64,000 nucleotides of DNA, taken from NCBI RefSeq assembly GCF_001426485.1, contig NZ_LMET01000001.1, positions 2,906,354 through 2,970,353 on the forward strand, given 5' to 3'. The position numbers and the translations under genes were made by a program. Shown in pieces: positions 1 through 64,000 of this stretch; within the stretch, counting starts at the first letter, position 1; each line of letters begins with the position of its first letter. The stretch is from Aeromicrobium sp. Root472D3. GTDB lineage: Bacteria > Actinomycetota > Actinomycetes > Propionibacteriales > Nocardioidaceae. The notes below the pieces were generated by a model. It had not been told where the DNA came from and did not search any database. It saw only the letters and a list, made by a program, of their open reading frames with translations.

Positions 1-2603
1 GCCCGCAGGGCCGACGCCTCGGCGATCGACACCTCGATGCGCGCCAGCACGTGGTCGCTGGCGACGATGACGGCCCGCGCGGTCTCGGCCTCGCGCAGCT
101 GGCGAGCCCGACGCTCGGCGGCCCGTGCGCGGGCGACGCGCTCGGCCTCGGCAGCCTCGAACAGCGACGTCACCTGCGCCGCGAGGGCCCTGGCACGCTC
201 CTCGTTGGTGCGCAACGCGAGACGCGCCTCGGTCTCGGCGCGTCGCAGGGCGGACGCCGCCTCGGCCAGCTCCTCGAGCAGGGTCGTGTCGGGCTCCTCC
301 TCGGGGGCCGACTGCGCCTGGCTCAACCGGTCCTCGAGCTCGGCGAGCCCCGCGAGGTCGCCGGCCATGGCCTCCTCGGCGGTCGCGATCGCCGTCGTCA
401 GCCGGTCGGCCTCGCCGCGCGCGGCCCGCGAGGTCGCACCGAGGTGGCCGAGGTTCTCGGCGACGGCGGCCATCGTGGCGTCCGACTCGTGCAGCTCGCC
501 CAGCGCCGCGTCGACCCGCTCCTGGGCCGCGGCGCGGGACGCCTCGAGCCGCCCCTGCTCGAACCGCAGGCGCTCGATCGTGTGGGCCGCGGCGGCCAGA
601 TCGGTCTCGGCGGCGTCGAGCGCGGCCTGCACCTCGATCAGGCTCTGCTTGGACGTCGACCCGCCGGCCGCGAAGTGCGCACCGAGCAGGTCGCCGTCGC
701 GCGTCACGGCCGTGACGTCCGGCGCCACGCGGACGACCTCCTGCGACTGCTCGAGCGTGTCGACCACCGCGACCTTGAACAGCAGGCGTCGCAGCGCGCC
801 CTGCAGGGCGGGCGGGCCCTCGACGACGTCGATCGCGTAGGTCGCGACGTCGGGCAGCCCGGGCCACGTCGAGTCGTCGACGTCTCCCCCGCCCAGCAGC
901 ATGCCGGCCCGGCCGAGGTCGTGGGCCTTGAGCCGCTGCATCGCCGAGACCGCGGTGTCGAGGTGGTCGACCGCGACGGCGTCCGCCGCCGAGCCGAGGG
1001 CTGCGGCGATCGCGGCCTCGAAGCCGCTGCGGACCGTCAGCAGCGCGGCGACGGAACCGAGCAGGCCGCTGATCTCGTCGGTCGCGGCGAGCAGCGCGCC
1101 GGCGCCGTCCTTGCGCGACAGCCCCAGCTCGAGCGCCTCCTTGCGGGCCGACAGACCGGCCTGCTGACGCTCGGCCGCGTTGAGCTCGTCGGCGACCGAC
1201 GTCAGGCCCGCGGTCGCCTGCTCGAGCTCGGCCTCGGCGGCCTCGAGCTTCTCGTCGAGCCCCGACTCGCCCGCGTTGAGGCCCGCGATCTGGTTCTCGA
1301 GGGCCGTGAACTGCTTCTGCGCCTCGACGGCCCGCGACTCGGCCTCGTCGCGCGCCGCCGTCAGGCGCCCGATCTCCTCGCCGGCCGCCGTGGAGCGGCT
1401 GCGCAGGGCGTTGACCTGGCCGTGCAGACGGGCCAGCCCCTCGCGCTGGTCGGCTGCGGCGCGCAGCAGCCCGGCGACCCGTCGCTCCTCGGCGGTGTAG
1501 GCCGTCTCGGCCTCGCCCCGCTCGGCGATGACGGCCTCGAGCGCCTCCGTCGCCGCGGCGACCCCCGCGCTGAGCTGCTCGTGCTGCTCCTGCGCGCGCC
1601 GTGCCTCGGCCTCGAGCTCCTCGGGATCGCGGCCGTCGCGCCGGTCGTCGGACTCGACGGCCGCCAGGCGGATGCGCTCGTTGGCCAGGCCCGCGGTGCC
1701 GCGCAGCCGCTCCCGCAGGCCCGAGAGCCCGTACCAGGTCTCCTGCGCCGCCGAGAGCCGCGGCGAGTCGTCGCGCAGCTGGTCCTCGAGCTCGGTCTCC
1801 TGCTCGCGGGCCGCGGCGATGGCCTGCTCGACCGACTGGCGCCGCTGCTTGAGGGCGGCCTCGTCGGCGAGCTCGGTCTCGATCGTGGTGCGGGCCGTGA
1901 CGATGTCGTCGGCGAGCAGACGCGCGCGGGCGTCGCGGACGTCGGCCTGGATCACCGCGGCGCGACGGGCGACCTCGGCCTGACGACCCAGCGGCTTGAG
2001 CTGGCGTCGCAGCTCGGTCAGGACGTCGTTGAGGCGCGTCAGGTTGCCCTGCGTGGCGTCGAGCTTGCGGAGCGCCTTCTCCTTGCGCTTGCGGTGCTTC
2101 AGGACGCCTGCGGCCTCCTCGATGAATCCGCGGCGCTCCTCGGGGGTCGCGCGCAGGACGCTGTCGAGCTGTCCCTGCCCCACGATGACGTGCATCTCGC
2201 GCCCGATGCCGGAGTCGCTCAGCAGCTCCTGGACGTCGAGCAGGCGGCACGTGCTGCCGTTGATCGCGTACTCCGAGCCGCCGTTGCGGAACATCGTGCG
2301 CGAGATCGTGACCTCGCTGTACTCGATCGGCAGGGCACCGTCGGCGTTGTCGATCGTCAGCACGACCTCGGCGCGTCCGAGCGGCGGCCGGCCCGACGTG
2401 CCGGCGAAGATGACGTCCTCCATCTTGCCGCCGCGCAGCGACTTGGCCCCCTGCTCGCCCATGACCCACGACAGGGCGTCGACGACGTTGGACTTGCCGG
2501 AGCCGTTGGGACCGACCACGGCCGTGATGCCCGGCTCGAGCTGCAGGGTCGTCGAGGACGCGAACGACTTGAACCCACGCAGGGTGAGGCTCTTGAGGTA
2601 CAA
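1..2603 (-). CDS. smc: Chromosome segregation protein SMC (partial, C-terminal part outside window)
   Basis: ATPase of the condensin-like SMC-ScpAB complex that compacts and segregates the chromosome. The N-terminus is complete: the Walker A motif GPNGSGKSN lies at about residues 31-39 of a protein beginning MYLKSLTLRGFKSF, followed by a long Ala/Glu/Arg-rich coiled coil. About 867 residues are present. SMC proteins are usually near 1,180, so the distal coiled coil and the C-terminal head (signature motif, Walker B) lie beyond position 1. The start is TTG at 2603, because the motif begins immediately there and a GGAG ribosome-binding site sits just upstream; no ATG fits. The opposite strand carries long shadow ORFs typical of this GC content. 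Identification is very secure; only the truncation is a limit. Confidence 0.96.
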   Translation of the reverse strand, partial: MYLKSLTLRGFKSFASSTTLQLEPGITAVVGPNGSGKSNVVDALSWVMGEQGAKSLRGGKMEDVIFAGTSGRPPLGRAEVVLTIDNADGALPIEYSEVTISRTMFRNGGSEYAINGSTCRLLDVQELLSDSGIGREMHVIVGQGQLDSVLRATPEERRGFIEEAAGVLKHRKRKEKALRKLDATQGNLTRLNDVLTELRRQLKPLGRQAEVARRAAVIQADVRDARARLLADDIVTARTTIETELADEAALKQRRQSVEQAIAAAREQETELEDQLRDDSPRLSAAQETWYGLSGLRERLRGTAGLANERIRLAAVESDDRRDGRDPEELEAEARRAQEQHEQLSAGVAAATEALEAVIAERGEAETAYTAEERRVAGLLRAAADQREGLARLHGQVNALRSRSTAAGEEIGRLTAARDEAESRAVEAQKQFTALENQIAGLNAGESGLDEKLEAAEAELEQATAGLTSVADELNAAERQQAGLSARKEALELGLSRKDGAGALLAATDEISGLLGSVAALLTVRSGFEAAIAAALGSAADAVAVDHLDTAVSAMQRLKAHDLGRAGMLLGGGDVDDSTWPGLPDVATYAIDVVEGPPALQGALRRLLFKVAVVDTLEQSQEVVRVAPDVTAVTRDGDLLGAHFAAGGSTSKQSLIEVQAALDAAETDLAAAAHTIERLRFEQGRLEASRAAAQERVDAALGELHESDATMAAVAENLGHLGATSRAARGEADRLTTAIATAEEAMAGDLAGLAELEDRLSQAQSAPEEEPDTTLLEELAEAASALRRAETEARLALRTNEERARALAAQVTSLFEAAEAERVARARAAERRARQLREAETARAVIVASDHVLARIEVSIAEASALR

Positions 2604-2703
2604 CGTGGCTCCTACGACGGACGGTGACCGCGCACGCGGCGCTAGGCAGTCACCCTAGTGCCGCGCGTGTCCGGTGCGCGACGTCCGTGACGCGTCGCGC
2701 GCC

Positions 2704-2904
2704 TCAGCGCGAGACGGGCTCGGCGAGGTCGCTGGCCGAGACCAGGTCGACGCGCTCGCGCAGGGCGGCCAGCAGGCCGTCGTTCTCGACCTTGAGCCGC
2801 AGGACCTCGTTCTCGAGGTCGGCGATGCGCCGACGCAGCGAGGCGGTCTGCTGGTGCTGCGCCGAGGTGGGTCCGCCGAGGTATCCGACAAGTGCTTTGG
2901 CCAT
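2704..2904 (-). CDS. Small coiled-coil protein of unknown function (66 aa)
   Basis: A short soluble protein that starts MAKALVGYLGG and then has a charged heptad-like stretch (LRRRIADLENEVLRLKVEND), predicted to be a coiled coil of about 30 residues. I chose the ATG at 2904 because a clear GGAGAA ribosome-binding site lies 5-10 nt upstream; a longer reading upstream has no such signal. It lies just upstream of smc on the same strand with a gap of about 100 bp, so co-transcription is possible. I do not recognise a characterised family. Its size and coiled coil suggest an oligomerising or adaptor protein, but that is inference. Confidence 0.75.
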   Translation of the reverse strand: MAKALVGYLGGPTSAQHQQTASLRRRIADLENEVLRLKVENDGLLAALRERVDLVSASDLAEPVSR

Positions 2905-3046
2905 GGCTGTTCTCCGCGAGCTCGGCTGCTGGTGTGGCGTGCTCAGGAGCTGCTGGGCACGCGGCAGGATCGACGATCCGCGTCTATCAGTCTCCCACCG
3001 CGTCCTGCCCCCGGTCAACTCCGCTCCGCGTGGCTAGGGTGATCGG

Positions 3047-3538
3047 ATGGACAACCTCTTCGCCCCGGTCTCGGGGGCGTGGCAGCCGGTGTCGCCCCGT
3101 CTGGCGACCGTCCGCCGCCTCGTGATCGGCGGCTGCGCGGTCGTCGTCGTGCTCGTCGGCGTCGTGCTCCTGGCCGTGATGCCCGACTTCTGGTGGATCG
3201 GCACGCCCGTGGCGGTCGTGGGTCTCGTCGTAGGCGTCTGGGGGCTCGTGTGGGCCGGGCGCAACCAGCGCAGCTGGGGCTACGCCGAGAACGTCGACGA
3301 CCTGCTCGTGACGCGCGGCGTGATGTTCAAGCGGCTCGTCGCGATCCCCTACGGACGCATGCAGTTCGTCGACGTCCAGGCCGGTCCGCTCGCGCGGGCG
3401 TTCGGCATCGCGACGGTCACGCTGCACACCGCGAGCACCGAGACCGCGGCCGACATCCCGGGGCTGCCGTCCGACGAGGCGACGAGGCTGCGCAACCGGC
3501 TGACCGAGCTGGGCGAGTCGCGTGGCGCCGGACTCTGA
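3047..3538 (+). CDS. PH domain-containing membrane protein (YdbS-like)
   Basis: 163-aa protein with two hydrophobic helices (about residues 27-75, rich in Val, Leu, Ala and Gly) followed by a bacterial PH (bPH2/DUF304) domain, recognisable from the stretch LVTRGVMFKRLVAIPYGRMQFVDVQAGPLAR and the Leu/Thr-rich strand after it. This is the smaller, YdbS-like member of the YdbS/YdbT pair found in many Gram-positives, whose biochemical role is not established. A -10-like TAGGGT at 3035-3040 ends six bases before the ATG, suggesting a leaderless mRNA. Its 3' end overlaps the next gene by 17 bp, so the two are co-translated. Confidence 0.85.
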   Translation: MDNLFAPVSGAWQPVSPRLATVRRLVIGGCAVVVVLVGVVLLAVMPDFWWIGTPVAVVGLVVGVWGLVWAGRNQRSWGYAENVDDLLVTRGVMFKRLVAIPYGRMQFVDVQAGPLARAFGIATVTLHTASTETAADIPGLPSDEATRLRNRLTELGESRGAGL

Positions 3539-4850
3539 CGTCGCGGTGTCCTCCCCGGCAGCGTCCGAGACGCGCGGGCAGCGCACGCACCCCCTCACGG
3601 CGGTCGTCCGCGGGGCGCTCTTCGCGGTCGCGGCCGTCGTCGGCCTGGCCGGCTCGGTGTTCTCCGGCGACTCGTGGGGCAGGCTGTCGCCCCTGCTGAG
3701 CCTCGGCATCGCGCTGGTCGCGGGGCTCGTGATCGGCATGGTCGTGGGATACGTCGGCTGGCTGTTCACCCGGTACGTCATCGACGGCTCCGAGCTGCGC
3801 ATCAACACGGGCCTGGTGACGAAGGCGTCGCGGCGCATCCCGTACGAGCGCATCCAGTCCGTCGACATCGCCGAGCCGCTCGTCGCGCGCGTCCTGGGCC
3901 TGGCCGAGCTGCGCATCGAGATGGCCGGCGGCAAGGACTCGCGCACGACGCTGAAGTTCCTGAAGCTCGACGACGCGCGCGACCTGCGCCGAGTCCTGCT
4001 GTCGCGCGCGCACGGCGAGGCCGACGAGCAGCCGGCCGACGAGCACCGCAGCATCATCACGCGGGTGCCGCCCGAGCGCGTCATGATCGGCACGCTGCTG
4101 TCGCTCGACTTCCTGTTCGCGGCCGTCGGCTCGGTCGTCCTGGTGGTGCTGGGCGTCTGGTTCGGCGGCATCGTCGTGCTGCTCGGCGGCATCGTCCCGC
4201 TCGCGACGTGGCTCGCGCAGATCGTCGCGCGCCGCGTGCTGCAGCAGTGGAACTTCACGCTGTCGCGGGGCGAGCGGGGGCTGCGCATCGAGCGGGGCCT
4301 GCTGTCGCGCACGTCGCAGACGATCCCGGTCGACCGGGTGCAGGGCATCGCGATCAAGGAGCCGTTCGTGTGGCGGCGTCTCGGCTGGCAGCGCCTCGAG
4401 GTCGACGTCGCGGGGTACGCGGCGCACGGCGACGAGCAGGGGGGCGACTCGTCGTCGATCCTGCTGCCGATCGCCGACCCGGCGCTCGCGGCCGCCGTCA
4501 TCGCCGAGCTGATGCCGGCCGCGACGGTCGCCGTCCCTCGCACGGCCGCGCCACGCCGCTCGTGGTGGTTCGCCCCGATCGGATGGCGCTACCGGTGGGC
4601 GGGAGCCGACGACGCGTCGTTCGTCGCGCACGAGGGCTGGGTCGAGCGGACGACGAGCATCGTCCCGCACCGCCGCACCCAGTCGGTCGAGCTGCGCCAG
4701 GGACCGCTGCAGCGCGTGCGCCGCGTCGCGACGGTCGAGGTGCACACGCCCAAGGGGCCCGTCGACGCCGACGGTCGCCACCTCGACGCGGAGGAGGCCC
4801 GCGCCCTGATGCTCGCCCAGCTCGAGCGCGCCCGCGCGTCCCGCGCCTGA
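3522..4850 (+). CDS. PH domain-containing membrane protein (YdbT-like, repeated bPH2 domains)
   Basis: 442-aa partner of the preceding gene. It contains hydrophobic helix pairs near residues 25-85 and 185-235. Repeated PH-like segments carry the same signature (RIPYERIQSVDIAEPL, TIPVDRVQGIAIKEPF, IVPHRRTQSVELRQGP), so there are three bPH2 repeats, as in YdbT. It starts at GTG 3522 inside the end of the previous gene, implying translational coupling and a membrane complex of the two proteins. The role is unknown in general; resistance to lantibiotics or alcohols has been linked to relatives in bacilli. Nothing looks broken. Confidence 0.85.
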   Translation: MAPDSDVAVSSPAASETRGQRTHPLTAVVRGALFAVAAVVGLAGSVFSGDSWGRLSPLLSLGIALVAGLVIGMVVGYVGWLFTRYVIDGSELRINTGLVTKASRRIPYERIQSVDIAEPLVARVLGLAELRIEMAGGKDSRTTLKFLKLDDARDLRRVLLSRAHGEADEQPADEHRSIITRVPPERVMIGTLLSLDFLFAAVGSVVLVVLGVWFGGIVVLLGGIVPLATWLAQIVARRVLQQWNFTLSRGERGLRIERGLLSRTSQTIPVDRVQGIAIKEPFVWRRLGWQRLEVDVAGYAAHGDEQGGDSSSILLPIADPALAAAVIAELMPAATVAVPRTAAPRRSWWFAPIGWRYRWAGADDASFVAHEGWVERTTSIVPHRRTQSVELRQGPLQRVRRVATVEVHTPKGPVDADGRHLDAEEARALMLAQLERARASRA

Positions 4851-4875
4851 CCCGCGCTTCGCGAGGCCGCGGACG

Positions 4876-6018
4876 TCAGCCGCCGGAGGTGCCGTCCTCG
4901 GCGAGGGGGTCGAGCGGGCCCTCCACCGAGCGCGTGTCGAGCCAGCCGTCCGGGACGACGACGCGCTTGGGCGTGCCCTGACGTCCGCGCGGCGTGCCGA
5001 GCTCGGCGACGGGGAACGACTCGGTCGGGTCGAGCCGGCCGAGCAGCTCGTCGAGCGCGGCGAACGACGAGACCATGCCGAGACGGCTGCGGATCTCGCT
5101 GCCGGCCGTGAACCCCTTGAGGTACCACGCGATGTGCTTGCGGAACTCGATGCAGCCACGCTCCTCGCCGAGCACGCCGCCGAGCAGCTCGGCGTGCCGC
5201 CGCATCATCGCGGCGACCTCGCCCAGCACCGGCAGGCCCACGACGGTCTCGCCGGCGAAAGCGGCCGCGAGGTCGCGGAACAGCCACGGACGTCCGAGGC
5301 AGCCGCGCCCCACCACGACCCCGTCGACCCCGGTCTCCTCGACCATGCGGATCGCGTCGGACGCCTCCCAGATGTCGCCGTTGCCGAGCACGGGGATGTC
5401 GACGGACGCCTTGAGCTCGGCGATCGAGGCCCAGTCGGCGCGCCCCGAGTAGTGCTGCACCGCGGTGCGCCCGTGCAGCGCGATCGCGGCGCAGCCGGTG
5501 TCCTGGGCGATTCGTCCGGCGTCGAGGTACGTCAGGTGGTCGTCGTCGACGCCCTTGCGGGTCTTCATCGTGACGGGCACGCCGTAGGGCGCGGCCGCCG
5601 CGACGGCCTTGGTCAGGATCTGGCCGAGCAGCACGTCCTTCCAGGGCAGCGCCGCTCCCCCGCCCTTGCGCGTCACCTTCGGCACGGGGCAGCCGAAGTT
5701 CAGGTCGACGTGGTCGACGCCGTGGTCGGCGCACAGGATCTCGACGGCGCGACCGATCGTGTCGGGGTCGATGCCGTAGAGCTGCACCGAGCGGAACTGC
5801 TCGTTGGGCGCGAACGTCAGCATGTTGAGGCTCGTGCGGTCGCCCTCGACGATGCCGCGCGACGTGATCATCTCGCACACGTACAGGCCCGCGCCCTGCT
5901 CGGCGCACAGCTGACGGAACGGCGCGTTCGTGACCCCGGCCATCGGCGCGAGCACGACCGGCGTGGCGACCTCGAGGTCGCCGAGCCGCAGGGAGCGGGG
6001 CAGGGCAGCTACAGACAC
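4876..6018 (-). CDS. dusB: tRNA-dihydrouridine synthase (DusB-type)
   Basis: Flavoenzyme reducing uridine to dihydrouridine in the tRNA D-loop using NADPH and FMN. The 380-aa protein shows the family start APMAGVTNAPFRQL, the catalytic-cysteine motif NFGCPVPKVTRKGGGAAL, and the FMN-phosphate region GRGCLGRPWLF. The length fits the family. I chose GTG 6018 rather than upstream codons because a -10-like GACAAT at 6025-6030 ends six bases before it, which would put any upstream start ahead of the transcript; the G-rich run next to the GTG is too close to act as a normal ribosome-binding site. The Dus family is secure; the DusB subgroup is less so. Confidence 0.92.
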   Translation of the reverse strand: MSVAALPRSLRLGDLEVATPVVLAPMAGVTNAPFRQLCAEQGAGLYVCEMITSRGIVEGDRTSLNMLTFAPNEQFRSVQLYGIDPDTIGRAVEILCADHGVDHVDLNFGCPVPKVTRKGGGAALPWKDVLLGQILTKAVAAAAPYGVPVTMKTRKGVDDDHLTYLDAGRIAQDTGCAAIALHGRTAVQHYSGRADWASIAELKASVDIPVLGNGDIWEASDAIRMVEETGVDGVVVGRGCLGRPWLFRDLAAAFAGETVVGLPVLGEVAAMMRRHAELLGGVLGEERGCIEFRKHIAWYLKGFTAGSEIRSRLGMVSSFAALDELLGRLDPTESFPVAELGTPRGRQGTPKRVVVPDGWLDTRSVEGPLDPLAEDGTSGG

Positions 6019-6109
6019 TCCCCCATTGTCGCCCACCGGGCCCCAGCCCAGAAATGCGCGGGACCACCGCTCGCGGGCCCCGCGCACTCGGCGCGGGGTC
6101 GGCGTCGGG

Positions 6110-6715
6110 TCAGGGCTTCCAGGCGATGGCGTCGGCGGTCGTGCCGGTCTGCAGGTTGATCGACGTCAGGGTGCGTCCCTCCGGCAGCAGGTAGACCAGG
6201 CACAGCCGCGCCGTCGCGCCCGGCAGGAAGCTCGCGGGCAGCGCCCGCGTCGGGCAGGGCTTGAACGTGCCGACGATGTCGTTCGCGGGGACGTTCGTGG
6301 TGGTCGAGTCGAGCGCGAACAGCGGCAGCGCCGTCCCGCCCAGGCCCGCCGGCCCGTCGTTCGTGACGGTGGCGCGGACGTAGTACGGGCTCGACTTCTT
6401 GGTCGCGGCATCGAGCGAGAAGAAGCGGAAGTCGTCCATCGACCCGGCCTCGACCTTCGTCACGGTGACGGTCACGGCGCTGGTGGCGCCCTCGACCTCG
6501 TAGACGACGGTCGCGGGCCTGCCGACCGCGAGCCTCGTCCCGCCCGGCGTGATCGTGACGCCCGCCGGGACGTCGAAGCCACGGGGCGTCGCGGCCGTGG
6601 GGGTCGCCGCCGCCGGCGCCGGGTCGGACGACGAGCAGGCCGCCGTGACCAGCGCGAGGGCCGTCGCCGCGAGAGCGGCGGCGGCCCTCGCGGGTCGTGT
6701 CGTGGATCGCGTCAC
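6110..6715 (-). CDS. Putative lipoprotein, unknown function
   Basis: 201-aa secreted protein with an Arg-rich N-terminus, an Ala/Leu-rich hydrophobic core and the lipobox VTAAC (Cys at about residue 27). A Pro/Ala/Thr linker and a beta-rich region resembling DUF4352-type extracellular domains follow (GRPATVVYEVEGA, YYVRATVTNDG, FLPGATARLCLVYLLPEG). Those strands are typical of immunoglobulin-like lipoprotein domains that carry a Cys pair. GTG 6715 is preferred because CACAAT at 6722-6727 ends six bases upstream; an earlier GTG at 6733 would lie before that promoter. The gene stands alone between glyS and dus. Confidence 0.75.
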   Translation of the reverse strand: MTRSTTRPARAAAALAATALALVTAACSSSDPAPAAATPTAATPRGFDVPAGVTITPGGTRLAVGRPATVVYEVEGATSAVTVTVTKVEAGSMDDFRFFSLDAATKKSSPYYVRATVTNDGPAGLGGTALPLFALDSTTTNVPANDIVGTFKPCPTRALPASFLPGATARLCLVYLLPEGRTLTSINLQTGTTADAIAWKP

Positions 6716-6740
6716 GCGCCGATTGTGGCGCACCGCGGGT

Positions 6741-8126
6741 TCAGCAGCCCGGAAGGCGCGCCGCCAGGTATGCCGTCACCTGGTCGAGCGCGACGCGCTC
6801 CTGCTGCATCGTGTCGCGCGAGCGGATCGTGACGGCCTGGTCGTCGAGCGTCTCGAAGTCGACCGTGATGCAGAACGGCGTGCCGATCTCGTCCTGGCGG
6901 CGGTACCGCTTGCCGATGGCCTGCGCGTCGTCGAACTCGACGTTCCAGAAGCCGCGCAGCTCGGTCGCCAGGGCACGCGCCTTCGGCGACAGGTCCTCAT
7001 TGCGCGACAGCGGCAGCACCGCGGCCTTGACCGGCGCGAGCCGGTGGTCGAGCTTCAGCACCGTGCGGGCGTCGGTGCCGCCCTTGGCGTTGGGCACCTG
7101 CTCCTCGGTGTACGCGTCGATCAGGAACGCCATCATCGACCGGTTGACGCCGGCGGCGGGCTCGATGACGTACGGCGTCCACCGCTCGTTGGCGGCCTGG
7201 TCGAAGTACTGGAGGTCCTTGCCCGAGTGCTCGGCGTGGGTCTTGAGGTCGAAGTCGGTGCGGTTCGCGATGCCCTCGAGCTCGCCCCACGTCGACCCCG
7301 CGAACTCGAAGCGGTACTCGATGTCGACGGTGCGCTTGGAGTAGTGCGAGAGCTTCTCGGCGGGGTGCTCGAAGAAGCGCAGGTTGTCGGGCGAGATGCC
7401 GAGGCCCGTGTACCAGTCCATCCGGATCTTCATCCAGGTCTCCTGCCACTCCTCGTCGGTGCCGGGCTCGACGAAGAACTCCATCTCCATCTGCTCGAAC
7501 TCACGGGTGCGGAAGATGAAGTTGCCGGGCGTGATCTCGTTGCGGAAGCTCTTGCCGATCTGGCCGATGCCGAACGGCGGCTTGCGACGCGACGTCGTCA
7601 TGACGTTGGCGAAGTTCACGAAGATGCCCTGGGCCGTCTCGGGACGCAGGTAGTGCAGTCCCTCGTCGGACTCGACGGGGCCGAGGAACGTCTTGAGCAG
7701 GCCGTTGAACATGCGCGGCTCGGTCCACTGGCCGCGGGTCCCGCACGCGGCGCAGACGATGACGTCCATCTCGACGGCGTCGGGGTCGTCGAGGCCCTTC
7801 TTCTCGGCGTACGCCTCCTGCAGGTGGTCCTGGCGGTAGCGCTTGTGGCAGTTCTGGCACTCGACGAGCGGGTCGACGAAGGCCGCGAGGTGGCCCGAGG
7901 CCTCCCAGACGGCGGTCGGCAGGATCACCGAGGAGTCGAGGCCGACGACGTCGTCGCGGCCCTGCACCATCGAGCGCCACCACTGGCGCTTGATGTTGTC
8001 CTTGAGCTCGACGCCCAGCGGCCCGTAGTCCCACGCGGACTTGGTGCCGCCGTAGATCTCGCCGCACTGGTAGACGAATCCCCTGCGCTTGCTGAGGCTG
8101 ATGACGTGGTCGACGGTCGTTGCCAT
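6741..8126 (-). CDS. glyS: Glycine--tRNA ligase (alpha2 type)
   Basis: Class II aminoacyl-tRNA synthetase charging tRNA-Gly. The 461-aa protein begins with the family region [22 protein letters not shown], contains a zinc-ribbon-like insertion (CQNCHKRY then CAACGT, about residues 95-140), the class II motif 2 region [25 protein letters not shown], and ends with the anticodon-binding domain. ATG 8126 is chosen because conserved sequence begins there; the upstream extension is low complexity. This is the single-chain dimeric form used by most actinobacteria, not the alpha2beta2 glyQS form. Confidence 0.96.
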
Positions 8127-8433
8127 GGGGGATGTTTCCAATCCGGCTGGGTGTCGGCGGGCCTGTGCGCGACATCGTGATGTCCCGCACCCGAGGTGCA
8201 CCCGAGTCTATCGAGCCCCCGCCCCCGACCGTCCCGCGGCCGCGGTTTCCCCGGTGGACCCCGGAAGGTTCGGCGGTCCACCCCGCCTCCCGGCACCTCA
8301 CCCCGGTCGCACCAGGGGTGAGGTGCCGGCTTCCGGGGTGCGGCGGACCGCACGACGGTTTCCCGCGCTCACCTGGGAAACCGCCACGAGCACGATTTGA
8401 CAACGGTTGTCATGACGATTGAACATGGTTCTC
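8127..8433. other. Divergent intergenic region between glyS and znuA
   Basis: This 307-bp gap separates two divergently transcribed genes and holds no convincing ORF. The znuA-proximal end carries the two Zur-like boxes and a promoter. The middle (8243-8383) carries a compact group of perfect inverted repeats. The glyS side (8127-8240) has no recognisable ribosome-binding site or clear -10 box; I see nothing else there. Confidence 0.7.
8243..8383. repeat. Cluster of three perfect inverted repeats
   Basis: Three hairpins sit in 140 bp. First, GGTGGACC at 8253-8260 pairs with GGTCCACC at 8275-8282. Second, a 15-bp perfect arm CCGGCACCTCACCCC at 8290-8304 pairs with 8315-8329 across a 10-nt loop. 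Third, CGGTTTCCC at 8356-8364 pairs with GGGAAACCG at 8375-8383 across a 10-nt loop. The arm CGGTTTCCC also occurs directly at 8243-8251, so the outer ends can pair too. The cluster lies between two promoters rather than at gene ends, so it is not an ordinary terminator. A repetitive (REP/MITE-like) element is one reading. Confidence 0.75.
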
Positions 8434-8434
8434 A
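8397..8434 (+). promoter_or_regulatory. znuA promoter with two tandem Zur-like boxes
   Basis: TGACAACGGTTGTCA at 8398-8412 is a perfect 7+1+7 palindrome. TGAACATGGTTCTCA at 8420-8434 is a second, weaker copy 22 bp downstream; both fit the actinobacterial Zur pattern TGAnAAnnnTTnTCA. They overlap a TTGACA -35 (8397-8402) and, after an 18-bp spacer, a GAACAT -10 (8421-8426) that ends seven bases before ATG 8434. Zn-loaded Zur binding here would block the core promoter. The last box runs into the start codon. Zur itself is encoded at the end of the operon. Confidence 0.8.
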
Positions 8435-9384
8435 TGAAGAAGTCGTGGGCGCTGGCCGCCACCCTCCCCCTGGTCCTGTCGCTCGCCGCCTGCGGTGGTT
8501 CCGAGGACGGCGCGGCCGCCGACGGGAAGATCTCGGTCGCCGCGTCCTTCTACCCGTTCGCCTACGCCGCGCAGCAGGTCGGTGGCGACCTCGTCGACGT
8601 CGACAACCTCACCGCACCGGGTGTCGAGCCCCACGACCTCGAGCTCAAGCCCAAGCAGGTCGCGGCGGTGCAGGACGCCGACCTCGTCGTGTTCGAGGAG
8701 CACTTCCAGGCCGCCGTCGACGAGGCCGTCGACCAGGCCGACCGCTCCGACGACGACACGCTCGACGTCGCCTCCGTCGTCCGGCTCAAGCCCACCCAGG
8801 CGGGCGCCGAGGAGGAGCACGAGGGCGAGGACCACGCCGAGGAGGACGACCACGACCACGGCGACGAGGACCCGCACACGTGGCTCGACCCCCAGAACAT
8901 GATCGCGATCGCCAAGGCGCTCGAGACGAAGCTCGCGGCCGTCGACCCCGACAACGCCCAGACCTACGCCGAGAACACCACGGCCTTCGTCAACCGCCTG
9001 GCCTCGCTCGACGAGGACTTCCAGTCGGGGCTCGCGACGTGCAGGACCCGCACGATCGTCACGAGCCACGCCGCCTTCCAGTACCTCGCCGCGAGGTACG
9101 ACCTGACCCAGGTGCCGATCGCCGGCATCGACCCGTCGAACGAGCCGTCGCCGTCGCAGCTGGCCGACATCACGCAGCTCGTCAAGGACCAGGGCATCAC
9201 GACGATCTTCACCGAGGAGCTCGTGAGCCCGGCGATCGCCGACACCATCGCGAAGGAGACCGGGGCGACGACCGCTACGCTCGACCCGATCGAGGGACTG
9301 TCGGAGAACACGGCCGACGAGGACTACGTGAGCCTGATGCTGAAGAACCTCGACACCCTGGAGAAGGCCAACAGCTGTTCATGA
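8434..9384 (+). CDS. znuA: Zinc ABC transporter substrate-binding lipoprotein ZnuA
   Basis: 316-aa cluster A-I metal-binding lipoprotein that captures Zn2+ outside the membrane and delivers it to ZnuB. It has a signal peptide with lipobox LAAC (Cys20) and the early region SFYPFAYAAQQVGGD. A His/Asp/Glu-rich loop (EEEHEGEDHAEEDDHDHGDED, about residues 128-148) lies before the metal ligand PHTWLDP, with a later His at TSHAAFQYLA. The acidic His-rich loop is typical of zinc rather than manganese binders. ATG 8434 is preferred over the in-frame TTG 8419 and ATG 8425 because the promoter -10 overlaps those. It is the first gene of znuACB-zur. Confidence 0.93.
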   Translation: MKKSWALAATLPLVLSLAACGGSEDGAAADGKISVAASFYPFAYAAQQVGGDLVDVDNLTAPGVEPHDLELKPKQVAAVQDADLVVFEEHFQAAVDEAVDQADRSDDDTLDVASVVRLKPTQAGAEEEHEGEDHAEEDDHDHGDEDPHTWLDPQNMIAIAKALETKLAAVDPDNAQTYAENTTAFVNRLASLDEDFQSGLATCRTRTIVTSHAAFQYLAARYDLTQVPIAGIDPSNEPSPSQLADITQLVKDQGITTIFTEELVSPAIADTIAKETGATTATLDPIEGLSENTADEDYVSLMLKNLDTLEKANSCS

Positions 9385-10187
9385 CACACGCTTCGCGCAC
9401 CACACCGTCGACCGCACCGCTCCCCCTGGCGGTCCGCGGCATGACCGTGGCACTCGACGGTCGACCTGTCCTGCGACAGGTCGACCTCGACGTGTCCGCG
9501 GGTGAGTTCGTCACCCTGCTCGGCGCCAACGGGTCCGGCAAGTCGACGCTCGTGCGCGCCGCCGTGGGCCTCGTGCCGTTCGGGGCCGGCACGGTCGAGC
9601 TCTTCGGCACCCCGTTGAGCCGCTTCCGCGACCGGCAGCGCCTCGGCTACGTCCCCCAGCGGTCGCGCGCCGTCGCGGGCGTGCCGGCCACGATGCACGA
9701 GGTCGTCATGAGCGGTCGCCTCGCACGCCGCCGGTTCGTCGGCTGGCGCACGAAGGACGACCTCGCCGCCGTCGAGGCCGCGATCGCCCGCGTCGGCCTG
9801 TCCGACCGCACCCGCTCGGCCGTCAGCGAGATGTCGGGCGGCCAGCAGCAGCGGGCCCTCATCGCGCGCGCCCTGGCGGCCGGAGCCGAGCTGCTGATCA
9901 TGGACGAGCCGACCGCCGGCGTCGACCACGACAACCAGGAGACGCTCGCCGAGCTGCTCGCGGGCCTGGTCGCCGAGGGCACCTCGATCCTGCTCGTGGC
10001 GCACGAGCTCGGCCCCCTGCGTCCCCTGATCCACCGCGCCGTCGTGCTCGACGGCGGAGCGGTGACGTACGACGGGCCCGTCGACGCGATCCGCGACGCC
10101 GAGCACGTCCACGTCCACCAGCACAGCGGTCAGCCCGAGAAGGCCGACGGCTTCAGCGGCAACCCGGTGGGGCGGCACGATGTTTGA
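9381..10187 (+). CDS. znuC: Zinc ABC transporter ATP-binding protein ZnuC
   Basis: 268-aa ATPase powering Zn2+ uptake. It has Walker A GANGSGKST at about residues 48-56, Q-loop YVPQRS, signature MSGGQQQR, Walker B LLIMDEPT and H-loop VAHEL. The C-terminal tail is His-rich (EHVHVHQHSG), which may bind zinc on the cytoplasmic side. The start ATG overlaps the znuA stop (ATGA), so translation is coupled. The longer reading upstream in this frame is the shadow of znuA. Confidence 0.94.
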   Translation: MTHASRTTPSTAPLPLAVRGMTVALDGRPVLRQVDLDVSAGEFVTLLGANGSGKSTLVRAAVGLVPFGAGTVELFGTPLSRFRDRQRLGYVPQRSRAVAGVPATMHEVVMSGRLARRRFVGWRTKDDLAAVEAAIARVGLSDRTRSAVSEMSGGQQQRALIARALAAGAELLIMDEPTAGVDHDNQETLAELLAGLVAEGTSILLVAHELGPLRPLIHRAVVLDGGAVTYDGPVDAIRDAEHVHVHQHSGQPEKADGFSGNPVGRHDV

Positions 10188-11019
10188 GGCACTGCAGTAC
10201 GACTTCATGCGGTACGCGCTGGTGGCGGCGGTCTTCACGGGCCTGGCCGCACCGGCCATCGGCACGTTCCTGGTGCAGCGGCGCCTCGCGCTGCTCGGCG
10301 ACGGGCTCGGGCACGTCGCACTGACCGGCGTGGCACTGGGGCTCCTGGTCAACGTCGCCCCCATCCTCACGGCGGTCGTCGTGGCAGCGCTCGGAGCGGT
10401 GCTGATCGAGCTGCTGCGCATGTACGGACGCACCAGCGCCGACGTGGCCCTCGCGATGCTGTTCTACGGCGGCATCGCGGGCGGCGTGCTGCTGACCAAC
10501 CTCGCCGACGAGAGCGCCAACTCGCTCAACGCCTACCTGTTCGGTGCGATCACGACGGTCAGCAGCTCCGACCTCGTGCTCGTGGGGATCCTGGGCGTCG
10601 TCGTCATCGCGCTGTCGCTCGGGCTCTCGCCCCAGCTGTTCGCGGTGTGCCAGGACGAGGAGCACGCCAAGGTCAGCGGCGTGCCGACCCGCGCCTACAG
10701 CATCCTGATCGCGGTGCTCGCCGCCGTCACGATCACGGTCGCGATGAAGACCGTCGGCCTGCTGCTGGTCTCGGCGCTGATGGTCGTGCCCGTGGCGGCC
10801 TCGCAGCAGCTGACCCGCAGCTTCCGCACGACGCACCTCGCAGCCATGGCGATCGGCCTGTTCGCGGCGGTCGGGGGGCTCTTCACGAGCTACCAGGCCG
10901 ACACCGCCCCCGGGCCCACGATCGTCATGATCGCGCTCGCGGTGTTCGCCCTGGCCTCGCTCGCCGCCGCCGTCATCGCCCGCACCCGCCCCCAGCGCCA
11001 CCGGGTAGATTCGCAGTAG
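10180..11019 (+). CDS. znuB: Zinc ABC transporter permease ZnuB
   Basis: 279-aa integral membrane permease of the ABC-3 family, with about eight hydrophobic helices. It shows the family N-terminal stretch ALVAAVFTGLAAPAIGTFLVQRRLALLGDGLGHVALTGVALG and the cytoplasmic coupling region around DEEHAKVSGVPTRAYS. It forms the Zn2+ channel with ZnuC. It overlaps the znuC end by 8 bp. The final bases precede zur by only 9 bp, so the regulator is in the same transcript. Confidence 0.94.
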   Translation: MFEALQYDFMRYALVAAVFTGLAAPAIGTFLVQRRLALLGDGLGHVALTGVALGLLVNVAPILTAVVVAALGAVLIELLRMYGRTSADVALAMLFYGGIAGGVLLTNLADESANSLNAYLFGAITTVSSSDLVLVGILGVVVIALSLGLSPQLFAVCQDEEHAKVSGVPTRAYSILIAVLAAVTITVAMKTVGLLLVSALMVVPVAASQQLTRSFRTTHLAAMAIGLFAAVGGLFTSYQADTAPGPTIVMIALAVFALASLAAAVIARTRPQRHRVDSQ

Positions 11020-11028
11020 GAGGACGTC

Positions 11029-11418
11029 ATGGTCGATGCACCCCGCAACACCCGTCAGCGCCGCGCCGTCGTCGCGATCCTCGAGGACCTCGACGGATTC
11101 GCCAGCGCCCAGGAGATCCACGACATCCTGAAGAGGCGCGGCGAGTCGGTCGGCCTGTCGACGGTCTACCGCAGCCTGCAGGTGCTCGCCGACGCCGCCG
11201 AGGTCGACGCGCTGCGCAACGACGACGGCGAGGTCCTCTACCGCCAGTGCAGCGCCGGTCACCACCACCACCTGGTGTGCCGGTCGTGCGGCCGCACCGT
11301 CGAGATCGAGGGACCGTCGGTCGAGCGCTGGGCCGACAAGATCGCCGACGAGAACGGCTTCCGCGACGTCGCGCACACGCTCGAGATCTTCGGCACCTGC
11401 TCGTCCTGCCCCGCCTGA
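11029..11418 (+). CDS. zur: Zinc uptake regulator, Fur family
   Basis: 129-aa Fur-family repressor. The N-terminal winged helix covers about residues 5-75 (NTRQRRAVVAILEDLDGF, then STVYRSLQVLADAAEV). The C-terminal dimerisation and metal domain holds HHHHLVCRSCG and the closing CSSC, the structural zinc site. Its position as the last gene of a znuACB operon with Zur boxes in front makes zinc the likely signal and autoregulation likely. AGGAGGA lies upstream of ATG 11029. The protein is complete and of normal length. Confidence 0.93.
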   Translation: MVDAPRNTRQRRAVVAILEDLDGFASAQEIHDILKRRGESVGLSTVYRSLQVLADAAEVDALRNDDGEVLYRQCSAGHHHHLVCRSCGRTVEIEGPSVERWADKIADENGFRDVAHTLEIFGTCSSCPA

Positions 11419-11439
11419 CGCGTACCTGCCGCTCCCCCG

Positions 11440-12093
11440 TCAGTCGGCGCGGGTGACGTGCGTGCAGAGGCAGACCTTGTTGCCCTGGGGGTCGGCCAGC
11501 ACCCAGAAGCGCGGCGCGTGCTCGTCGGTGACCAGCGTGCCGCCCGCCGCGAGCGCGGCGGCGATGCGGCGGTCGACGACCTCGGGCGGCACCCGCACGT
11601 CGAGGTGCCAGCGCTGGCGCGGCTCGTCGTGCGGGTCGCCGGCCTGGAACCAGATGGTCGGGATGCGCCCGCGCGGGTCGACGACCTCGTCGCCGCCGGT
11701 GTCGCGAGCGTCGAGGACCGCGGCCCAGAACGGCCGGATCTCGTCGACGTCGGCCGTGTCGAGGGCCAGCTCGAGCCGCTGGACGTCCGCGGGCTCCGCC
11801 GGGACGCCGAGGTCGGCGGCGAGCGCGCTGACCCGGCGCGCCAGCTCGACGTCGCGCGCGGTCTTGCCGCCCGCGTCGTGCGTCGTCAGCAGCACGTCGA
11901 CGTGCGTGGGCCGCAGCTCGACGTCGGGGTGGTGCTGCGCGACCTGCGCCGCCTCGCCGATCGCGGCGACGAGTCGCAGCCCCGTCGCGAAGTCGCCCGT
12001 CGCGAACCGGGCCTCGAGGGCGCCGTACATCGACCGCCAGTCGTCGAGCCCCAGCCGCGCGATGTGGTCACCGGACAGCAGCTCGTCGGTCAT
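11440..12093 (-). CDS. Pterin-4a-carbinolamine dehydratase-like domain fused to a VOC domain
   Basis: 217-aa two-domain protein. Residues about 1-95 match 4a-hydroxytetrahydrobiopterin dehydratase (PCD/DCoH): GLDDWRSMYGALEARF, then QHHPDVELRPTHVDVLLTTHDAGG, with the paired catalytic His residues. Residues about 105-215 are a glyoxalase/VOC fold ending FWVLADPQGNKVCLC, typical of the glyoxalase-like type. The substrate is unknown. No phenylalanine hydroxylase is nearby, so a role in pterin recycling cannot be assumed. A TAGGGT -10-like box at 12100-12105 ends six bases before the ATG. It converges on zur. Confidence 0.8.
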   Translation of the reverse strand: MTDELLSGDHIARLGLDDWRSMYGALEARFATGDFATGLRLVAAIGEAAQVAQHHPDVELRPTHVDVLLTTHDAGGKTARDVELARRVSALAADLGVPAEPADVQRLELALDTADVDEIRPFWAAVLDARDTGGDEVVDPRGRIPTIWFQAGDPHDEPRQRWHLDVRVPPEVVDRRIAAALAAGGTLVTDEHAPRFWVLADPQGNKVCLCTHVTRAD

Positions 12094-12115
12094 GCCGCCA
12101 CCCTAGGCCCCGCAG

Positions 12116-12697
12116 CTAAGCCCCGTCGACGTCCAGGTCGAGGTCGACGTCCCCACCGTCGCCCGCTCCCCCGGCGGGCTGGTCCATCGTGCCGCTGCCG
12201 TCGTCGTAGTACGTTCCGTCGGGTCCCGTGAACAGCAGCTGCCAGAAGCCGGGACGTGGCCACGGCCGATCGGCCAGGTCCTCACGCGAGATGTCGACCC
12301 GTGCCTCCTCGACCGCCGCGCGCAGCCGCAGGTACGGCTCGGCGATCGACCCGTGGTTGACGAGCAGCGACACGAGCTGCGCCGCCCGCGCCTCGGCCAC
12401 GACGTCCGGCACCAGCAACCGGCGCAGCGGCCGCACGGCGCGACGAACCCGCACCGCGACGTAGACGGCGCGCACGCCGTAGCCCGCGCCGACGCCGAGA
12501 GCGATCCCGTAGACCACCGCCGACCAGCGCAGGATGCCGGTTGCCGAGAACCAGCCGGCCGTGACCAGCACGAGGCTCGTGGCGGCCGCCGTCCACCACG
12601 TGACCGCCGCGGCCCGGTCGAGGACCCGGGTCACGGACGTCGTCGCGCGGTCCCACTCGTGCCGAGGCATCGACGCCACGACGGTGCGCTCGCCCAT
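12116..12697 (-). CDS. Two-helix membrane protein of unknown function
   Basis: 193-aa protein with two adjacent hydrophobic helices (about residues 31-53 and 56-80, AAAVTWWTAAATSLVLVTAG and SAVVYGIALGVGAGYGV). A basic cytoplasmic segment and a soluble C-terminal part ending in an Asp/Gly-rich acidic tail follow. ATG 12697 is chosen for its strong GAGGAGGAA ribosome-binding site; the longer reading beyond it is antisense to the neighbouring acetyltransferase. I do not recognise a family. It is divergent from the acetyltransferase gene. Confidence 0.7.
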   Translation of the reverse strand: MGERTVVASMPRHEWDRATTSVTRVLDRAAAVTWWTAAATSLVLVTAGWFSATGILRWSAVVYGIALGVGAGYGVRAVYVAVRVRRAVRPLRRLLVPDVVAEARAAQLVSLLVNHGSIAEPYLRLRAAVEEARVDISREDLADRPWPRPGFWQLLFTGPDGTYYDDGSGTMDQPAGGAGDGGDVDLDLDVDGA

Positions 12698-12793
12698 CGG
12701 TTCCTCCTCGTCCCGGACCGTCCCCGAGACATGATCGACCGTCGAGGCTCCGTCCGCACCCTGCGGCGACCCATCGCCGCCTACGCTGGGGTC

Positions 12794-13276
12794 ATGACGA
12801 TTCGGGCCGTGACGGGCGACGAGCTGACGGCGCAGGACGTCCACGACATCTGGCGCATCCGCGACGCGGTGTTCGCCGTCGAGCAGCAGTGCGACGAGGT
12901 GGACGTCGACGGGCGCGACCTGCTGCCGACCACGACGCACCTGTGGCTCGTCGACGACGACGGCATCACGAGCTACCTGCGCTCGTTCGTCGAGGACGGC
13001 GGGCGTCACGTCGGCCGCGTGTGCACGCGGCGCGACCAGCGCGGGCTTGGCCTGTCGGGCCGTCTCGTCGCGGAGTGCACCCGCCGGTGGGGCACGGGCA
13101 CGCTCGAGCTGAACGCCCAGGCGTACCTCGAGCAGTGGTACGGACTGCACGGCTACGTCCGGTCGGGCGACAACTTCGTCGAGGCCGGCATCGACCACGT
13201 GCCGATGGCGCGCAGGCCGTCGACGTCCGCGCTCACCGGCAGCGACGTGCCCGACGTCGCGGGTCACGACGTCTAG
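12794..13276 (+). CDS. GNAT family N-acetyltransferase (ElaA-like)
   Basis: 160-aa protein with the ElaA-type start (DIWRIRDAVFAVEQQCDEVDVDGRDL) and an acetyl-CoA-binding region RVCTRRDQRGLGLSGRLVAEC, followed by NAQAYLEQWYGLHGYVRSGDNFVEAGIDHVPM. ElaA proteins are GNAT enzymes whose physiological substrate is not established. A TACGCT box at 12782-12787 ends six bases before ATG, so the mRNA is probably leaderless. The 3' end overlaps the converging next gene by 4 bp (shared CTAG). Confidence 0.85.
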   Translation: MTIRAVTGDELTAQDVHDIWRIRDAVFAVEQQCDEVDVDGRDLLPTTTHLWLVDDDGITSYLRSFVEDGGRHVGRVCTRRDQRGLGLSGRLVAECTRRWGTGTLELNAQAYLEQWYGLHGYVRSGDNFVEAGIDHVPMARRPSTSALTGSDVPDVAGHDV

Positions 13277-14031
13277 CGGACGTCCCCCAGCGCCGCGACC
13301 GCCTCGGCGAGGTCGCCCTCGACCGTCGTGGCGTAGTCGTCGACCGCCGCGATGGCGGCGGTGAACTCCTCGGCGTACGAGAACGAGAAGCTGCGGTTCG
13401 CGTCGATGCTGTCGGCGAGCACCGTGGCACGGTCGATGACGACCTGCAACGCGTCGCGCACCGTGCTCGCCAGAGCCTCCTGACCCCGCGGGACACGCAC
13501 CCGCGCCAGCTCGTCGCGCGCCGCGACGAACGCCGGGATCAGCCGCGACCGCACCGCCGCGCTGTCACCGATCGGGCCGAAGCCCACCAGGTCGGTCGCC
13601 CGCAGCGCCAGCGCGTCGCGGGCGGCACCGACGAAGTCGAGCGCGACCTGGGCGCGGCGCAGCTCGCGGTCCAGCCGCTCGTACCGGTCGAGCAGCGTCT
13701 CGGCGGTCTCGAGCGCGGTCGCGTACGTCTCGGAGCGCTCGACGCCCTCGGGTGGCGGCGCGGGCAGCGTCGGCGGATCGGCGATCGCGGTGCGCAGCGC
13801 CCGCCGGAGGGCGGCCGGGTCGTCGGCCGCGACGGCGCCGACCTCGCGCGCGACGTCACCGCGGAACATCCCGACGTCCGACAGGTAGTCCTCGGCGGCC
13901 TCGTCGGCCCGCGCGACCTGCTGCGACTCGCGGTGGTCCTGGACGACGACCAGCGCCCCGACGACCGCCGCGATCAGGAGCGTCACGACGATCGGCAGGA
14001 CCGTCACGAGCCGCCGTCCGACCGATGTCAC
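13273..14031 (-). CDS. Membrane-anchored coiled-coil protein, unknown function
   Basis: 252-aa protein with one N-terminal transmembrane helix (about residues 9-31, VTVLPIVVTLLIAAVVGALVVV). A long, mainly helical extracellular part rich in Ala, Arg, Asp and Glu follows, with likely coiled coils (LDRYERLDRELRRAQVALD). There are no catalytic motifs. The layout (one helix then a helical bundle) resembles sensor or adaptor ectodomains but there is no cytoplasmic signalling domain. GTG 14031 is the first in-frame start. Function unknown. Confidence 0.7.
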   Translation of the reverse strand: MTSVGRRLVTVLPIVVTLLIAAVVGALVVVQDHRESQQVARADEAAEDYLSDVGMFRGDVAREVGAVAADDPAALRRALRTAIADPPTLPAPPPEGVERSETYATALETAETLLDRYERLDRELRRAQVALDFVGAARDALALRATDLVGFGPIGDSAAVRSRLIPAFVAARDELARVRVPRGQEALASTVRDALQVVIDRATVLADSIDANRSFSFSYAEEFTAAIAAVDDYATTVEGDLAEAVAALGDVR

Positions 14032-14076
14032 CCGAACACCGTGCCACCCTGCGCGGCGCCGGGCAACGCCATCGGG

Positions 14077-15684
14077 TCAGCCGTCGATGCTGGGCCGGAC
14101 GCCGTGCAGGCGCAGGCCGTACGTCAGCGCGTCGACGAGCGCCTCCCACGAGGCCTCGATGATGTTCGCGCCCACGCCGACCGTGACCCACACGGCCTTG
14201 CCGTCGGTCGTCTCGATCAGCACCCGCGTGACGGCGTCCGTGCCGTGGCCCTGGTCGAGGATCCGCACCCTGAAGTCGGTCAGGTGGAACCGTGCGACGT
14301 CGGGGTAGACCTGCTCGATGGCCTGGCGCAGCGCGTGGTCGAGGGCGTTGACGGGGCCGTTGCCCTCGCCGATCACGGCCAGGCGCACTCCCCCGGCCCG
14401 CAGCTTGACGGTCGCCTCCGACAGCGCGTCGGCACCGCGCGCCGACTCGGCCAGCACGCGCCACGACTCGACGTCGAAGAACGACGTGCGGACGCCGTCG
14501 ACCTCCTCGGCCAGCAGCAGCTCGAACGACGCGTCGGCGGCCTCGAACGTGTAGCCGGACTGCTCCATCTGCTTGACCCGGTCGGTGACACGCGCCAGCA
14601 GCGCGGGATCGCTCGCGAGGTCGTAGCCGAGCTCCTTGCCCTTGAGCTCGATCGTGGCCCGGCCGGCCATCTCCGACACCAGCAGCCGCATGTCGTTGCC
14701 GACCAGCGACGGGTCGATGTGCTGGTAGAGGTCGGCGTCGACCCGGATCGCGCTGGCGTGCAGGCCGGCCTTGTGCGCGAAGGCCGAGACGCCGGTGTAG
14801 GGCTGGCGGGCGTGCGGCGGGTAGTTCGTGATCTCGGAGATGGCGTGCGAGATGCGCGTGGCGTCGGCGAGGCGGCCCTCCGGCAGCAGCGACATGCCGA
14901 GCTTGAGCTCGAGGTTGGCGACGCACGTGACGAGGTCGGCGTTGCCCGTCCGCTCGCCGTACCCGTTGATGCAGCCCTGCAGGTGGGTCGCGCCGGCCTG
15001 CACCGCGGCCATCGAGTTGGCGACCGCGCACCCGGTGTCGTTGTGCGCGTGGATGCCGAGGCGCGCGCTGGTCGTCATGACGTCCTCGACGATCTCGGTG
15101 ACCCAGTGCGGCAGCATGCCGCCGTTGGTGTCGCACAGCACGGCGACCTCGGCGCCCGCCTCGGCGGCGGTGCGGACGACCTCGAGGGCGTAGTCGCGGT
15201 TGGCCCGGTAGCCGTCGAAGAAGTGCTCGAGGTCGACGAAGACCCGCTGCCCGGCGTCGCGCAGGTGCGTGACGGAGTCGCGGACCATCGCGAGGTTCTC
15301 CTCCAGCGTCGTGCGCAGGGCGAGCTCGACGTGACGGTCGTGGCTCTTGGCCACGAGGGTCACGACCGACGCTCCCGACTCGCGCAGCGCCGCGAGCAGC
15401 GCGTCGTCCGCCGCGGCGACGTTCGGGCGACGGGTCGCCCCGAAGGCCGCGAGCGTCGCGTGCCGCAGCTCGAGCTCCTTGGACGCGAGCTGGAAGAACT
15501 CGGTGTCCTTGGGGTTGGAGCCGGGCCAGCCGCCCTCGATGTAGCCGACGCCGAGGTCGTCGAGGTGCCGCGAGATGTGCAGCTTGTCCTGGACCGAGAG
15601 GTTCAGGCCCTCCTGCTGCGCGCCGTCGCGCAAGGTCGTGTCGTAGACGTGGAAGTCACTCACGTGCTGGTGGCCTGCGTTCAC
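14077..15684 (-). CDS. cimA: Citramalate synthase
   Basis: 535-aa DRE-TIM metallolyase that condenses pyruvate and acetyl-CoA to (R)-citramalate, opening the threonine-independent route to isoleucine. It shows the catalytic DTTLRDGAQQEGLNLS, the metal-binding HAHNDTG, the GYGERTGNADL loop and the C-terminal LeuA-type allosteric domain (about residues 400-530). The distinction from 2-isopropylmalate synthase rests on overall resemblance and on the Ile-rich leader in front. GTG 15684 is chosen for the AAGGA seven bases upstream; the longest reading starts inside the attenuator terminator and cannot be right. A second GTG at 15663 is possible. Confidence 0.88.
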   Translation of the reverse strand: MNAGHQHVSDFHVYDTTLRDGAQQEGLNLSVQDKLHISRHLDDLGVGYIEGGWPGSNPKDTEFFQLASKELELRHATLAAFGATRRPNVAAADDALLAALRESGASVVTLVAKSHDRHVELALRTTLEENLAMVRDSVTHLRDAGQRVFVDLEHFFDGYRANRDYALEVVRTAAEAGAEVAVLCDTNGGMLPHWVTEIVEDVMTTSARLGIHAHNDTGCAVANSMAAVQAGATHLQGCINGYGERTGNADLVTCVANLELKLGMSLLPEGRLADATRISHAISEITNYPPHARQPYTGVSAFAHKAGLHASAIRVDADLYQHIDPSLVGNDMRLLVSEMAGRATIELKGKELGYDLASDPALLARVTDRVKQMEQSGYTFEAADASFELLLAEEVDGVRTSFFDVESWRVLAESARGADALSEATVKLRAGGVRLAVIGEGNGPVNALDHALRQAIEQVYPDVARFHLTDFRVRILDQGHGTDAVTRVLIETTDGKAVWVTVGVGANIIEASWEALVDALTYGLRLHGVRPSIDG

Positions 15685-15720
15685 AGCTTCGTCCTTCGTC
15701 CGGGTCGGCGTCTCGGGCAC

Positions 15721-15746
15721 AAAAAAACCTCCCACGATCGGGGAGG
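15721..15746 (-). terminator. Intrinsic terminator (attenuator) in the cimA leader
   Basis: On the minus strand a 6-bp stem CCTCCC/GGGAGG with a 7-nt loop is followed directly by seven T residues (positions 15721-15727). It lies between the leader peptide and cimA, not after a gene, so it is best read as the attenuator controlled by leader translation. Confidence 0.85.
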
Positions 15747-15766
15747 CAGCGCGTCGGGAGCGGTGG

Positions 15767-15811
15767 TCAGCTCGCGGCGCGCCTGTGGGTAATGATCGAG
15801 ATGCTCGGCAT
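15767..15811 (-). CDS. cimA leader peptide MPSISIITHRRAAS
   Basis: 14-residue ORF upstream of cimA with three Ile codons in five positions (ATC, ATC, ATT) followed by a stop and then the terminator hairpin. This is the classical layout of transcription attenuation: scarcity of charged tRNA-Ile would stall ribosomes and favour readthrough into cimA. A TAGACT -10 ends seven bases before its ATG, so the transcript probably begins at the start codon. The peptide itself need not have a function. Confidence 0.82.
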   Translation of the reverse strand: MPSISIITHRRAAS

Positions 15812-15818
15812 GCGCGCC

Positions 15819-15828
15819 AGTCTAGACT
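15819..15828. promoter_or_regulatory. Palindromic divergent -10 element (AGTCTAGACT)
   Basis: The 10-bp palindrome reads TAGACT on both strands: minus strand towards the cimA leader (7 nt to its ATG) and plus strand (15823-15828) towards the gene at 15838 (9 nt to its ATG). One sequence can thus act as the -10 box for two divergent transcripts. Confidence 0.65.
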
Positions 15829-15837
15829 GAGCCGCCT

Positions 15838-16533
15838 ATGACCGCCAGACCCGTCCCGCGTCCCGAGCAGACGCGCGTCATGTACGCCGTCATGACCGCC
15901 GAGCCGCTCGCGACCGACGACCTGATCCCTCCGCCGTCACCCGAGCTGCTGCGCCGCTACGGGACGTCCGAGGTCGCGCTGCGGAGGCTCCGGTCGCGGC
16001 ACCACCAGACGCTCCTGCTGCGCACCGCCGACGCCGAGGGTGCCGCGTTCGCGCAGCGCGACGCGCGGGTCGAGGCGCTCTCGATCGCCGAGGACCACGA
16101 CGGGGTCGTGATCGACCTGGCGGTGCCCCGCGTCGTCGACGGACGTCCCGGCGAGGTCTCGCTGGCGCACGCGACGCAGTGGTACGTCGTCGACTACGCC
16201 GAGCTGGGCTCGGGACGGCTCGCGACCGTCGGGCTCGTGTCGTTCGGGCTGCCCGAGATCGTCGTTGAGGGCGTCGAGCCTGACCAGCACGCGATGCTCG
16301 GCGCCGTGCTGGCCGGCCTCGTGCACCGCGTGATCGCCGAGTGGCCCGCCAACGACCCGGTCGGCCGCGCGACCGTCACGCTGCGCGACATCGCCTACGG
16401 CCTCGGCGACCCGGCCGCCGCGCAGACGCCGAACGACCGCACGATCGACGTCGACATCGCCTACGACCCGGCCGCCGAGCACCTGGTCGTCCGCCTGCTG
16501 GGCGACCCCGCCGTCACCCTGTTCGCCCCCTGA
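15838..16533 (+). CDS. Hypothetical protein, unknown function (231 aa)
   Basis: Soluble acidic protein without signal peptide or membrane segment. Visible blocks are GTSEVALRRLRSRHHQTLLLRTAD near residue 43, a beta-rich middle, and ATVTLRDIAYGLGDPAAAQ near residue 182. No motif ties it to a family I can name. It is divergent from the cimA leader and shares the palindromic -10. The 3' end faces aspA, with the repeat cluster between them. The first in-frame ATG is used. Confidence 0.65.
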   Translation: MTARPVPRPEQTRVMYAVMTAEPLATDDLIPPPSPELLRRYGTSEVALRRLRSRHHQTLLLRTADAEGAAFAQRDARVEALSIAEDHDGVVIDLAVPRVVDGRPGEVSLAHATQWYVVDYAELGSGRLATVGLVSFGLPEIVVEGVEPDQHAMLGAVLAGLVHRVIAEWPANDPVGRATVTLRDIAYGLGDPAAAQTPNDRTIDVDIAYDPAAEHLVVRLLGDPAVTLFAP

Positions 16534-16541
16534 CGAGTCCC

Positions 16542-16628
16542 GGGGCGGTGCCTGAGCGACCTTTCGCGTCCGAGGGCGGTGCCCCAGCGACGTGTCGTGG
16601 CCGCTGACAGGTCGCTGAGCCACCGCTC
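16542..16628. repeat. Intergenic repeat cluster: two direct and one inverted copy of a ~26-bp unit
   Basis: Two direct copies (starting GGGCGGTGCCTGAGCGACC near 16543 and GGGCGGTGCCCCAGCGACG near 16574) are followed by an inverted copy at 16603-16628, whose complement reads GGAGCGGTGGCTCAGCGACC. The shared core is GCGGTG..C..AGCGACC. The inverted copy can pair with either direct copy. It lies between the converging ends of the 231-aa gene and aspA and may end transcription from both sides, but there is no T-tract. Confidence 0.7.
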
Positions 16629-16658
16629 CAGGGCCCGCGGGTCGTCTCAGGCGCCCGC

Positions 16659-18071
16659 TCAGCACTCGGGGCGCTTGGCCAGGTTGGCGAGCACCTCCGG
16701 ACGCAGGATCGCCTCGAGCTGCTCGCGCGGCAGCAGGCCGCGCTCGAGCACCAGCTCGGCGACGCCGCGCCCCGTCGCGAGGGCCTCCTTGGCGACCTCG
16801 GTCGCCGCGGCGTACCCGATGTACGGGTTGAGCGCCGTGACCAGCCCGATCGAGTTCTCGACCTCGGCGCGCAGCAGCTCGGCATTGGCCGTGATGCCGT
16901 CGACGCAGCGGTGCGCCAGCGTCAGCACCGCCTGCTCGAGCCGCGAGATGCCCGCCGACAGCGAGTAGCAGATGACCGGCTCGAAGGCGTTGAGCTGCAG
17001 CTGGCCCGCCTCGGCCGCCATCGTGACGGTCATGTCGTGCCCGATGATCTGGAACGCGACCTGGTTGACGACCTCGGGGATGACCGGGTTGACCTTGCCG
17101 GGCATGATGCTCGACCCGGCCTGGACGGCCGGCAGGTTGATCTCGTTGAACCCCGCGCGCGGCCCGGACGACAGCAGCCGCAGGTCGTTGCAGATCTTCG
17201 ACAGCTTGACCGCGACGCGCTTGAGCGTGCCCGACAGCTGCACGAACGCGCCGCAGTCCTGCGTCGCCTCGATCAGGTCGACCGCGGTCTCCAGCGGCAG
17301 GCCCGTGATCGCCGCGAGGTGCCCGCACGCCGACGGGACGTAGCCGGTCGGGGCGTTCAGCATCGTGCCGATCGCGGTGGCGCCGAGATTTATCTCGTGC
17401 AGCAGCAGCACGGCCTCGCCGAGGCGCGCCCGGTCCTCGCCGATCATCAGCGAGTACGTGCGGAACTCCTGGCCCAGCGTCATCGGGACGGCGTCCTGCA
17501 GCTGCGTGCGACCCATCTTCAGGACGTCGTGGAACTCGTCGGCCTTGCGGGCGAACGACTCCTCGAGCACCTCCATCGCCGCGAGCAGGTCGTGCGTCGC
17601 GAGGATGATCGCGATCTTGACCGCGGTCGGGTAGACGTCGTTGGTCGACTGGCTGAGGTTGACGTGCTCGTTGGGGTGGACGACCGCGTAGTCGCCCTTC
17701 GCGTGGCCCATCAGCTCGAGGGCCCGGTTGGCGATGACCTCGTTGGCGTTCATGTTGGTCGACGTGCCGGCGCCGCCCTGGATGACGTCGACGACGAACT
17801 CGTCCGCGAGCCCGCCGGCGCGGATCTCCTGGCACGCGTCGCGGATCGCCGCGAACCGCTCGTCGTCGAGCAGCCCGAGGTCGTGGTTGGCGGTCGCGGC
17901 CGCCTGCTTGACGGCCGCGAGCGCCTCGACGAGGTACGGGCTGGCGGCGATGGGGATTCCGGTGATGGGGAAGTTCTCGAGGGCGCGGAGCGTGTGCACT
18001 CCCCAGTAGGCCTCGAGAGGAACCTCACGGTCTCCGATCAGGTCGTGCTCGGAACGTGTGGCGACGGACAT
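16659..18071 (-). CDS. aspA: Aspartate ammonia-lyase
   Basis: 470-aa fumarase/aspartase superfamily enzyme that deaminates L-aspartate to fumarate and ammonia. The superfamily signature GSSIMPGKVNPVIPE lies at about residues 317-331; the start EHDLIGDREVPLEAYWGVHT and the TSTNMNANEV substrate region fit aspartase rather than fumarase. ATG 18071 has AGGAGAGC upstream; an earlier ATG lacks this. A perfect CRP/GlxR-type palindrome lies 18-35 bp before the start. Closing residues KRPEC are normal. Confidence 0.93.
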   Translation of the reverse strand: MSVATRSEHDLIGDREVPLEAYWGVHTLRALENFPITGIPIAASPYLVEALAAVKQAAATANHDLGLLDDERFAAIRDACQEIRAGGLADEFVVDVIQGGAGTSTNMNANEVIANRALELMGHAKGDYAVVHPNEHVNLSQSTNDVYPTAVKIAIILATHDLLAAMEVLEESFARKADEFHDVLKMGRTQLQDAVPMTLGQEFRTYSLMIGEDRARLGEAVLLLHEINLGATAIGTMLNAPTGYVPSACGHLAAITGLPLETAVDLIEATQDCGAFVQLSGTLKRVAVKLSKICNDLRLLSSGPRAGFNEINLPAVQAGSSIMPGKVNPVIPEVVNQVAFQIIGHDMTVTMAAEAGQLQLNAFEPVICYSLSAGISRLEQAVLTLAHRCVDGITANAELLRAEVENSIGLVTALNPYIGYAAATEVAKEALATGRGVAELVLERGLLPREQLEAILRPEVLANLAKRPEC

Positions 18072-18086
18072 GCGCTCTCCTGAGTT

Positions 18087-18106
18087 GCTGTGACGGTGGT
18101 CACAGC
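18087..18106 (-). promoter_or_regulatory. CRP/GlxR-type binding site upstream of aspA
   Basis: GCTGTGACGGTGGTCACAGC is a perfect inverted repeat with 8-bp arms and a 4-bp centre, containing TGTGA-N6-TCACA, the consensus for Crp/GlxR cAMP-responsive regulators. It lies between ilvE and aspA, close to the aspA start, so it could overlap the 5' untranslated region or promoter; repression or activation cannot be decided from position alone. Confidence 0.75.
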
Positions 18107-18125
18107 CACCCAATCACAGGTGCTC

Positions 18126-19229
18126 TCAGACGACGCGGGTGAGCCAGCCGTGGCGGTCCTCGGCGCGTCCGTACTGGATGTCGACCAGCGCCGAGCGGAT
18201 GTCGGTCGTGACCTTGCCCGGCTCGCCGTCGCCGCTGACGGCCTCGCCGCCGTCCCACTTCAGCGAGGCGACGGGGGTGACGACCGCGGCGGTGCCGCAC
18301 GCGAACACCTCGGTGATCGTGCCGTCGGCCGCGCCCTGGCGCCACTCGTCGATCGACACCCGCCGCTCGACGACCTCGTGGCCGAGGTCGCGCCCGATCT
18401 GCATGATCGAGTCACGCGTGATGCCCTCGAGGATCGACCCCGACAGCGCCGGCGTGACGATCGAGCCGTCCGACTGGACGAAGTACAGGTTCATCCCGCC
18501 GAGCTCCTCGATCCACTTCTTCTCGGTGGAGTCGAGGAAGGCGACCTGCGCACAGCCGTGCTCGGCGGCCTCCTGCTGCGGCAGCAGCGACGCCGCGTAG
18601 TTCCCGCCGCACTTGGCCGCGCCCGTGCCGCCCGCTCCGGCGCGCGAGTACTCCGACGACAGCCAGATCGAGACGGCCTGGACGCCGCCGGCGAAGTACG
18701 CCCCGGCCGGCGAGGCGATGACCGAGTAGGTCACGTGCTGCGAGGGCCGGACGCCGAGGAACACCTCGGACGCGAACATGAACGGGCGCAGGTAGAGGCT
18801 CTTCTCGCCCCCGGCCGGGATCCACTCGCGGTCGGCCTCGATCAACGAGCCGATCGACCCGAGGAACCAGTCGGTCGGCAGCTCGGGCAGCGCGAGGCGG
18901 CGGGCCGAGCGCTGCATGCGGGCCGCGTTGGCCTCGGGACGGAACAGCCACGCCGAGCCGTCGTCGTGGACGTACGCCTTGAGGCCCTCGAAGATCTCCT
19001 GCGCGTAGTGCAGGACAGCCGTCGCCGGGTCGATCTGCAGGGGGCCGTACGGCACGACGCGGGCGTCGGCCCAGCCGGTGTCGGGCGTCCACTCGGCCAG
19101 GAACATGTGGTCGGTGAAGTGGTTGCCGAAGCCGGGATCGGCGAGGATCGCGTCACGCTGCTCGGCGGACCTCGCCGCCGGATTGGGCTCGAACGTGGCG
19201 GCGTAGGTGGTGGAGGTCATGCTGGTCAC
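18126..19229 (-). CDS. ilvE: Branched-chain amino acid aminotransferase
   Basis: 367-aa PLP class IV transaminase for the last step of Leu, Ile and Val synthesis. It shows the family stretch QEIFEGLKAYVHDDGSAWLFRPEANAARM, the PLP-binding KCGGNYAASLLPQQEA, and the AVVTPV phosphate-binding region. The start GTG 19229 is used; an ATG lies three codons downstream and either could be right. The gap to leuB is 33 bp, so it probably forms a leuB-ilvE unit. Confidence 0.93.
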   Translation of the reverse strand: MTSMTSTTYAATFEPNPAARSAEQRDAILADPGFGNHFTDHMFLAEWTPDTGWADARVVPYGPLQIDPATAVLHYAQEIFEGLKAYVHDDGSAWLFRPEANAARMQRSARRLALPELPTDWFLGSIGSLIEADREWIPAGGEKSLYLRPFMFASEVFLGVRPSQHVTYSVIASPAGAYFAGGVQAVSIWLSSEYSRAGAGGTGAAKCGGNYAASLLPQQEAAEHGCAQVAFLDSTEKKWIEELGGMNLYFVQSDGSIVTPALSGSILEGITRDSIMQIGRDLGHEVVERRVSIDEWRQGAADGTITEVFACGTAAVVTPVASLKWDGGEAVSGDGEPGKVTTDIRSALVDIQYGRAEDRHGWLTRVV

Positions 19230-19262
19230 GGTACAACTCTCTGGTTCGCAGGGATGGGGTCG

Positions 19263-20339
19263 CTAGGCGACCGATACGCCTCCGGCTGCGCCCAGTCCGT
19301 CTGCCACGCGCTGCGCGAGAGCCTCACCCACCTCCTCGGTCGAGCGGACCGACGCGCCGCGGTCGGCGATGTCGGCCTCGACGGCCGCGGTGATCTGCGC
19401 CGCGGCCTCGGGGAAGCCCAGGTGCTCGAGCAGCATGCCGCCCGAAAGGATCGCGGCGGTCGGGTCGGCCTTGCCCTGACCCGCGATGTCGGGCGCCGAT
19501 CCGTGGACCGGCTCGAACATGCTGGGCGCCGTGTGGTCGGGGTTGACGTTGCCGCTGGCGGCCAGCCCGATGCCACCCGTGATCGCGGCGGCGAGGTCGG
19601 TCAGGATGTCGCCGAACAGGTTGTCGGTCACGATGACGTCGAAGCGGCCCGGGTCGGTCACGAGGAAGATCGTCGCCGCGTCGACGTGCAGGTAGTCGAC
19701 CGACACGTCGGGGAACTCCGTCGCGACGGCGTCGACCGTCCGCGTCCAGAGGTGACCGGCGTGCACGAGGACGTTGTTCTTGTGCACCAGCGTCAGCTTC
19801 TTGCGGGGGCGCGCCTGGGCGCGGGCGAAGGCGTCGCGGACGACCCGCTCGACGCCGTAGGCCGTGTTGATGCTGACCTCGGTCGCGAGCTCGTGGGGCG
19901 TCCCGACCCGGATGGCTCCCCCGTTGCCGACGTACGGCCCTTCGGTGCCCTCGCGGACGACCACGAAGTCGATGACGCCGGGATCGCCCAGCGGCGTCGC
20001 GACCCCGGTGAACAGCTTGGACGGTCGCAGGTTGACGTAGTGGTCGAGCGCGAAGCGCAGCTTGAGCAGCAGGCCGCGCTCGAGCACGCCCGACGGCACG
20101 CTCGGGTCGCCGACGGCGCCCAGGAGGATCGCGTCGTGCCCGCGGATCTCCTCCAGCACCGAGTCCGGCAACGTCTCGCCCGTCGCGTGGTAGCGGCGCG
20201 CTCCGAGGTCGTAGTCGGTCGTGGCGAACGAGATGTCGTGGTCCGGGGCGATGACGTCGAGGACCTTGAGGGCCTGGGCGGTCACCTCGGGTCCGATGCC
20301 GTCACCGGCCACGACTGCGAGCGAGAAGGAGGAGGTCAT
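19263..20339 (-). CDS. leuB: 3-isopropylmalate dehydrogenase
   Basis: 358-aa NAD-dependent enzyme oxidising 3-isopropylmalate in leucine synthesis. It begins [22 protein letters not shown] and carries [25 protein letters not shown], the Mg/isopropylmalate signature, and the cofactor loop [21 protein letters not shown] 20339 is preferred over ATG 20348 because TAGGAT ends seven bases before it, which suggests a promoter of its own in addition to readthrough from the leader at 20.7 kb. No leuA, leuC or leuD is in the window. Confidence 0.93.
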
Positions 20340-20410
20340 GCCGACCATCCTAGGAGTCTCGTCTCAGGATGTGAAACCACCATCCCGGGATGTGAGAACA
20401 CCCGGTGCCG

Positions 20411-20521
20411 TCAGTTGTCGTCGGGGCGGTCGCTGAGCTCGAGCTCGTGCTGGATCGCCTCGTCGCGCAGGTGCGCCGGTCCCCACTCGATGAGCGTGCT
20501 GGACGTCGAGAAGCTGTTCAT
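20411..20521 (-). CDS. 36-aa small protein between the leucine-type leader and leuB
   Basis: Short ORF beginning MNSFSTSSTLIEWGP and ending ELSDRPDDN, preceded by a strong AAGGAGA ribosome-binding site at 8-9 nt spacing. It has no signal peptide or membrane segment, and it is acidic and helix-prone in its second half. It lies about 190 bp after the leader peptide and 71 bp before leuB on the same strand, so it is the first gene behind the attenuator. I do not recognise it. Its codon composition looks like that of real genes here, and the ribosome-binding site is among the best in the window. Confidence 0.6.
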   Translation of the reverse strand: MNSFSTSSTLIEWGPAHLRDEAIQHELELSDRPDDN

Positions 20522-20637
20522 GATGGTTCTCCTTCGGTGAAGTCGATCAGTCGGACGGTCAGGCGCGGGTCCGGCGTAGGTCCGCCGTCCAACAACGCCT
20601 CGAGATCCGGGATCACCGGGAGAGTGCGAGAAGTGCT

Positions 20638-20731
20638 GAGACCAGGTCGTGGTCTCTGTACCCTGCTGCGGAACGGCGGGCCAACGCCGAAACACCGCGG
20701 CAGGGTGTGGCCCTAAGAGGCCCTGCCGCGG
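20638..20731 (-). promoter_or_regulatory. Attenuator-like hairpins in the leuB-proximal leader
   Basis: Reading the minus strand, CCGCGGCAGGG (complement of 20721-20731, inside the last codons of the leader peptide) pairs perfectly with CCCTGCCGCGG (complement of 20695-20705). The second arm can instead pair through CCCTGC with GCAGCAGGG (complement of 20661-20669). A further 7-bp hairpin GAGACCA/TGGTCTC lies at 20638-20656. The alternating pairing is the geometry of attenuation, but there is no T-tract, so the mechanism (Rho or translation) is open. Confidence 0.7.
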
Positions 20732-20760
20732 CAAGCGATGAGTACCAGCTGCTTCCGCAT
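20713..20760 (-). CDS. Branched-chain leader peptide MRKQLVLIACRGRAS
   Basis: 15-residue ORF with consecutive Leu-Val-Leu-Ile codons (CTG GTA CTC ATC) whose last codons form one arm of a strong hairpin. A TACGCT -10 (20768-20773) ends seven bases before its ATG, the same promoter-to-start geometry as the cimA leader. Stalling at Leu/Val/Ile codons would free the second arm for the alternative structure. It most likely senses leucine or all three branched-chain amino acids for the downstream small ORF and leuB-ilvE. Confidence 0.75.
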   Translation of the reverse strand: MRKQLVLIACRGRAS

Positions 20761-20871
20761 GCCGACGAGCGTACTGCAGGGATCTGCGCGGCGCAGCGTC
20801 ATCCGCCGCGTGTCTCAGCCGACGAGACGTCGCCCGACGGCCGCCGCTCCCGTCCGTGAAACACTGACCGC

Positions 20872-21435
20872 GTGAGTGCACCCGCCGAAGTCCCCGATCT
20901 CGTCGCGAGCACGCTCGACCTCTCGCGCCAGCGTGGATTCATCACGTCGATCCGCAACGAGACCGGCCGCCTGCTCGCATCGCTGGCCGCCTCGCGCACC
21001 GGCACCCTCGCCGAGCTGGGCACCGGCTGCGGCGTCGGATCGGCCTGGCTGTCGAGCGGAGCACCCCGGGACGCCCGCGTCGTCAGCGCCGAGCTCGACC
21101 CCGCGCTGGCCGGCGACGTGCAGAAGATCTTCGCCGGCACCGACAACGTCGACGTCATCGCCGGCGACTGGTCGACCCTCGAGCAGTACGCACCGTTCTC
21201 GCTGCTGTTCATCGACATCCGCGAGGTCATGGAGAGCATCGACGTCATCGCCGACCTGCTCGAGCCCGGCGGCATCGCGGTGCTCGACGACTTCGTGCCG
21301 TCGGCGTTCTGGCCCCCGATCGTCGAGGGGCGCGTCGACACCGTGCGCGAGCAGTGGCTGACCGACGAGCGGTTCGCGGCGGTCGAGATGCTGATCGACG
21401 TCGACGCGTCGCTCATCATCGCGACTCGGCGCTGA
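20872..21435 (+). CDS. SAM-dependent O-methyltransferase-like protein
   Basis: 187-aa class I methyltransferase. Motif I is AELGTGCGVGSAWL (about residues 47-60), the acidic residue after strand beta2 is in SAELDP, motif post-II is VIAGDW, and motif III is LLEPGGIAVLDDFVPS. It resembles the short family related to O-methyltransferase type 3 but lacks obvious catechol-specific residues. The substrate is unknown. GTG 20872 has AACACT six bases ahead, suggesting a leaderless mRNA. The end overlaps the converging YczE-like gene by 20 bp. Confidence 0.8.
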   Translation: MSAPAEVPDLVASTLDLSRQRGFITSIRNETGRLLASLAASRTGTLAELGTGCGVGSAWLSSGAPRDARVVSAELDPALAGDVQKIFAGTDNVDVIAGDWSTLEQYAPFSLLFIDIREVMESIDVIADLLEPGGIAVLDDFVPSAFWPPIVEGRVDTVREQWLTDERFAAVEMLIDVDASLIIATRR

Positions 21436-22060
21436 CCTCCTCGCCTCCCCGACGCCTCGGGGGCACCTCGACCTGCACCAGCGGCAGGAACGCCTGCACG
21501 ATCGGTCCGATCGTCACGGCGTAGAGCACCGTGCCGACACCGACCGTGCCGCCGAGCGCGAAGCCGACCGCCAGCACCGTCACCTCGATGACGGTGCGCC
21601 ACAGGCGGACGCTGCGCCCCGTGCGGCGCACCAGCCCGAGCCACAGCCCGTCGCGCGGGCCCGGTCCCAGCGCGGCGCCGATGTAGAGGGCCCCGGCGAA
21701 GCCGTTGCCGACGATCCCGCCGACCAGCAGCAGGGACCGCAGCCACAGGTCGTCCGGCTGGGCGATCACGGCGATGCCGAGGTCGGCGGCCAGACCGATC
21801 ACGACGACGTTGGCCACCGTCCCGACGCCGGGCAGCTGGCGCAGCGGTATCCAGAGCAGGAGCACGACGGCACCCGTCGCGATGACGACCTGGCCGAACG
21901 ACAGACCGACGTGCCGGGTCACGCCCTCGTGGAAGACGTCCCACGGGTCGAGCCCCAAGGTCGACTCGACCATCATCGCCATCGTGAAGCCGTACAGGAA
22001 CAGGCCGACGAACAGGCGCACGAGGCGCGCGGGCAGGCCGGTCGTCGTCATGGAGGTCAT
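21416..22060 (-). CDS. YczE/YitT-like integral membrane protein
   Basis: 214-aa membrane protein with five hydrophobic helices. It starts RLVRLFVGLFLYGFTMAMMVESTLGLDPWDVFHEGVTRHVGLSFGQ, the hallmark of YczE proteins, and continues with GGTVGVGTVLYAVTIGPIVQAFLP, also family-typical. The transported molecule is not known. Relatives are commonly next to a MocR regulator, as here. ATG 22060 overlaps the stop of the small upstream gene (ATGA), so the two are coupled. The tail is rich in Arg and Glu. Confidence 0.85.
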   Translation of the reverse strand: MTSMTTTGLPARLVRLFVGLFLYGFTMAMMVESTLGLDPWDVFHEGVTRHVGLSFGQVVIATGAVVLLLWIPLRQLPGVGTVANVVVIGLAADLGIAVIAQPDDLWLRSLLLVGGIVGNGFAGALYIGAALGPGPRDGLWLGLVRRTGRSVRLWRTVIEVTVLAVGFALGGTVGVGTVLYAVTIGPIVQAFLPLVQVEVPPRRRGGEEVSAESR

Positions 22061-22215
22061 CGTCGCAGCTCCCGGTCGACCCACGTGCCGAGCTCGGCGG
22101 CGTGGCTGCGGGGCGTCGCGGTCGACCCCAGCCCGTCGCAGCGCACGAGACGCGCGAGGAGGATGCCGATCACGCCCAGCGCGATGAGCCCGATCAGGGC
22201 GAGGAACTCGTTCAT
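22057..22215 (-). CDS. Small single-helix membrane protein (52 aa)
   Basis: Begins MNEFLALIGLIALGVIGILLARLVRCDGLG: one N-terminal transmembrane helix, then a short polar tail (RSHAAELGTWVDRELRR). It is coupled by a 4-bp overlap to the YczE-like gene and divergent from the MocR regulator. A CATGCT box at 22222-22227 ends six bases before its ATG. It may be an accessory subunit of the YczE-like protein; I know no name for it. Confidence 0.7.
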   Translation of the reverse strand: MNEFLALIGLIALGVIGILLARLVRCDGLGSTATPRSHAAELGTWVDRELRR

Positions 22216-22276
22216 GGCCCCAGCATGATCCACGATTGGCATCGCGATCCATAGCCAGTTGTGGAACAGTGGCCTC
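22216..22276. promoter_or_regulatory. MocR / YczE divergent promoter region
   Basis: The 61-bp gap carries -10-like boxes for both sides (CATGCT minus, AACAGT plus at 22265-22270), each six bases from its start codon. Between them are ATTGGC and GCCAGT in inverted orientation around the palindrome ATCGCGAT, a plausible binding site for the MocR regulator that would control both genes at once. Confidence 0.55.
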
Positions 22277-23731
22277 ATGGCTCCCATCGTCTCCGCCCGC
22301 CGGCTGGCCGAGCTGCTCGGCGGCCTCGACCGCGTTGGCCCCGCCTACCGCGAGATCGCCGACCGCCTGCGACTCCTCATCGTCGACGGCCGCGTCGCCG
22401 ACGGCACGCGCTTGCCGTCCGAGCGCGAGCTGGCCGTCGCGATGGACGTCAGCCGCACCACGACGACCCGCGTCTACGCTGAGCTGCGGGACGCCGGGCT
22501 GGTCCGGTCGCGGCAGGGGTCGGGCAGCGTCGTGCGGCTGCCGCTCGAGAGTTCGACCGCCAGCAGCCTGATCGTCGACGCCGACGACGCCGACACCATC
22601 GCGCTGACGTACGCGGCGCCGATCGGTCCACCGGGCCTGGCCCGGGCGTTCGAGACCGCGGCTGCCAAGCTGCCGGGCCTGCTGTCGACGACGGGCTACC
22701 TCCCGGACGGCCTGCCGGTGCTGCGCGAGGTGCTGGCCCAGCGGTACACCGACGGCGGCCTGCCCACCGATCCCGACCAGATCGTCGTCACCAGCGGCGC
22801 GATGGGCGCGATCTCGTTGCTGGCACGGACGCTCGTCAGCCCCGGGCAGCGCGTCGTCGTCGAGGGCACCGGCTACCCGCACGCGCACGAGTCGTTCGCG
22901 GCGGCGGGGGCGCGGCTGTCGCCCCTGCCGGTCGACGGGTCCCCGTGGGACACCGAGGCGCTGACGTCCGTCCTGGCGGGGTCGCCCCATCGCGCGGCGT
23001 ACCTCGTCCCCGACTTCCACAACCCGACCGCCGCGATCATGAGCGACGCCGAGCGCACGACGTGGGCCCGCGAGCTGCGGCGGCACGACGTCGTGCCGGT
23101 CGTCGACGAGTCGCTGCGCGAGCTCAACCTCGACGGGATCGACCTGCCGCCCGTGTTCGCGACCTACGACCCCCGCGCGATGCTGATCGGCTCGTCGTCC
23201 AAGTCGTACTGGGGCGGGCTGCGGGTCGGGTGGATCCGGGCGCCCCGCGACGCCGTCATGCCCCTCGTGCAGGCGCGCATGATGGACGATCTCGGCTCGT
23301 CGGCGTTCGACCAGCTCGTGCTGTCCGAGCTGCTGGTCGAGGGCGGACAGACGGCCGCGGCGGGTCGGGCGCGCCTGCGGGCGGCCCGTGACCACCTGCT
23401 GGCCGAGCTCGCGCGCGAGCTGCCCGACGTCCAGGCACCCTGCCCCGCCGGAGGGCTGAGCCTGTGGGTGACGCTCCCCCACCGCATGTCGTCGCGACTC
23501 ACGACGGCCGCGGCGCGGCACGGCCTGCTGCTGACACCCGGCCCCCGGTTCTTCACGCGTCCGGGAACGGCGGGCGAGCGGCACCTGCGGCTGCCGTACA
23601 ACCAGTCGCACGAGACCATGACCGAGGCGGTCGCGCGGTTGCGGTCGGCCTACGACGAGGTCACCGGCGCCCGTCCTGCCGACACGTCGTCCCCGTCAGC
23701 GCCCGCCAAGACCCTCGAGATGATCGCCTGA
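22277..23731 (+). CDS. MocR-family (GntR/aminotransferase) transcriptional regulator
   Basis: 484-aa fusion of a GntR winged helix (about residues 15-80; ELAVAMDVSRTTTTRVYAELRDAG) and a fold-type I aminotransferase domain with the PLP lysine in LIGSSSKSYWGGLRVGWI. In this family the aminotransferase part senses PLP or an amino acid rather than catalysing metabolism. The divergent YczE-like gene is the classic partner, so regulation of that gene is the likely job. ATG 22277 is supported by AACAGT six bases upstream and by family alignment. Confidence 0.9.
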   Translation: MAPIVSARRLAELLGGLDRVGPAYREIADRLRLLIVDGRVADGTRLPSERELAVAMDVSRTTTTRVYAELRDAGLVRSRQGSGSVVRLPLESSTASSLIVDADDADTIALTYAAPIGPPGLARAFETAAAKLPGLLSTTGYLPDGLPVLREVLAQRYTDGGLPTDPDQIVVTSGAMGAISLLARTLVSPGQRVVVEGTGYPHAHESFAAAGARLSPLPVDGSPWDTEALTSVLAGSPHRAAYLVPDFHNPTAAIMSDAERTTWARELRRHDVVPVVDESLRELNLDGIDLPPVFATYDPRAMLIGSSSKSYWGGLRVGWIRAPRDAVMPLVQARMMDDLGSSAFDQLVLSELLVEGGQTAAAGRARLRAARDHLLAELARELPDVQAPCPAGGLSLWVTLPHRMSSRLTTAAARHGLLLTPGPRFFTRPGTAGERHLRLPYNQSHETMTEAVARLRSAYDEVTGARPADTSSPSAPAKTLEMIA

Positions 23732-23741
23732 CCCCGTCCGC

Positions 23742-23825
23742 CGACGAGTCACCGACGCCCCGCGACGAGTCGCTCGTGCGGGGCAGGAGCGACTCGTCGG
23801 CGGGCCTGCGTGACTCGTCAGCGAC
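23742..23825. repeat. Intergenic array of four 21-bp units (two forward, two inverted)
   Basis: Units occupy 23742-23762, 23763-23783, 23784-23804 and 23805-23825. The first two carry CGACGAGTC; the last two carry the complement GACTCGTC. Units two and three form a perfect 13-bp stem, CGACGAGTCGCTC (23763-23775) with GAGCGACTCGTCG (23787-23799), loop 11. It lies between converging genes; the last unit covers the stop codon of the esterase gene. It shares unit length and core with the eight-unit array at 28211-28378. A transcription-ending role is possible. Confidence 0.8.
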
Positions 23826-25035
23826 GGGGGGCGGGGTCGATGACGATCATCTCGGTGTCGTCGGGCGTGCCGGGACGTCGCGCGGAGTTGCCCGGGTAGT
23901 TGTTGTCGTTGGCGATCATCAGGCGTCCGCCCGCCAGCGGGACGAGGGTCTCGACCGACTGGAAGCCGAACGAGAACTGGCGTCCCGTGCCCCAGCCGCC
24001 GCCTGTGCTGATGCCTCGGCGGTCGGAGATGTCGAGCAGGTCGACGACGAGCGACTTGGACGTCGTCCCACGCGTGCCGAGCCGCACCGCGTAGACCTTC
24101 TTGGTGACGGCCGCGGCCCCGTCGGCGTTGTCGCGCTCGAGCACCAGCAGGTCGCCCCGCGAGGTGATCTGCGCGTCGGCGACCAGGTTCGCGTCGGCGT
24201 CGACCCGGTAGTCCCACGTCCGTCCGGTGTAGCGGCCGGTGCGCGTGTCGAGCTCGGCGACCACGCGCCGCCGCTTGTCGGCGTCCCCCACGAGCGCGTT
24301 CTCGAGGATCGGGTAGAGGTGGCGCCCGTCCTTCGACTGCGCCATCGCCTCGAAGCCACCGCTCTGCTGCGTCCGGGGCTGCTCGCTGCCGAGCAACGGG
24401 TTCTGCGGCGACTTGCCGAGCGGCGAGGCGACGGGGGCCGACAGCACGCGACCCCTCGCGTCGACGTGGACGATGAACGGACCGAACTCGTCGCCGATCC
24501 AGAACGTGCCGTCCCTGCCGCGCTGCACCGACTCGATGTCGAGGTCGTCGCCGGTCAGCAGACGGTCGGGGGTCGACTCGTTGACGATCGGGAATCCGAT
24601 GCGGTGCTGCGGGTCGGACAACGAGATGTGGCGCAGCACCGTGACCTCGCCCGAGCCGCCACCGGCGGTCTTCCAGTGCGGCCGCACCAGGTAGAGCCGC
24701 AGCAGGAAGTCGGCGGAGTTGCCCTTCGCGCCGAAGCCGTTGTCGGGCTGGGCCCAGAACGTCCCGTCGCCGTTGTCGATCGCGGCGGAGAACCCCGGCA
24801 CGACCTGGCCGGGGAACGGGCCCTGTCGCCCGTTGGCCGGGGTGGCGAGCGCGCCGGACGGCGGGCCGGGCGCCTGGTAATCGGCCGACAGCGTGGCGCG
24901 GGCCAGGAGCCTCGCCTGACCGCTGCCGTCGTGGTGGTGGTCGTGGCGGCCGGACGCCGCGGCCGGCGAGACGCTCGCCGCGGCGAGCGCGACGACGAGA
25001 GCGCCGACGAGACGGGGACGTGAAGGACGTGGCAT
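23818..25035 (-). CDS. Secreted esterase-like phytase-family protein
   Basis: 405-aa protein with an Ala-rich signal peptide (VGALVVALAAASVSPAAASG) and no lipobox Cys, so it is probably released outside the cell. Blocks such as FSAAIDNGDGTFWAQPDNGFG, RDGTFWIGDEFGPFIVHVDARG, GFEAMAQSKDGRHLYPILEN and DLLVLERDN match the esterase-like activity of phytase family (PF13449), a beta-propeller fold. A His/Asp-rich segment (GRHDHHHDGSG) follows the signal. The substrate is unknown. ATG 25035 has GAGGAGC upstream. The stop lies inside the fourth 21-bp repeat unit. Confidence 0.85.
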   Translation of the reverse strand: MPRPSRPRLVGALVVALAAASVSPAAASGRHDHHHDGSGQARLLARATLSADYQAPGPPSGALATPANGRQGPFPGQVVPGFSAAIDNGDGTFWAQPDNGFGAKGNSADFLLRLYLVRPHWKTAGGGSGEVTVLRHISLSDPQHRIGFPIVNESTPDRLLTGDDLDIESVQRGRDGTFWIGDEFGPFIVHVDARGRVLSAPVASPLGKSPQNPLLGSEQPRTQQSGGFEAMAQSKDGRHLYPILENALVGDADKRRRVVAELDTRTGRYTGRTWDYRVDADANLVADAQITSRGDLLVLERDNADGAAAVTKKVYAVRLGTRGTTSKSLVVDLLDISDRRGISTGGGWGTGRQFSFGFQSVETLVPLAGGRLMIANDNNYPGNSARRPGTPDDTEMIVIDPAPRR

Positions 25036-25160
25036 GGTGCTGCTCCTCTGGTTCGGTGGACCGGACCCCCCGGGACACCTCACCAACCAACCCGACCGGG
25101 ACGACGACCGGACGACGCCCACGCGAACACTTCGCGCCCGACGTGGCCGCCGTCCTCACG

Positions 25161-25835
25161 TCAGGAGGCGGGAGCGGGCCACGGATCGGACCGCCACGCG
25201 GCGTCCCAGAACATCCACTCGAACCGGGTCGACCGGCGATAGGCCGCGACGACCGCGGCCCGGTCGGTCGTCCACGCGTCGAGGTACGCCTCGGCGCGCC
25301 GCACGGCCTCGTCGAACTCCGGCGCCGCGTAGGTGTCGATCCACGCGCCGTACGGGTGCTCGCCGGGCGCACGACGCGCCATGACGTGACGGCCCACCTC
25401 GGCGTAGACCCGGAAGCACGGCAGCACCGCCGCCAGGGCCACGTCGAACGGCGCGGAGTGCGCTGCCGCCTCCAACGACCCCGTGTAGGCGACGCACGTC
25501 GGTGACGCCTCGGGCACGGCACCGACACCGGCGGCGGCATCGGGGTCGAGACCCCGCGGCGCCAGGTAGGTCCGGTGCAGCTCGCGCTCGGCGGCGACGG
25601 CCCCGACGGCGGACGCCGCCAGCAGCTCGATGCCGGCCGCGTCGGGCGCCCGGCCCGCGAGCTGCGACAGCACCCGGGCGTAGCGGTCGAGGTAGTGGGC
25701 GTCGTCGACGAGGTAGCGGACGAAGACGTCCTCGGGCAGCGACCCGTCCGTCAGGCCGACGACGAACGGGTGCCGGCAGATGGCCGCGAACCAGTCGTCG
25801 ACCGACGTCCAGCAGTCCTGCGCCGTGGAGCTCAC
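25161..25835 (-). CDS. tenA: TenA-family aminopyrimidine aminohydrolase
   Basis: 224-aa TenA (thiaminase II) fold. Family residues are visible: the Asp-rich YLVDDAHYLDRYARVLSQLAGRAPD stretch, the active-site Cys in LPCFRVYAEVG, and the closing FEWMFWDAAWR with its acidic residue. It would salvage thiamine breakdown products (HMP formation). It is the last gene of the riboswitch-controlled thiM-thiE-thiD-tenA operon. GTG 25835 overlaps the thiD stop by 4 bp (GTGA), so the short overlap decides the start. Confidence 0.88.
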   Translation of the reverse strand: MSSTAQDCWTSVDDWFAAICRHPFVVGLTDGSLPEDVFVRYLVDDAHYLDRYARVLSQLAGRAPDAAGIELLAASAVGAVAAERELHRTYLAPRGLDPDAAAGVGAVPEASPTCVAYTGSLEAAAHSAPFDVALAAVLPCFRVYAEVGRHVMARRAPGEHPYGAWIDTYAAPEFDEAVRRAEAYLDAWTTDRAAVVAAYRRSTRFEWMFWDAAWRSDPWPAPAS

Positions 25836-26629
25836 GCGGGCACCCGGTGGTCGACCGGGCCGTTGCCGCCGCCCAGCTCGAGGCTCGCGCCCGCGACCAG
25901 GGCGCGGTGCAGGTAGGCCTTCGCGGAGGTCACGGCGTCGACCAGGTCGAGCCCCAGCACGAGGTACGACGCGATCGCCGACGACAGCGTGCACCCCGTG
26001 CCGTGCGTGTGCCGCGTGCGCACGCGGGACGCGTCGAGGTGGTGCGCGCCGTCGGCCGTCACCAGGACGTCGGTGCAGCGGTCGCCGTCGAGGTGTCCCC
26101 CCTTGGCGAGCACCGCGCCCGGCCCGGCACCGAGCAGCGCCCGCGCCGCCGCCTCGAGGTCGTCCGGCGACGCGACCGGCAGGCCCGTCAGCACCGCGAG
26201 CTCCGGCACGTTGGGCGTCACGACGGACGCCAGGGGCACCAGCAGCTCGCGGATCGCCGCGACGGCGTCCTCGGGGACCAACCGGTCGCCGGACGTCGCG
26301 ACCATGACGGGGTCGAGCACGACGACCGGCACGGGGTGCTCGCGCAGCATCGACGCGACGGCCTCGACGACGTCAGCGCCGCCGAGCATGCCGATCTTGA
26401 CCGCACGGACGTCGAGATCGGTGACGACCGACGCGTACTGGTCGGCGACGAACCGTGCGGGAACGGCGTGGATCCCCGTGACGCCCAGCGTGTTCTGCAC
26501 CGTCAGCGCCGTCAGCACGGCCGCCCCGTAGACGCCGATCGCGCTCGCGGTCTTCAGGTCGGCCTGGATGCCGGCGCCGCCGGACGGGTCGGAGCCGGCG
26601 ACGCTCAGCATGACCGGGGTGCGCGTCAT
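25832..26629 (-). CDS. thiD: Hydroxymethylpyrimidine/phosphomethylpyrimidine kinase
   Basis: 265-aa ribokinase-fold enzyme phosphorylating HMP and HMP-P to HMP-PP. It shows the opening SVAGSDPSGGAGIQADLKT, the VMVATSGDRLV region and the anion-hole GTGCTLSSAIASYLVLG. It is translationally coupled to thiE on the 5' side (4-bp overlap) and tenA on the 3' side. Longer readings extend antisense and lack family features; ATG 26629 begins the conserved part. Confidence 0.93.
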   Translation of the reverse strand: MTRTPVMLSVAGSDPSGGAGIQADLKTASAIGVYGAAVLTALTVQNTLGVTGIHAVPARFVADQYASVVTDLDVRAVKIGMLGGADVVEAVASMLREHPVPVVVLDPVMVATSGDRLVPEDAVAAIRELLVPLASVVTPNVPELAVLTGLPVASPDDLEAAARALLGAGPGAVLAKGGHLDGDRCTDVLVTADGAHHLDASRVRTRHTHGTGCTLSSAIASYLVLGLDLVDAVTSAKAYLHRALVAGASLELGGGNGPVDHRVPA

Positions 26630-27273
26630 CGGCCCGCCCTTTCCACCGCGGCGCGCAGCGCGCCGTCGACCGCGCGCCTCAGGTCCGCGGCGGCAGACGT
26701 CGGGTCGGCGGCGGCGCAGATCGCGCTCACCACGGCGACCCCGCTCGCGCCCGCCTCGACGACCAGGCCGGCGGTGGTGCTGTCGATGCCGCCGATGCCG
26801 ACGACCGGCACCCGGCCGCCAGCCCGCTCGACCACGGCGCGGACGCCGTCGAGACCGAACGGCTCCGACGCGTCCGGCTTCGTGGCCGTGGCCCACACGG
26901 GGCTGACCGCGACGTAGTCGGACGCCGACATCTCGACGTCGTCGTCGAGCTGGGCCAGGTCGTTGACCGACCACCCGATGACCGCGTCGGGGCCGAGGAC
27001 CGCTCGGGCGGTGCTCGGTGCGACGTCGTCGACCCCCACGTGCAGGCCGTCGGCCCACCGGGCGGCCTCGAGGTCGTCGTTGGCGATGACCGCGACGTGG
27101 GCGGGCAGCGCGTCCCGCAGGCGCCGGACCAGGTCGATCCTCTCGTCGGGCGCCGCGTCCTTGTGACGTACCTGGACGCTCGTCACTCCCCCGGCGACGG
27201 CCCGCGACACGACGTCGAGGAGGTCGTCGGTGCGGGGGTCCGTCACGAGGTAGACCCGCAGGTCGACGCTCAT
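26626..27273 (-). CDS. thiE: Thiamine-phosphate synthase
   Basis: 215-aa TIM-barrel enzyme that joins HMP-PP and thiazole phosphate to give thiamine phosphate. It begins RVYLVTDPRTDDLLDVVSRAVAGGVTSVQVRHKDA, contains ANDDLEAARWADGLHVG and SPVWATATKPDASEPFGLDGVR, and the phosphate loop VVGIGGIDSTTAG. ATG 27273 overlaps the thiM stop by 4 bp and its own end overlaps thiD, so the operon is tightly coupled. Confidence 0.93.
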   Translation of the reverse strand: MSVDLRVYLVTDPRTDDLLDVVSRAVAGGVTSVQVRHKDAAPDERIDLVRRLRDALPAHVAVIANDDLEAARWADGLHVGVDDVAPSTARAVLGPDAVIGWSVNDLAQLDDDVEMSASDYVAVSPVWATATKPDASEPFGLDGVRAVVERAGGRVPVVGIGGIDSTTAGLVVEAGASGVAVVSAICAAADPTSAAADLRRAVDGALRAAVERAGR

Positions 27274-28094
27274 GACCGGTCGACCCGGACCGAGGAGATG
27301 CGCGCGTCGTCGAGCTGCGCCAGCTCGTCGAGCAGCGCGACCCGGAACGAACCCGGTCCGGCCGACGCCGCCCCGGCTCGATCGCCAGCCGCTGCGAGCA
27401 TCGCCATCGCGGCGACGGACGCCTCGACGGCATCGTCCTCGACGGCGCAGCACGCCGCGACCAGGGCGGTCGCCGAGCAGCCCAGCGCCGTGACCATCGG
27501 CATCCACGGGTGGCCGCCGTGCACCACGGCCCGGCGCGTCCCGTCGGTGACGACGTCCTCGACGCCCGTCACGACGACGACGGCCGACAGATCGCGCGCG
27601 AGCGCCGTCGCCGCCTCGACGGCGTCGGAGGTCGCCGCGTCGCTGTCGACCCCGCGACCACTGGTCTGCGCCGTGGCGATCGCGAGGATCTCGCTCGCGT
27701 TGCCGCGCACGACCGTCGGCCGGTGCTCGAGCAGCCCGTCGACGATCTCGCGGCGGTAGGCGGTGGCCCCGACGGCGACGGGGTCGAGCACCCACGGCGT
27801 GCCGGACTCGTGCGCGGCGCGTGCCGCCTCGGTCATCCCCTCGACCCACGACGGCGACGGCGTGCCGATGTTGACGCCGACGGCCGACGCGATGCGGGCG
27901 AACTCGCCCGACTCGTGCGGGTCGTGGACCATGGCGGGCGAGGCGCCGACGGCGTTCAGCACGTTGGCGGCGACGTCCATCGAGACGAAGTTGGTGATGT
28001 ACTGCACCAGGGGCGACCGCTCGCGCACCGCGGCGACGATCGCCGCCGTGGTGGTCGATGGCGTGCTGGTGGATGGCGTGACAGGACTACTCAT
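27270..28094 (-). CDS. thiM: Hydroxyethylthiazole kinase
   Basis: 274-aa salvage kinase for the thiazole moiety of thiamine. It shows YITNFVSMDVAANVLNAVGASPAMVHDPHE, the GVNIGT stretch, WVLDPVAVGAT and the ATP/anion site ALGCSATALVAACCAV. It is the first gene behind the TPP riboswitch; its ribosome-binding site AGGGAG is the 3' part of the aptamer. Gene content (thiM, thiD, thiE, tenA; no thiC, thiG or thiS here) indicates salvage and coupling rather than complete synthesis in this operon. Confidence 0.93.
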   Translation of the reverse strand: MSSPVTPSTSTPSTTTAAIVAAVRERSPLVQYITNFVSMDVAANVLNAVGASPAMVHDPHESGEFARIASAVGVNIGTPSPSWVEGMTEAARAAHESGTPWVLDPVAVGATAYRREIVDGLLEHRPTVVRGNASEILAIATAQTSGRGVDSDAATSDAVEAATALARDLSAVVVVTGVEDVVTDGTRRAVVHGGHPWMPMVTALGCSATALVAACCAVEDDAVEASVAAMAMLAAAGDRAGAASAGPGSFRVALLDELAQLDDARISSVRVDRS

Positions 28095-28099
28095 GACAG

Positions 28100-28172
28100 C
28101 TCCCTAGCGCCGGTGCTAACCGGATCAGGTTCGTCGGGTCTCATCTCAGCCCCTCGTGGGGCACCCCGGCCG
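28100..28172 (-). ncRNA. TPP riboswitch (THI element)
   Basis: The minus strand carries the conserved features: GGGGTGCC, CTGAGATGAGACCC, GAACCTGATCCGGTTA and GCACCGGCG, in order, ending in TAGGGAG. The last bases are also the thiM ribosome-binding site, five bases before ATG 28094. TPP binding would therefore be expected to hide that site and stop translation of the coupled operon; no terminator stem is visible after the aptamer. Confidence 0.95.
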
Positions 28173-28210
28173 TGTGCCGTCGAGCCTACACACCGCCCAC
28201 CCCCCTGCGC

Positions 28211-28378
28211 CGACGAGTCACCCACGCCCCGCGAGGAGTCACCCACGCCCCGCGGCGAGTCACCCAGACCCGGTGACGAGTCACTCAGACCGGGCGTACG
28301 CGACTGGTCGGCGGGCCTGCGCGACTCCTCGACGGGCGTACGCGACTCATCGGCGGGCGTACGTGACTCGTCGGCGGG
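28211..28378. repeat. Intergenic array of eight exact 21-bp units, four forward and four inverted
   Basis: Unit borders are 28211, 28232, 28253, 28274 (forward) and 28295, 28316, 28337, 28358 (inverted), ending at 28378 with no extra bases. Forward units share GAGTCAC; inverted units share the complement-type core GCGACT or GTGACTC with TCGGCGGG. Units differ at several bases each, so they are old copies. The whole block can fold as one long hairpin with the centre at 28294/28295. It has the same unit as the four-unit array at 23742-23825. It lies upstream of the thi operon and downstream of ilvC. Confidence 0.85.
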
Positions 28379-28397
28379 TGTGGGGAGGGTGCGCGAA

Positions 28398-28427
28398 GGG
28401 GCGCCGCACCTGTCGGTGCGGCGCCCC
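28398..28427 (-). terminator. Strong hairpin after ilvC
   Basis: GGGGCGCCGCACC (28398-28410) pairs perfectly with GGTGCGGCGCCCC (28415-28427) across a TGTC loop, 25 bp after the ilvC stop. There is no T-tract; a stem of 13 G/C-rich pairs is typical of actinobacterial terminators. It would end the ilvBNC transcript before the repeat array. Confidence 0.75.
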
Positions 28428-28451
28428 TCGATGGTGCGGTGGTGCGGGTGA

Positions 28452-29480
<1,029 letters not shown>

Positions 29481-29522
29481 TCATGTCTCCTAGTGAGGGG
29501 CTTGTGGAACGGTCGGGGGTGG

Positions 29523-30056
29523 TCAGCTCGCCTGCGTGCCCGGAACGGTGCGCAGCGTGCGGTCGGTGATCGAGCGGGGCCCGCGGCCGATGGCCACGCG
29601 CCCGGACTGGGCGATCTCGCGGATGCCGAACGGCTCGAGGACGTTGAGCATCGCGGCGAGCTTGCCCGCATCGCCCGTCGCCTCGATCGTGACGGCGTCG
29701 GTGGCCACGTCGACCACCTTAGCCCTGAAGAGATTGACGGTCTCGAGCACCTGTCCGCGGGTCTGCGGGTCGGTGCGCACCTTGATCAGCATGAGCTCGC
29801 GCTCGACCGCGCTGCCCGAGTCGAGCTCGACGATCTTCAGGACGTTCACGAGCTTGTTGAGCTGCTTGGTGACCTGCTCGAGGGGCAGCTCGTCGACGTT
29901 GACGACGATCGTCATGCGCGAGATCTCGGGGATCTCTGTCTGGCCCACCGCGAGCGACTCGATGTTGAAGCCGCGGCGCATGAACAGGCTCGAGACGCGC
30001 GCGAGCACGCCGGGCGTGTTCTCGACCAGGACGGAAAGGGTGTGCTGCGTCGTCAT
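29523..30056 (-). CDS. ilvN: Acetolactate synthase small (regulatory) subunit
   Basis: 177-aa subunit with an N-terminal ACT domain (TLSVLVENTPGVLARVSSLFMRRGFNIESLAVG), the valine-feedback part, and a C-terminal domain (ELMLIKVRTDPQTRGQVLETVNLFRAKVVDV). It activates IlvB and makes it valine-sensitive. ATG 30056 overlaps the ilvB stop (ATGA on the minus strand), so both subunits are made in a fixed ratio. Confidence 0.95.
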   Translation of the reverse strand: MTTQHTLSVLVENTPGVLARVSSLFMRRGFNIESLAVGQTEIPEISRMTIVVNVDELPLEQVTKQLNKLVNVLKIVELDSGSAVERELMLIKVRTDPQTRGQVLETVNLFRAKVVDVATDAVTIEATGDAGKLAAMLNVLEPFGIREIAQSGRVAIGRGPRSITDRTLRTVPGTQAS

Positions 30057-31834
30057 CAGATGTCCTCGTCGTCCCAGGTGGGGGCCAGATCGCGGGCGAT
30101 CTGGATGTCGTCGTTGGAGGCGCCGCCGTGGACCATCGGCCACACCATGGCGTCGCGCTCGACCACGAAGTCGATCACGACGGGTCGGTCGGTGATCGCC
30201 AGGGCCTTCTCGATCGTGGCGTCGAGGTCGGCCTCGCTGTCGCAGCGCAGGCCGACGCACCCGTAGGCGTCCGCGAGCTTGACGAAGTCGGGGATGCGAC
30301 GCGCGCCGATCGACTCCGGCCCCGTGTTGAGGTCGGTGTTGGAGTAGCGGCCCTCGTACAGCAGCGTCTGCCACTGGCGCACCATGCCGAGCGAGGAGTT
30401 GTTGATGACGGCGACCTTGATCGGGATGCCCTCGAGCGCGCACGTCGCGAGCTCCTGGTTGGTCATCTGGAAGCAGCCGTCGCCGTCGATCGCCCAGACC
30501 ACCGAGCCGGGCAGGCCCACCTGGGCGCCCATCGCCGCGGGGACGGAGTAGCCCATCGTGCCGGCGCCGCCGGAGTTGAGCCACTGGCGGGGACGCTCGT
30601 AGTCGACGTAGTGCGCGGCCCACATCTGGTGCTGGCCGACACCGGCGACGTACGTCGCGTCGGAGCCCGACAGCGCGCTGAGCCGCTCGATCACGGTCTG
30701 CGGGGCGAGGCCCTCGGCGGGCTTGTCGTAGCCGACCGGGAAGCGCGCCTTGATGCCCAGCACCTGCTCGCGCCACGCGGCGTAGTCGCCCTCGACGCCG
30801 TCCTCGTCGGCCTGCTTGCGCAGCGTGCCGATGAGCTCGGAGATGACCTCGCGGCAGTCACCGACGATCGGGACGTCCGCCGTGCGGTTCTTGGAGATCT
30901 CGGCCGGGTCGATGTCGGCGTGGATGACCTTGGCGAGCGGCGCAAACGACGACAGCTGGCCCGTGACGCGGTCGTCGAACCGCGCGCCGAGCGAGATCAG
31001 CAGGTCGCTGCGCTGCAGCGCCGTGACGGCGGCGACGGTGCCGTGCATGCCCGGCATGCCGAGGTGCAGCTCGTGCGAGTCGGGGAACGCGCCCCGCGCC
31101 ATCAGCGTCGTGACGACCGGGATCTGGGTCAGCTCGGCGAGCATCTTGAGCTCGGCGGACGCCTCGGCCTTGATGACGCCGCCTCCGACGTACAGCACTG
31201 GCCGCTCGGCGGCGGCGATGAGCCGTGCCGCCTCGCGCACCTGCTTGCCGTGCGGGCGCGTGGTCGGCCGGTAGCCCGGCAGGGCCAGCTCGGACGGCCA
31301 GTGGAACGTCGTGGACGACTGCAGGGCGTCCTTGGCGATGTCGACGAGCACGGGGCCCGGGCGCCCGGTGCCGGCGATGTGGAAGGCCTCGGCGATGACG
31401 CGCGGGATGTCGGCGGCGTCGGTGACGAGGTAGCTGTGCTTGGTGATCGGCATCGTGATGCCGCGGATGTCGGCCTCCTGGAAGCCGTCGGTGCCGATCA
31501 GGTGCGTCGCGACCTGGCCCGTGATCGCCACGATCGGGACGGAGTCCATGAAGGCGTCGGCGATCGCGGTGACCAGGTTGGTCGCGCCCGGGCCCGACGT
31601 CGCCATGCAGACGCCCACGCGACCCGTGACCATCGCGTAGCCCTGCGCGGCGTGGCCCGCACCCTGCTCGTGGCGGACGAGGATGTGACGGATCTGCTCG
31701 GAGTCGAACAACGGGTCGTAGGCCGGCAGGATCGCGCCGCCGGGGATCCCGAAGATCGTGTCGACGCCGGCGTGCTCCAGCGACCTGACGAGGCTCTGGG
31801 CCCCGGTCAGCTGCTCCGCGATCTGCTCTGTCAT
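30056..31834 (-). CDS. ilvB: Acetolactate synthase large (catalytic) subunit
   Basis: 592-aa TPP/FAD-dependent enzyme forming acetolactate or acetohydroxybutyrate. It shows [13 protein letters not shown], the catalytic Glu in [26 protein letters not shown], and the TPP-Mg motif [19 protein letters not shown] 31834 begins the family-typical sequence; a longer reading runs upstream across the attenuator terminator and is rejected. The upstream attenuator with [10 protein letters not shown] controls the whole ilvBNC operon. Confidence 0.95.
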
Positions 31835-31920
31835 GTCTGGTGCTACCTCACTGCTCGGTTCTTCGGAGGCCGGTCGGACCGGCACCTCCCCGTCTGCGAC
31901 CCCGTCAAGCACGGAGCCAT

Positions 31921-31970
31921 AAAAAAATCCCCCGGCCCCAGAAGCATTCACTGGGTGCGATCGAGGGAGA
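31921..31970 (-). terminator. ilvBNC attenuator terminator
   Basis: Reading the minus strand, TCCCTC and GC(A)CCCAG pair with CTGGGGC and GGGGGA in an interrupted hairpin that ends in seven T residues (complement of 31921-31927). It lies after the leader peptide and before ilvB. The sequence GCCCCA earlier in the leader can pair with TGGGGC, giving the alternative antiterminator. Confidence 0.75.
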
Positions 31971-31994
31971 CGCGATGCCTGGTGGGGCGCCGCG

Positions 31995-32027
31995 TCAGTG
32001 GCGTACTACGAGAAGGTGCGCATGCAT
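31995..32027 (-). CDS. ilvBNC leader peptide [10 protein letters not shown]
   Basis: 10-residue ORF with two Leu and two Val codons in a row (CTT CTC GTA GTA), preceded by a GGGGG ribosome-binding site and followed by the attenuator hairpins. Stalling for lack of charged tRNA-Leu or tRNA-Val would favour ilvBNC transcription. Two other ATGs just upstream give a 10-codon ORF in another frame without such codons; the LLVV frame is preferred. Confidence 0.8.
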
Positions 32028-32199
32028 GCCCCCAGCATGGGCCGTGCGCGCGCAGATATCAAGTCGCGAGACGACTCGTACCACCATGTGGACTGTTGGA
32101 CGCGGGATCGGCTCCCCGATTGGCACCGACCTGTCTCGATGCGATGAGATGGGGGCGACCTGCACGAAGATGGCAGGCGCCTATCGAGGGGGAACCCAC

Positions 32200-32517
32200 A
32201 TGAAGAAGACCCTGACCGCGTTGTTCGCAGTCGCCGCCCTGTCGCTGACGTCGGCCTGCGGTGGCGGCGGAGGCGACCGCCCGACGAAGGCCGAGCTCAA
32301 GACGGCCATCACGAGCGACGACAGCGTCTTCGGCACCAAAATCCCCGAGGCGGCGGCCGACTGCATCGCCGGCGCGCTCGAGAAGTCCGACGTCTCCGAC
32401 AAGACGCTGAACGCGATCGTCGAGGGCGACGAGGACTACAAGGGCAGCGACAAGGACAAGGACGCCCTCACCGGCCTGCAGTCCGACCTCACGAAGTGCG
32501 CGACGTCCGGCAGCTGA
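32200..32517 (+). CDS. Small lipoprotein, paralogue 1
   Basis: 105-aa protein with signal peptide and lipobox TSAC (Cys20), followed by GGGGGDRP, then a helical domain with a Cys pair (DCIAGALEKSDVSD and LTKCATSGS). Its signal peptide and GGGGGDRP block are nearly identical to those of the gene at 32683, and both carry D-C..A..(L)S(D)..S and a later K-C, so they are a tandem duplication. A GAGGGGGAA ribosome-binding site precedes the ATG. Function unknown; surface location is inferred. Confidence 0.8.
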   Translation: MKKTLTALFAVAALSLTSACGGGGGDRPTKAELKTAITSDDSVFGTKIPEAAADCIAGALEKSDVSDKTLNAIVEGDEDYKGSDKDKDALTGLQSDLTKCATSGS

Positions 32518-32548
32518 TGCCGGCCGCCGGGTGACCGGCACCGCGACG

Positions 32549-32577
32549 ACCCGGCGGGAGCCCACCTCCCGCCGGGT
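32549..32577 (+). terminator. Intrinsic-like terminator after lipoprotein 1
   Basis: ACCCGGCGGGAG (32549-32560) pairs perfectly with CTCCCGCCGGGT (32566-32577) across a five-base loop and is followed by CTTT. It ends the first lipoprotein transcript, so the second copy probably has its own promoter. Confidence 0.8.
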
Positions 32578-32682
32578 CTTTGGCTGCCCGGGCCGACGCG
32601 GCACGGCGGACGATCGGGTGCGACCATGAATGCTGCCCGTCCGCTGCGTCCCTCCGTCGCGGACCCGAATCCTGGAGATGCC

Positions 32683-33021
32683 ATGAAGAAGACCCTGAGC
32701 GCGGCGTTCGTCGTCGCGGCACTGACCCTCACCTCGGCCTGCGGCGGTGGCGGCGGCGACCGCCCGAGCGCCGACGACGTCGCCGCGCAGCTGAAGAAGT
32801 CCGCCGGCAGCGCGATCACCGACAAGCAGGCCGACTGCGCCGCCAAGGCGATCGTCGACTCCGACCTCTCGGACGAGGCCGTCAAGGCCGTCGCCGAGAA
32901 CGACACCGACTACAAGCCCACCGACGAGGACACCAAGGCGCAGGGCGACGCGGCCACCGAGATCGGCAAGTGCATCACGCCGAGCACGCCGGCCCCGTCG
33001 GCCACGACGCCGGCCCCGTAG
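32683..33021 (+). CDS. Small lipoprotein, paralogue 2
   Basis: 112-aa paralogue of the preceding gene: the same MKKTL start, lipobox TSAC (Cys20), GGGGGDRP block and spaced Cys residues (ADCAAKAIVDSDLSDEAVKAV and IGKCITP), with a Pro/Thr/Ala tail instead of Ser. The bodies differ enough that the duplication is not recent. GGAG lies seven bases before ATG 32683. An extracytoplasmic helical bundle held by one disulfide is likely from the Cys pattern. Confidence 0.8.
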   Translation: MKKTLSAAFVVAALTLTSACGGGGGDRPSADDVAAQLKKSAGSAITDKQADCAAKAIVDSDLSDEAVKAVAENDTDYKPTDEDTKAQGDAATEIGKCITPSTPAPSATTPAP

Positions 33022-33038
33022 CCAGACCCCAGCACCGA

Positions 33039-33076
33039 CACGACGGCCCGGCGAGCACGCTCGCCGGGCCGTCGTG
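33039..33076. terminator. Bidirectional terminator: 18-bp perfect inverted repeat
   Basis: CACGACGGCCCGGCGAGC (33039-33056) pairs perfectly with 33059-33076 across two bases. It lies between the converging lipoprotein and SDR genes. No T-tract is present on either side; stem strength suggests it ends both transcripts. Confidence 0.8.
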
Positions 33077-33090
33077 CGTCCGGCCGCGGC

Positions 33091-34533
33091 TCACCAGGGC
33101 GAGGCCGCGTAGTCCTTCAGGAAGACGCCGTGGACGTCGTCGCCCGCCTCACCGCGGATGATCGGGTCGTACACGCGCGCGGCCCCGTCGACCAGGTCGA
33201 GCGGCGCCTTGAAGCCCTCCTCGGCCAGGCGCACCTTGGTCGGGTGCGGGCGCTCGTCGGTGATCCAGCCCGTGTCGACGGCCGTCATCAGGATGCCGTC
33301 CTGCTCGAGCATCTCCCCCGCGCTGGTGCGGGTCAGCATGTTGAGCGCGGCCTTGGCCATGTTGGTGTGCGGGTGGCCCGGCCCCTTGTAGCGGCGGCTG
33401 AACTGGCCCTCCATCGCCGAGACGTTGACGACGTACGTGCGGCGCGCCGCGGCTGCCGCCATCGACGGCCGCAGCCGGCTGACGAGGATGAACGGCGCCG
33501 TCGTGTTGCACAGCTGCACCTCGAGCAGCTCCAGGGCGTCGACCTCGTGCACGCGCTGCGTCCAGCTGTTGACGTCGACGGTGTCGGGCACCAGTCCCCC
33601 GGCGTCGATGCGCTCGAGGTCGGCCGAGCCCGCCGCCATCGCCAGCGACGTCAGCTCGTCGGCGGTGTAGGCGTCGCCGGCCAGGACGGGGTGCGCCGAC
33701 ACCGATCCCACCAGCGCGGCGGGGTGCGCGTCGCTGGTGTGGCCGAACGTCAGCAGCTCGGGCAGGGGGCCGTCGGGCAGCGGCGCCGACTCGGCCTCGG
33801 CCAGCGGCGCGTAGGCGCCCGGCGTGCGCCGGACGGTCTGCGCGGCGTTGTTGATGAGGATGTCGAGGGGACCCTGCGCCGCGACGGAGTCGGCCAGGCC
33901 CACGACCTGCGCCGGGTCGCGCAGGTCGATGCCGACGATCCGCAACCGGTCGATCCAGTCGGCACTGTCGGGCATCGCGGTGAACCGGCGCACGGCGTCG
34001 TGCGGGAACCGGGTCGTGATGGTGGTGTGGGCGCCGTCGCGCAGCAGGCGCAGCGCGATGTACATGCCGATCTTGGCGCGACCGCCCGTCAGCAGGGCGC
34101 GCTTGCCCGTCAGGTCGGTGCGGGCGTCGCGCCGGGCCCGGTTCAGGGCGGCGCAGTCGGGGCACAGCTGGTGGTAGAACGCGTCGACGACGGTGTACTT
34201 CTGCTTGCAGATGTAGCAGGGCCGGGGCACCAGCAGGGTGCCGGCCGATGCGCCGGCGGCGTTCGAGACCAGCGGGATGCCCTCGGTCTCGTCGTCGATG
34301 CGGGTCGGCGAGCCCGTGGCCGTCGTGGCGACGACGGCGCGGTCGGCGGCGGCGACCTCGGCGCGCTTGGCGAGCCGGCGCTGCTTCTTGACGTCCTTGT
34401 AGAACTTGCCGCAGGCGTGACGCAGGGCGACGTAGGCCGCGTCCTCGTCCTCGAGGAACTGGGCCTCGCCAAGGACCTTCAGCGCGGTCGCGAGCTCGTC
34501 CTCGGTGAAGGACGCGGGACGTGGAGATGGCAT
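33091..34533 (-). CDS. SDR-family oxidoreductase with N-terminal zinc-ribbon-like extension
   Basis: 480-aa protein. Residues 1-105 are helical and unlike known SDRs. CYICKQKYTVVDAFYHQLCPDC (about 107-128) is a CxxC-CxxC zinc-ribbon-like motif. From about 140 the Rossmann part starts with LTGGRAKIGMYIALRLL, then NNAAQT, YVVNVSAMEGQFSRRYKGPGHPHTNMAKAALNM with a Tyr and a Lys in place of the standard YxxxK spacing. A roughly 60-residue insertion lies after NNAAQT. The substrate is unknown. GACAAT six bases ahead of ATG 34533 suggests a leaderless start. It is a widespread but uncharacterised actinobacterial/eukaryote-like family by my reading. Confidence 0.75.
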   Translation of the reverse strand: MPSPRPASFTEDELATALKVLGEAQFLEDEDAAYVALRHACGKFYKDVKKQRRLAKRAEVAAADRAVVATTATGSPTRIDDETEGIPLVSNAAGASAGTLLVPRPCYICKQKYTVVDAFYHQLCPDCAALNRARRDARTDLTGKRALLTGGRAKIGMYIALRLLRDGAHTTITTRFPHDAVRRFTAMPDSADWIDRLRIVGIDLRDPAQVVGLADSVAAQGPLDILINNAAQTVRRTPGAYAPLAEAESAPLPDGPLPELLTFGHTSDAHPAALVGSVSAHPVLAGDAYTADELTSLAMAAGSADLERIDAGGLVPDTVDVNSWTQRVHEVDALELLEVQLCNTTAPFILVSRLRPSMAAAAARRTYVVNVSAMEGQFSRRYKGPGHPHTNMAKAALNMLTRTSAGEMLEQDGILMTAVDTGWITDERPHPTKVRLAEEGFKAPLDLVDGAARVYDPIIRGEAGDDVHGVFLKDYAASPW

Positions 34534-34576
34534 TCCTCCATTGTCCCCGAGGCCCCGTGACAGGGCCCGCGCGGGC

Positions 34577-35242
34577 TCAGCGGCGCCAGAACCGCGTCCG
34601 ACGGCGGGGCCGCAGCACGTGACGGTCGCCGATGGCGGCCCGGACCTCCTGCGGCACCGACGCCAGCGGCAGCACGCGGACCGTGACGACGGCCAGGTCG
34701 GCGGGCCCGGCGGCGGTCAGGAGGGCCGTCTCGAGCGCCCGCCCGACGGCGGACGGGTCGGCCGACCCGTCCGCGACCCACGCGAGGCAGCCGATCGGCG
34801 GGCTGTCGTCGACCGTGTACATCAGCGCGTGCAGCTCGCGGACGCCCTGCTCGTCGGCCGCCTGCGCGACGGCTGCCAGAGCGCCGTCGGGGATCTCGTC
34901 CCAGGTCGTGACGCGGACGGCCGCGTCGACCGGGAACGGCTCGGCGAACCGCCGGATGCCGGCCACGTAGGCGGCGGACGCCGTCATGCCGGACGTGCGC
35001 TCGGGGTCGACCTGGACGCCGACTCCCGCCGGCAGCAGCGGCAGGAGGTCACGGACCAGGATCGGCCGCAGCTCCCACGACTCGACGTGCAGCGCCTGCT
35101 CGGCGATCTCGGCGCTCGTCCACACCGCGACCATCTGCTGCCCCGGCGCCGGCTCGCTGCCCGAGAACACCCCGGTCGTCCGGTCGACGCCGATCAGCAC
35201 CGACGCGAACAGGAAGTCCCACCGGGTGGCGAACGCCTGCAT
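34577..35242 (-). CDS. SseB-like protein of unknown function
   Basis: 221-aa cytoplasmic protein in two halves. The first resembles the SseB N-terminal domain (QMVAVWTSAEIAEQALHVESWELRPILVRDLLPLLPAGVGVQVDPE). The second contains an enhanced-serine-sensitivity-type part (GVRELHALMYTVDDSPPIGCLAWV). The reading starts at ATG 35242, overlapping the ilvD stop by one base, so the two are co-transcribed. The relation to dihydroxyacid dehydratase is unclear. Confidence 0.65.
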   Translation of the reverse strand: MQAFATRWDFLFASVLIGVDRTTGVFSGSEPAPGQQMVAVWTSAEIAEQALHVESWELRPILVRDLLPLLPAGVGVQVDPERTSGMTASAAYVAGIRRFAEPFPVDAAVRVTTWDEIPDGALAAVAQAADEQGVRELHALMYTVDDSPPIGCLAWVADGSADPSAVGRALETALLTAAGPADLAVVTVRVLPLASVPQEVRAAIGDRHVLRPRRRTRFWRR

Positions 35243-36927
35243 CAACCGCAGACGGCGCCGTCGGCGGCCGAGCTGACGAGCTTGCGGTACTTCGCGAGCA
35301 CGCCCTTGGTGTACTTGGGCGGCAGGGGCTCCCACCCGACCCGGCGGGCCTCGAGCTCGTCGGCGTCGACCGCGACGTCGAGGCGCTTGTTGGCCACGTC
35401 GAGGGTGATCTGGTCGCCGTCCTTGACGAACGCGATCGGTCCCCCGTCGACGGCCTCCGGCGCGACGTGCCCGACGCACAGGCCGGTCGTGCCGCCCGAG
35501 AACCGTCCGTCGGTCATGAGCAGGACGTCCTTGCCGAGGCCGGCGCCCTTGATCGCGCCGGTGATCGCGAGCATCTCGCGCATGCCGGGACCACCCTTGG
35601 GGCCCTCGTAGCGGATCACGACGACGTCGCCGGCGACGATCGTGCCGTCCTCGAGGGCGTCCATCGCCTTGCGCTCGCCGTCGAAGACACGGGCCGTGCC
35701 GGTGAACACGTCGGAGTCGAAGCCGGCGCTCTTGACGACGGCACCCTCGGGGGCCAGCGTGCCGTGCAGGATCGTGAGGCCGCCGGTCTTGTGGATCGGC
35801 TGGTCGAGGCCGCGGATGACGTCGCCGTCGATGCGCTGCTCGATGTGCGCCAGGTTCTCGGCCATGGTCTTGCCGGTGACCGTCAGGCAGTCGCCGTGCA
35901 TGAGACCGGCGTCGAGCAGCGCCTTCATGATGACGGGGATGCCGCCGACCTTGTCGACGTCGTTCATGACGTAGCGGCCGAAGGGCTTGAGGTCGCCGAG
36001 GTGCGGCACCTTGTCGCCGATGCGGCTGAAGTCCTCGAGCGTCAGGTCGACCTCGGCCTCGCGCGCGATCGCCAGCAGGTGCAGGACCGCGTTGGTCGAG
36101 CCGCCCAGCGCCATGACGACGGTGATGGCGTTCTCGAACGCCTCCTTGGTCAGGATCTGGCGGGCCGTGATGCCGCGGCGGAGCAGCTCGACGACGGCCT
36201 CCCCGGACGCGATCGCGTACTCGTCGCGGCGGCTGTCGATCGCGGGCGGGGCCGATGAGCCGGGCAGGCTCATGCCGAGGGCCTCGGCCGCCGACGCCAT
36301 CGTGTTGGCGGTGTACATGCCACCGCAGGCCCCCTCGCCGGGGCAGATCGCGCGCTCGATCTTGTCGACCTGCTCGCGGGACATCTTGCCGGCCAGGCAC
36401 GCGCCGACGGCCTCGAAGGCGTCGATGATCGTGACGTCCTTGCCGTCGACGTTGCCCGGCATGATCGATCCGGCGTAGACGAACACGCTGGCCAGGTCGA
36501 GGCGGGCGGCGGCCATCAGCATGCCGGGCAGGCTCTTGTCGCAGCCGGCCAGCAGGACCGATCCGTCGAGGCGCTCGGCCATCATGACGGTCTCGACCGA
36601 GTCGGCGATGACCTCGCGGCTCACGAGCGAGAAGTGCATGCCCTCGTGGCCCATCGAGATGCCGTCGGACACCGAGATCGTGCCGAACTCGAGCGGGTAG
36701 CCGCCGCCGGCGTGCACGCCCTCCTTGGCGCGCTTGGCCAGGCGGTCGAGCGACAGGTTGCAGGGGGTGATCTCGTTCCAGCTGGACGCGACACCGATCT
36801 GGGGCTTGGGCCAGTCGTCGTCGCCCATGCCGACGGCGCGCAGCATGCCTCGTGACGCGGTGGCCTCGAGGCCGTCGGTGACGGTGCGGCTGCGCGGCTT
36901 GATGTCGATCTCGTTCTCGGGGGCCAT
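35242..36927 (-). CDS. ilvD: Dihydroxy-acid dehydratase
   Basis: 561-aa Fe-S enzyme for the third step of Val and Ile synthesis. The cluster cysteines are in GCDKSLPGM and [16 protein letters not shown], with a further Cys near [11 protein letters not shown]. The catalytic loop region [23 protein letters not shown] is intact. ATG 36927 follows TAATCT by six bases (36934-36939), so the mRNA is probably leaderless, unlike ilvB. The product joins the pathway of the ilvBNC, leuB, ilvE and cimA genes in this window. Confidence 0.95.
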
Positions 36928-36968
36928 GGCCACAGATTACGACTTCGTCCGACCAGCCCGGGCAGCGG

Positions 36969-37511
36969 TCAGGCGTCGAAGGACACGCGAGCCGCCTCGA
37001 GGGGTGCGAACCCCGTGGCCACGTAGGCGCACAGAGCCGCCCACAGGACGCTGACGAGGGTGCCGATGATGAAGCGCTCGGCGGTGGCCGGTCGGTCGCC
37101 GCTGCGCAGCTCGGGGTAGCGGCCGAGGCCCTTGACGGCCAGGGTCAGCGCGACCCCCGACGGCATGCCGGCCACGAGCGAGCCGAACACCGCGAGCCGC
37201 TCCAGCGCCCCGACCCACGTGCCACCGCGCAGGATGTGGCCGGCCGCCTCGAGCGACTCGGTGCGATCGGTCGAGCGGTCGTCGATGACGTCGAACACCG
37301 CCGTCGTGACGACCGATCCGCCGGCCACGGCCAGCACGGACGCGACGATGCCGAGGACGCCCTGGTCGACCGAGACGCTCGCGACCACCCGGACGATCAC
37401 CGCGGCGGCCAGCAGGACGGTGGCGACGGCCGCCGCGAGCACGCGGTGACGACCGGTCCAGCCGGCGACCACGGGCACGAGGGCCGCCGCGACGAGGACG
37501 AGCAGGATCAT
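36969..37511 (-). CDS. Integral membrane partner of the SatD-like protein
   Basis: 180-aa protein with four to five hydrophobic helices (MILLVLVAAALVPVVAG, VLAAAVATVLLAAAVIV, GIVASVLAVAGGSVVTTAVF, AVFGSLVAGMPSGVALTLAV, LVSVLWAALCAYVATG). It overlaps the preceding regulator-like gene by four bases, so they are made together. In firmicutes, satD is likewise followed by a membrane protein gene. Transport or sensing role unknown. Confidence 0.7.
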   Translation of the reverse strand: MILLVLVAAALVPVVAGWTGRHRVLAAAVATVLLAAAVIVRVVASVSVDQGVLGIVASVLAVAGGSVVTTAVFDVIDDRSTDRTESLEAAGHILRGGTWVGALERLAVFGSLVAGMPSGVALTLAVKGLGRYPELRSGDRPATAERFIIGTLVSVLWAALCAYVATGFAPLEAARVSFDA

Positions 37512-38083
37512 CGGGCCGCCTCCAGCAGGTGGGTCACGAGGGCACGTCCGCGCCGCTCCTCGACATAGCCTGCCACCCGGAGCCGACGGTTCATGGCCTG
37601 CGGCGAGATGCCGAGCGATGCCGCGGCTCCGGCCTGGGTATCGGCGGTCGCCATGGCGTCGACGGCCTGCCAGCCGGCGTCGCTGCGACGGTCGACGATG
37701 CCGGCGACGAGCAGCAGGGCGGTCTCGGCGTGCTCGCCACCGGACGACTCGGCCTCGACCGCGACGTGCAGGGGTGACGACTTGGCCCGCTCGACCGCCT
37801 GGCGCGCCGCGACGAACGCCGGTCCGCGGTTGGCCCTGACCGAGTCGGCGAGGGGCCGCTCGACCTCGCCGACGCCGATGCCGATCGACCATCCGCCGTC
37901 CCGCGCGAGCGTCAGCGCCATGTCGACGACGGCCTCGGGGTCGTCGAGGAGGCCCTGGACCTCGTCGCCGGCCGTGCGCTCGAACGGCCGGACCGTGCGG
38001 TCGGACGGCAGGAGGAGGTCGAGCGCCGGCACCGCGTCGGGCTCGGACCGGCTGCGCCGCTGATCGATCGTCATGACGAACAT
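37508..38083 (-). CDS. SatD-like DNA-binding protein
   Basis: 191-aa protein. The N-terminal part (FVMTIDQRRSRSEPDAVPALDLLL, then RTAGDEVQGLLDDPEAVVDMALTL) matches the SatD family start; the C-terminal part has a helix-turn-helix (TQAGAAASLGISPQAMNRRLRVAGYVEE). It is the first gene of a two-gene operon with a membrane protein. TACCCT lies six bases before ATG 38083 and is embedded in one arm of a perfect 9-bp inverted repeat, so autorepression is likely. An ATG at 38074 is an alternative start. Confidence 0.7.
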   Translation of the reverse strand: MFVMTIDQRRSRSEPDAVPALDLLLPSDRTVRPFERTAGDEVQGLLDDPEAVVDMALTLARDGGWSIGIGVGEVERPLADSVRANRGPAFVAARQAVERAKSSPLHVAVEAESSGGEHAETALLLVAGIVDRRSDAGWQAVDAMATADTQAGAAASLGISPQAMNRRLRVAGYVEERRGRALVTHLLEAAR

Positions 38084-38091
38084 GACGGCAG

Positions 38092-38142
38092 GGTATCAAC
38101 TTCCAGACGTTGATACCACATAATCAACGACTCATCATTGAT
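38092..38142. promoter_or_regulatory. Palindromic operator(s) upstream of the SatD-like gene
   Basis: GGTATCAAC (38092-38100) and GTTGATACC (38109-38117) form a perfect 9-bp inverted repeat with 8-bp spacer, overlapping the -10 box AGGGTA (38090-38095, minus-strand TACCCT). A second, weaker pair ATCAAC (38123-38128) and TTGAT (38138-38142) and a lone GTTGAT at 38165 follow, so the site may extend over several half-sites. Confidence 0.75.
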
Positions 38143-38204
38143 GTGACGGGATCAGGCCCACGGCGTTGATCTGCGAGGGCGAGGCCCCGTGCCACGATGG
38201 CAGT

Positions 38205-39056
38205 GTGACCATCGCACTCGCCACCAGCTCGACCGCCCGCGACGTCGACGCCGACCTGCCGCTCGTCGTGGAAGCCGCCGCCGCACGCGGCACCACCGCC
38301 GAGATCGTGGTCTGGGACGACCCGACCGTCGACTGGAGCGCCTACGACACCGTGGTCGTCCGGTCGTGCTGGGACTACACGACCCGGCGCGACGAGTTCC
38401 TCGCCTGGGCGCGATCGGTGCCCACCCTGCAGAACGACGCCGCCGTCCTGGCGTGGAACACCGACAAGACGTACCTCCGACAGCTCGAGTCGGCCGGCGT
38501 CCCCATCATCGAGACGCAGTGGGACGTCGCCCCGGGAGACGACATCGGCGAGCACGACGAGTGGGTCGTCAAGCCGACGATCTCCGCGGGCTCGAAGGAC
38601 ACCGCCCGGTGGGGCACGCGCGACGAGGTGTGGGCGCACAGCGCAGCGCTCGTCGCGGCCGGCCGCACGTCGATGACGCAGCCGTACATCTCGTCGGTCG
38701 ACGACGAGGGCGAGACCGCGATGCTGCTCTTCGCGGGCACGTTCTCGCACGCGATCCGCAAGGGTCCGCTGCTGGAGAGGGGCGAGGGCGTCCGGCAGGA
38801 CCGCGACAGCCGCGAGAGCATCACGCCGCGCACCCCGAGCGACGCGCAGCGCGAGGTGGCCGAGCGAGCCGTGGCCGCCGCGTGCGACGCGATGGGCGTC
38901 GACCGCGCCCCTCTGTACGCGCGCGTCGACCTCGTGACGGCCGCCGACGGCTCGCCGTTGGTGATCGAGCTCGAGCTGACGGAGCCGAGCCTGTTCCTCC
39001 CCCACGCCGACGGCGCGGCGGGTCGCCTCGTCGATGCGGTGCTGGCGCGCACCTGA
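38205..39056 (+). CDS. ATP-grasp (RimK/glutathione synthetase-like) domain protein
   Basis: 283-aa protein with the layout of a pre-ATP-grasp domain (residues 1-100: DLPLVVEAAAARGTTAEIVVWDDPTVDWSAYDTVVVRSCWDYTTRRDEF) and a RimK-like ATP-grasp domain (WVVKPTISAGSKDTARWG, LFAGTFSHAIRKGPLL, YARVDLVTAADGSPLVIELELTEPSLFLPHADGAAGR). The final ELELTEPS is the metal-binding strand. It likely ligates two small molecules; the substrates are unknown. GTG 38205 has CACGAT six bases ahead; an upstream reading starts before that. Confidence 0.8.
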   Translation: MTIALATSSTARDVDADLPLVVEAAAARGTTAEIVVWDDPTVDWSAYDTVVVRSCWDYTTRRDEFLAWARSVPTLQNDAAVLAWNTDKTYLRQLESAGVPIIETQWDVAPGDDIGEHDEWVVKPTISAGSKDTARWGTRDEVWAHSAALVAAGRTSMTQPYISSVDDEGETAMLLFAGTFSHAIRKGPLLERGEGVRQDRDSRESITPRTPSDAQREVAERAVAAACDAMGVDRAPLYARVDLVTAADGSPLVIELELTEPSLFLPHADGAAGRLVDAVLART

Positions 39057-39077
39057 TCCCTAGCGGCCGTCGCAGAA

Positions 39078-39518
39078 CTAAGTCGTCTCCGCGGCACCAT
39101 CCGGCAGGCATCGCCCGTCCACGAGCTGCCGTCGCCCGACGGGATCCTCGAGATCGACGACGTAGGGCAGCGCGCGGTTGCCCGGGCAGCGGGCAGCGCC
39201 CGGCTCGCCCGGCGTCACCTGGAACGTGACGACGATCCGGGTCCGCGACGTCCTCACGACGGGGTCGACCACGTCGCCGGTGACGCCGTCATTGCAGCCG
39301 AGGCGGGTGACGAGGGCCGTGAACGAGGTCGAGGTCGTGCTGATGGGCTGACCCGGCCCGAGCGCCCACACAGCGTCGGCGGCGCCCTCGACCTCGTGCC
39401 CCCACGACCTCGTGCCGTCCGAAGCCGCGTCTCCCTGCCCGTCCGGTGCCGCCGTGCACGACGCGACCGCGACCGCGGCGATCAACGCCGCGACCGCACG
39501 GGTCAGGAGACAGGGCAT
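39078..39518 (-). CDS. Putative lipoprotein, unknown function
   Basis: 146-aa protein with a hydrophobic signal and lipobox VASC (Cys21), then a beta-rich part with three further Cys residues (LGCNDG, ARCPGN, GRCLPDG). The Cys spacing and the GEPGAARCPGNRALPYVVDLEDPVGRRQLVDGRCLP segment suggest a compact disulfide-bonded domain. TAGGTT ends six bases before ATG 39518. It stands alone between two divergent/convergent genes. I know no family. Confidence 0.75.
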   Translation of the reverse strand: MPCLLTRAVAALIAAVAVASCTAAPDGQGDAASDGTRSWGHEVEGAADAVWALGPGQPISTTSTSFTALVTRLGCNDGVTGDVVDPVVRTSRTRIVVTFQVTPGEPGAARCPGNRALPYVVDLEDPVGRRQLVDGRCLPDGAAETT

Positions 39519-39629
39519 GCCGTGAACCTACAACGGCGGTGAACCGTCCCGACAGTCTTCGCGTGCCGGCGGCCACCGCCCGACGCGATTGGCATTGCAG
39601 ACCCCCCGCGCCCCGTGGACAATCGGCGC

Positions 39630-40514
39630 GTGACCACACCGACCGCGGCCCTCGTGCGCTACTACGACGTGACGAGCGCCGACGGCACCCGCATCCGCGC
39701 CTGGACCAACGACGGCGACGGCCCCACCGTGCTGGTCTCCAACGGCCTCGGCACCAACCCGCACGCGTGGCCCTCGCTGCTGCGCGCCGGCAGCGGCGTC
39801 CGCGTGATCGGCTGGAACCACCGCGGGACGGGCGGGTCCGCGCGCCCCGACGACGGCCGCGTCGACCTCGAGTCGTTCATCGAGGACGCCATCGCCGTGA
39901 TGGACGACGCAGGCCTCGACCGCGCCGTCGTGGCCGCCTGGTCGACCGGTGTCACGATCGCCTTCGAGCTGGCCACCCGTCACCCCGAGCGCGTCGCCGG
40001 CATCCTCGCCGTGGCCGGCGTCCCGGGCAACACGTTCTCGACGATGCTCGCTCCCCTCCACGTGCCGCCGCCGGTCGCGCGGGCCCTGATGGTGGGCCTG
40101 GCCCACTCGGCGACCGTCACGGGTCACGCCCTGGCGCCCGTGACCCGCAAGCTGCCGTGGACCAACTTCACGACGGACCTGGTCCGCCGGGCCCGCATCA
40201 TCTCGCCCGCGGCCGACACCGCCGAGCTGCGGACGCTCCTGCAGGAGTTCTTCACGACGCACCCCGCCTGGTACGCCAAGCTCGCGCTGAGCGTGGCCGA
40301 GCACGCCCGCGTCTCGCTCAGCGACCTCGACATCCCGGTCACGTTCGTCGCCGGCCGGTGGGACGTCTTCACGGGCGCCCGCGACATGCTGACGGCCTCG
40401 CAGCGGGTCAGGGGTTCGCGTTACCGCGAGCTGCGCGGCACGCACTTCATCCCGGTGGAGTTCCCGGACGTCGTGCGCGAGGAGCTGCTCGACCTGCTGG
40501 CCCGCGTCGGCTGA
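39630..40514 (+). CDS. Alpha/beta hydrolase
   Basis: 294-aa hydrolase fold. The nucleophile elbow is AAWSTGVT (Ser at about residue 102), and the oxyanion strand is VLVSNGLGTNPHAWPSLL. GTHFIPVEF near residue 276 contains the His, and FVAGRWDVFTGARDM the acid. The start (VRYYDVTSADGTRIRAWTNDGDGP) resembles the haloperoxidase/esterase group; the substrate is unknown. GTG 39630 follows GACAAT by six bases. It converges on gatB. Confidence 0.85.
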   Translation: MTTPTAALVRYYDVTSADGTRIRAWTNDGDGPTVLVSNGLGTNPHAWPSLLRAGSGVRVIGWNHRGTGGSARPDDGRVDLESFIEDAIAVMDDAGLDRAVVAAWSTGVTIAFELATRHPERVAGILAVAGVPGNTFSTMLAPLHVPPPVARALMVGLAHSATVTGHALAPVTRKLPWTNFTTDLVRRARIISPAADTAELRTLLQEFFTTHPAWYAKLALSVAEHARVSLSDLDIPVTFVAGRWDVFTGARDMLTASQRVRGSRYRELRGTHFIPVEFPDVVREELLDLLARVG

Positions 40515-40524
40515 GCCGGCGGTC

Positions 40525-40545
40525 GCCCGGCCGGCCCAGCCGGGC
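40525..40545. terminator. Hairpin between hydrolase and gatB ends
   Basis: GCCCGGC (40525-40531) pairs with GCCGGGC (40539-40545) across seven bases, directly at the gatB stop codon and just after the converging hydrolase gene. It is probably a terminator shared by both; no T-tract. Confidence 0.5.
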
Positions 40546-42041
40546 TACGACAGCTTCTCGAGGATCAGCTCGCGGACGCGGCCCGCGTCGGCCTGTCCGC
40601 GCATCTCCTTCATGACCGCACCGATCAGGGCCCCGGCCACGCCGAGGTTGCCGGCGCGGATCTTGGCGGCGGCATCGGGGTCGCCCTCGATCGCACGGTC
40701 GACGGCCGCACCGAGTGCGCCGTCGTCCGAGACGACCTCGAGCTTGCGCGAGACCACGACCTCCTCGGGCGTGCCCTCACCGGCGATGACGCCGTCGAAG
40801 ACCGACCGCGCGAGCTTGTCGTTGATGCGCTTGGCGTCGATCAGCCCCTGGATCTCGGCGACCTGCTGCGGCGTGATGCCCAGCGCGTCGAGGTCGTGCC
40901 CCGACTCGTTGGCGCGACGCGCCATCTCGCCGAGCCACCACTTCTTGGCGGCCTGCGGCGTGGTGCCGGCCTCGACCGTGGCGACGATCAGGTCGAGCGC
41001 ACCCGCGCCGATCGTGTCGCGCATGTCGAGGTCGGAGAAGCCCCAGTCGGCCTGCAGGCGCGCGCGGCGGACGGCCGGCGGCTCGGGCAGCGTGGCCCGC
41101 AGCTCCTCGACCCACTCGCGCGACGGCGAGACGGGCGCCAGGTCGGGCTCCGGGAAGTAGCGGTAGTCGTCGGCGTCGGACTTCTCACGGCCCGAGAGCG
41201 TCGTGCCGGTGTCCTCCTGGAAGTGCCGGGTCTCCTGCACGACCCTGCCCCCGGCGTCGAGGATGCCCGCGTGACGCGAGATCTCGAAGCGGACGGCGCG
41301 CTCGACCGACCGGAACGAGTTGACGTTCTTGGTCTCCGAGCGGGTGCCGAGCGTCGTGGAGCCCTTGGGCTTGAGCGACAGGTTGACGTCGGCGCGCAGC
41401 GATCCCTGGTCCATGCGGACGTCGGAGACGCCGAGGCCGCCGATGAGGTCGCGGACGTGCGACACGTAGGCGCGGGCGACCGCGGGCGCCTTCTCGGGCG
41501 GCACCTCGATCGTGCGGGTGACGATCTCGATCAGCGGGATGCCGGCCCGGTTGTAGTCGACCAGCGAGAAGTCGGCGCCGTGGATGCGTCCGGTGGAGCC
41601 GCCGACGTGCAGGGCCTTGCCGGTGTCCTCCTCCATGTGGGCGCGCTCGATCTCGATGCGGAAGGTCTCGCCGTCCACCTCGACGTCGACGTACCCGTCG
41701 AAGGCGATGGGCTCGTCGTACTGCGACGTCTGGAAGTTCTTCGGCATGTCGGGGTAGAAGTAGTTCTTGCGCGCGAAGCGGCACCACTGCGCGATCTCGC
41801 AGTTGAGCGCCAGGCCCATGCGGATCGCGGACTCGACGGCCTTGGCGTTGACGACCGGCAGGGCGCCGGGCAGGGCCAGGCACACGGGGCAGACCTGCGT
41901 GTTGGGCTCGGCGCCGAACTCGGTCGGGCAGCCGCAGAACATCTTGGTCGCGGTGTTGAGCTCGATGTGGATCTCGAGCCCCATGACGGGGTCGTAGCGG
42001 GTGAGGGCTTCCTCGAAGGGAACCAGCGTCTCGACGGTCAT
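40545..42041 (-). CDS. gatB: Asp-tRNA(Asn)/Glu-tRNA(Gln) amidotransferase subunit B
   Basis: 498-aa subunit that phosphorylates and amidates misacylated tRNA. It has the opening [26 protein letters not shown], the zinc Cys residues (CGCP and CPVC), [49 protein letters not shown], and a C-terminal tRNA-binding YqeY-like domain. ATG 42041 overlaps the gatA stop by 4 bp. gatC-gatA-gatB are one operon. Confidence 0.96.
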
Positions 42042-43552
42042 CGGATGGCCTCCAGCTCGGGTGCGCGGGACAGCAGCGTGCCGCCCCACTTCTGCTCGAG
42101 CAGCTGCTCGAGTGCGGCCGCCGCGTTGTAGAGGCGGTCGTCGGCCTTCTGGGGGGCCAGGAACTGCAGGCCCACCGGCAGGTCGTCCTCGTCGGCCAGG
42201 CCGACCGGCAGCGACAGGCCCGGGATGCCGACGAGGTTCGCCGGGATCGTGGCGACGTCGCCGAGGTACATCGCCAACGGGTCGTCGAGCTTGTCGCCCA
42301 GCGGGTAGGCGGTGGTCGGGGACGTCGGCGAGACCAGCACGTCGACGTCGGCGAACGCCGCCGCGAAGTCGCGCGACAGGATCGTGCGGACCTTCTGCGC
42401 CGAGCCGTAGTAGGCGTCGTAGTAGCCGCTCGACAGGGCGTAGGTGCCGAGGATGATGCGGCGCTTGACCTCGTCGCCGAACCCCGCGTCACGGCTCGAG
42501 GCCATGACCTGCTCGGCGCTGGGGTCGTCGACGCCGGCGGGGGGCACGCGCACGCCGTAGCGCATCGCGTCGAACTTGGCGAGGTTGCTGCTCGCCTCGC
42601 TCGGCATGACGAGGTAGTACGCGCCGAGCGCGTACCTCAGGCTGGGGATCGACACCTCGACGACCTCGGCGCCCGCGGACGTCAGGAGCTCGACGGCCTC
42701 GGTGAAGCGGGCCTCGACACCGGGCTGGAAGCCCTCGCCGCCCAGCTCGCGCACGATGCCGATGCGCAGCCCCTTGACGTCGGCCCGGCGGGCCGCGGCG
42801 ACGACGGCGGGCACCGCGTCGGGGATGCTCGTGGAGTCCATGGGGTCGTGACCCGCGATCAGCTCGTGCAGCAGAGCGGCGTCGAGCACCGTGCGGGTGA
42901 CGGGCCCGGCCTGGTCGAGGCTGCTGGCCATCGCGACGAGGCCGTAGCGGCTGACCCCTCCGTACGTCGGCTTGACGCCGACCGTGCCGGTCAGCGCGCC
43001 CGGCTGACGGATCGAGCCACCGGTGTCGGTGCCGATCGCGAGCGGGGCCTCGAAGGCCGCGACCGCGGCGGCCGACCCACCGCCCGAGCCGCCCGGGATG
43101 CGGGTCGTGTCCCACGGGTTGTGGGTCGGCCCGTACGCGGAGTGCTCGGTGGACGAGCCCATCGCGAACTCGTCCATGTTGGTCTTGCCCAGGATCGGCA
43201 GGCCGGCAGCCTTGATGCGGGCCGTCACGGTCGCGTCGTACGGCGGGATCCAGCCGTCGAGGATCTTCGAGCCGCACGTCGTCGGCATGCCCTTGGTCGC
43301 CAGCACGTCCTTGATCGCGATCGGCACGCCGGCCAGGTACGGCAGCTGGTCGCCGTCGGCGCGGCGCCGGTCGACGTCGGCGGCCGCGGCCAGCGCGCCC
43401 TCGGCGTCGACGTGCAGGAACGCGTGGATCGATCCGTCGACGGACTCGATGCGGTCGACGAGCGCCCGGGTCACCTCGACGGAGGAGACCTCCTCGGCCG
43501 ACAGGGCGCGTGCGAGCTCGTCGGCGGTCTTGCGGGTCAGGTCGCTGCTCAT
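42038..43552 (-). CDS. gatA: Asp-tRNA(Asn)/Glu-tRNA(Gln) amidotransferase subunit A
   Basis: 504-aa amidase that releases ammonia from glutamine. The Ser-cis-Ser-Lys triad is visible: Lys in [23 protein letters not shown] (about residue 80) and the [32 protein letters not shown] stretch with both serines. GatA length is typical. It is transcribed after gatC (start one base after the gatC stop region) and overlaps gatB. Confidence 0.96.
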
Positions 43553-43553
43553 G

Positions 43554-43862
43554 TCAGCCCTCTCCCAGGATCTTCGGGACCAGGAACCGCTGCTGGTCGG
43601 AGGCGGGTGCCGCGGCGAGGGCGTCGGCGGGCGCGAGACTCGGACGGACGACGTCCTCGCGGAAGACGTTGTCGACCGGCACCGGGTGGCTCATGGCCGG
43701 GACGTCGTCGCCGGCGGCCTCCTGGACGCTCGCGACGTGCTCGAGGATCGCGGGGAGCTCGGTGGCGAGGTGGTCGAGCTCAGCGTCGCTGAGGTCGATG
43801 CGGGCGAGGCCGGCCAGATGGACGACGTCCTCGCGGGAGATACCCGTGACGGGCTCAGACAT
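43554..43862 (-). CDS. gatC: Asp-tRNA(Asn)/Glu-tRNA(Gln) amidotransferase subunit C
   Basis: 102-aa stabilising subunit of GatCAB, with the family start [42 protein letters not shown] and the C-terminal [31 protein letters not shown] 43862 has GAAGGA upstream. First gene of the operon; the upstream intergenic stretch to the divergent hydrolase is 137 bp. Confidence 0.95.
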
Positions 43863-43999
43863 ACAGGTCCTTCGAGATGAGTGGACTCGCTGGTGGGTCG
43901 AGCTGGTGACGTACTCGCCCATCCTAGTGACCCGGCCGGACACCCTCCACGGGGTGTCGTGGGACCGCGGGATGCCCGATTCTCTGTCAGGATCGGCCC

Positions 44000-44839
44000 A
44001 TGGAACCAGCGCGCATCTCCCGGGTCGACCACGCCGGACTGACCTTCGACGTCATCGACTCCGGCCCGCTCGACGGCGTCCCCGTCGTCCTCCTGCACGG
44101 CTTCCCGCAGCGGGCCACGTCGTGGGCCGCGGTGTCGGAGCACCTGCACGCCGCGGGGCTGCGGACGTACGCGCTCGACCAGCGCGGCTACTCCCCCGGC
44201 GCACGCCCCCTGTCGCGCTTCGCGTACGGCATCGACGAGCTCGTGGCCGACGCCAAGGCCCTGGTCGACGAGATCGGCACGCCCGTCCACGTCGTGGGCC
44301 ACGACTGGGGATCGGCGGTCGCATGGGCCGTCGCCGCCGCGCACCCCGCCGACGTCCTGTCGCTGACGGCGGTCTCCGTCGCGCACCCCGCCGCCTTCAT
44401 GCGGTCGATGGTCAGCAGCTCGCAGCTGCTGAAGTCGTACTACATGCTGGTGTTCCAGCTGCCCGTCCTGCCCGAGCGGATGCTCAGCCGCCGTGGCGGC
44501 CTGGGCGAGCGCATCCTGCGCGCGTCCGGCATGGACTCCCGCATGATCGAGACGTTCCGCGACGAGATCGTCGCCGACGGCGCGCTGCGGGGCGGTCTCG
44601 GCTACTACCGCTCGATCGTCCGGTCGGCCGGGTCGTTCGGCCGCACGGTCCCGGTGCCCACGACGTACGTGTGGAGCGACGGCGACACGGCCCTCGTGCG
44701 GCGCGGGGCCGACCTGACACCGCAGTTCGTCACGGGTCCGTACGAGCTCGAGGTCATCGCGGGCGCGACGCACTGGATCCCCGACCAGCACCCCGCCGAG
44801 CTCGCCGACATCGTCGTGCGCCGGGTCGGCTCGGTCTAG
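44000..44839 (+). CDS. Alpha/beta hydrolase (epoxide hydrolase-like)
   Basis: 279-aa hydrolase. It begins ISRVDHAGLTFDVIDSGPLDGVPVVLLHGFPQRATSWA with the HGFP oxyanion motif. The elbow VGHDWGSAVAW has Asp in the nucleophile position, typical of epoxide hydrolases and haloalkane dehalogenases. VWSDGDTALV and TGPYELEVIAGATHWIP supply the remaining triad residues. CAGGAT ends six bases ahead of ATG 44000. It overlaps the converging GtrA-like gene by 4 bp. Confidence 0.85.
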   Translation: MEPARISRVDHAGLTFDVIDSGPLDGVPVVLLHGFPQRATSWAAVSEHLHAAGLRTYALDQRGYSPGARPLSRFAYGIDELVADAKALVDEIGTPVHVVGHDWGSAVAWAVAAAHPADVLSLTAVSVAHPAAFMRSMVSSSQLLKSYYMLVFQLPVLPERMLSRRGGLGERILRASGMDSRMIETFRDEIVADGALRGGLGYYRSIVRSAGSFGRTVPVPTTYVWSDGDTALVRRGADLTPQFVTGPYELEVIAGATHWIPDQHPAELADIVVRRVGSV

Positions 44840-45261
44840 ACGACGTCGCAGACGTCCTCGTCGCGCCGGAACGAGAACGACCGGTGCCCCACGAAGCTCA
44901 GCAGGGTCGTGATCAGCACGACGACCCCTTGGGCCAGCACGGGCGGCACGCCCACGACCTCCACCAGGACCGGCAGGACGGCGGCGTTGACGCCGATCGA
45001 GACCGCGTAGACCGACACGAACCGCACCAGGTCGCGCAGGACGTGACCGTGCACGACGAACACGAGGCGTCGGTACAGGACGAACGCGACGGAGATGCCG
45101 ACCGCGTACGAGCACAGCAGGCTCAGCAGGTAGCCGAAGCGCACGTCGTGGAAGACCCAGAGGGTCAGGGCACCGAACGTCAGGTAGCCCAGGACGGTGT
45201 TGAAGCCGCCGACGAGCACGAAGCGCACCTTCTGGTCGGCGAGGAGACGCCTGATCGTCAT
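44836..45261 (-). CDS. GtrA-like membrane protein
   Basis: 141-aa protein with four hydrophobic helices in the GtrA arrangement (KVRFVLVGGFNTVLGYLTFGALTLWVF, YLLSLLCSYAVGISVAFVLYRRLVFVV, VRFVSVYAVSIGVNAAVLPVLVEVV, VLAQGVVVLITTLLSFVGHRSFSF). GtrA proteins take part in flipping lipid-linked sugars or in cell-wall glycan modification. It is coupled to the upstream Cys-rich gene by a 4-bp overlap. Confidence 0.88.
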   Translation of the reverse strand: MTIRRLLADQKVRFVLVGGFNTVLGYLTFGALTLWVFHDVRFGYLLSLLCSYAVGISVAFVLYRRLVFVVHGHVLRDLVRFVSVYAVSIGVNAAVLPVLVEVVGVPPVLAQGVVVLITTLLSFVGHRSFSFRRDEDVCDVV

Positions 45262-45641
45262 GACGCGCGCACCAGTCGTCGCACCGCGGCGAGCCGGTCG
45301 TCGCTCGCGTGCAGCTCGCTCCACCGGTTGCGCGGCGACCACCGGCGGAAGCGGCCGCACGGCGTGACCGACGTCGACCTCCCGGCCTCGACGTCGCGCA
45401 GGCACGCCTGGCAGCACCCGCGGTGGTGGATGCTCGCGTGCCGGCACCGCAGGCACCCCTCGTCGTCCGCCACCTCGCGCGGCCACAGCATCCAGAGCGC
45501 GGCGATCAGCGGCGGGCCGACCAGGAGCCCGGCCCACCCCCACCACGACCACAGCCCGACACCCACGACGGCGACCTGGACGAGCACCAGCGCCGTCGTC
45601 ACGGCTCGCTCGGCCCACGCCGGCACGACAGGTCTACGCAC
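45258..45641 (-). CDS. Membrane protein with Cys/His-rich segment, unknown function
   Basis: 127-aa protein with two N-terminal hydrophobic helices (AVTTALVLVQVAVVGVGLWSWWGWAGLLVGPPLIAALWML) and a soluble part containing CLRCRHASIHHRGCCQAC, a possible zinc site, followed by a basic stretch. GTG 45641 follows TAGCAT by six bases, which supports this start. The operon partner is the GtrA-like protein, hinting at a cell-envelope role. I do not recognise the family. Confidence 0.65.
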   Translation of the reverse strand: MRRPVVPAWAERAVTTALVLVQVAVVGVGLWSWWGWAGLLVGPPLIAALWMLWPREVADDEGCLRCRHASIHHRGCCQACLRDVEAGRSTSVTPCGRFRRWSPRNRWSELHASDDRLAAVRRLVRAS

Positions 45642-45683
45642 CTCGCAATGCTAGTGGTTCCCCCGCTCCGGCGAGGAGCGGAG

Positions 45684-47351
45684 TCAGTCGGGGACGGGGG
45701 CGAGGTGCGCGTGCACCTGGGCGACGGCGCCCGCCCCCTCGCCGCTGGCCGAGGCGACGCGCTTCATCGACCCGGCCCGGACGTCGCCCGCGGCGAAGAC
45801 TCCCGGCACGGTCGTCTCGAGGGGTGCCGGGGGCAGTCCGTCGCGCCACCTGTCTCTCGGGATGTCGCGACCGGTCAGGACGAACCCCCGCTCGTCGCGT
45901 GCCACGTCGTCGGGCAGCCAGTCGCACTCCGGCTCGGCCCCCAGCAGCAGGAACAGGCCGTCGGCCGGCAGCCGCTCCGGCTCGCCGCCGGCACCCTGCA
46001 GCGCGATCCACTCGAGGTGCCCCTCGCCGTCGCCGTCGACGACCCGCGAGCCGACCCGCACCGTGATGTCGTCATGGGTGGCGATCTCGTCGACCAGGTA
46101 GGCCGACATCGTCTCGGACAGCGACGCCCGGCGCACGACGATCGTCACGCTGCGGGCGAAGCGCGCGAGGTGCAGCGCGGCCTGCCCCGCCGAGTTGCCA
46201 CCCCCCACGACGAAGACGTCACGCCCCTCCATCTCGCGCGCGACGCTGGTGGCGGCGCCGTAGTGCACCCCCGTGCCGACCAGACGCTCGAGGCTCGGCA
46301 CGCCGAGCCGCCGGTAGCGCACGCCGCACGCCACCAGCACCGCCCGGGCGCGCAGGACGCCGTCGTCGTACGCGACCTCGTGCAGCGTGCCCGGCGTCAG
46401 GTTGGTCGCGGCCCGCCCGGTGAAGATGCGCGCGCCGAACCGCGTCGCCTGCAGGCGGGCACGGAAGGCCAGGCGCATGCCGGAGACGCCGCGCGGGAAG
46501 CCCAGGTAGTTGCGGATCATCGAGCTCGTGCCGGCCTGACCACCCACCGCCTCGGGATCGAGCACGACGGTGCGCAGCCCCTCGGACGCCCCGTACACGG
46601 CTGCCGCCAGGCCGGCGGGCCCGGCGCCGATGATCAGCAGGTCGGCCACGTAGTCGTCGCCCAGGTCGCGCGGCGACCCGTAGTAGGCGCTGGCCACGAG
46701 CCGGTCGGTGGCCCCGGCGATCGTCGGACGCCCGTACGCCGACACGAGCGGCAGGGGCGCGTCGTCACCGACCTCGTCGAGCAGCTCGCGGCCGACCGGG
46801 CTGTCGGGGCGGTAGCGGCTCCACGGCGAGCCCATGCGGTCGAGGAAGTCACGGATGCCCGCGACGGCGGGCTGGGTGCCGTCGTCGACGATGCGGACGC
46901 CTGCCACCTCGGGCCGCGACGTCGTGGTCGCCCACTCCGACAGGTACTCCGTGATCGCGGTGTGGAACTCCTCGTCGCGCGGACCCTGCGGGATCAGCAG
47001 GTACGTGTCGAGACGGCCGACGGCCAGGGCGGGTCGCAGCACCTCGAGCGCCGCCTGGAACGTGCCGGCCGGCACCAGGACGACGCGACGGCTGCTGGGC
47101 GACAGACGTCGCAGCTCGTCGACGAGGTCGAGCGCGCTGCCGTCGAGGGCGTGGTCGACGCCCAGGAGCGCGATCTGGCGGCCGTCGTCGAGCAGCGAGA
47201 CGGCCTCGTCCACGACCACCTCGGGCCCCAGCAGGGTGCGCACGTCGTAGTCGCGGGAGTACCGGCTGCGGAACTCGTCCTCCAGCACGTCACGGCTGTC
47301 GGCGGTGGCAGCGAGCAGGATGACGGGCTTCTGGCGCGCAGACTCGGTCAT
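45684..47351 (-). CDS. FAD-dependent thioredoxin-reductase-like protein lacking the CxxC motif
   Basis: 555-aa protein. Residues 1-155 form a receiver/helical-type domain (PVILLAATADSRDVLEDEFRSRYSRDYDVRTLLGPEVVVDEAVSLL, then ALLGVDHALDGSALDLVDELRRLSPSSRRVVLVPAG). The FAD-binding site is LLIIGAGPAGLAAAVYGASEGLRTVVLD, and the NAD(P) site is VFVVGGGNSAGQAALHLARFARSVTIVVRR. In thioredoxin reductases, CATC follows GVxY; here the matching place is GVHYGAATSVA, without cysteine. It closes with GVFAAGDVRAGSMKRVASASGEGAGAV. Electrons therefore cannot pass to thioredoxin by that disulfide. Leaderless-type start. Confidence 0.82.
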   Translation of the reverse strand: MTESARQKPVILLAATADSRDVLEDEFRSRYSRDYDVRTLLGPEVVVDEAVSLLDDGRQIALLGVDHALDGSALDLVDELRRLSPSSRRVVLVPAGTFQAALEVLRPALAVGRLDTYLLIPQGPRDEEFHTAITEYLSEWATTTSRPEVAGVRIVDDGTQPAVAGIRDFLDRMGSPWSRYRPDSPVGRELLDEVGDDAPLPLVSAYGRPTIAGATDRLVASAYYGSPRDLGDDYVADLLIIGAGPAGLAAAVYGASEGLRTVVLDPEAVGGQAGTSSMIRNYLGFPRGVSGMRLAFRARLQATRFGARIFTGRAATNLTPGTLHEVAYDDGVLRARAVLVACGVRYRRLGVPSLERLVGTGVHYGAATSVAREMEGRDVFVVGGGNSAGQAALHLARFARSVTIVVRRASLSETMSAYLVDEIATHDDITVRVGSRVVDGDGEGHLEWIALQGAGGEPERLPADGLFLLLGAEPECDWLPDDVARDERGFVLTGRDIPRDRWRDGLPPAPLETTVPGVFAAGDVRAGSMKRVASASGEGAGAVAQVHAHLAPVPD

Positions 47352-47383
47352 GCGCGAAAAGTAGCAGTCCCTAGGCTGTGCTC
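47352..47383. promoter_or_regulatory. 32-bp divergent promoter between two leaderless-type genes
   Basis: TACTTT on the minus strand (47358-47363) and TAGGCT on the plus strand (47372-47377) each end six bases before their own start codons. The two -10 boxes are eight bases apart, so the -35 region of each promoter lies inside the other gene's 5' end, and simultaneous use seems sterically difficult. Confidence 0.6.
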
Positions 47384-47731
47384 ATGCCACCTCAGAAGCC
47401 GACCGACCTGGGCCCGCTCGACGCCGCGGCGTTCCTGTGCGAGGTCGCGATGGTCGTGCTCCTCGTGCTGGCGGGCCACGGGTTCGCCGACGGCTGGCGC
47501 GGGTGGGCCGTGGGCGTCTTCCTGGCGCTCGTCGCGATCGCGATCTGGGCGCAGTGGATGTCGCCCACCTCGGTGCGCCGGCTCGAGCTGCCGACCCGGC
47601 TGGTCGTGCAGATCATGCTGTTCGTCACGACGGCGCTCTACGCCGCGGCCGGCGGGCTCGTGTGGGCCGGCCTGGGCTTCGCAGCGATCGCGACGGCGGT
47701 CTTCGTCGCGCTGTCGCGTCAGGACGCCTGA
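47384..47731 (+). CDS. YrdB-like (DUF2568) membrane protein
   Basis: 115-aa protein with four hydrophobic helices (VAMVVLLVLAGHGFADGW, AVGVFLALVAIAIWAQWMSP, RLVVQIMLFVTTALYAAAGG, LGFAAIATAVFVALSR). The WMSP, RLELPTRLVVQI pattern fits DUF2568/YrdB proteins. Function unknown. The 3' end overlaps the converging pseudouridine synthase gene by 13 bp. Confidence 0.8.
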   Translation: MPPQKPTDLGPLDAAAFLCEVAMVVLLVLAGHGFADGWRGWAVGVFLALVAIAIWAQWMSPTSVRRLELPTRLVVQIMLFVTTALYAAAGGLVWAGLGFAAIATAVFVALSRQDA

Positions 47732-48651
47732 CCCGGCGGCAGCGGCAGGCGCCGCACGCTGCCGAACCACCGCTCCGTCCGGTCGATCGGATCGGTGAAC
47801 GCGATCTCCTGCGCGAGCAGCTGCAACGGCGTCGTGAAGTCGTCGATCGCGACGTCCCGGACGACCGGGTACAGCGGGTCGTCCACGATCGGGATGCCCA
47901 GCCCGGCGAGGTGCACCCGCAGCTGGTGGGTGCGTCCGGTGCGGGGCGTCAGCCGGTAGCGACCGAGGCCGCCCTCGCCCGCGTCCACCAGCTCGACGAG
48001 CGTCTCGGCGTTGACCGGCGCACCGGGCACGACCTCGGCCTGCCAGCTGCCACGCCGCTTGACCAGGTGGTTCGTGACCGTGCACGGCAGCTCGAGGTCC
48101 GCGCGCACGGGCGCCAGCGCACCGTACGTCTTGCGGACCGTCCCCCGCTGGAACATCGTCTGGTACGGCCCCCGCCACCGCCGCTCGGTCGCGAGCATGA
48201 GCAGCCCGGACGTCACCCGGTCGAGCCGGTGCAGGGGCGACAGCTCCGGCAGCCCGAGCTCGTCGCGCAGGCGCACGACGACGCTCTGGCGGATGTGCTG
48301 GCCGCGCGGGATCGACGACAGGAACGCCGGCTTGTCGACGACGACGAGCCGCTCGTCGCGGTGGACGACGTGGATCTCACCCGGCACCTCGACCTCGTCG
48401 GGCAGGTCGCGGTGGAACCAGACGAACGTGTGCGGCGTGTACGGCTCGTCGTCGCGGACGGGCGTCAGGTCGTCGTGCACGAACCGGCGCTCGGCCAGCA
48501 TCGCGGCGATGTCGACGCGCTCGGGCAGGCGGTCGCGCAGCCACGCGCCCATCGTCGGCCACGGGTCGGGGCGGGGCACGCCGCGATCGGGCGTGCGCAG
48601 CCAGGCGGCGGCGAGCCCGTGGCGTGGCGGCAGCGGCGAACGGGGAGGCAC
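47719..48651 (-). CDS. RluA-family pseudouridine synthase
   Basis: 310-aa RNA-modifying enzyme. The catalytic Asp is in LHRLDRVTSGLLMLA, with VVDKPAFLSS before and TPRTGRTHQLRVHLAGLGIPIVDDPLYP after, all family motifs. The target uridine is not predictable. The GTG start at 48651 overlaps the stop of the gene before it by one base (TAGTG), which argues against longer readings. Part of an operon 49510-47719. Confidence 0.88.
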   Translation of the reverse strand: MPPRSPLPPRHGLAAAWLRTPDRGVPRPDPWPTMGAWLRDRLPERVDIAAMLAERRFVHDDLTPVRDDEPYTPHTFVWFHRDLPDEVEVPGEIHVVHRDERLVVVDKPAFLSSIPRGQHIRQSVVVRLRDELGLPELSPLHRLDRVTSGLLMLATERRWRGPYQTMFQRGTVRKTYGALAPVRADLELPCTVTNHLVKRRGSWQAEVVPGAPVNAETLVELVDAGEGGLGRYRLTPRTGRTHQLRVHLAGLGIPIVDDPLYPVVRDVAIDDFTTPLQLLAQEIAFTDPIDRTERWFGSVRRLPLPPGQAS

Positions 48652-49265
48652 TACTGCGGCGACAGCCGGCTGCGCAGCGGCGGCAGCTCGGGACGGATCG
48701 AGCTGTGGAAGGCGCCCCGGAACAGCACGACGTGGTCCTCGTCGTCCCACCGCGCTCCGACGACCTCCTCCAGCGCGCCCATGGCGTCCGGCCGTCCCGA
48801 CACGAACCGGCGCCACTGCTGGGGCGTCGCGTGCAGCAGGAAGATCTCGCCGTCGTCCTCGACGACCTCGACGACGCCGTGCCGCACGAGATTGGCGTTG
48901 CCGTACGAACGACGCAGGGCCTCCTCGACCTCCGGCACGTCGACGGGGGGCCGCGGGCCCGGCTCGACGGTCTCGTGGACGATCGACGACCGCCACCGGG
49001 CCAGCGCGAACGTCGCGTACGACCCGGCGTCGTCGAGCCCGCTGGCCACCCGCCAGGCCCGGTCGAACAGCAGCCGCGACGTGACCGTGTCGTGGCCGTC
49101 CTCGACCGTCAGCAGCAGGTCGTCGAACCCGTCGTCGCCGCGCACCACGCGCAGCGCGGTGATCCGGTACTCGTCGCCGTACCCGTCGCTGCGGTCGAGA
49201 CCGTCGGCGACGGCGTCGGCCGCGAAGATGGCCCGCAGCGCCTCGACGAGCTCGTCGTCCGTCAC
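48651..49265 (-). CDS. Hypothetical protein, unknown function (204 aa)
   Basis: Acidic soluble protein with no signal peptide. Visible blocks are TDDELVEALRAIFAADAVADGLDRS, RITALRVVRGDDGFDDLLLTVEDGHDTVTSRLLFDRAWRVASG and LVRHGVVEVVEDDGEIFLLHATPQQWRRFVSGR. GTG 49265 overlaps the DUF1272 gene by 4 bp, so they are coupled. I do not recognise a family. It precedes a pseudouridine synthase but a link is not evident. Confidence 0.65.
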   Translation of the reverse strand: MTDDELVEALRAIFAADAVADGLDRSDGYGDEYRITALRVVRGDDGFDDLLLTVEDGHDTVTSRLLFDRAWRVASGLDDAGSYATFALARWRSSIVHETVEPGPRPPVDVPEVEEALRRSYGNANLVRHGVVEVVEDDGEIFLLHATPQQWRRFVSGRPDAMGALEEVVGARWDDEDHVVLFRGAFHSSIRPELPPLRSRLSPQ

Positions 49266-49510
49266 GCCGGCACCGGCCGGCAGCCGGGGTTGAACACGCG
49301 CACCGTCGACGGCGGGTCGTCCACGAGCCGCGACGCCGACGGGACGGGCCGGCGGGCGAGGCCCCCACCGCAGTTGGGGCACACGCCGCGCAGGACGGTG
49401 GTGGCGCACTCCAGGCACCACGTGCACTCGTAGCTGCAGATCAGGACGTCCGGCGACGACGGGTCGAGGTCGGTGTCACAGCACTCGCAGCTCGGGCGGA
49501 TGTCCAGCAT
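49262..49510 (-). CDS. DUF1272 protein (Cys-rich, zinc-binding)
   Basis: 82-aa protein with the DUF1272 pattern: MLDIRPSCECCDTDLDPSSPDVLICSYECTWCLEC, then VCPNCGGGLARRPV. Eight Cys residues in CxxC-like pairs probably bind two zinc ions. A CATACT -10-like box at 49517-49522 ends six bases before the ATG, so it heads the operon 49510-47719. Function unknown in the family. Confidence 0.88.
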   Translation of the reverse strand: MLDIRPSCECCDTDLDPSSPDVLICSYECTWCLECATTVLRGVCPNCGGGLARRPVPSASRLVDDPPSTVRVFNPGCRPVPA

Positions 49511-49586
49511 GGGTCCAGTATGGGGCTCGCGGGCGCGGGCGCGGGCAACGACGCATCGCGTCAGTCGCGGGCAGCGGCGCATCGCG

Positions 49587-50621
49587 TCAGTCGCGGACGC
49601 CGAGCAGGCGCACGACCTCGTCGGAGGCGTAGAACGGTGCCAGCTCGGCCCTCAGCACCCGCTCGAGCTCGCCGGACTCGACGAGCGTCCCGACGACGGC
49701 GGGCGCGAACCGCACGACGTCGGCCACGAGGTCGGCTCGGTCGAGGTCGAGCTGCTCGAGCAGCTCACCGGGCGTGTAGCCGCCGAACGCCTCGAAGAAC
49801 CCGTCGACGACGGCGTGGCCGAGCGCCACCACGCGGGGGTGGCCGAGGACGGAGACCGTCAGGTCGTGGGCCGCGTCGACGACGCCCGACACCTGCTCGA
49901 CGTCGGCGTCGTCGCCGAGACCGCGCACGGGCTCGGCCGCGACGAGGTCCCACACCTGCAGCACCGCGTCGCGGGTCGTCGGATCGCGCAGGGTGTCGAC
50001 GATGATGCGGTTCAGTCGGCGCACCGCCAGCGTGCCGCCCTTGCCGGCCGTGTCGGCCAGCAGGCCGTCGAGCTGCTTGTCGGCCGCGCCGACCATGCCC
50101 GCCGCCGCCTTGGTGCCCATCGACAGCAGGGAGCCGAGGCCGGGCACCTTGTCGGCGACCGCCTGGTTCGCCGCGATCGCCTCGCCCACGATGCGGCCCA
50201 TGAAGCGGGTCGCGGTGGCGCCGACCAGCGGGCTCGCGGTGAGCCGCTCCAGCGCGCGCTCGAGCACGGGCGTCAGCGCCAGCGTCTCGTCGAGCAGTCG
50301 CTCGACCTGCTCGCGGTCGACGACGTCGCCGAGTGGGAAGGCCTCCGCCGGGCCCGCGACCGCGAGCTCGCGGCCGAGCTCGATGAACGCGGCGACGGCG
50401 GGGCTGCCCGGCACGTCGGTCAGCGCCCTGCCGACGACGACCTTGACGGCCTCGGGGTCGACCAGGTCGGCGAGCTGATGACCGTCCGCCGCGTCGAGCA
50501 CCGCGGTCGCGATCCGCGTCACGGTCACGGTCAGCTCGTCGCCCGTCAGGCGGGCGAGGTGGAAGGCGACCTGGGCGTCGAGCAGTCGGTCGCCGAGCGG
50601 CACGGCGTCGTCGGTGGGCAC
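49587..50621 (-). CDS. Hypothetical protein, unknown function (344 aa)
   Basis: Helical, acidic, soluble protein rich in Ala, Val, Leu and Asp; it contains VGRALTDVPGSPAVAAFIELGRELAVAG and MGRIVGEAIAANQAVADKVPGLGSLLSMGTKAAAGMVGAADKQLDGLL, without catalytic motifs. The start is GTG 50621: TACCGT at 50628-50633 ends six bases before it, while an upstream GTG at 50639 would lie within that promoter. No family recognised. Confidence 0.65.
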   Translation of the reverse strand: MPTDDAVPLGDRLLDAQVAFHLARLTGDELTVTVTRIATAVLDAADGHQLADLVDPEAVKVVVGRALTDVPGSPAVAAFIELGRELAVAGPAEAFPLGDVVDREQVERLLDETLALTPVLERALERLTASPLVGATATRFMGRIVGEAIAANQAVADKVPGLGSLLSMGTKAAAGMVGAADKQLDGLLADTAGKGGTLAVRRLNRIIVDTLRDPTTRDAVLQVWDLVAAEPVRGLGDDADVEQVSGVVDAAHDLTVSVLGHPRVVALGHAVVDGFFEAFGGYTPGELLEQLDLDRADLVADVVRFAPAVVGTLVESGELERVLRAELAPFYASDEVVRLLGVRD

Positions 50622-50676
50622 ACCCCGACGGTACGTCACCCGCGCCGTCCGGGTGGGCCGATCGGCGGGCCGCGGG

Positions 50677-51609
50677 TCAGGCGGTCGTCAGGCCCTCGCG
50701 CACCTCGTCGAGCGCCGTGTCGATCGTGACGCGCGGCGACCAGCCCCAGGCCCGCGCCCGGTCGGCGACGATGCGACCGGTCCAGGCGGGCCCGTCGTCC
50801 CACACCGGCGCGACGTCGACCGCGTCGGCGACGACCTGCACGTAGTCGCGCATCGGCACGGCACCGGCGGCGACGTTGACGGGCGTGCACCCGCCGAGCA
50901 CCGGGCCCTCGGAGGCGTCGTCACCCGGGGTGACGACGCCGACCGCGACGTCCGCGGCGAGGGCCGCGAGGTCCGTGACGTGCACCCAGGCGAACGACTG
51001 GTCGGCGAGCGCGTGCCGGTGCTCCTCGTCGTCGCGCATCCCGGCGGGCCGCAGCGTGTTCCAGACCGACGACTCGCCCGTTCCGAGGATCGCCGGGGGC
51101 CGCAGCAGCACCCGCGTGATGCCGTCGACCCGGGCGAGGGCGGCGTCGGTGTCGCGCTTGGTGACGCTGTAGTCGTTCGCGTCGTCGCCGACCAGGGCCG
51201 AGCCCTCGGACACGTCGCCGACGCCCGGCGACCTGTCGTAGACCGCAGCGGTCGACACGTGCACCAGGATGGCGACGCCGGCGTCGGCCGCGGCCTGCGC
51301 GATCGTGCCGGTGCCGACGACGCCGATCTGCTGCTGGGCCTCGCGGTCGGACTGCATCGGGTGCACCGTCGTGACGACGGCGTCGGCACCCCGGACCGCC
51401 TGCGCGGCGACGGTCGGGTCGGTGAACTCCCCGACGACCTCCTCGACGCCCGGGAGGGACGGTGCGGTGCCGGCCCGGCGCACGACGGCGCGCACCGTGG
51501 CGCCACGTGCCACCAGGGCGTCGCACACCCGGGCGCCGACGAAGCCGTTGGCGCCGGTCACGACGACGGTGGGGCGGGGGGACGTGTCAGGGCTCGAGGG
51601 GGACGTCAT
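50677..51609 (-). CDS. NAD-dependent epimerase/dehydratase (extended SDR)
   Basis: 310-aa protein. The Rossmann motif is TVVVTGANGFVGARVCDALVARGATVRAVVRR. The catalytic Ser/Tyr region is HVSTAAVYDRS and DYSVTKRDTDAALA (YSVTK for YxxxK). RVLLRPPAILGTGE follows. It is a sugar-nucleotide or steroid-type reductase family; the substrate is not predictable. ATG 51609 is chosen two codons in from the first Met, based on CACAGT upstream and the normal family start. Confidence 0.82.
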   Translation of the reverse strand: MTSPSSPDTSPRPTVVVTGANGFVGARVCDALVARGATVRAVVRRAGTAPSLPGVEEVVGEFTDPTVAAQAVRGADAVVTTVHPMQSDREAQQQIGVVGTGTIAQAAADAGVAILVHVSTAAVYDRSPGVGDVSEGSALVGDDANDYSVTKRDTDAALARVDGITRVLLRPPAILGTGESSVWNTLRPAGMRDDEEHRHALADQSFAWVHVTDLAALAADVAVGVVTPGDDASEGPVLGGCTPVNVAAGAVPMRDYVQVVADAVDVAPVWDDGPAWTGRIVADRARAWGWSPRVTIDTALDEVREGLTTA

Positions 51610-51654
51610 GCGCTCCACTGTGCCACCGGCCGACCACTCCCACCGGTCGACGGC

Positions 51655-52037
51655 TCACGCCGACTGGATGAGGTCCCAGCCGTTGCCGTAGAGGTCGTCG
51701 AACACCGCGACGGTGCCGTAGGCCTCGTGGCGCGGCTCCTCGCGGAAGCGCACGCCGGCCGCGACCATGTGGCGGTGGTCGCGCTCGAAGTCGTCGGTCT
51801 CGAGGAAGAACAGCACGACTCCCCCGCCCTGGCGACCGACCGCGGCCCGCTGCTCGTCGCCCAGCGCGGGCTTGAGCACCAGCGCGGCCCCCGCGCCGCC
51901 CCGCGGGGCCACGACGGTGCGGCGCCGGTCGGGCCCGATCTCGTCGGAGACGACCTCGAAGCCGAGCATCTCGCGGAAGAACGTCAGCGCCTCGTCGATG
52001 TCGTGGACGAGGTAGTTGATCGACGCGATCGACGGCA

Positions 52038-52038
<1 letters not shown>
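51655..52038 (-). CDS. VOC family protein (glyoxalase/bleomycin-resistance fold)
   Basis: 127-aa VOC domain: INYLVHDIDEALTFFREMLGFEVVSDE at the start and GTVAVFDDLYGNGWDLIQ at the end, with candidate metal-ligand positions LVHD, FLET, FDDLYG. ATG 52038 overlaps the ligA stop (ATGA), so it is translationally coupled to ligA. A longer reading extends antisense into ligA and is rejected. The substrate is unknown. Confidence 0.8.
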
Positions 52039-54200
<2,162 letters not shown>

Positions 54201-54228
54201 TTATCGCCGCACGGGGACAGTGCCGCGC

Positions 54229-55125
54229 TCAGCGGTCGGGCAGGGCGAACGACGGGTAGCCCGACCCCGCACCCGGCGACTCGACGCTGAGCGATCCGGC
54301 CACGGCCGCCGCCTCGACGCACTCGCGCAGGCCCAGACCGCGCGCCAGCCCCGCGGCCAGCACCCCCACGAACGCGTCGCCGGCCCCCGTCGTGTCCACG
54401 ACCCGGCGAGGGGCCGGCGAGGGCACGTGGCGGACGCCGTCGGCGGTCACGAGCACGGCACCCTGCGCACCGAGCGTCACGACCGCGCTCCGGCACCGCA
54501 GCAGCAGGGCGTCACGGGCGTCGACGACGTCGTCCGCGTCGCGCACGGTCCGCCCCAGCAGCTCGGACGCCTCGTGCTCGTTGACGACCAGGGGGTCGGC
54601 GACCGCGACGACGTCCGGCACGTCGCGGTACGGGGCCAGGTTGACCACGACGCGGGTGCCGGCGTCGGCCGCGGCGCCGACCGCCTCGGCCACGACGACC
54701 TCGGGCACCTCGCTCTGCACCACGAGGACGTCCGCCGAGCGGACGCGCGAACGTCCTGACCCGTCGAGCACGACCTCGGCGTTGGCGCCCATCGCGACGA
54801 CGATCTGGTTGCGTCCCTCGGCGTCGACGAAGACGTAGGCCGTGCCGGTCTCGGCGTCCGGCGACGTCGTGACGTCCGTGACGTCGACCCCGGCGTCGGC
54901 GAGGGCGGCCCGTAACGTCTCGCCGTGGGTGCCGTCTCCCACGGCCCCGACGAGCGAGACCGCCGTGCCGGTGCGGGCGACGGCCATCGCCTGGTTGGCG
55001 CCCTTGCCACCGACGCCCTCGCGCCGCCCCGTCGCCGCGATCGTCTCGCCCTCGCCGGGGAGCCGCTCGACGCTCACGACCTCGTCGCGGTTGATGCTGC
55101 CGACCACCACCACCTCGTGCGTCAT
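54229..55125 (-). CDS. rbsK: Ribokinase-family sugar kinase
   Basis: 298-aa PfkB kinase. It shows GSINRDEVVSVERLPGEGETI, GGKGANQAMAVARTG, GDGTHG and the catalytic DTTGAGDAFVGVLAAGLARG with the anion hole and Asp base. Its position as the last gene of the nucleoside operon with a nucleoside hydrolase makes free ribose the likely substrate, giving ribose 5-phosphate. ATG 55125 overlaps the preceding SDR gene by 4 bp. Confidence 0.88.
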   Translation of the reverse strand: MTHEVVVVGSINRDEVVSVERLPGEGETIAATGRREGVGGKGANQAMAVARTGTAVSLVGAVGDGTHGETLRAALADAGVDVTDVTTSPDAETGTAYVFVDAEGRNQIVVAMGANAEVVLDGSGRSRVRSADVLVVQSEVPEVVVAEAVGAAADAGTRVVVNLAPYRDVPDVVAVADPLVVNEHEASELLGRTVRDADDVVDARDALLLRCRSAVVTLGAQGAVLVTADGVRHVPSPAPRRVVDTTGAGDAFVGVLAAGLARGLGLRECVEAAAVAGSLSVESPGAGSGYPSFALPDR

Positions 55126-55901
55126 CGCACCAGTGTCCTGCCACCGTCGATGACCAGGACGTGGCCCGTCACGAAGCCGCCGGCCTCGCTCGCGAGGTAC
55201 TGGAACCCCGCGGCGATGTCGTCGGCCCGTCCCACCCGGCGGACCGGCTGACCGGATGCGGTGTCGGCGACCCCGTCCGGTCCGAGCGAGTTGACGGGGT
55301 CCAGCGTCTGCGGCGTCTCGATGATGCCCGGAGCGATGGCGTTGACCGTGATGCCCGACGGCCCGAGCTCGGCCGCGAGCGCCCGCACCATGCCGGTGAT
55401 CCCGGCCTTCGCCGCGGCGTAGTGCGCGTGCGCGTCCCAGGCCTCGATGACGCCGACCGTCGACGTCGTGGCCAGCATCCGGCCGGATCCCGCGGCTCGC
55501 ATGGCCGGCAGTGCTGCCCGGAACAGCCGCCACACGCCCGTCAGGTCGACGTCGATCGTGTCGTTGAAGTCGGCCTCGGTCATCTCGGCGAGCGGGGCGA
55601 TCCGGGCGATCGCCGCGTTCGCCACGACGACGTCGACCCGTCCGAAGCGATCGACGGCCGTCGCGACGAGCCGCTCGACGTCGGCCTCGCTGCGCACGTC
55701 CACGCCGACGACCTCGACGGCCGCGCCGGCAGCCGTCGCGTCGGCCACGACCGCGCTCATGTCGTGGCCGTCGACGGCGTGGTCGGCGAGCACCAGGGAT
55801 GCGCCCGCCTGGGCGAACCGGCGGGCTGTCGCCGCCCCGATGCCCGATCCGGCGCCCGTGATGACGGCCACCTGGCCCTTCAGGCTGAACACGTCGCTCA
55901 T
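55122..55901 (-). CDS. SDR-family oxidoreductase (first of two)
   Basis: 259-aa classical SDR. The cofactor motif is VITGAGSGIGAATARRFAQAGASLVLAD; NAAIAR, then the catalytic Ser in TTSTVGV and YAAAK in HYAAAKAGI. An Asp at the end of beta2 favours NAD(H). The substrate is unknown; the operon suggests a sugar or nucleoside-derived alcohol. GGAGAG lies three bases before ATG 55901. Followed by rbsK with 4-bp overlap. Confidence 0.85.
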   Translation of the reverse strand: MSDVFSLKGQVAVITGAGSGIGAATARRFAQAGASLVLADHAVDGHDMSAVVADATAAGAAVEVVGVDVRSEADVERLVATAVDRFGRVDVVVANAAIARIAPLAEMTEADFNDTIDVDLTGVWRLFRAALPAMRAAGSGRMLATTSTVGVIEAWDAHAHYAAAKAGITGMVRALAAELGPSGITVNAIAPGIIETPQTLDPVNSLGPDGVADTASGQPVRRVGRADDIAAGFQYLASEAGGFVTGHVLVIDGGRTLVR

Positions 55902-55928
55902 CGTCTCTCCTCCATCGATCTGTCAGGT

Positions 55929-56711
55929 CTAGTACGCGGTCCAGCCACCGTCGACCGACAGCACGCTGCCCGAGACGAAGGTGCTGTCGTCCGACGCCAG
56001 GTAGAGCGCCGCCCCGGCCACGTCCTCGGGACGTCCGAGGCGCGGGAACGGGGTGCGCGACAACGAGAACTCCGTCGCCGCGTCGACCGTGCCCTCGTCG
56101 AGGTACGCGCGCTCCCCCGGGTGGTCGCCGGTGATGATGCGTCCGGGGGCGATCGCGTTGACCACGATGCCCCACCGCGCGTAGTCCACCGCGAGCTGCC
56201 GCGTGAGCTGGATGACACCGGCCTTCGCGACCGCGTACCCGAGGGCCGCGGGCGGAGCGGTGATGCCGAGCTGCGATGCCATGTTGACGACCCTGCCCCG
56301 CACCCCTGTGATCTCGTCCTGGTCGACCATGGCGCCGACGAACGTCCGGCACATCACGAACTGCGACGTGAGGTTGAGCGCGAGGTGGAAGTCCCACTCC
56401 TCGTCCGTGGTGTCGAGCAGCGTCGACCCGCCGAACCGGCCGGCGTTGTTGACCAGGACGTCCACCCGTCCGTGGATCGCCAGCGCCGCCTCGAGGGCCG
56501 ACTCGGCGCCCTCGGTGCGCGTGACGTCGCACCTCACGGCCGTCACCGAGGCGTCCGGACCGTGCAGGTCGGCGACCCGGGAGGCGATGTCGTCGCGGAT
56601 GTCGCACGCCACCACGTGGGCGCCCTCCGCCAGGAAGCGTGCCGTGATCGCGGCGCCGAGGCCCGCGGCCGCCCCCGTGACGACCGCCGTCCTGCCGCGG
56701 AGACGGGTCAT
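55929..56711 (-). CDS. SDR-family oxidoreductase (second of two)
   Basis: 260-aa SDR with VVTGAAAGLGAAITARFLAEGAHVVACDI, VLVNNAGRFGG, ASQLGI and the YAVAK active site (ALGYAVAKAGVIQLT). It is only moderately similar to its neighbour at 55122 (shared SDR core, different loop after NAG), so the pair probably acts on different steps rather than being a recent duplicate. The ending LSVDGGWTAY is usual for NAD-dependent SDRs. It is coupled to the nucleoside hydrolase gene (4-bp overlap). Confidence 0.85.
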   Translation of the reverse strand: MTRLRGRTAVVTGAAAGLGAAITARFLAEGAHVVACDIRDDIASRVADLHGPDASVTAVRCDVTRTEGAESALEAALAIHGRVDVLVNNAGRFGGSTLLDTTDEEWDFHLALNLTSQFVMCRTFVGAMVDQDEITGVRGRVVNMASQLGITAPPAALGYAVAKAGVIQLTRQLAVDYARWGIVVNAIAPGRIITGDHPGERAYLDEGTVDAATEFSLSRTPFPRLGRPEDVAGAALYLASDDSTFVSGSVLSVDGGWTAY

Positions 56712-57685
56712 GCGGGGGTGCCTGCGGTCAGCGCCGCCACCAGCACCTCGGGGAAGCCGCCGTCCGTCTCGAGCACGACCCGGCAGTTGCCGCCGGTGAT
56801 GTCGGTGAACCCCCGGTAGCGGGTGCGCGTGTCGCAGATCGTCGCACCGCGCCCCGGGCCGTCCGTGCAGTCGACGACCACGTCGATCACGGGGGCCGTC
56901 ACCGGCACGACGTCGCCCGTCAGCACCCCTGCGGCCAACGCGTCGTGGCACGGGGAGCTGCGGTGGCCGTACGACTCCGTGCCGTAGGCGGCGAAGTAGA
57001 ACTCGGTCGCGGCCGAGACGAACGCGGCCTCGGGAGAGCCGTCGGCGTCCAGGGCGGTCCGGTGGTCGTCGGTGAGGACCTCGCGCATCGTGACGTCGAG
57101 CGGCACCAGCGTCGTCTCCCACGCGGCCGAGATGACGGTCTGCGCGCCCTCGGGATCGTGGATGATGTTGGCCTCGGCCGCGGGCGACTGGTTGCCGGGC
57201 GCGTCCGCGGCACCGCCCATGATGACGACGTCGTGGACGCGGTCGGTCAGTCCGTAGATCGCCTCCAGCGCGTGGGCCAGGTTGGTGAGCGGGCCGATCG
57301 CCAGGATCCTGAGCTCGCCCGCGTGCTCGGTCGACAGACGGTCGATCAGCTCGACCGCCGTCTCCTCGACGGGTCGGGCCGTCACGTCGAGCGGCAGCCC
57401 CGCGTCGCCGAGGCCGTCGCTGCCGTGGACGTGCGTGGCCAGGTAGGTGACCTCGCCGACGAGCGGGCGCTCGGCCCCCACCGCCACCGGGACGTCCGTG
57501 CGACCGACCAGCTCGAGCACACGGAGGCTGTTGACCGCGCACTGTCGCGCCGTGTTGTTGCCGAACACCGTCGTCACGCCGACGAGCTCGACGTCGTCGT
57601 GGGCCGACAGGTACAGCAGTGCCATCGCGTCGTCGATGCCGGTGTCGCAGTCGACGAGCACAGGGGTCTTGCGGGGGTGCGTCAT
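56708..57685 (-). CDS. Nucleoside hydrolase
   Basis: 325-aa calcium-dependent N-ribohydrolase cleaving nucleosides to base and ribose. It has the hallmark DCDTGIDDAMALLYL (Ca-binding Asp residues), TVFGNNTARQCAVNSLRVLELVGRTDVPVAVGAERPL, ILAIGPLTNLAHALE, the loop DVVIMGGAADAPGNQSPAAEANIIHDPEGA and DVTMREVLTDDH. Base specificity cannot be read here. ATG 57685 is the first in-frame Met. It sits between the transporter and the sugar-handling enzymes. Confidence 0.92.
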   Translation of the reverse strand: MTHPRKTPVLVDCDTGIDDAMALLYLSAHDDVELVGVTTVFGNNTARQCAVNSLRVLELVGRTDVPVAVGAERPLVGEVTYLATHVHGSDGLGDAGLPLDVTARPVEETAVELIDRLSTEHAGELRILAIGPLTNLAHALEAIYGLTDRVHDVVIMGGAADAPGNQSPAAEANIIHDPEGAQTVISAAWETTLVPLDVTMREVLTDDHRTALDADGSPEAAFVSAATEFYFAAYGTESYGHRSSPCHDALAAGVLTGDVVPVTAPVIDVVVDCTDGPGRGATICDTRTRYRGFTDITGGNCRVVLETDGGFPEVLVAALTAGTPA

Positions 57686-57689
57686 GGGG

Positions 57690-58634
57690 TCAGCCCTTCG
57701 GGATGATGGCGGGGACGTACGTGGTCTCGGAGACGTCGTACCGGTCGCGCCGGGTCAGGCCGATGGCCTGCACCGAGAGCGCCACGACGGTCGCGACGTA
57801 GGGCAGCGCGTGGACGAGCTGCTGGATGCCCAGGTCGGTGCCCTGGAGCCGGATCGACAGCGACGTGGCCGCTGCGAACAGCAGCGAGGCGAGGACGGTC
57901 CCCCACGGAGTCGCTCGGCCGAAGATCACCGCCGCGAACGCGATGAACCCGAGGCCGCCGGTGAGCTGGGAGTTGAAGGACGCCACCGAGCTGGTCGAGA
58001 GGTAGGCGCCGCCGACCCCCGCGCACGCGCCACTGATGAGGATCGTGACGGTCCGCACGAGGATCGGCTTGATGCCCACCGCGAGCGCGGCCTCGTCCGA
58101 CTCGCCGACGGCCTTGACGTGCACGCCGAACCGGGTCCGGTTCAGCACGATCGCCGCCACGACGGCCAGGACGACCGTGACGTAGAGCAGCGCGCTCTGG
58201 CGGTCGAGGGCACGCCCCAGGACGGGGATGTCCGCGAGCGGTCCGAGCGGCACGCGCGGCACCAGGTCGACACCTGTGGGCGAGTAGGTGCCGGGCGAGT
58301 CCAGCACGTTCTGGACGACGAGGAGCGTGACCCCGGTAGCCAGCAGGTTGGCGGCGATGCCGGCGATGATCAGGTCGCAGCGCAGGAAGAACGCGGCGAA
58401 CGCGAGGATCGCCGAGTACGCCGCACCGGCCGCGACGGCGACGAGGACGCCGATCCACGGGTTGCCGCTCTTCGCGCCGGCGACGATGGCAGCGAGGGCG
58501 GCGACCAGCATGCAGCCGTCGAGTGCGATGTTGCTGGCCCGGGCACGTTCGGCGAACATGCCGCCGACCGCGGCGGCGAGGATCGGGACGAGGCTCGTGA
58601 GGAGGATCGCGAGGAAGTCCGCTGTGGCGTTCAT
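57690..58634 (-). CDS. Nucleoside ABC transporter permease (second)
   Basis: 314-aa permease of the BmpB/NupQ (YufQ)-like type, with about eight to nine hydrophobic helices and the coupling segment VHVKAVGESDEAALAVGIKPILVRTV. It forms the channel with the permease at 58637, from which it is separated by 2 bp. The gene order permease, permease, ATPase, lipoprotein fits known purine-nucleoside importers. Confidence 0.88.
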   Translation of the reverse strand: MNATADFLAILLTSLVPILAAAVGGMFAERARASNIALDGCMLVAALAAIVAGAKSGNPWIGVLVAVAAGAAYSAILAFAAFFLRCDLIIAGIAANLLATGVTLLVVQNVLDSPGTYSPTGVDLVPRVPLGPLADIPVLGRALDRQSALLYVTVVLAVVAAIVLNRTRFGVHVKAVGESDEAALAVGIKPILVRTVTILISGACAGVGGAYLSTSSVASFNSQLTGGLGFIAFAAVIFGRATPWGTVLASLLFAAATSLSIRLQGTDLGIQQLVHALPYVATVVALSVQAIGLTRRDRYDVSETTYVPAIIPKG

Positions 58635-58636
58635 GG

Positions 58637-59719
58637 TCAGGCCTTTCCGCCGGTGCGCTGGCTCGTGATGAGCAGGATCAGGACGCCCTGCAGGACGAAC
58701 ACGAGGGCGAACGGCACGTCGGTGGTGGACTGCATCGCGGTCGCGCCGGTCATGAGGGTCGAGTACAGGAAGGCGGCCAGCAGGATCCCGACGGGTCGCA
58801 GCCGTCCGATCAGGGCGACCGTGATCCCGAGGAAGCCGTACTGCGGCGAGAAGCCCGACACGTAGGCATGGGTGATGCCCAGGATCGCGACGCCGCCGGC
58901 CAGGCCGGCGAGCGCGCCGCTGCCGAGCAGCGAGCAGAACAGGTACCGGTGGGAGCGGATGCCCAGGTACTCGGCGAAGGCCGGCTGCATGCCCGAGGCC
59001 TCCATGCGGCGCCCTGTGCGCGTGCGGTCGAACAGCACCCACATCGCGGTGACGATGACGATCACGAGGACGACACCCACGTTGGCGGCGGACGGGGGCA
59101 GGATCCGCTCGAGCCACATCGACTGGTCGAGCGGCGGCGTCTCGACGGCGCCCGACGTCTCGTCGCGGAAGTAGCTGTTGACGAGGTACAGCGCGAGATC
59201 GGCCGCGATGTAGTTGAACATCAGCGTCGTGAGGATCTCGTTGGTGCGGTACCGCACCCTGAGGATCGCCGGGATCGTGATCCAGAGCGCGCCGGCGACG
59301 GCGGCGGCGACCAGCGCGACGGCCTGGCCGACGAGGCCCGTCACCCCGAGGTGCTGGGCGGTCACGGCCGCCACCAGCCCGCCCAGGACGAGCTGGCCCT
59401 CGGTGCCGATGTTGAACGCGCCGGAGCGGAACGACACCGCGGCGGCCAGTGCGGTCAGCACCAGCACCGTCGCGATCGCGATCATGCTGCCGAACGAGTA
59501 GGTGCTGCGGAAGGTCCCGACGATGAACGAGTCGAACGCTGCCAGGGGGTCGGACGCGACCAGGAGGATCACGACGAAGCAGATGGCCAGGCCCAGCACG
59601 ATCGCGATCAGCGACTGCCGGAGGCCGAGGGGGACGACGCGGCGAGCCGTGGCCGTCATCCAGCTGCCGGCCCGGGGCGTCCCGGCCTCGTTCTCGGAGC
59701 CGGTGAGTTGGTTGGTCAT
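58637..59719 (-). CDS. Nucleoside ABC transporter permease (first)
   Basis: 360-aa NupP/BmpB-like permease with about ten hydrophobic helices. It shows SFRSGAFNIGTEGQLVLGGLVAAV, the hallmark of this family, and the coupling helix region RRMEASGMQPAFAEYLGIRSHRYLF. ATG 59719 overlaps the ATPase stop by 4 bp. Together with 57690 it likely imports nucleosides bound by the lipoprotein at 61266. Confidence 0.88.
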   Translation of the reverse strand: MTNQLTGSENEAGTPRAGSWMTATARRVVPLGLRQSLIAIVLGLAICFVVILLVASDPLAAFDSFIVGTFRSTYSFGSMIAIATVLVLTALAAAVSFRSGAFNIGTEGQLVLGGLVAAVTAQHLGVTGLVGQAVALVAAAVAGALWITIPAILRVRYRTNEILTTLMFNYIAADLALYLVNSYFRDETSGAVETPPLDQSMWLERILPPSAANVGVVLVIVIVTAMWVLFDRTRTGRRMEASGMQPAFAEYLGIRSHRYLFCSLLGSGALAGLAGGVAILGITHAYVSGFSPQYGFLGITVALIGRLRPVGILLAAFLYSTLMTGATAMQSTTDVPFALVFVLQGVLILLITSQRTGGKA

Positions 59720-61257
59720 GACTTGCCTTCCAGCATGGCTCGACCGACCTCGGCCTCGCTCGGGCGGTGGTCGGCGTACTCCGCCACGATGCGACCCGCA
59801 CTGATGATGAGCACGCGGTCGGCGACCTGCGTGACCTCCTCGATCTCGCTGGACACCAGGAGCACGGCACCACCGGCGTCGCGGCGGGCGACGAGCTCGC
59901 GGCGCACGAAGTCGGTCGCCGCGATGTCCAGGCCCCGCGTCGGCTCGGCACACACCACGACATCGGGTTGCCGCGAGAGCTCTCGGGCCAGCACCATCTT
60001 CTGCGCGTTGCCGCCCGACAACCGGCGGGCCAGCTGCCGTCCGGACGAGGCACGCACGTCGAACTCCTTCATGAGCCGCGCCGACAGGGACGAGGCCTTC
60101 GAGTCCGAGAGCAGACGCCCGCCGACCTCGTCGGTGTCGAGGTATCCGGCGGTGATGTTGTGATCGACCGACCAGTAACCGGCCATGCCGCGTCCGATCC
60201 GGTCCTCGGGGATGTGCCCCACGCCGGCGGCGCGGACCGTCCCAGGGCTCGCGCCGGTCGTGTCGACGCCCTTGACGGTGATCCGACCGGCGGTCGGCTT
60301 CCTCAACCCGGTGACGGCCTCGACCAGCTCGGTCTGGCCGTTGCCCGCGATGCCCAGCACGCCGACGATCTCACCGGCGGCGACCCGGAGGCTGACGTCG
60401 TGTACGACCTCGACACCACGGCCGTTGCGCAACGTCAGTCCTTCGACCTCGAGCACGGTCGCGCCGGGGGTCCCGCGCTGCACCTCGCTCGAGACAGGGC
60501 GTGTCTCACCGGTGATCAGGGCGGCGAGGTCGGCATTCGTGACGTCACCGATCGCCTCGTGGGCGACCCTCTTGCCCAACCGCAGCACCGTCACCCGGTC
60601 GGCGACCTGCCGCACCTCCTTGAGGTGGTGGCTGATGAGGACGACCGCGAGGCCCCGTGCCGCGAAGCCTCGCACGACGTCGAAGAAGCGCTCGGTCTCG
60701 GCGGGGGTCAGGACAGCGGTGGGCTCGTCCAGCACGAGGATCCGCACGTCCTTGGCAAGGGCCCGCAGGATCTCGACACGCTGCTGCGCGCCGACCGACA
60801 GCGACCGCACCTTCTCGTCGGGGCGGACGTCGAGGCCGTACTCGTCGGCCAGCCGGGCGACGGTCTCCTCGGCGGTCCTGGTCTGCACGAAGGGGCCCGT
60901 GTGCGGCTCGCTGCCGAGGAACACGTTCTGCGCGACGGTCAGGGACGGCACCAGCTTGAAGTGCTGGTGCACCATGCCGATCCCGAGCTCGAGGGCGCGG
61001 CGCGGTGACGTGACGTCCACCGGCAGGCCGTCGAGCAGGATGGTGCCCTCGTCGGGCTGGACCAGCCCGAACAGGCAGTTCATCAGGGTCGACTTGCCCG
61101 CCCCGTTCTCGCCGAGCAGCGCGTGGATCTCCCCGGCACGGATCTCGAGGTCGACCGTGTCGACGGCGGTCATCGTGCCGAAGCGCTTCACGATGCCTTC
61201 GAGCCGGAGGACGGGCGGGTCCTGCGCGGGGGCGGCGGGAACGGGGCGGTCAGTCAC
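59716..61257 (-). CDS. Nucleoside ABC transporter ATP-binding protein (two NBDs)
   Basis: 513-aa double ATPase (NupO/YufO-like). The first NBD has GENGAGKST, signature LSVGAQQRVEILRAL and LVLDEPTAVLT. The second has a degenerate Walker A GIAGNGQTELVEAV, LSGGNAQKMVLARELS and VVCAEPTRGLDI. One intact and one degenerate Walker A is the usual state in this family. GTG 61257 has TAGGAGCC upstream. It follows the binding protein by 8 bp. Confidence 0.9.
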   Translation of the reverse strand: MTDRPVPAAPAQDPPVLRLEGIVKRFGTMTAVDTVDLEIRAGEIHALLGENGAGKSTLMNCLFGLVQPDEGTILLDGLPVDVTSPRRALELGIGMVHQHFKLVPSLTVAQNVFLGSEPHTGPFVQTRTAEETVARLADEYGLDVRPDEKVRSLSVGAQQRVEILRALAKDVRILVLDEPTAVLTPAETERFFDVVRGFAARGLAVVLISHHLKEVRQVADRVTVLRLGKRVAHEAIGDVTNADLAALITGETRPVSSEVQRGTPGATVLEVEGLTLRNGRGVEVVHDVSLRVAAGEIVGVLGIAGNGQTELVEAVTGLRKPTAGRITVKGVDTTGASPGTVRAAGVGHIPEDRIGRGMAGYWSVDHNITAGYLDTDEVGGRLLSDSKASSLSARLMKEFDVRASSGRQLARRLSGGNAQKMVLARELSRQPDVVVCAEPTRGLDIAATDFVRRELVARRDAGGAVLLVSSEIEEVTQVADRVLIISAGRIVAEYADHRPSEAEVGRAMLEGKS

Positions 61258-61265
61258 GGTGGCTC

Positions 61266-62309
61266 CTAGAGGGCGCTCTTGACGGTGATGTCACCGTCGA
61301 TGACCTGCTGGCGCAGGTCGTCGACCTGCTTCTGGATGTCGGCGGGCACGAGCTCGTCGTTGAAGGCGATGCCCACACCGTCGTTGTCGATGCCGCCGTT
61401 GATCGTCGTGCCCATCTCGAGCTTCCCGTCGACGAACTGCTCGATCGCGAGGTGGACCGTCGTCCCGACGGCCTTGAGCGCGCTGGCGACGGTCGAGTCG
61501 GGCTGCAGGCCGTTCTGGTCCGAGTCGGTGCCGATCGCGTAGCGACCGCTCTCCTCGCCGGCCTTCAGGACGCCGAGTCCGGCCGCTCCCGCGACCTGGT
61601 AGACCACGTCCGAGCCGTCGTTGTACATCGCGGTCGCGAGGTCGAAGGCACCCTGGGCGCTCTCGAAGTCGCCCACGAACCGGACGTCGACCTCGATCGA
61701 GGGATCGATCGCCTTGGCGCCCTGCTCGTAGCCCACCGCGAAGTCCCGGATGACGGGGATGTCCATGCCGCCGACGAGACCGATCTTGCCCGTGCCCTTG
61801 GCCCGCGGGAACTGGTCGGGGTTCTTCGTGACCAGGGCTGCGAGCGCGCCCACGAGGAACGCGCCCTCGTTCTGCGCGTACGAGATGCCGGTGACGTTGT
61901 CGCCGACCGAGGGCGAGTCGAAGATCAGGTACTTCTGCTCGGGGAACTGGGCGGCCACCTTCTTGAGGGTCGAGGCCATGACGGTTCCGCCCGTGACGAT
62001 CAGGTCGTTCTTGCCGCTGGCCGACGCCTCCGTCAGGTTGCGCTCCCAGGCAGGCGCGTCGTCGGCGCCCGCCTCGATGACCTTGACCTTGACCCCGAAG
62101 TCCTTCGCGGCCGACTGGAGCCCCTCGTTGGCCGAGTCCATGAAGCTCTTGTCGCCGAGCTGCCCGCTCAGCGGCGCGGAGATGTTGATGGTCTTGGTGC
62201 CGTCGGCCGAGCCCTCGTCGCCGCTGCTGCTGCCGCCGCCGCACGCGGCCAGCGTCAGCGCGACGACGGTGGTCAGCACCGCCGAGGTGATGATCGTCCT
62301 CTTCTTCAT
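61266..62309 (-). CDS. BmpA/Med-family nucleoside-binding lipoprotein
   Basis: 347-aa lipoprotein with lipobox LAAC (Cys23), then the BMP fold: GQLGDKSFMDSANEGLQSAAKDFG, ISYAQNEGAFLVGALAALVTKNPD, KIGLVGGMDIPVIRDFAVGYEQGAKA, VYQVAGAAGLGVLKAGEESGRYAIGTDSDQNGL. BMP proteins in this setting bind purine nucleosides, which agrees with the nucleoside hydrolase downstream. An AAGAGAAA ribosome-binding site precedes ATG 62309. Confidence 0.9.
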   Translation of the reverse strand: MKKRTIITSAVLTTVVALTLAACGGGSSSGDEGSADGTKTINISAPLSGQLGDKSFMDSANEGLQSAAKDFGVKVKVIEAGADDAPAWERNLTEASASGKNDLIVTGGTVMASTLKKVAAQFPEQKYLIFDSPSVGDNVTGISYAQNEGAFLVGALAALVTKNPDQFPRAKGTGKIGLVGGMDIPVIRDFAVGYEQGAKAIDPSIEVDVRFVGDFESAQGAFDLATAMYNDGSDVVYQVAGAAGLGVLKAGEESGRYAIGTDSDQNGLQPDSTVASALKAVGTTVHLAIEQFVDGKLEMGTTINGGIDNDGVGIAFNDELVPADIQKQVDDLRQQVIDGDITVKSAL

Positions 62310-62377
62310 GGTTTTCTCTTTTCTGGGGGTGGGGGTGGAGGGATGCCGGGGATGGGAGCCGCGACGCGGCGTGACCG

Positions 62378-63202
62378 TCACGGGTCGACGCGCCGGACGA
62401 AGTCGGTGACGAGATCGGCCAGCTCGGCGGCGCGCTCGATGTGCAAGTAGTGCTTGACTCCCGGGACGATGACGAGCGTCGCTCCGGCGATGTGCTCGTG
62501 CAGCTGGCGCGACATCGCCGGCGTGGAGCCCTCGTCGTGCTCACCGGTCACGATGAGGGTCGGCACCCTGACGTGATGTGCCTGGTCGATGAGATCCGTC
62601 GTGGCGAGCACCTCGTAGGTCGCCGCGTACGACGGGTGGTCCACGGCCGCGACGATCGAGCGCTCGGCCTCGACCAGGTCGGGGCGACGGTCGATGAAGT
62701 CGGCCGTGAACCATCGGCGGATGCTGCCCGCCGCCGACTCCGCCGGTGGCGTCCGGCGGATCACCTCGAGGCGCGCGAGCGCGCGGTCCCGCTCCTCGGC
62801 CGACCGGCCGGCGATCGAGCTCAGCAGCACGACGGACCGGGTGCGATCCGGGTGTGCCACGGCGATCGCCTGCGCGAAGATCGCCCCGACCGAGAACCCG
62901 ATGACGTGGGCCGAGCGGATGCCCAGCTCGTCGAGCAGGCGCACGTGGTCGTCCACGAACATCGACAGGTCGCACGTGCCCGTCACGGGGTCGGACGCGC
63001 CGTGGCCGCGGTAGTCGATGGCGATCAGGAAGAGGTCGCCGTCGAGGTGCGACTGCAGCTCGAGCCAGGTGGACGCGGAGCTGCCGACCCCGTGCAGGAG
63101 CACGACGGGCGTGCCCGTCGCCGGGCCGCGGAGGGTGTAGGCCAGGCGGGGGTTCGACGTGGTGAACGCGCGATCAGCAGGGCTGTGAGGTGTCTGTTGC
63201 AT
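62378..63202 (-). CDS. Alpha/beta hydrolase of the nucleoside operon
   Basis: 274-aa hydrolase resembling lactonases such as 3-oxoadipate enol-lactonase: VVLLHGVGSSASTWLELQSHLDGDLFLIAIDYRGHGASD, elbow IGFSVGAIFA with a Ser nucleophile (about residue 95), TGEHDEGSTP and VPGVKHYLHIERAAELADLVTDF. It is the first gene of the operon. ATG 63202 is preferred because the -10 (AATACT, 63213-63218) overlaps the upstream ATG 63223. Substrate unknown; a sugar-acid lactone is one candidate in this setting. Confidence 0.82.
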   Translation of the reverse strand: MQQTPHSPADRAFTTSNPRLAYTLRGPATGTPVVLLHGVGSSASTWLELQSHLDGDLFLIAIDYRGHGASDPVTGTCDLSMFVDDHVRLLDELGIRSAHVIGFSVGAIFAQAIAVAHPDRTRSVVLLSSIAGRSAEERDRALARLEVIRRTPPAESAAGSIRRWFTADFIDRRPDLVEAERSIVAAVDHPSYAATYEVLATTDLIDQAHHVRVPTLIVTGEHDEGSTPAMSRQLHEHIAGATLVIVPGVKHYLHIERAAELADLVTDFVRRVDP

Positions 63203-63363
63203 GGTAGAGATGAGTATTGGCAATGGCTTGGATGCATGTCAACCCCTCGGACGCAGTCGCCGAAGACCGTTACACAGCCGTAATAAGCGGCTCAGATGTG
63301 ACAATCTTGCATACATCCGTTAGATCGTTGACAGCCTTGAGCCATCGCACTAGCGTCTGTGCC
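63203..63363. promoter_or_regulatory. Divergent promoters of the nucleoside operon and gntR
   Basis: Plus strand: TTGACA (63328-63333), 17-bp spacer, TAGCGT (63351-63356), then seven bases to ATG 63364. Minus strand: TTGACA (63237-63242), 18-bp spacer, AATACT (63213-63218), ten bases to ATG 63202. The minus-strand -35 area includes ATGCAT; a related TTGCATACATCC lies at 63307-63318. These are candidate sites for the GntR protein, between the two promoters. Confidence 0.7.
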
Positions 63364-64000
63364 ATGCAAGAAGCATCCGCATCACGCAGCATGCAGCTCA
63401 CGGTCGCCGACAGCATCCGCGCGCAGATCATCAGTGGCGACCTCGAGTCGGGCGCCGCCCTGTCCGAGGTCACCCTGGCCGCCGAGCACGGCGTCAGCCG
63501 CACACCGGTCCGCGAGGCACTCAAGCAGCTGCAGACCGAGGGTCTGGTCGAGATCCGACCCCGGGTCGGCACCTTCGTCACGACGCCCTCGCGCGCCGAG
63601 ATCATCGAGCTGTTCCAGATGAAGGAGGTGCTCGAGGGCGCCGCGGCGCGGTTCCTCGCCCAGCGCGGGGAGGTCCCCGAGCTGAAGGCCCTCCGGGTCA
63701 ACATCGCGCGGTCCGACGCGGCGCTCGCCGCCAACGACGTGGCTGCCTACACCGACCTCGTGGGCGAGTTCCACCAGCTCATCGTGGAGGGCGCCGGCAA
63801 CTCCAAGCTCGTCCAGCACTACACGACCCTGATGAACCAGCTCGCCTACACCCGACTCGTGTCGACGTCGCTGTCGCTGCCCGGGCGGTTCGCCGAGAGC
63901 GAGAACGAGCACCGGCACATCCTCGACGTCATCGAGACCCGCGACGCCGCGGGGTCCGAGCGCCTGATGCGCCATCACGTGCAGGCGAGCCAGGACGCCC
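63364..64000 (+). CDS. GntR/FadR-type transcriptional regulator (partial)
   Basis: Regulator cut by the window end (212 residues seen; family about 220-240). The winged helix is QLTVADSIRAQIISGDLESGAALSEVTLAAEHGVSRTPVREALKQLQTEGLVEIRPRVGTFV. The FadR-type helical ligand domain (FCD) starts near residue 75, with metal-site residues in DLVGEFHQLIVEGAGN, ENEHRHILDVI and MRHHVQAS. Divergent from the nucleoside operon, it likely represses it until the nucleoside or a product binds. A perfect -35/-10 and a seven-base leader support a leaderless ATG. Confidence 0.88.
   Translation, partial: MQEASASRSMQLTVADSIRAQIISGDLESGAALSEVTLAAEHGVSRTPVREALKQLQTEGLVEIRPRVGTFVTTPSRAEIIELFQMKEVLEGAAARFLAQRGEVPELKALRVNIARSDAALAANDVAAYTDLVGEFHQLIVEGAGNSKLVQHYTTLMNQLAYTRLVSTSLSLPGRFAESENEHRHILDVIETRDAAGSERLMRHHVQASQDA

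Follow-up and report, generated by a model that had tools for sequence, protein, structure and literature searches.

REP and REPIN sequences are short palindromic repeats that lie between genes, differ in sequence from lineage to lineage and flank the single-copy, vertically inherited gene of their enzyme (excerpts of PMC8049555 and PMC3733652). The dedicated enzyme described for the common REP-type repeats is the HUH transposase RAYT. REP elements are described as hairpins tagged GTAG or CGTC, and the words Actinobacteria and Nocardioides are absent from the portion of that text surveyed (PMC3733652). Other described systems share single features with the locus reported here. AbiEi, the antitoxin of type IV toxin-antitoxin systems, binds inverted repeats of its own promoter (PMC7319586, in excerpt), EDxHD homing endonucleases such as I-Bth0305I join a nuclease domain to a DNA-binding part (PMC3943268, likewise in excerpt), and MTES_1575 is described in part of PMC3710099 as a Vsr-fold REase. 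Borg genomes carry tandem repeats, head-to-tail and perfect, both between genes and in frame within genes, where they are linker-like (excerpt of PMC9879509).

Here we describe an array of short repeats in a window of 64,000 nucleotides, the whole stretch of DNA that was analysed, from the 3.7-Mb genome of an Aeromicrobium (G000). With a probability of roughly 0.6, we consider this array to be a gene-less, dispersed member of a repeat family with a cognate AbiEi-like/Vsr-like nuclease, the two together making up a REPIN/RAYT-like system. The observations behind this reading are the dispersal of the repeats, the bracketing of the gene by them, the co-occurrence of gene and unit, the units specific to each paralogue, the homogenised spacers and, for the nuclease part of the protein, a predicted fold and residues that do not vary.

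A head-to-head array of 21-bp units beside ilvC

The window array consists of eight 21-bp units set head-to-head, four in forward and four in inverted orientation, and extends from outermost core to outermost core over positions 28212..28372, with no strand assigned. Its forward cores start at 28212, 28233, 28254 and 28275 and its inverted cores at 28300, 28321, 28342 and 28363, in exact 21-bp steps on either side, as expected from a preliminary description of eight units of exactly 21 bp, four forward then four inverted. That description had placed the axis at 28294/28295, without a spacer. Once all cores share one register, however, the dyad falls at 28292, and a 15-bp centre (28285..28299, unstranded), common to both sides, separates the innermost cores; the earlier axis was slightly off because forward and inverted units had been read in different phases. 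The sister array proposed at the same time is indeed related, having identical geometry with 2+2 units (23743..23819, unstranded; cores at 23743 and 23764 on the + strand and at 23789 and 23810 on the − strand; 15-bp centre; dyad at 23781). It lies between two convergent genes: a GntR/aminotransferase (MocR-type) gene (22259..23731, + strand; Pfam, ORF), which ends 11 bp before the array, and a phytase-like esterase gene (23818..25122, − strand; Pfam PF13449, ORF), whose stop codon touches it.

The signal of these arrays lies in their phasing, since the 10-bp core taken singly is about as frequent in the window as expected (17 matches against 16.2, with up to one mismatch). When cores with up to two mismatches each were chained in phase, the longest chain in the window was 4, compared with 1 or 2 in 20 out of 20 dinucleotide-preserving shuffles.

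The window array has the hydroxyethylthiazole kinase gene thiM (27270..28094, − strand; Pfam PF02110) and the ketol-acid reductoisomerase gene ilvC (28452..29477, − strand; Pfam KARI_N and KARI_C) as neighbours. A TPP riboswitch (28084..28178, − strand; Rfam RF00059, 68.5 bits) upstream of the kinase gene is likewise a neighbour and lies outside the element. The gene names thiM, ilvC and MocR, like livF, relA and cobO below, are labels that we take to fit the Pfam families matched. A GC-rich hairpin 3' of ilvC (28398..28427, unstranded), read from the sequence, is probably the terminator of that gene; it is missing from the terminator scan because it has no T tract. The array is separate from this hairpin, as had been stated previously.

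The repeats are dispersed and lie mostly near gene ends

The preliminary description had named a lack of other copies as a refutation, and this does not apply. Across the whole G000 genome, paired cores 21 bp apart gave 70 matches (up to three mismatches), against 1 for a reversed-pattern control. At least 20 array loci (18 fetched stretches and the two window arrays; one of the 20 is split) hold at least 107 units in G000, and at least 20 loci hold at least 132 units in the relative G030; only in-phase units were counted, so that both unit totals are lower bounds. Each unit joins a conserved core, GASGAGTCRC, to an 11-bp spacer that differs between species. Core positions 4–8 (GAGTC) are 99–100% conserved among the counted units, and the innermost inverted core of the window array (28300-28309) is altered within this otherwise nearly invariant motif.

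The number of units varies among loci, as might be expected if the arrays had arisen by chance or by local tandem slippage with no trans-acting factor. Such an origin is extremely improbable, given that about 20 unlinked loci share one unit, found in either orientation and with fixed geometry, that the search controls are at or near zero, and that the repeats are paired with a gene (see below). Slippage is therefore refuted as the sole cause, and may still set the number of units.

A predicted gene 3' end lies within 50 bp of the array at 27 of the 38 fetched loci, and on both sides at 7 of these, as judged with a crude gene caller and with L051 scored from a separate reading, L042 excluded as doubtful and L055 included though doubtful. 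The predicted RNA folds are strong on both strands (z −4.85 and −8.46), so that arrays may have a role at transcript ends given the folding of either strand. Together with the position of the sister array between convergent genes, this could be taken to mean that the arrays are long hairpins kept as terminators, perhaps bidirectional ones, or as RNA-stability elements, with the gene pairing being secondary. We think this improbable, because the window array comes after a separate ilvC hairpin, the cores show no covariation past the innermost pair, some arrays within coding linkers have a single orientation, and the fact that each gene carries the unit of its own genome would be left unexplained.

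The comparison of core pairs was made across 27 arrays, the window array entering one rank off as its innermost inverted core is without an exact GAGTC. Innermost cores were identical in 13 of the 27, against 7.4 expected (P 0.0025); their mismatch total was not significant (P 0.09), and the outer ranks showed no effect. The cruciform suggested earlier thus draws support from the identical innermost cores, but none from the mismatch total or the outer pairs. This sequence pattern would fit better with a central palindrome as the working unit than with one long stem.

Five arrays, all of them in a single orientation, lie in frame within genes (L040:2004-2076, L041:1951-2044, L054:1987-2080, L072:2044-2137 and L075:2037-2172). 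They encode ADES- or SDSS-type linkers between known domains, in an acyltransferase (L040), in a Mg-chelatase-like gene (L041 and L075; AAA/VWA by Pfam, adjoining a CobO-type gene) and in a VanW-like gene (L054 and L072). The reading frame is preserved because 21 bp correspond to seven codons. Repeats both between genes and in frame as linkers recall those of Borgs, from which the present ones differ in being a single genome-wide unit, arranged head-to-head and tied to a gene (excerpt of PMC9879509).

A gene for a predicted nuclease lies between two half-arrays

About 180 kb before the window, a gene of 305 codons' worth of protein (305 aa; G000:C1:2725915-2726829, − strand) is bracketed by two half-arrays, one forward and one inverted, built from the window array's unit, hereafter brand 1. 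It had been missed earlier because it lies outside the window. In G000, G030 and G035 (L051, L063 and L038) the half-arrays enclose the same gene at a distance of about 1 kb from each other, and in the other three orthologues the brand-1 unit is present, by eye, on both flanks of the gene. The adjoining genes appear to be LivF-like, RelA or DUF349 genes, both in G000 and in most relatives. G030 has one further split pair, L062:1515-2000, whose forward and inverted halves are 0.3 kb apart. It encloses no AbiEi-Vsr gene and may be an array that has decayed or been invaded.

The G000 protein matches the Pfam families MTES_1575, DUF559 and AbiEi_1, all below curated cut-offs, and gave no match in an NCBIfam search. 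Residues 20-200 match the PADLOC AbiEi model (E 1.6e-14), and a second protein of the family matches PADLOC AbiEi models at E 6.9e-16. In the AlphaFold model (mean pLDDT 69.8), residues 197-298 superimpose on I-Bth0305I (3r3p; Z 11.2, rmsd 2.5 over 93 residues) and on Vsr (Z 9.3); a Foldseek search with the model returned no match at E 0.001 or better. Six residues (E200, D232, E243, D245, H250 and D259) show no variation across the set, 23 of 23 proteins having them, and would form a putative active site. Taken together, the linked protein is predicted to combine an AbiEi-like N-terminus with a Vsr/EDxHD-type nuclease C-terminus. The predicted fold and the joining of a nuclease domain to a DNA-binding part are shared with EDxHD homing endonucleases (PMC3943268, in excerpt), but the gene here is outside any intron or intein and within a putative target array that is repeated at about 20 places. 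While its N-terminal match likens the protein to AbiEi antitoxins, it differs from them in its fused nuclease domain and in having repeats on both flanks and dispersed (excerpt of PMC7319586).

The AbiEi precedent, the N-terminal match, the unit flanking the gene and the 21-bp phasing, which suits cooperative binding, are all compatible with a regulator, that is, with an AbiEi-type DNA-binding protein for which the arrays serve as operators or roadblocks at gene ends, its nuclease part being incidental or having lost its function. We regard this as unlikely, since the unit is also found on the far side of the gene and within coding linkers, and mostly near 3' ends (27/38), since the active-site-like residues are invariant in the whole set of 23 proteins, and since species-wide homogenisation would not be expected of operators. 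Under the preferred reading of a repeat family with a cognate nuclease, the earlier idea that a spacing of two helical turns suits a protein is upheld, and the candidate is the AbiEi-like/Vsr-like nuclease encoded between the half-arrays.

Gene and unit co-occur across Aeromicrobium

Orthologues at 65-73% identity were found in 6 of 49 Aeromicrobium genomes (G000, G015, G030, G012, G035 and G044). When all 49 genomes were searched for brand-1 pairs (up to one mismatch), these six and G045 gave 13 to 89 matches each, against 0 for the control, and 39 gave none. The remaining genomes, G021, G027 and G036, gave one match each, which proved to be one shared sequence with no array. In G045, whose assembly is 71% complete, arrays are present and a close gene was not found.

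A second clade comprises 17 genes whose products are 47-56% identical to the G000 protein and whose units are different. Fifteen of these genes lie beside relA, 14 within a few hundred bases and the one in G008 about 4 kb away because of an insertion; with gene positions conserved in this way, there is no evident sign of active homing. Pairs of the unit GACGCGTGGGTT were present in exactly five of the 49 genomes (G034, 10; G008, 3; G013, 14; G044, 50; G035, 52; control, 0), namely those whose gene has GACGCGTGGGTT flanks. For each brand, the co-occurrence of gene and unit had a Fisher P of about 5e-7, uncorrected for relatedness. Pairs of a further unit, GASGAGGGGGTT, occurred in G000 (7), G012 (2) and G013 (3), so that G000, having them besides brand 1, carries at least two gene-repeat brands; no gene flanked by GASGAGGGGGTT was found in G013, an assembly with 6% contamination.

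In a maximum-likelihood tree, the six brand-1 genes (support 92/97) and the five GACGCGTGGGTT genes (97/94) each group in a clade of their own. Protein and unit distances are correlated overall (Mantel r 0.37, P 0.0004), but the correlation is not significant for the subset of six (r −0.11, P 0.64) or the subset of 17 (r 0.20, P 0.064). The link between gene and repeat is well supported.

Several single loci are of note beside these counts. In G048, 19-bp tandem repeats (CGTGTGCCCACTCGTCAAA) adjoin a relative of 36% identity (L096), and unit length may accordingly vary with the protein. A carbon-nitrogen hydrolase (nitrilase-family) gene lies inside a GACGCGTGGGTT array in G035 (L141:2019-3505), as if other genes could also enter by way of arrays. 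Three GACGAGTCG-type units stand alone, in 21-bp steps, at G039:C1:466100-466151; the gene of that genome has another unit.

Arrays at shared sites carry species-specific spacers

Among the fetched G030 loci, seven sites bear arrays in both G000 and G030; an eighth pair, the sister array and L068, matched only away from the array and was excluded. At all seven sites the spacers are nearer to those of the other arrays in the same genome than to those of the orthologous array, seen from both sides, implying that the copies are being homogenised. G046 has a solo head-to-head array of its own unit at the relA-DUF349 site and carries the gene on another contig.

The site of the window array is empty in G015, where 53 bp separate the riboswitch-side match from the ilvC-side match, compared with 250 in the window, and no array is seen in the sequence. 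From coordinates alone, the same riboswitch-ilvC interval measures 40 bp in G039 and 124 in G008. The units next to ilvC in G044 are of the GACGCGTGG type, and the arrays at that place in G030 and G012 resemble the unit of G030's second gene. The special tie to the thi operon suggested by the preliminary description is thus not sustained, and a link to thiamine or branched-chain synthesis was rejected in view of the lack of an array in G015 and the other units beside ilvC elsewhere. Repeats of other kinds, tandem or palindromic, occupy the relA or ilvC gene ends at L228 (G009), L229 (G032) and L153 (G028), where these genomes lack the gene; they are possibly further brands.

Since the gene is flanked by inverted repeats, and many gene-less copies have the same ends, a classical transposon was also considered, in which the gene and its half-arrays would be insertion-sequence-like and the solo arrays MITE-like derivatives moved as units. 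Its likelihood is low. No transposase family was among the Pfam and NCBIfam matches of five family proteins (E 0.1), each genome has one close copy in a conserved place, and the ends consist of variable numbers of units. In addition, visual comparison of a single empty/occupied site pair, the ilvC site in G015 and in the window, showed no evident target-site duplication.

Comparison with REPIN/RAYT and a possible mechanism

Like REP/REPIN sequences, the repeats are short, palindromic, dispersed and lineage-specific in sequence, with one family per genome, and the enzyme gene, single-copy and largely vertically inherited, is flanked by its own repeat, the flanking unit being that of the dispersed copies for the brands tested (brand 1, GACGCGTGGGTT, Mumia and Nocardioides). 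They differ in forming n+n arrays of 21/22-bp units with an AbiEi-like/Vsr-like nuclease, in place of the tagged hairpins of REP (excerpt of PMC3733652). No RAYT partner was found: the Y1 HUH transposase domain (PF01797) was found in none of the six array-bearing genomes, in a search whose control detected it in 5 of 14 known genomes. The preliminary description knew of no named element of this type; the repeats do resemble a named one, REP/REPIN, but its enzyme was not found in the six genomes searched. No description of this gene-repeat link was found in the open-licence PMC texts searched, mostly at listing level.

We infer that the nuclease binds, cuts and so copies the repeats. Its AbiEi-type winged-helix part would bind the cores, all of them presented on the same side of the helix, and its nuclease part would nick or cut in or close to the central palindrome. 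Arrays would then spread, lengthen and become homogenised through repair templated by another array copy, and such repair could relocate or remove the gene that lies between half-arrays. In such a system the gene would ride at the axis of one array and be inherited largely vertically, and a Vsr-fold nuclease would take the part that the HUH transposase has in REPIN/RAYT. Arrays would persist where they do little harm, past gene ends and, as single-orientation units of seven codons, in protein linkers.

Related genes with flanking repeats beyond the genus

Turning to other genera, one scan of genome contigs yielded 34 loci in Aeromicrobium, Mumia, Nocardioides, Marmoricola, Quadrisphaera, Georgenia and other Nocardioidaceae, a set that overlaps the Aeromicrobium gene set in several of the same genomes. 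Each locus was tested for an inverted repeat across its two 300-bp flanks against 100 shuffles. Such repeats flank 33 of the 34 loci and 22 of the 23 Aeromicrobium genes, compared with 5 of 180 control intervals from the same loci. The exceptions are L198, from a Georgenia bin, and G008; in the latter an inserted sequence, read as a transposase gene, lies between the gene and its half-array.

Dispersed copies of the cognate repeat were found in one of two Mumia genomes and in three of four Nocardioides/Marmoricola genomes. The first Mumia genome has 92 matches of the unit flanking its gene (control 0), and the second, whose gene has another unit, has no matches of the first one's unit. The three Nocardioides genomes contain 6, 37 and 47 palindromes of the form CTGACCCGTC-N-GACGGGTCAG (control 0), and the Marmoricola bin contains none. 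This 1+1 palindrome looks like the simplest form, of which the n+n arrays would be a tandem growth.

An order-wide search for brand 1 gave some match in 54 of 391 genomes, those outside Aeromicrobium having one or two each, close to the control level; the reversed control was slightly above zero in array-rich genomes (G012, 3+3; G030, 2+2; G035, 1+0). A plasmid search gave one partial match and a phage search none.

We give even odds to a broader proposal, that of a widespread actinobacterial AbiEi-Vsr family in which each nuclease maintains its own repeat arrays. Such a family would be a second, independently evolved counterpart of REPIN/RAYT, one that relies on targeted breakage followed by recombinational copying where REPIN/RAYT relies on single-strand transposition. 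Protein and repeat would change in step, and one genome could house several such pairs. If this is true, such repeat populations have arisen more than once, proteins annotated only as AbiEi or DUF559 gain a function, and many natural protein-repeat pairs become available for studying the joint change of a DNA-binding nuclease and its target.

When paralogues at about 30% identity were tested with 400-bp flanks, 14 of 15 passed, the control figure of 5/180 belonging to the other sets. The inverted repeats at these distant AbiEi/DUF559 paralogues (L113-L116 and L097-L107) are of quite different sequence.
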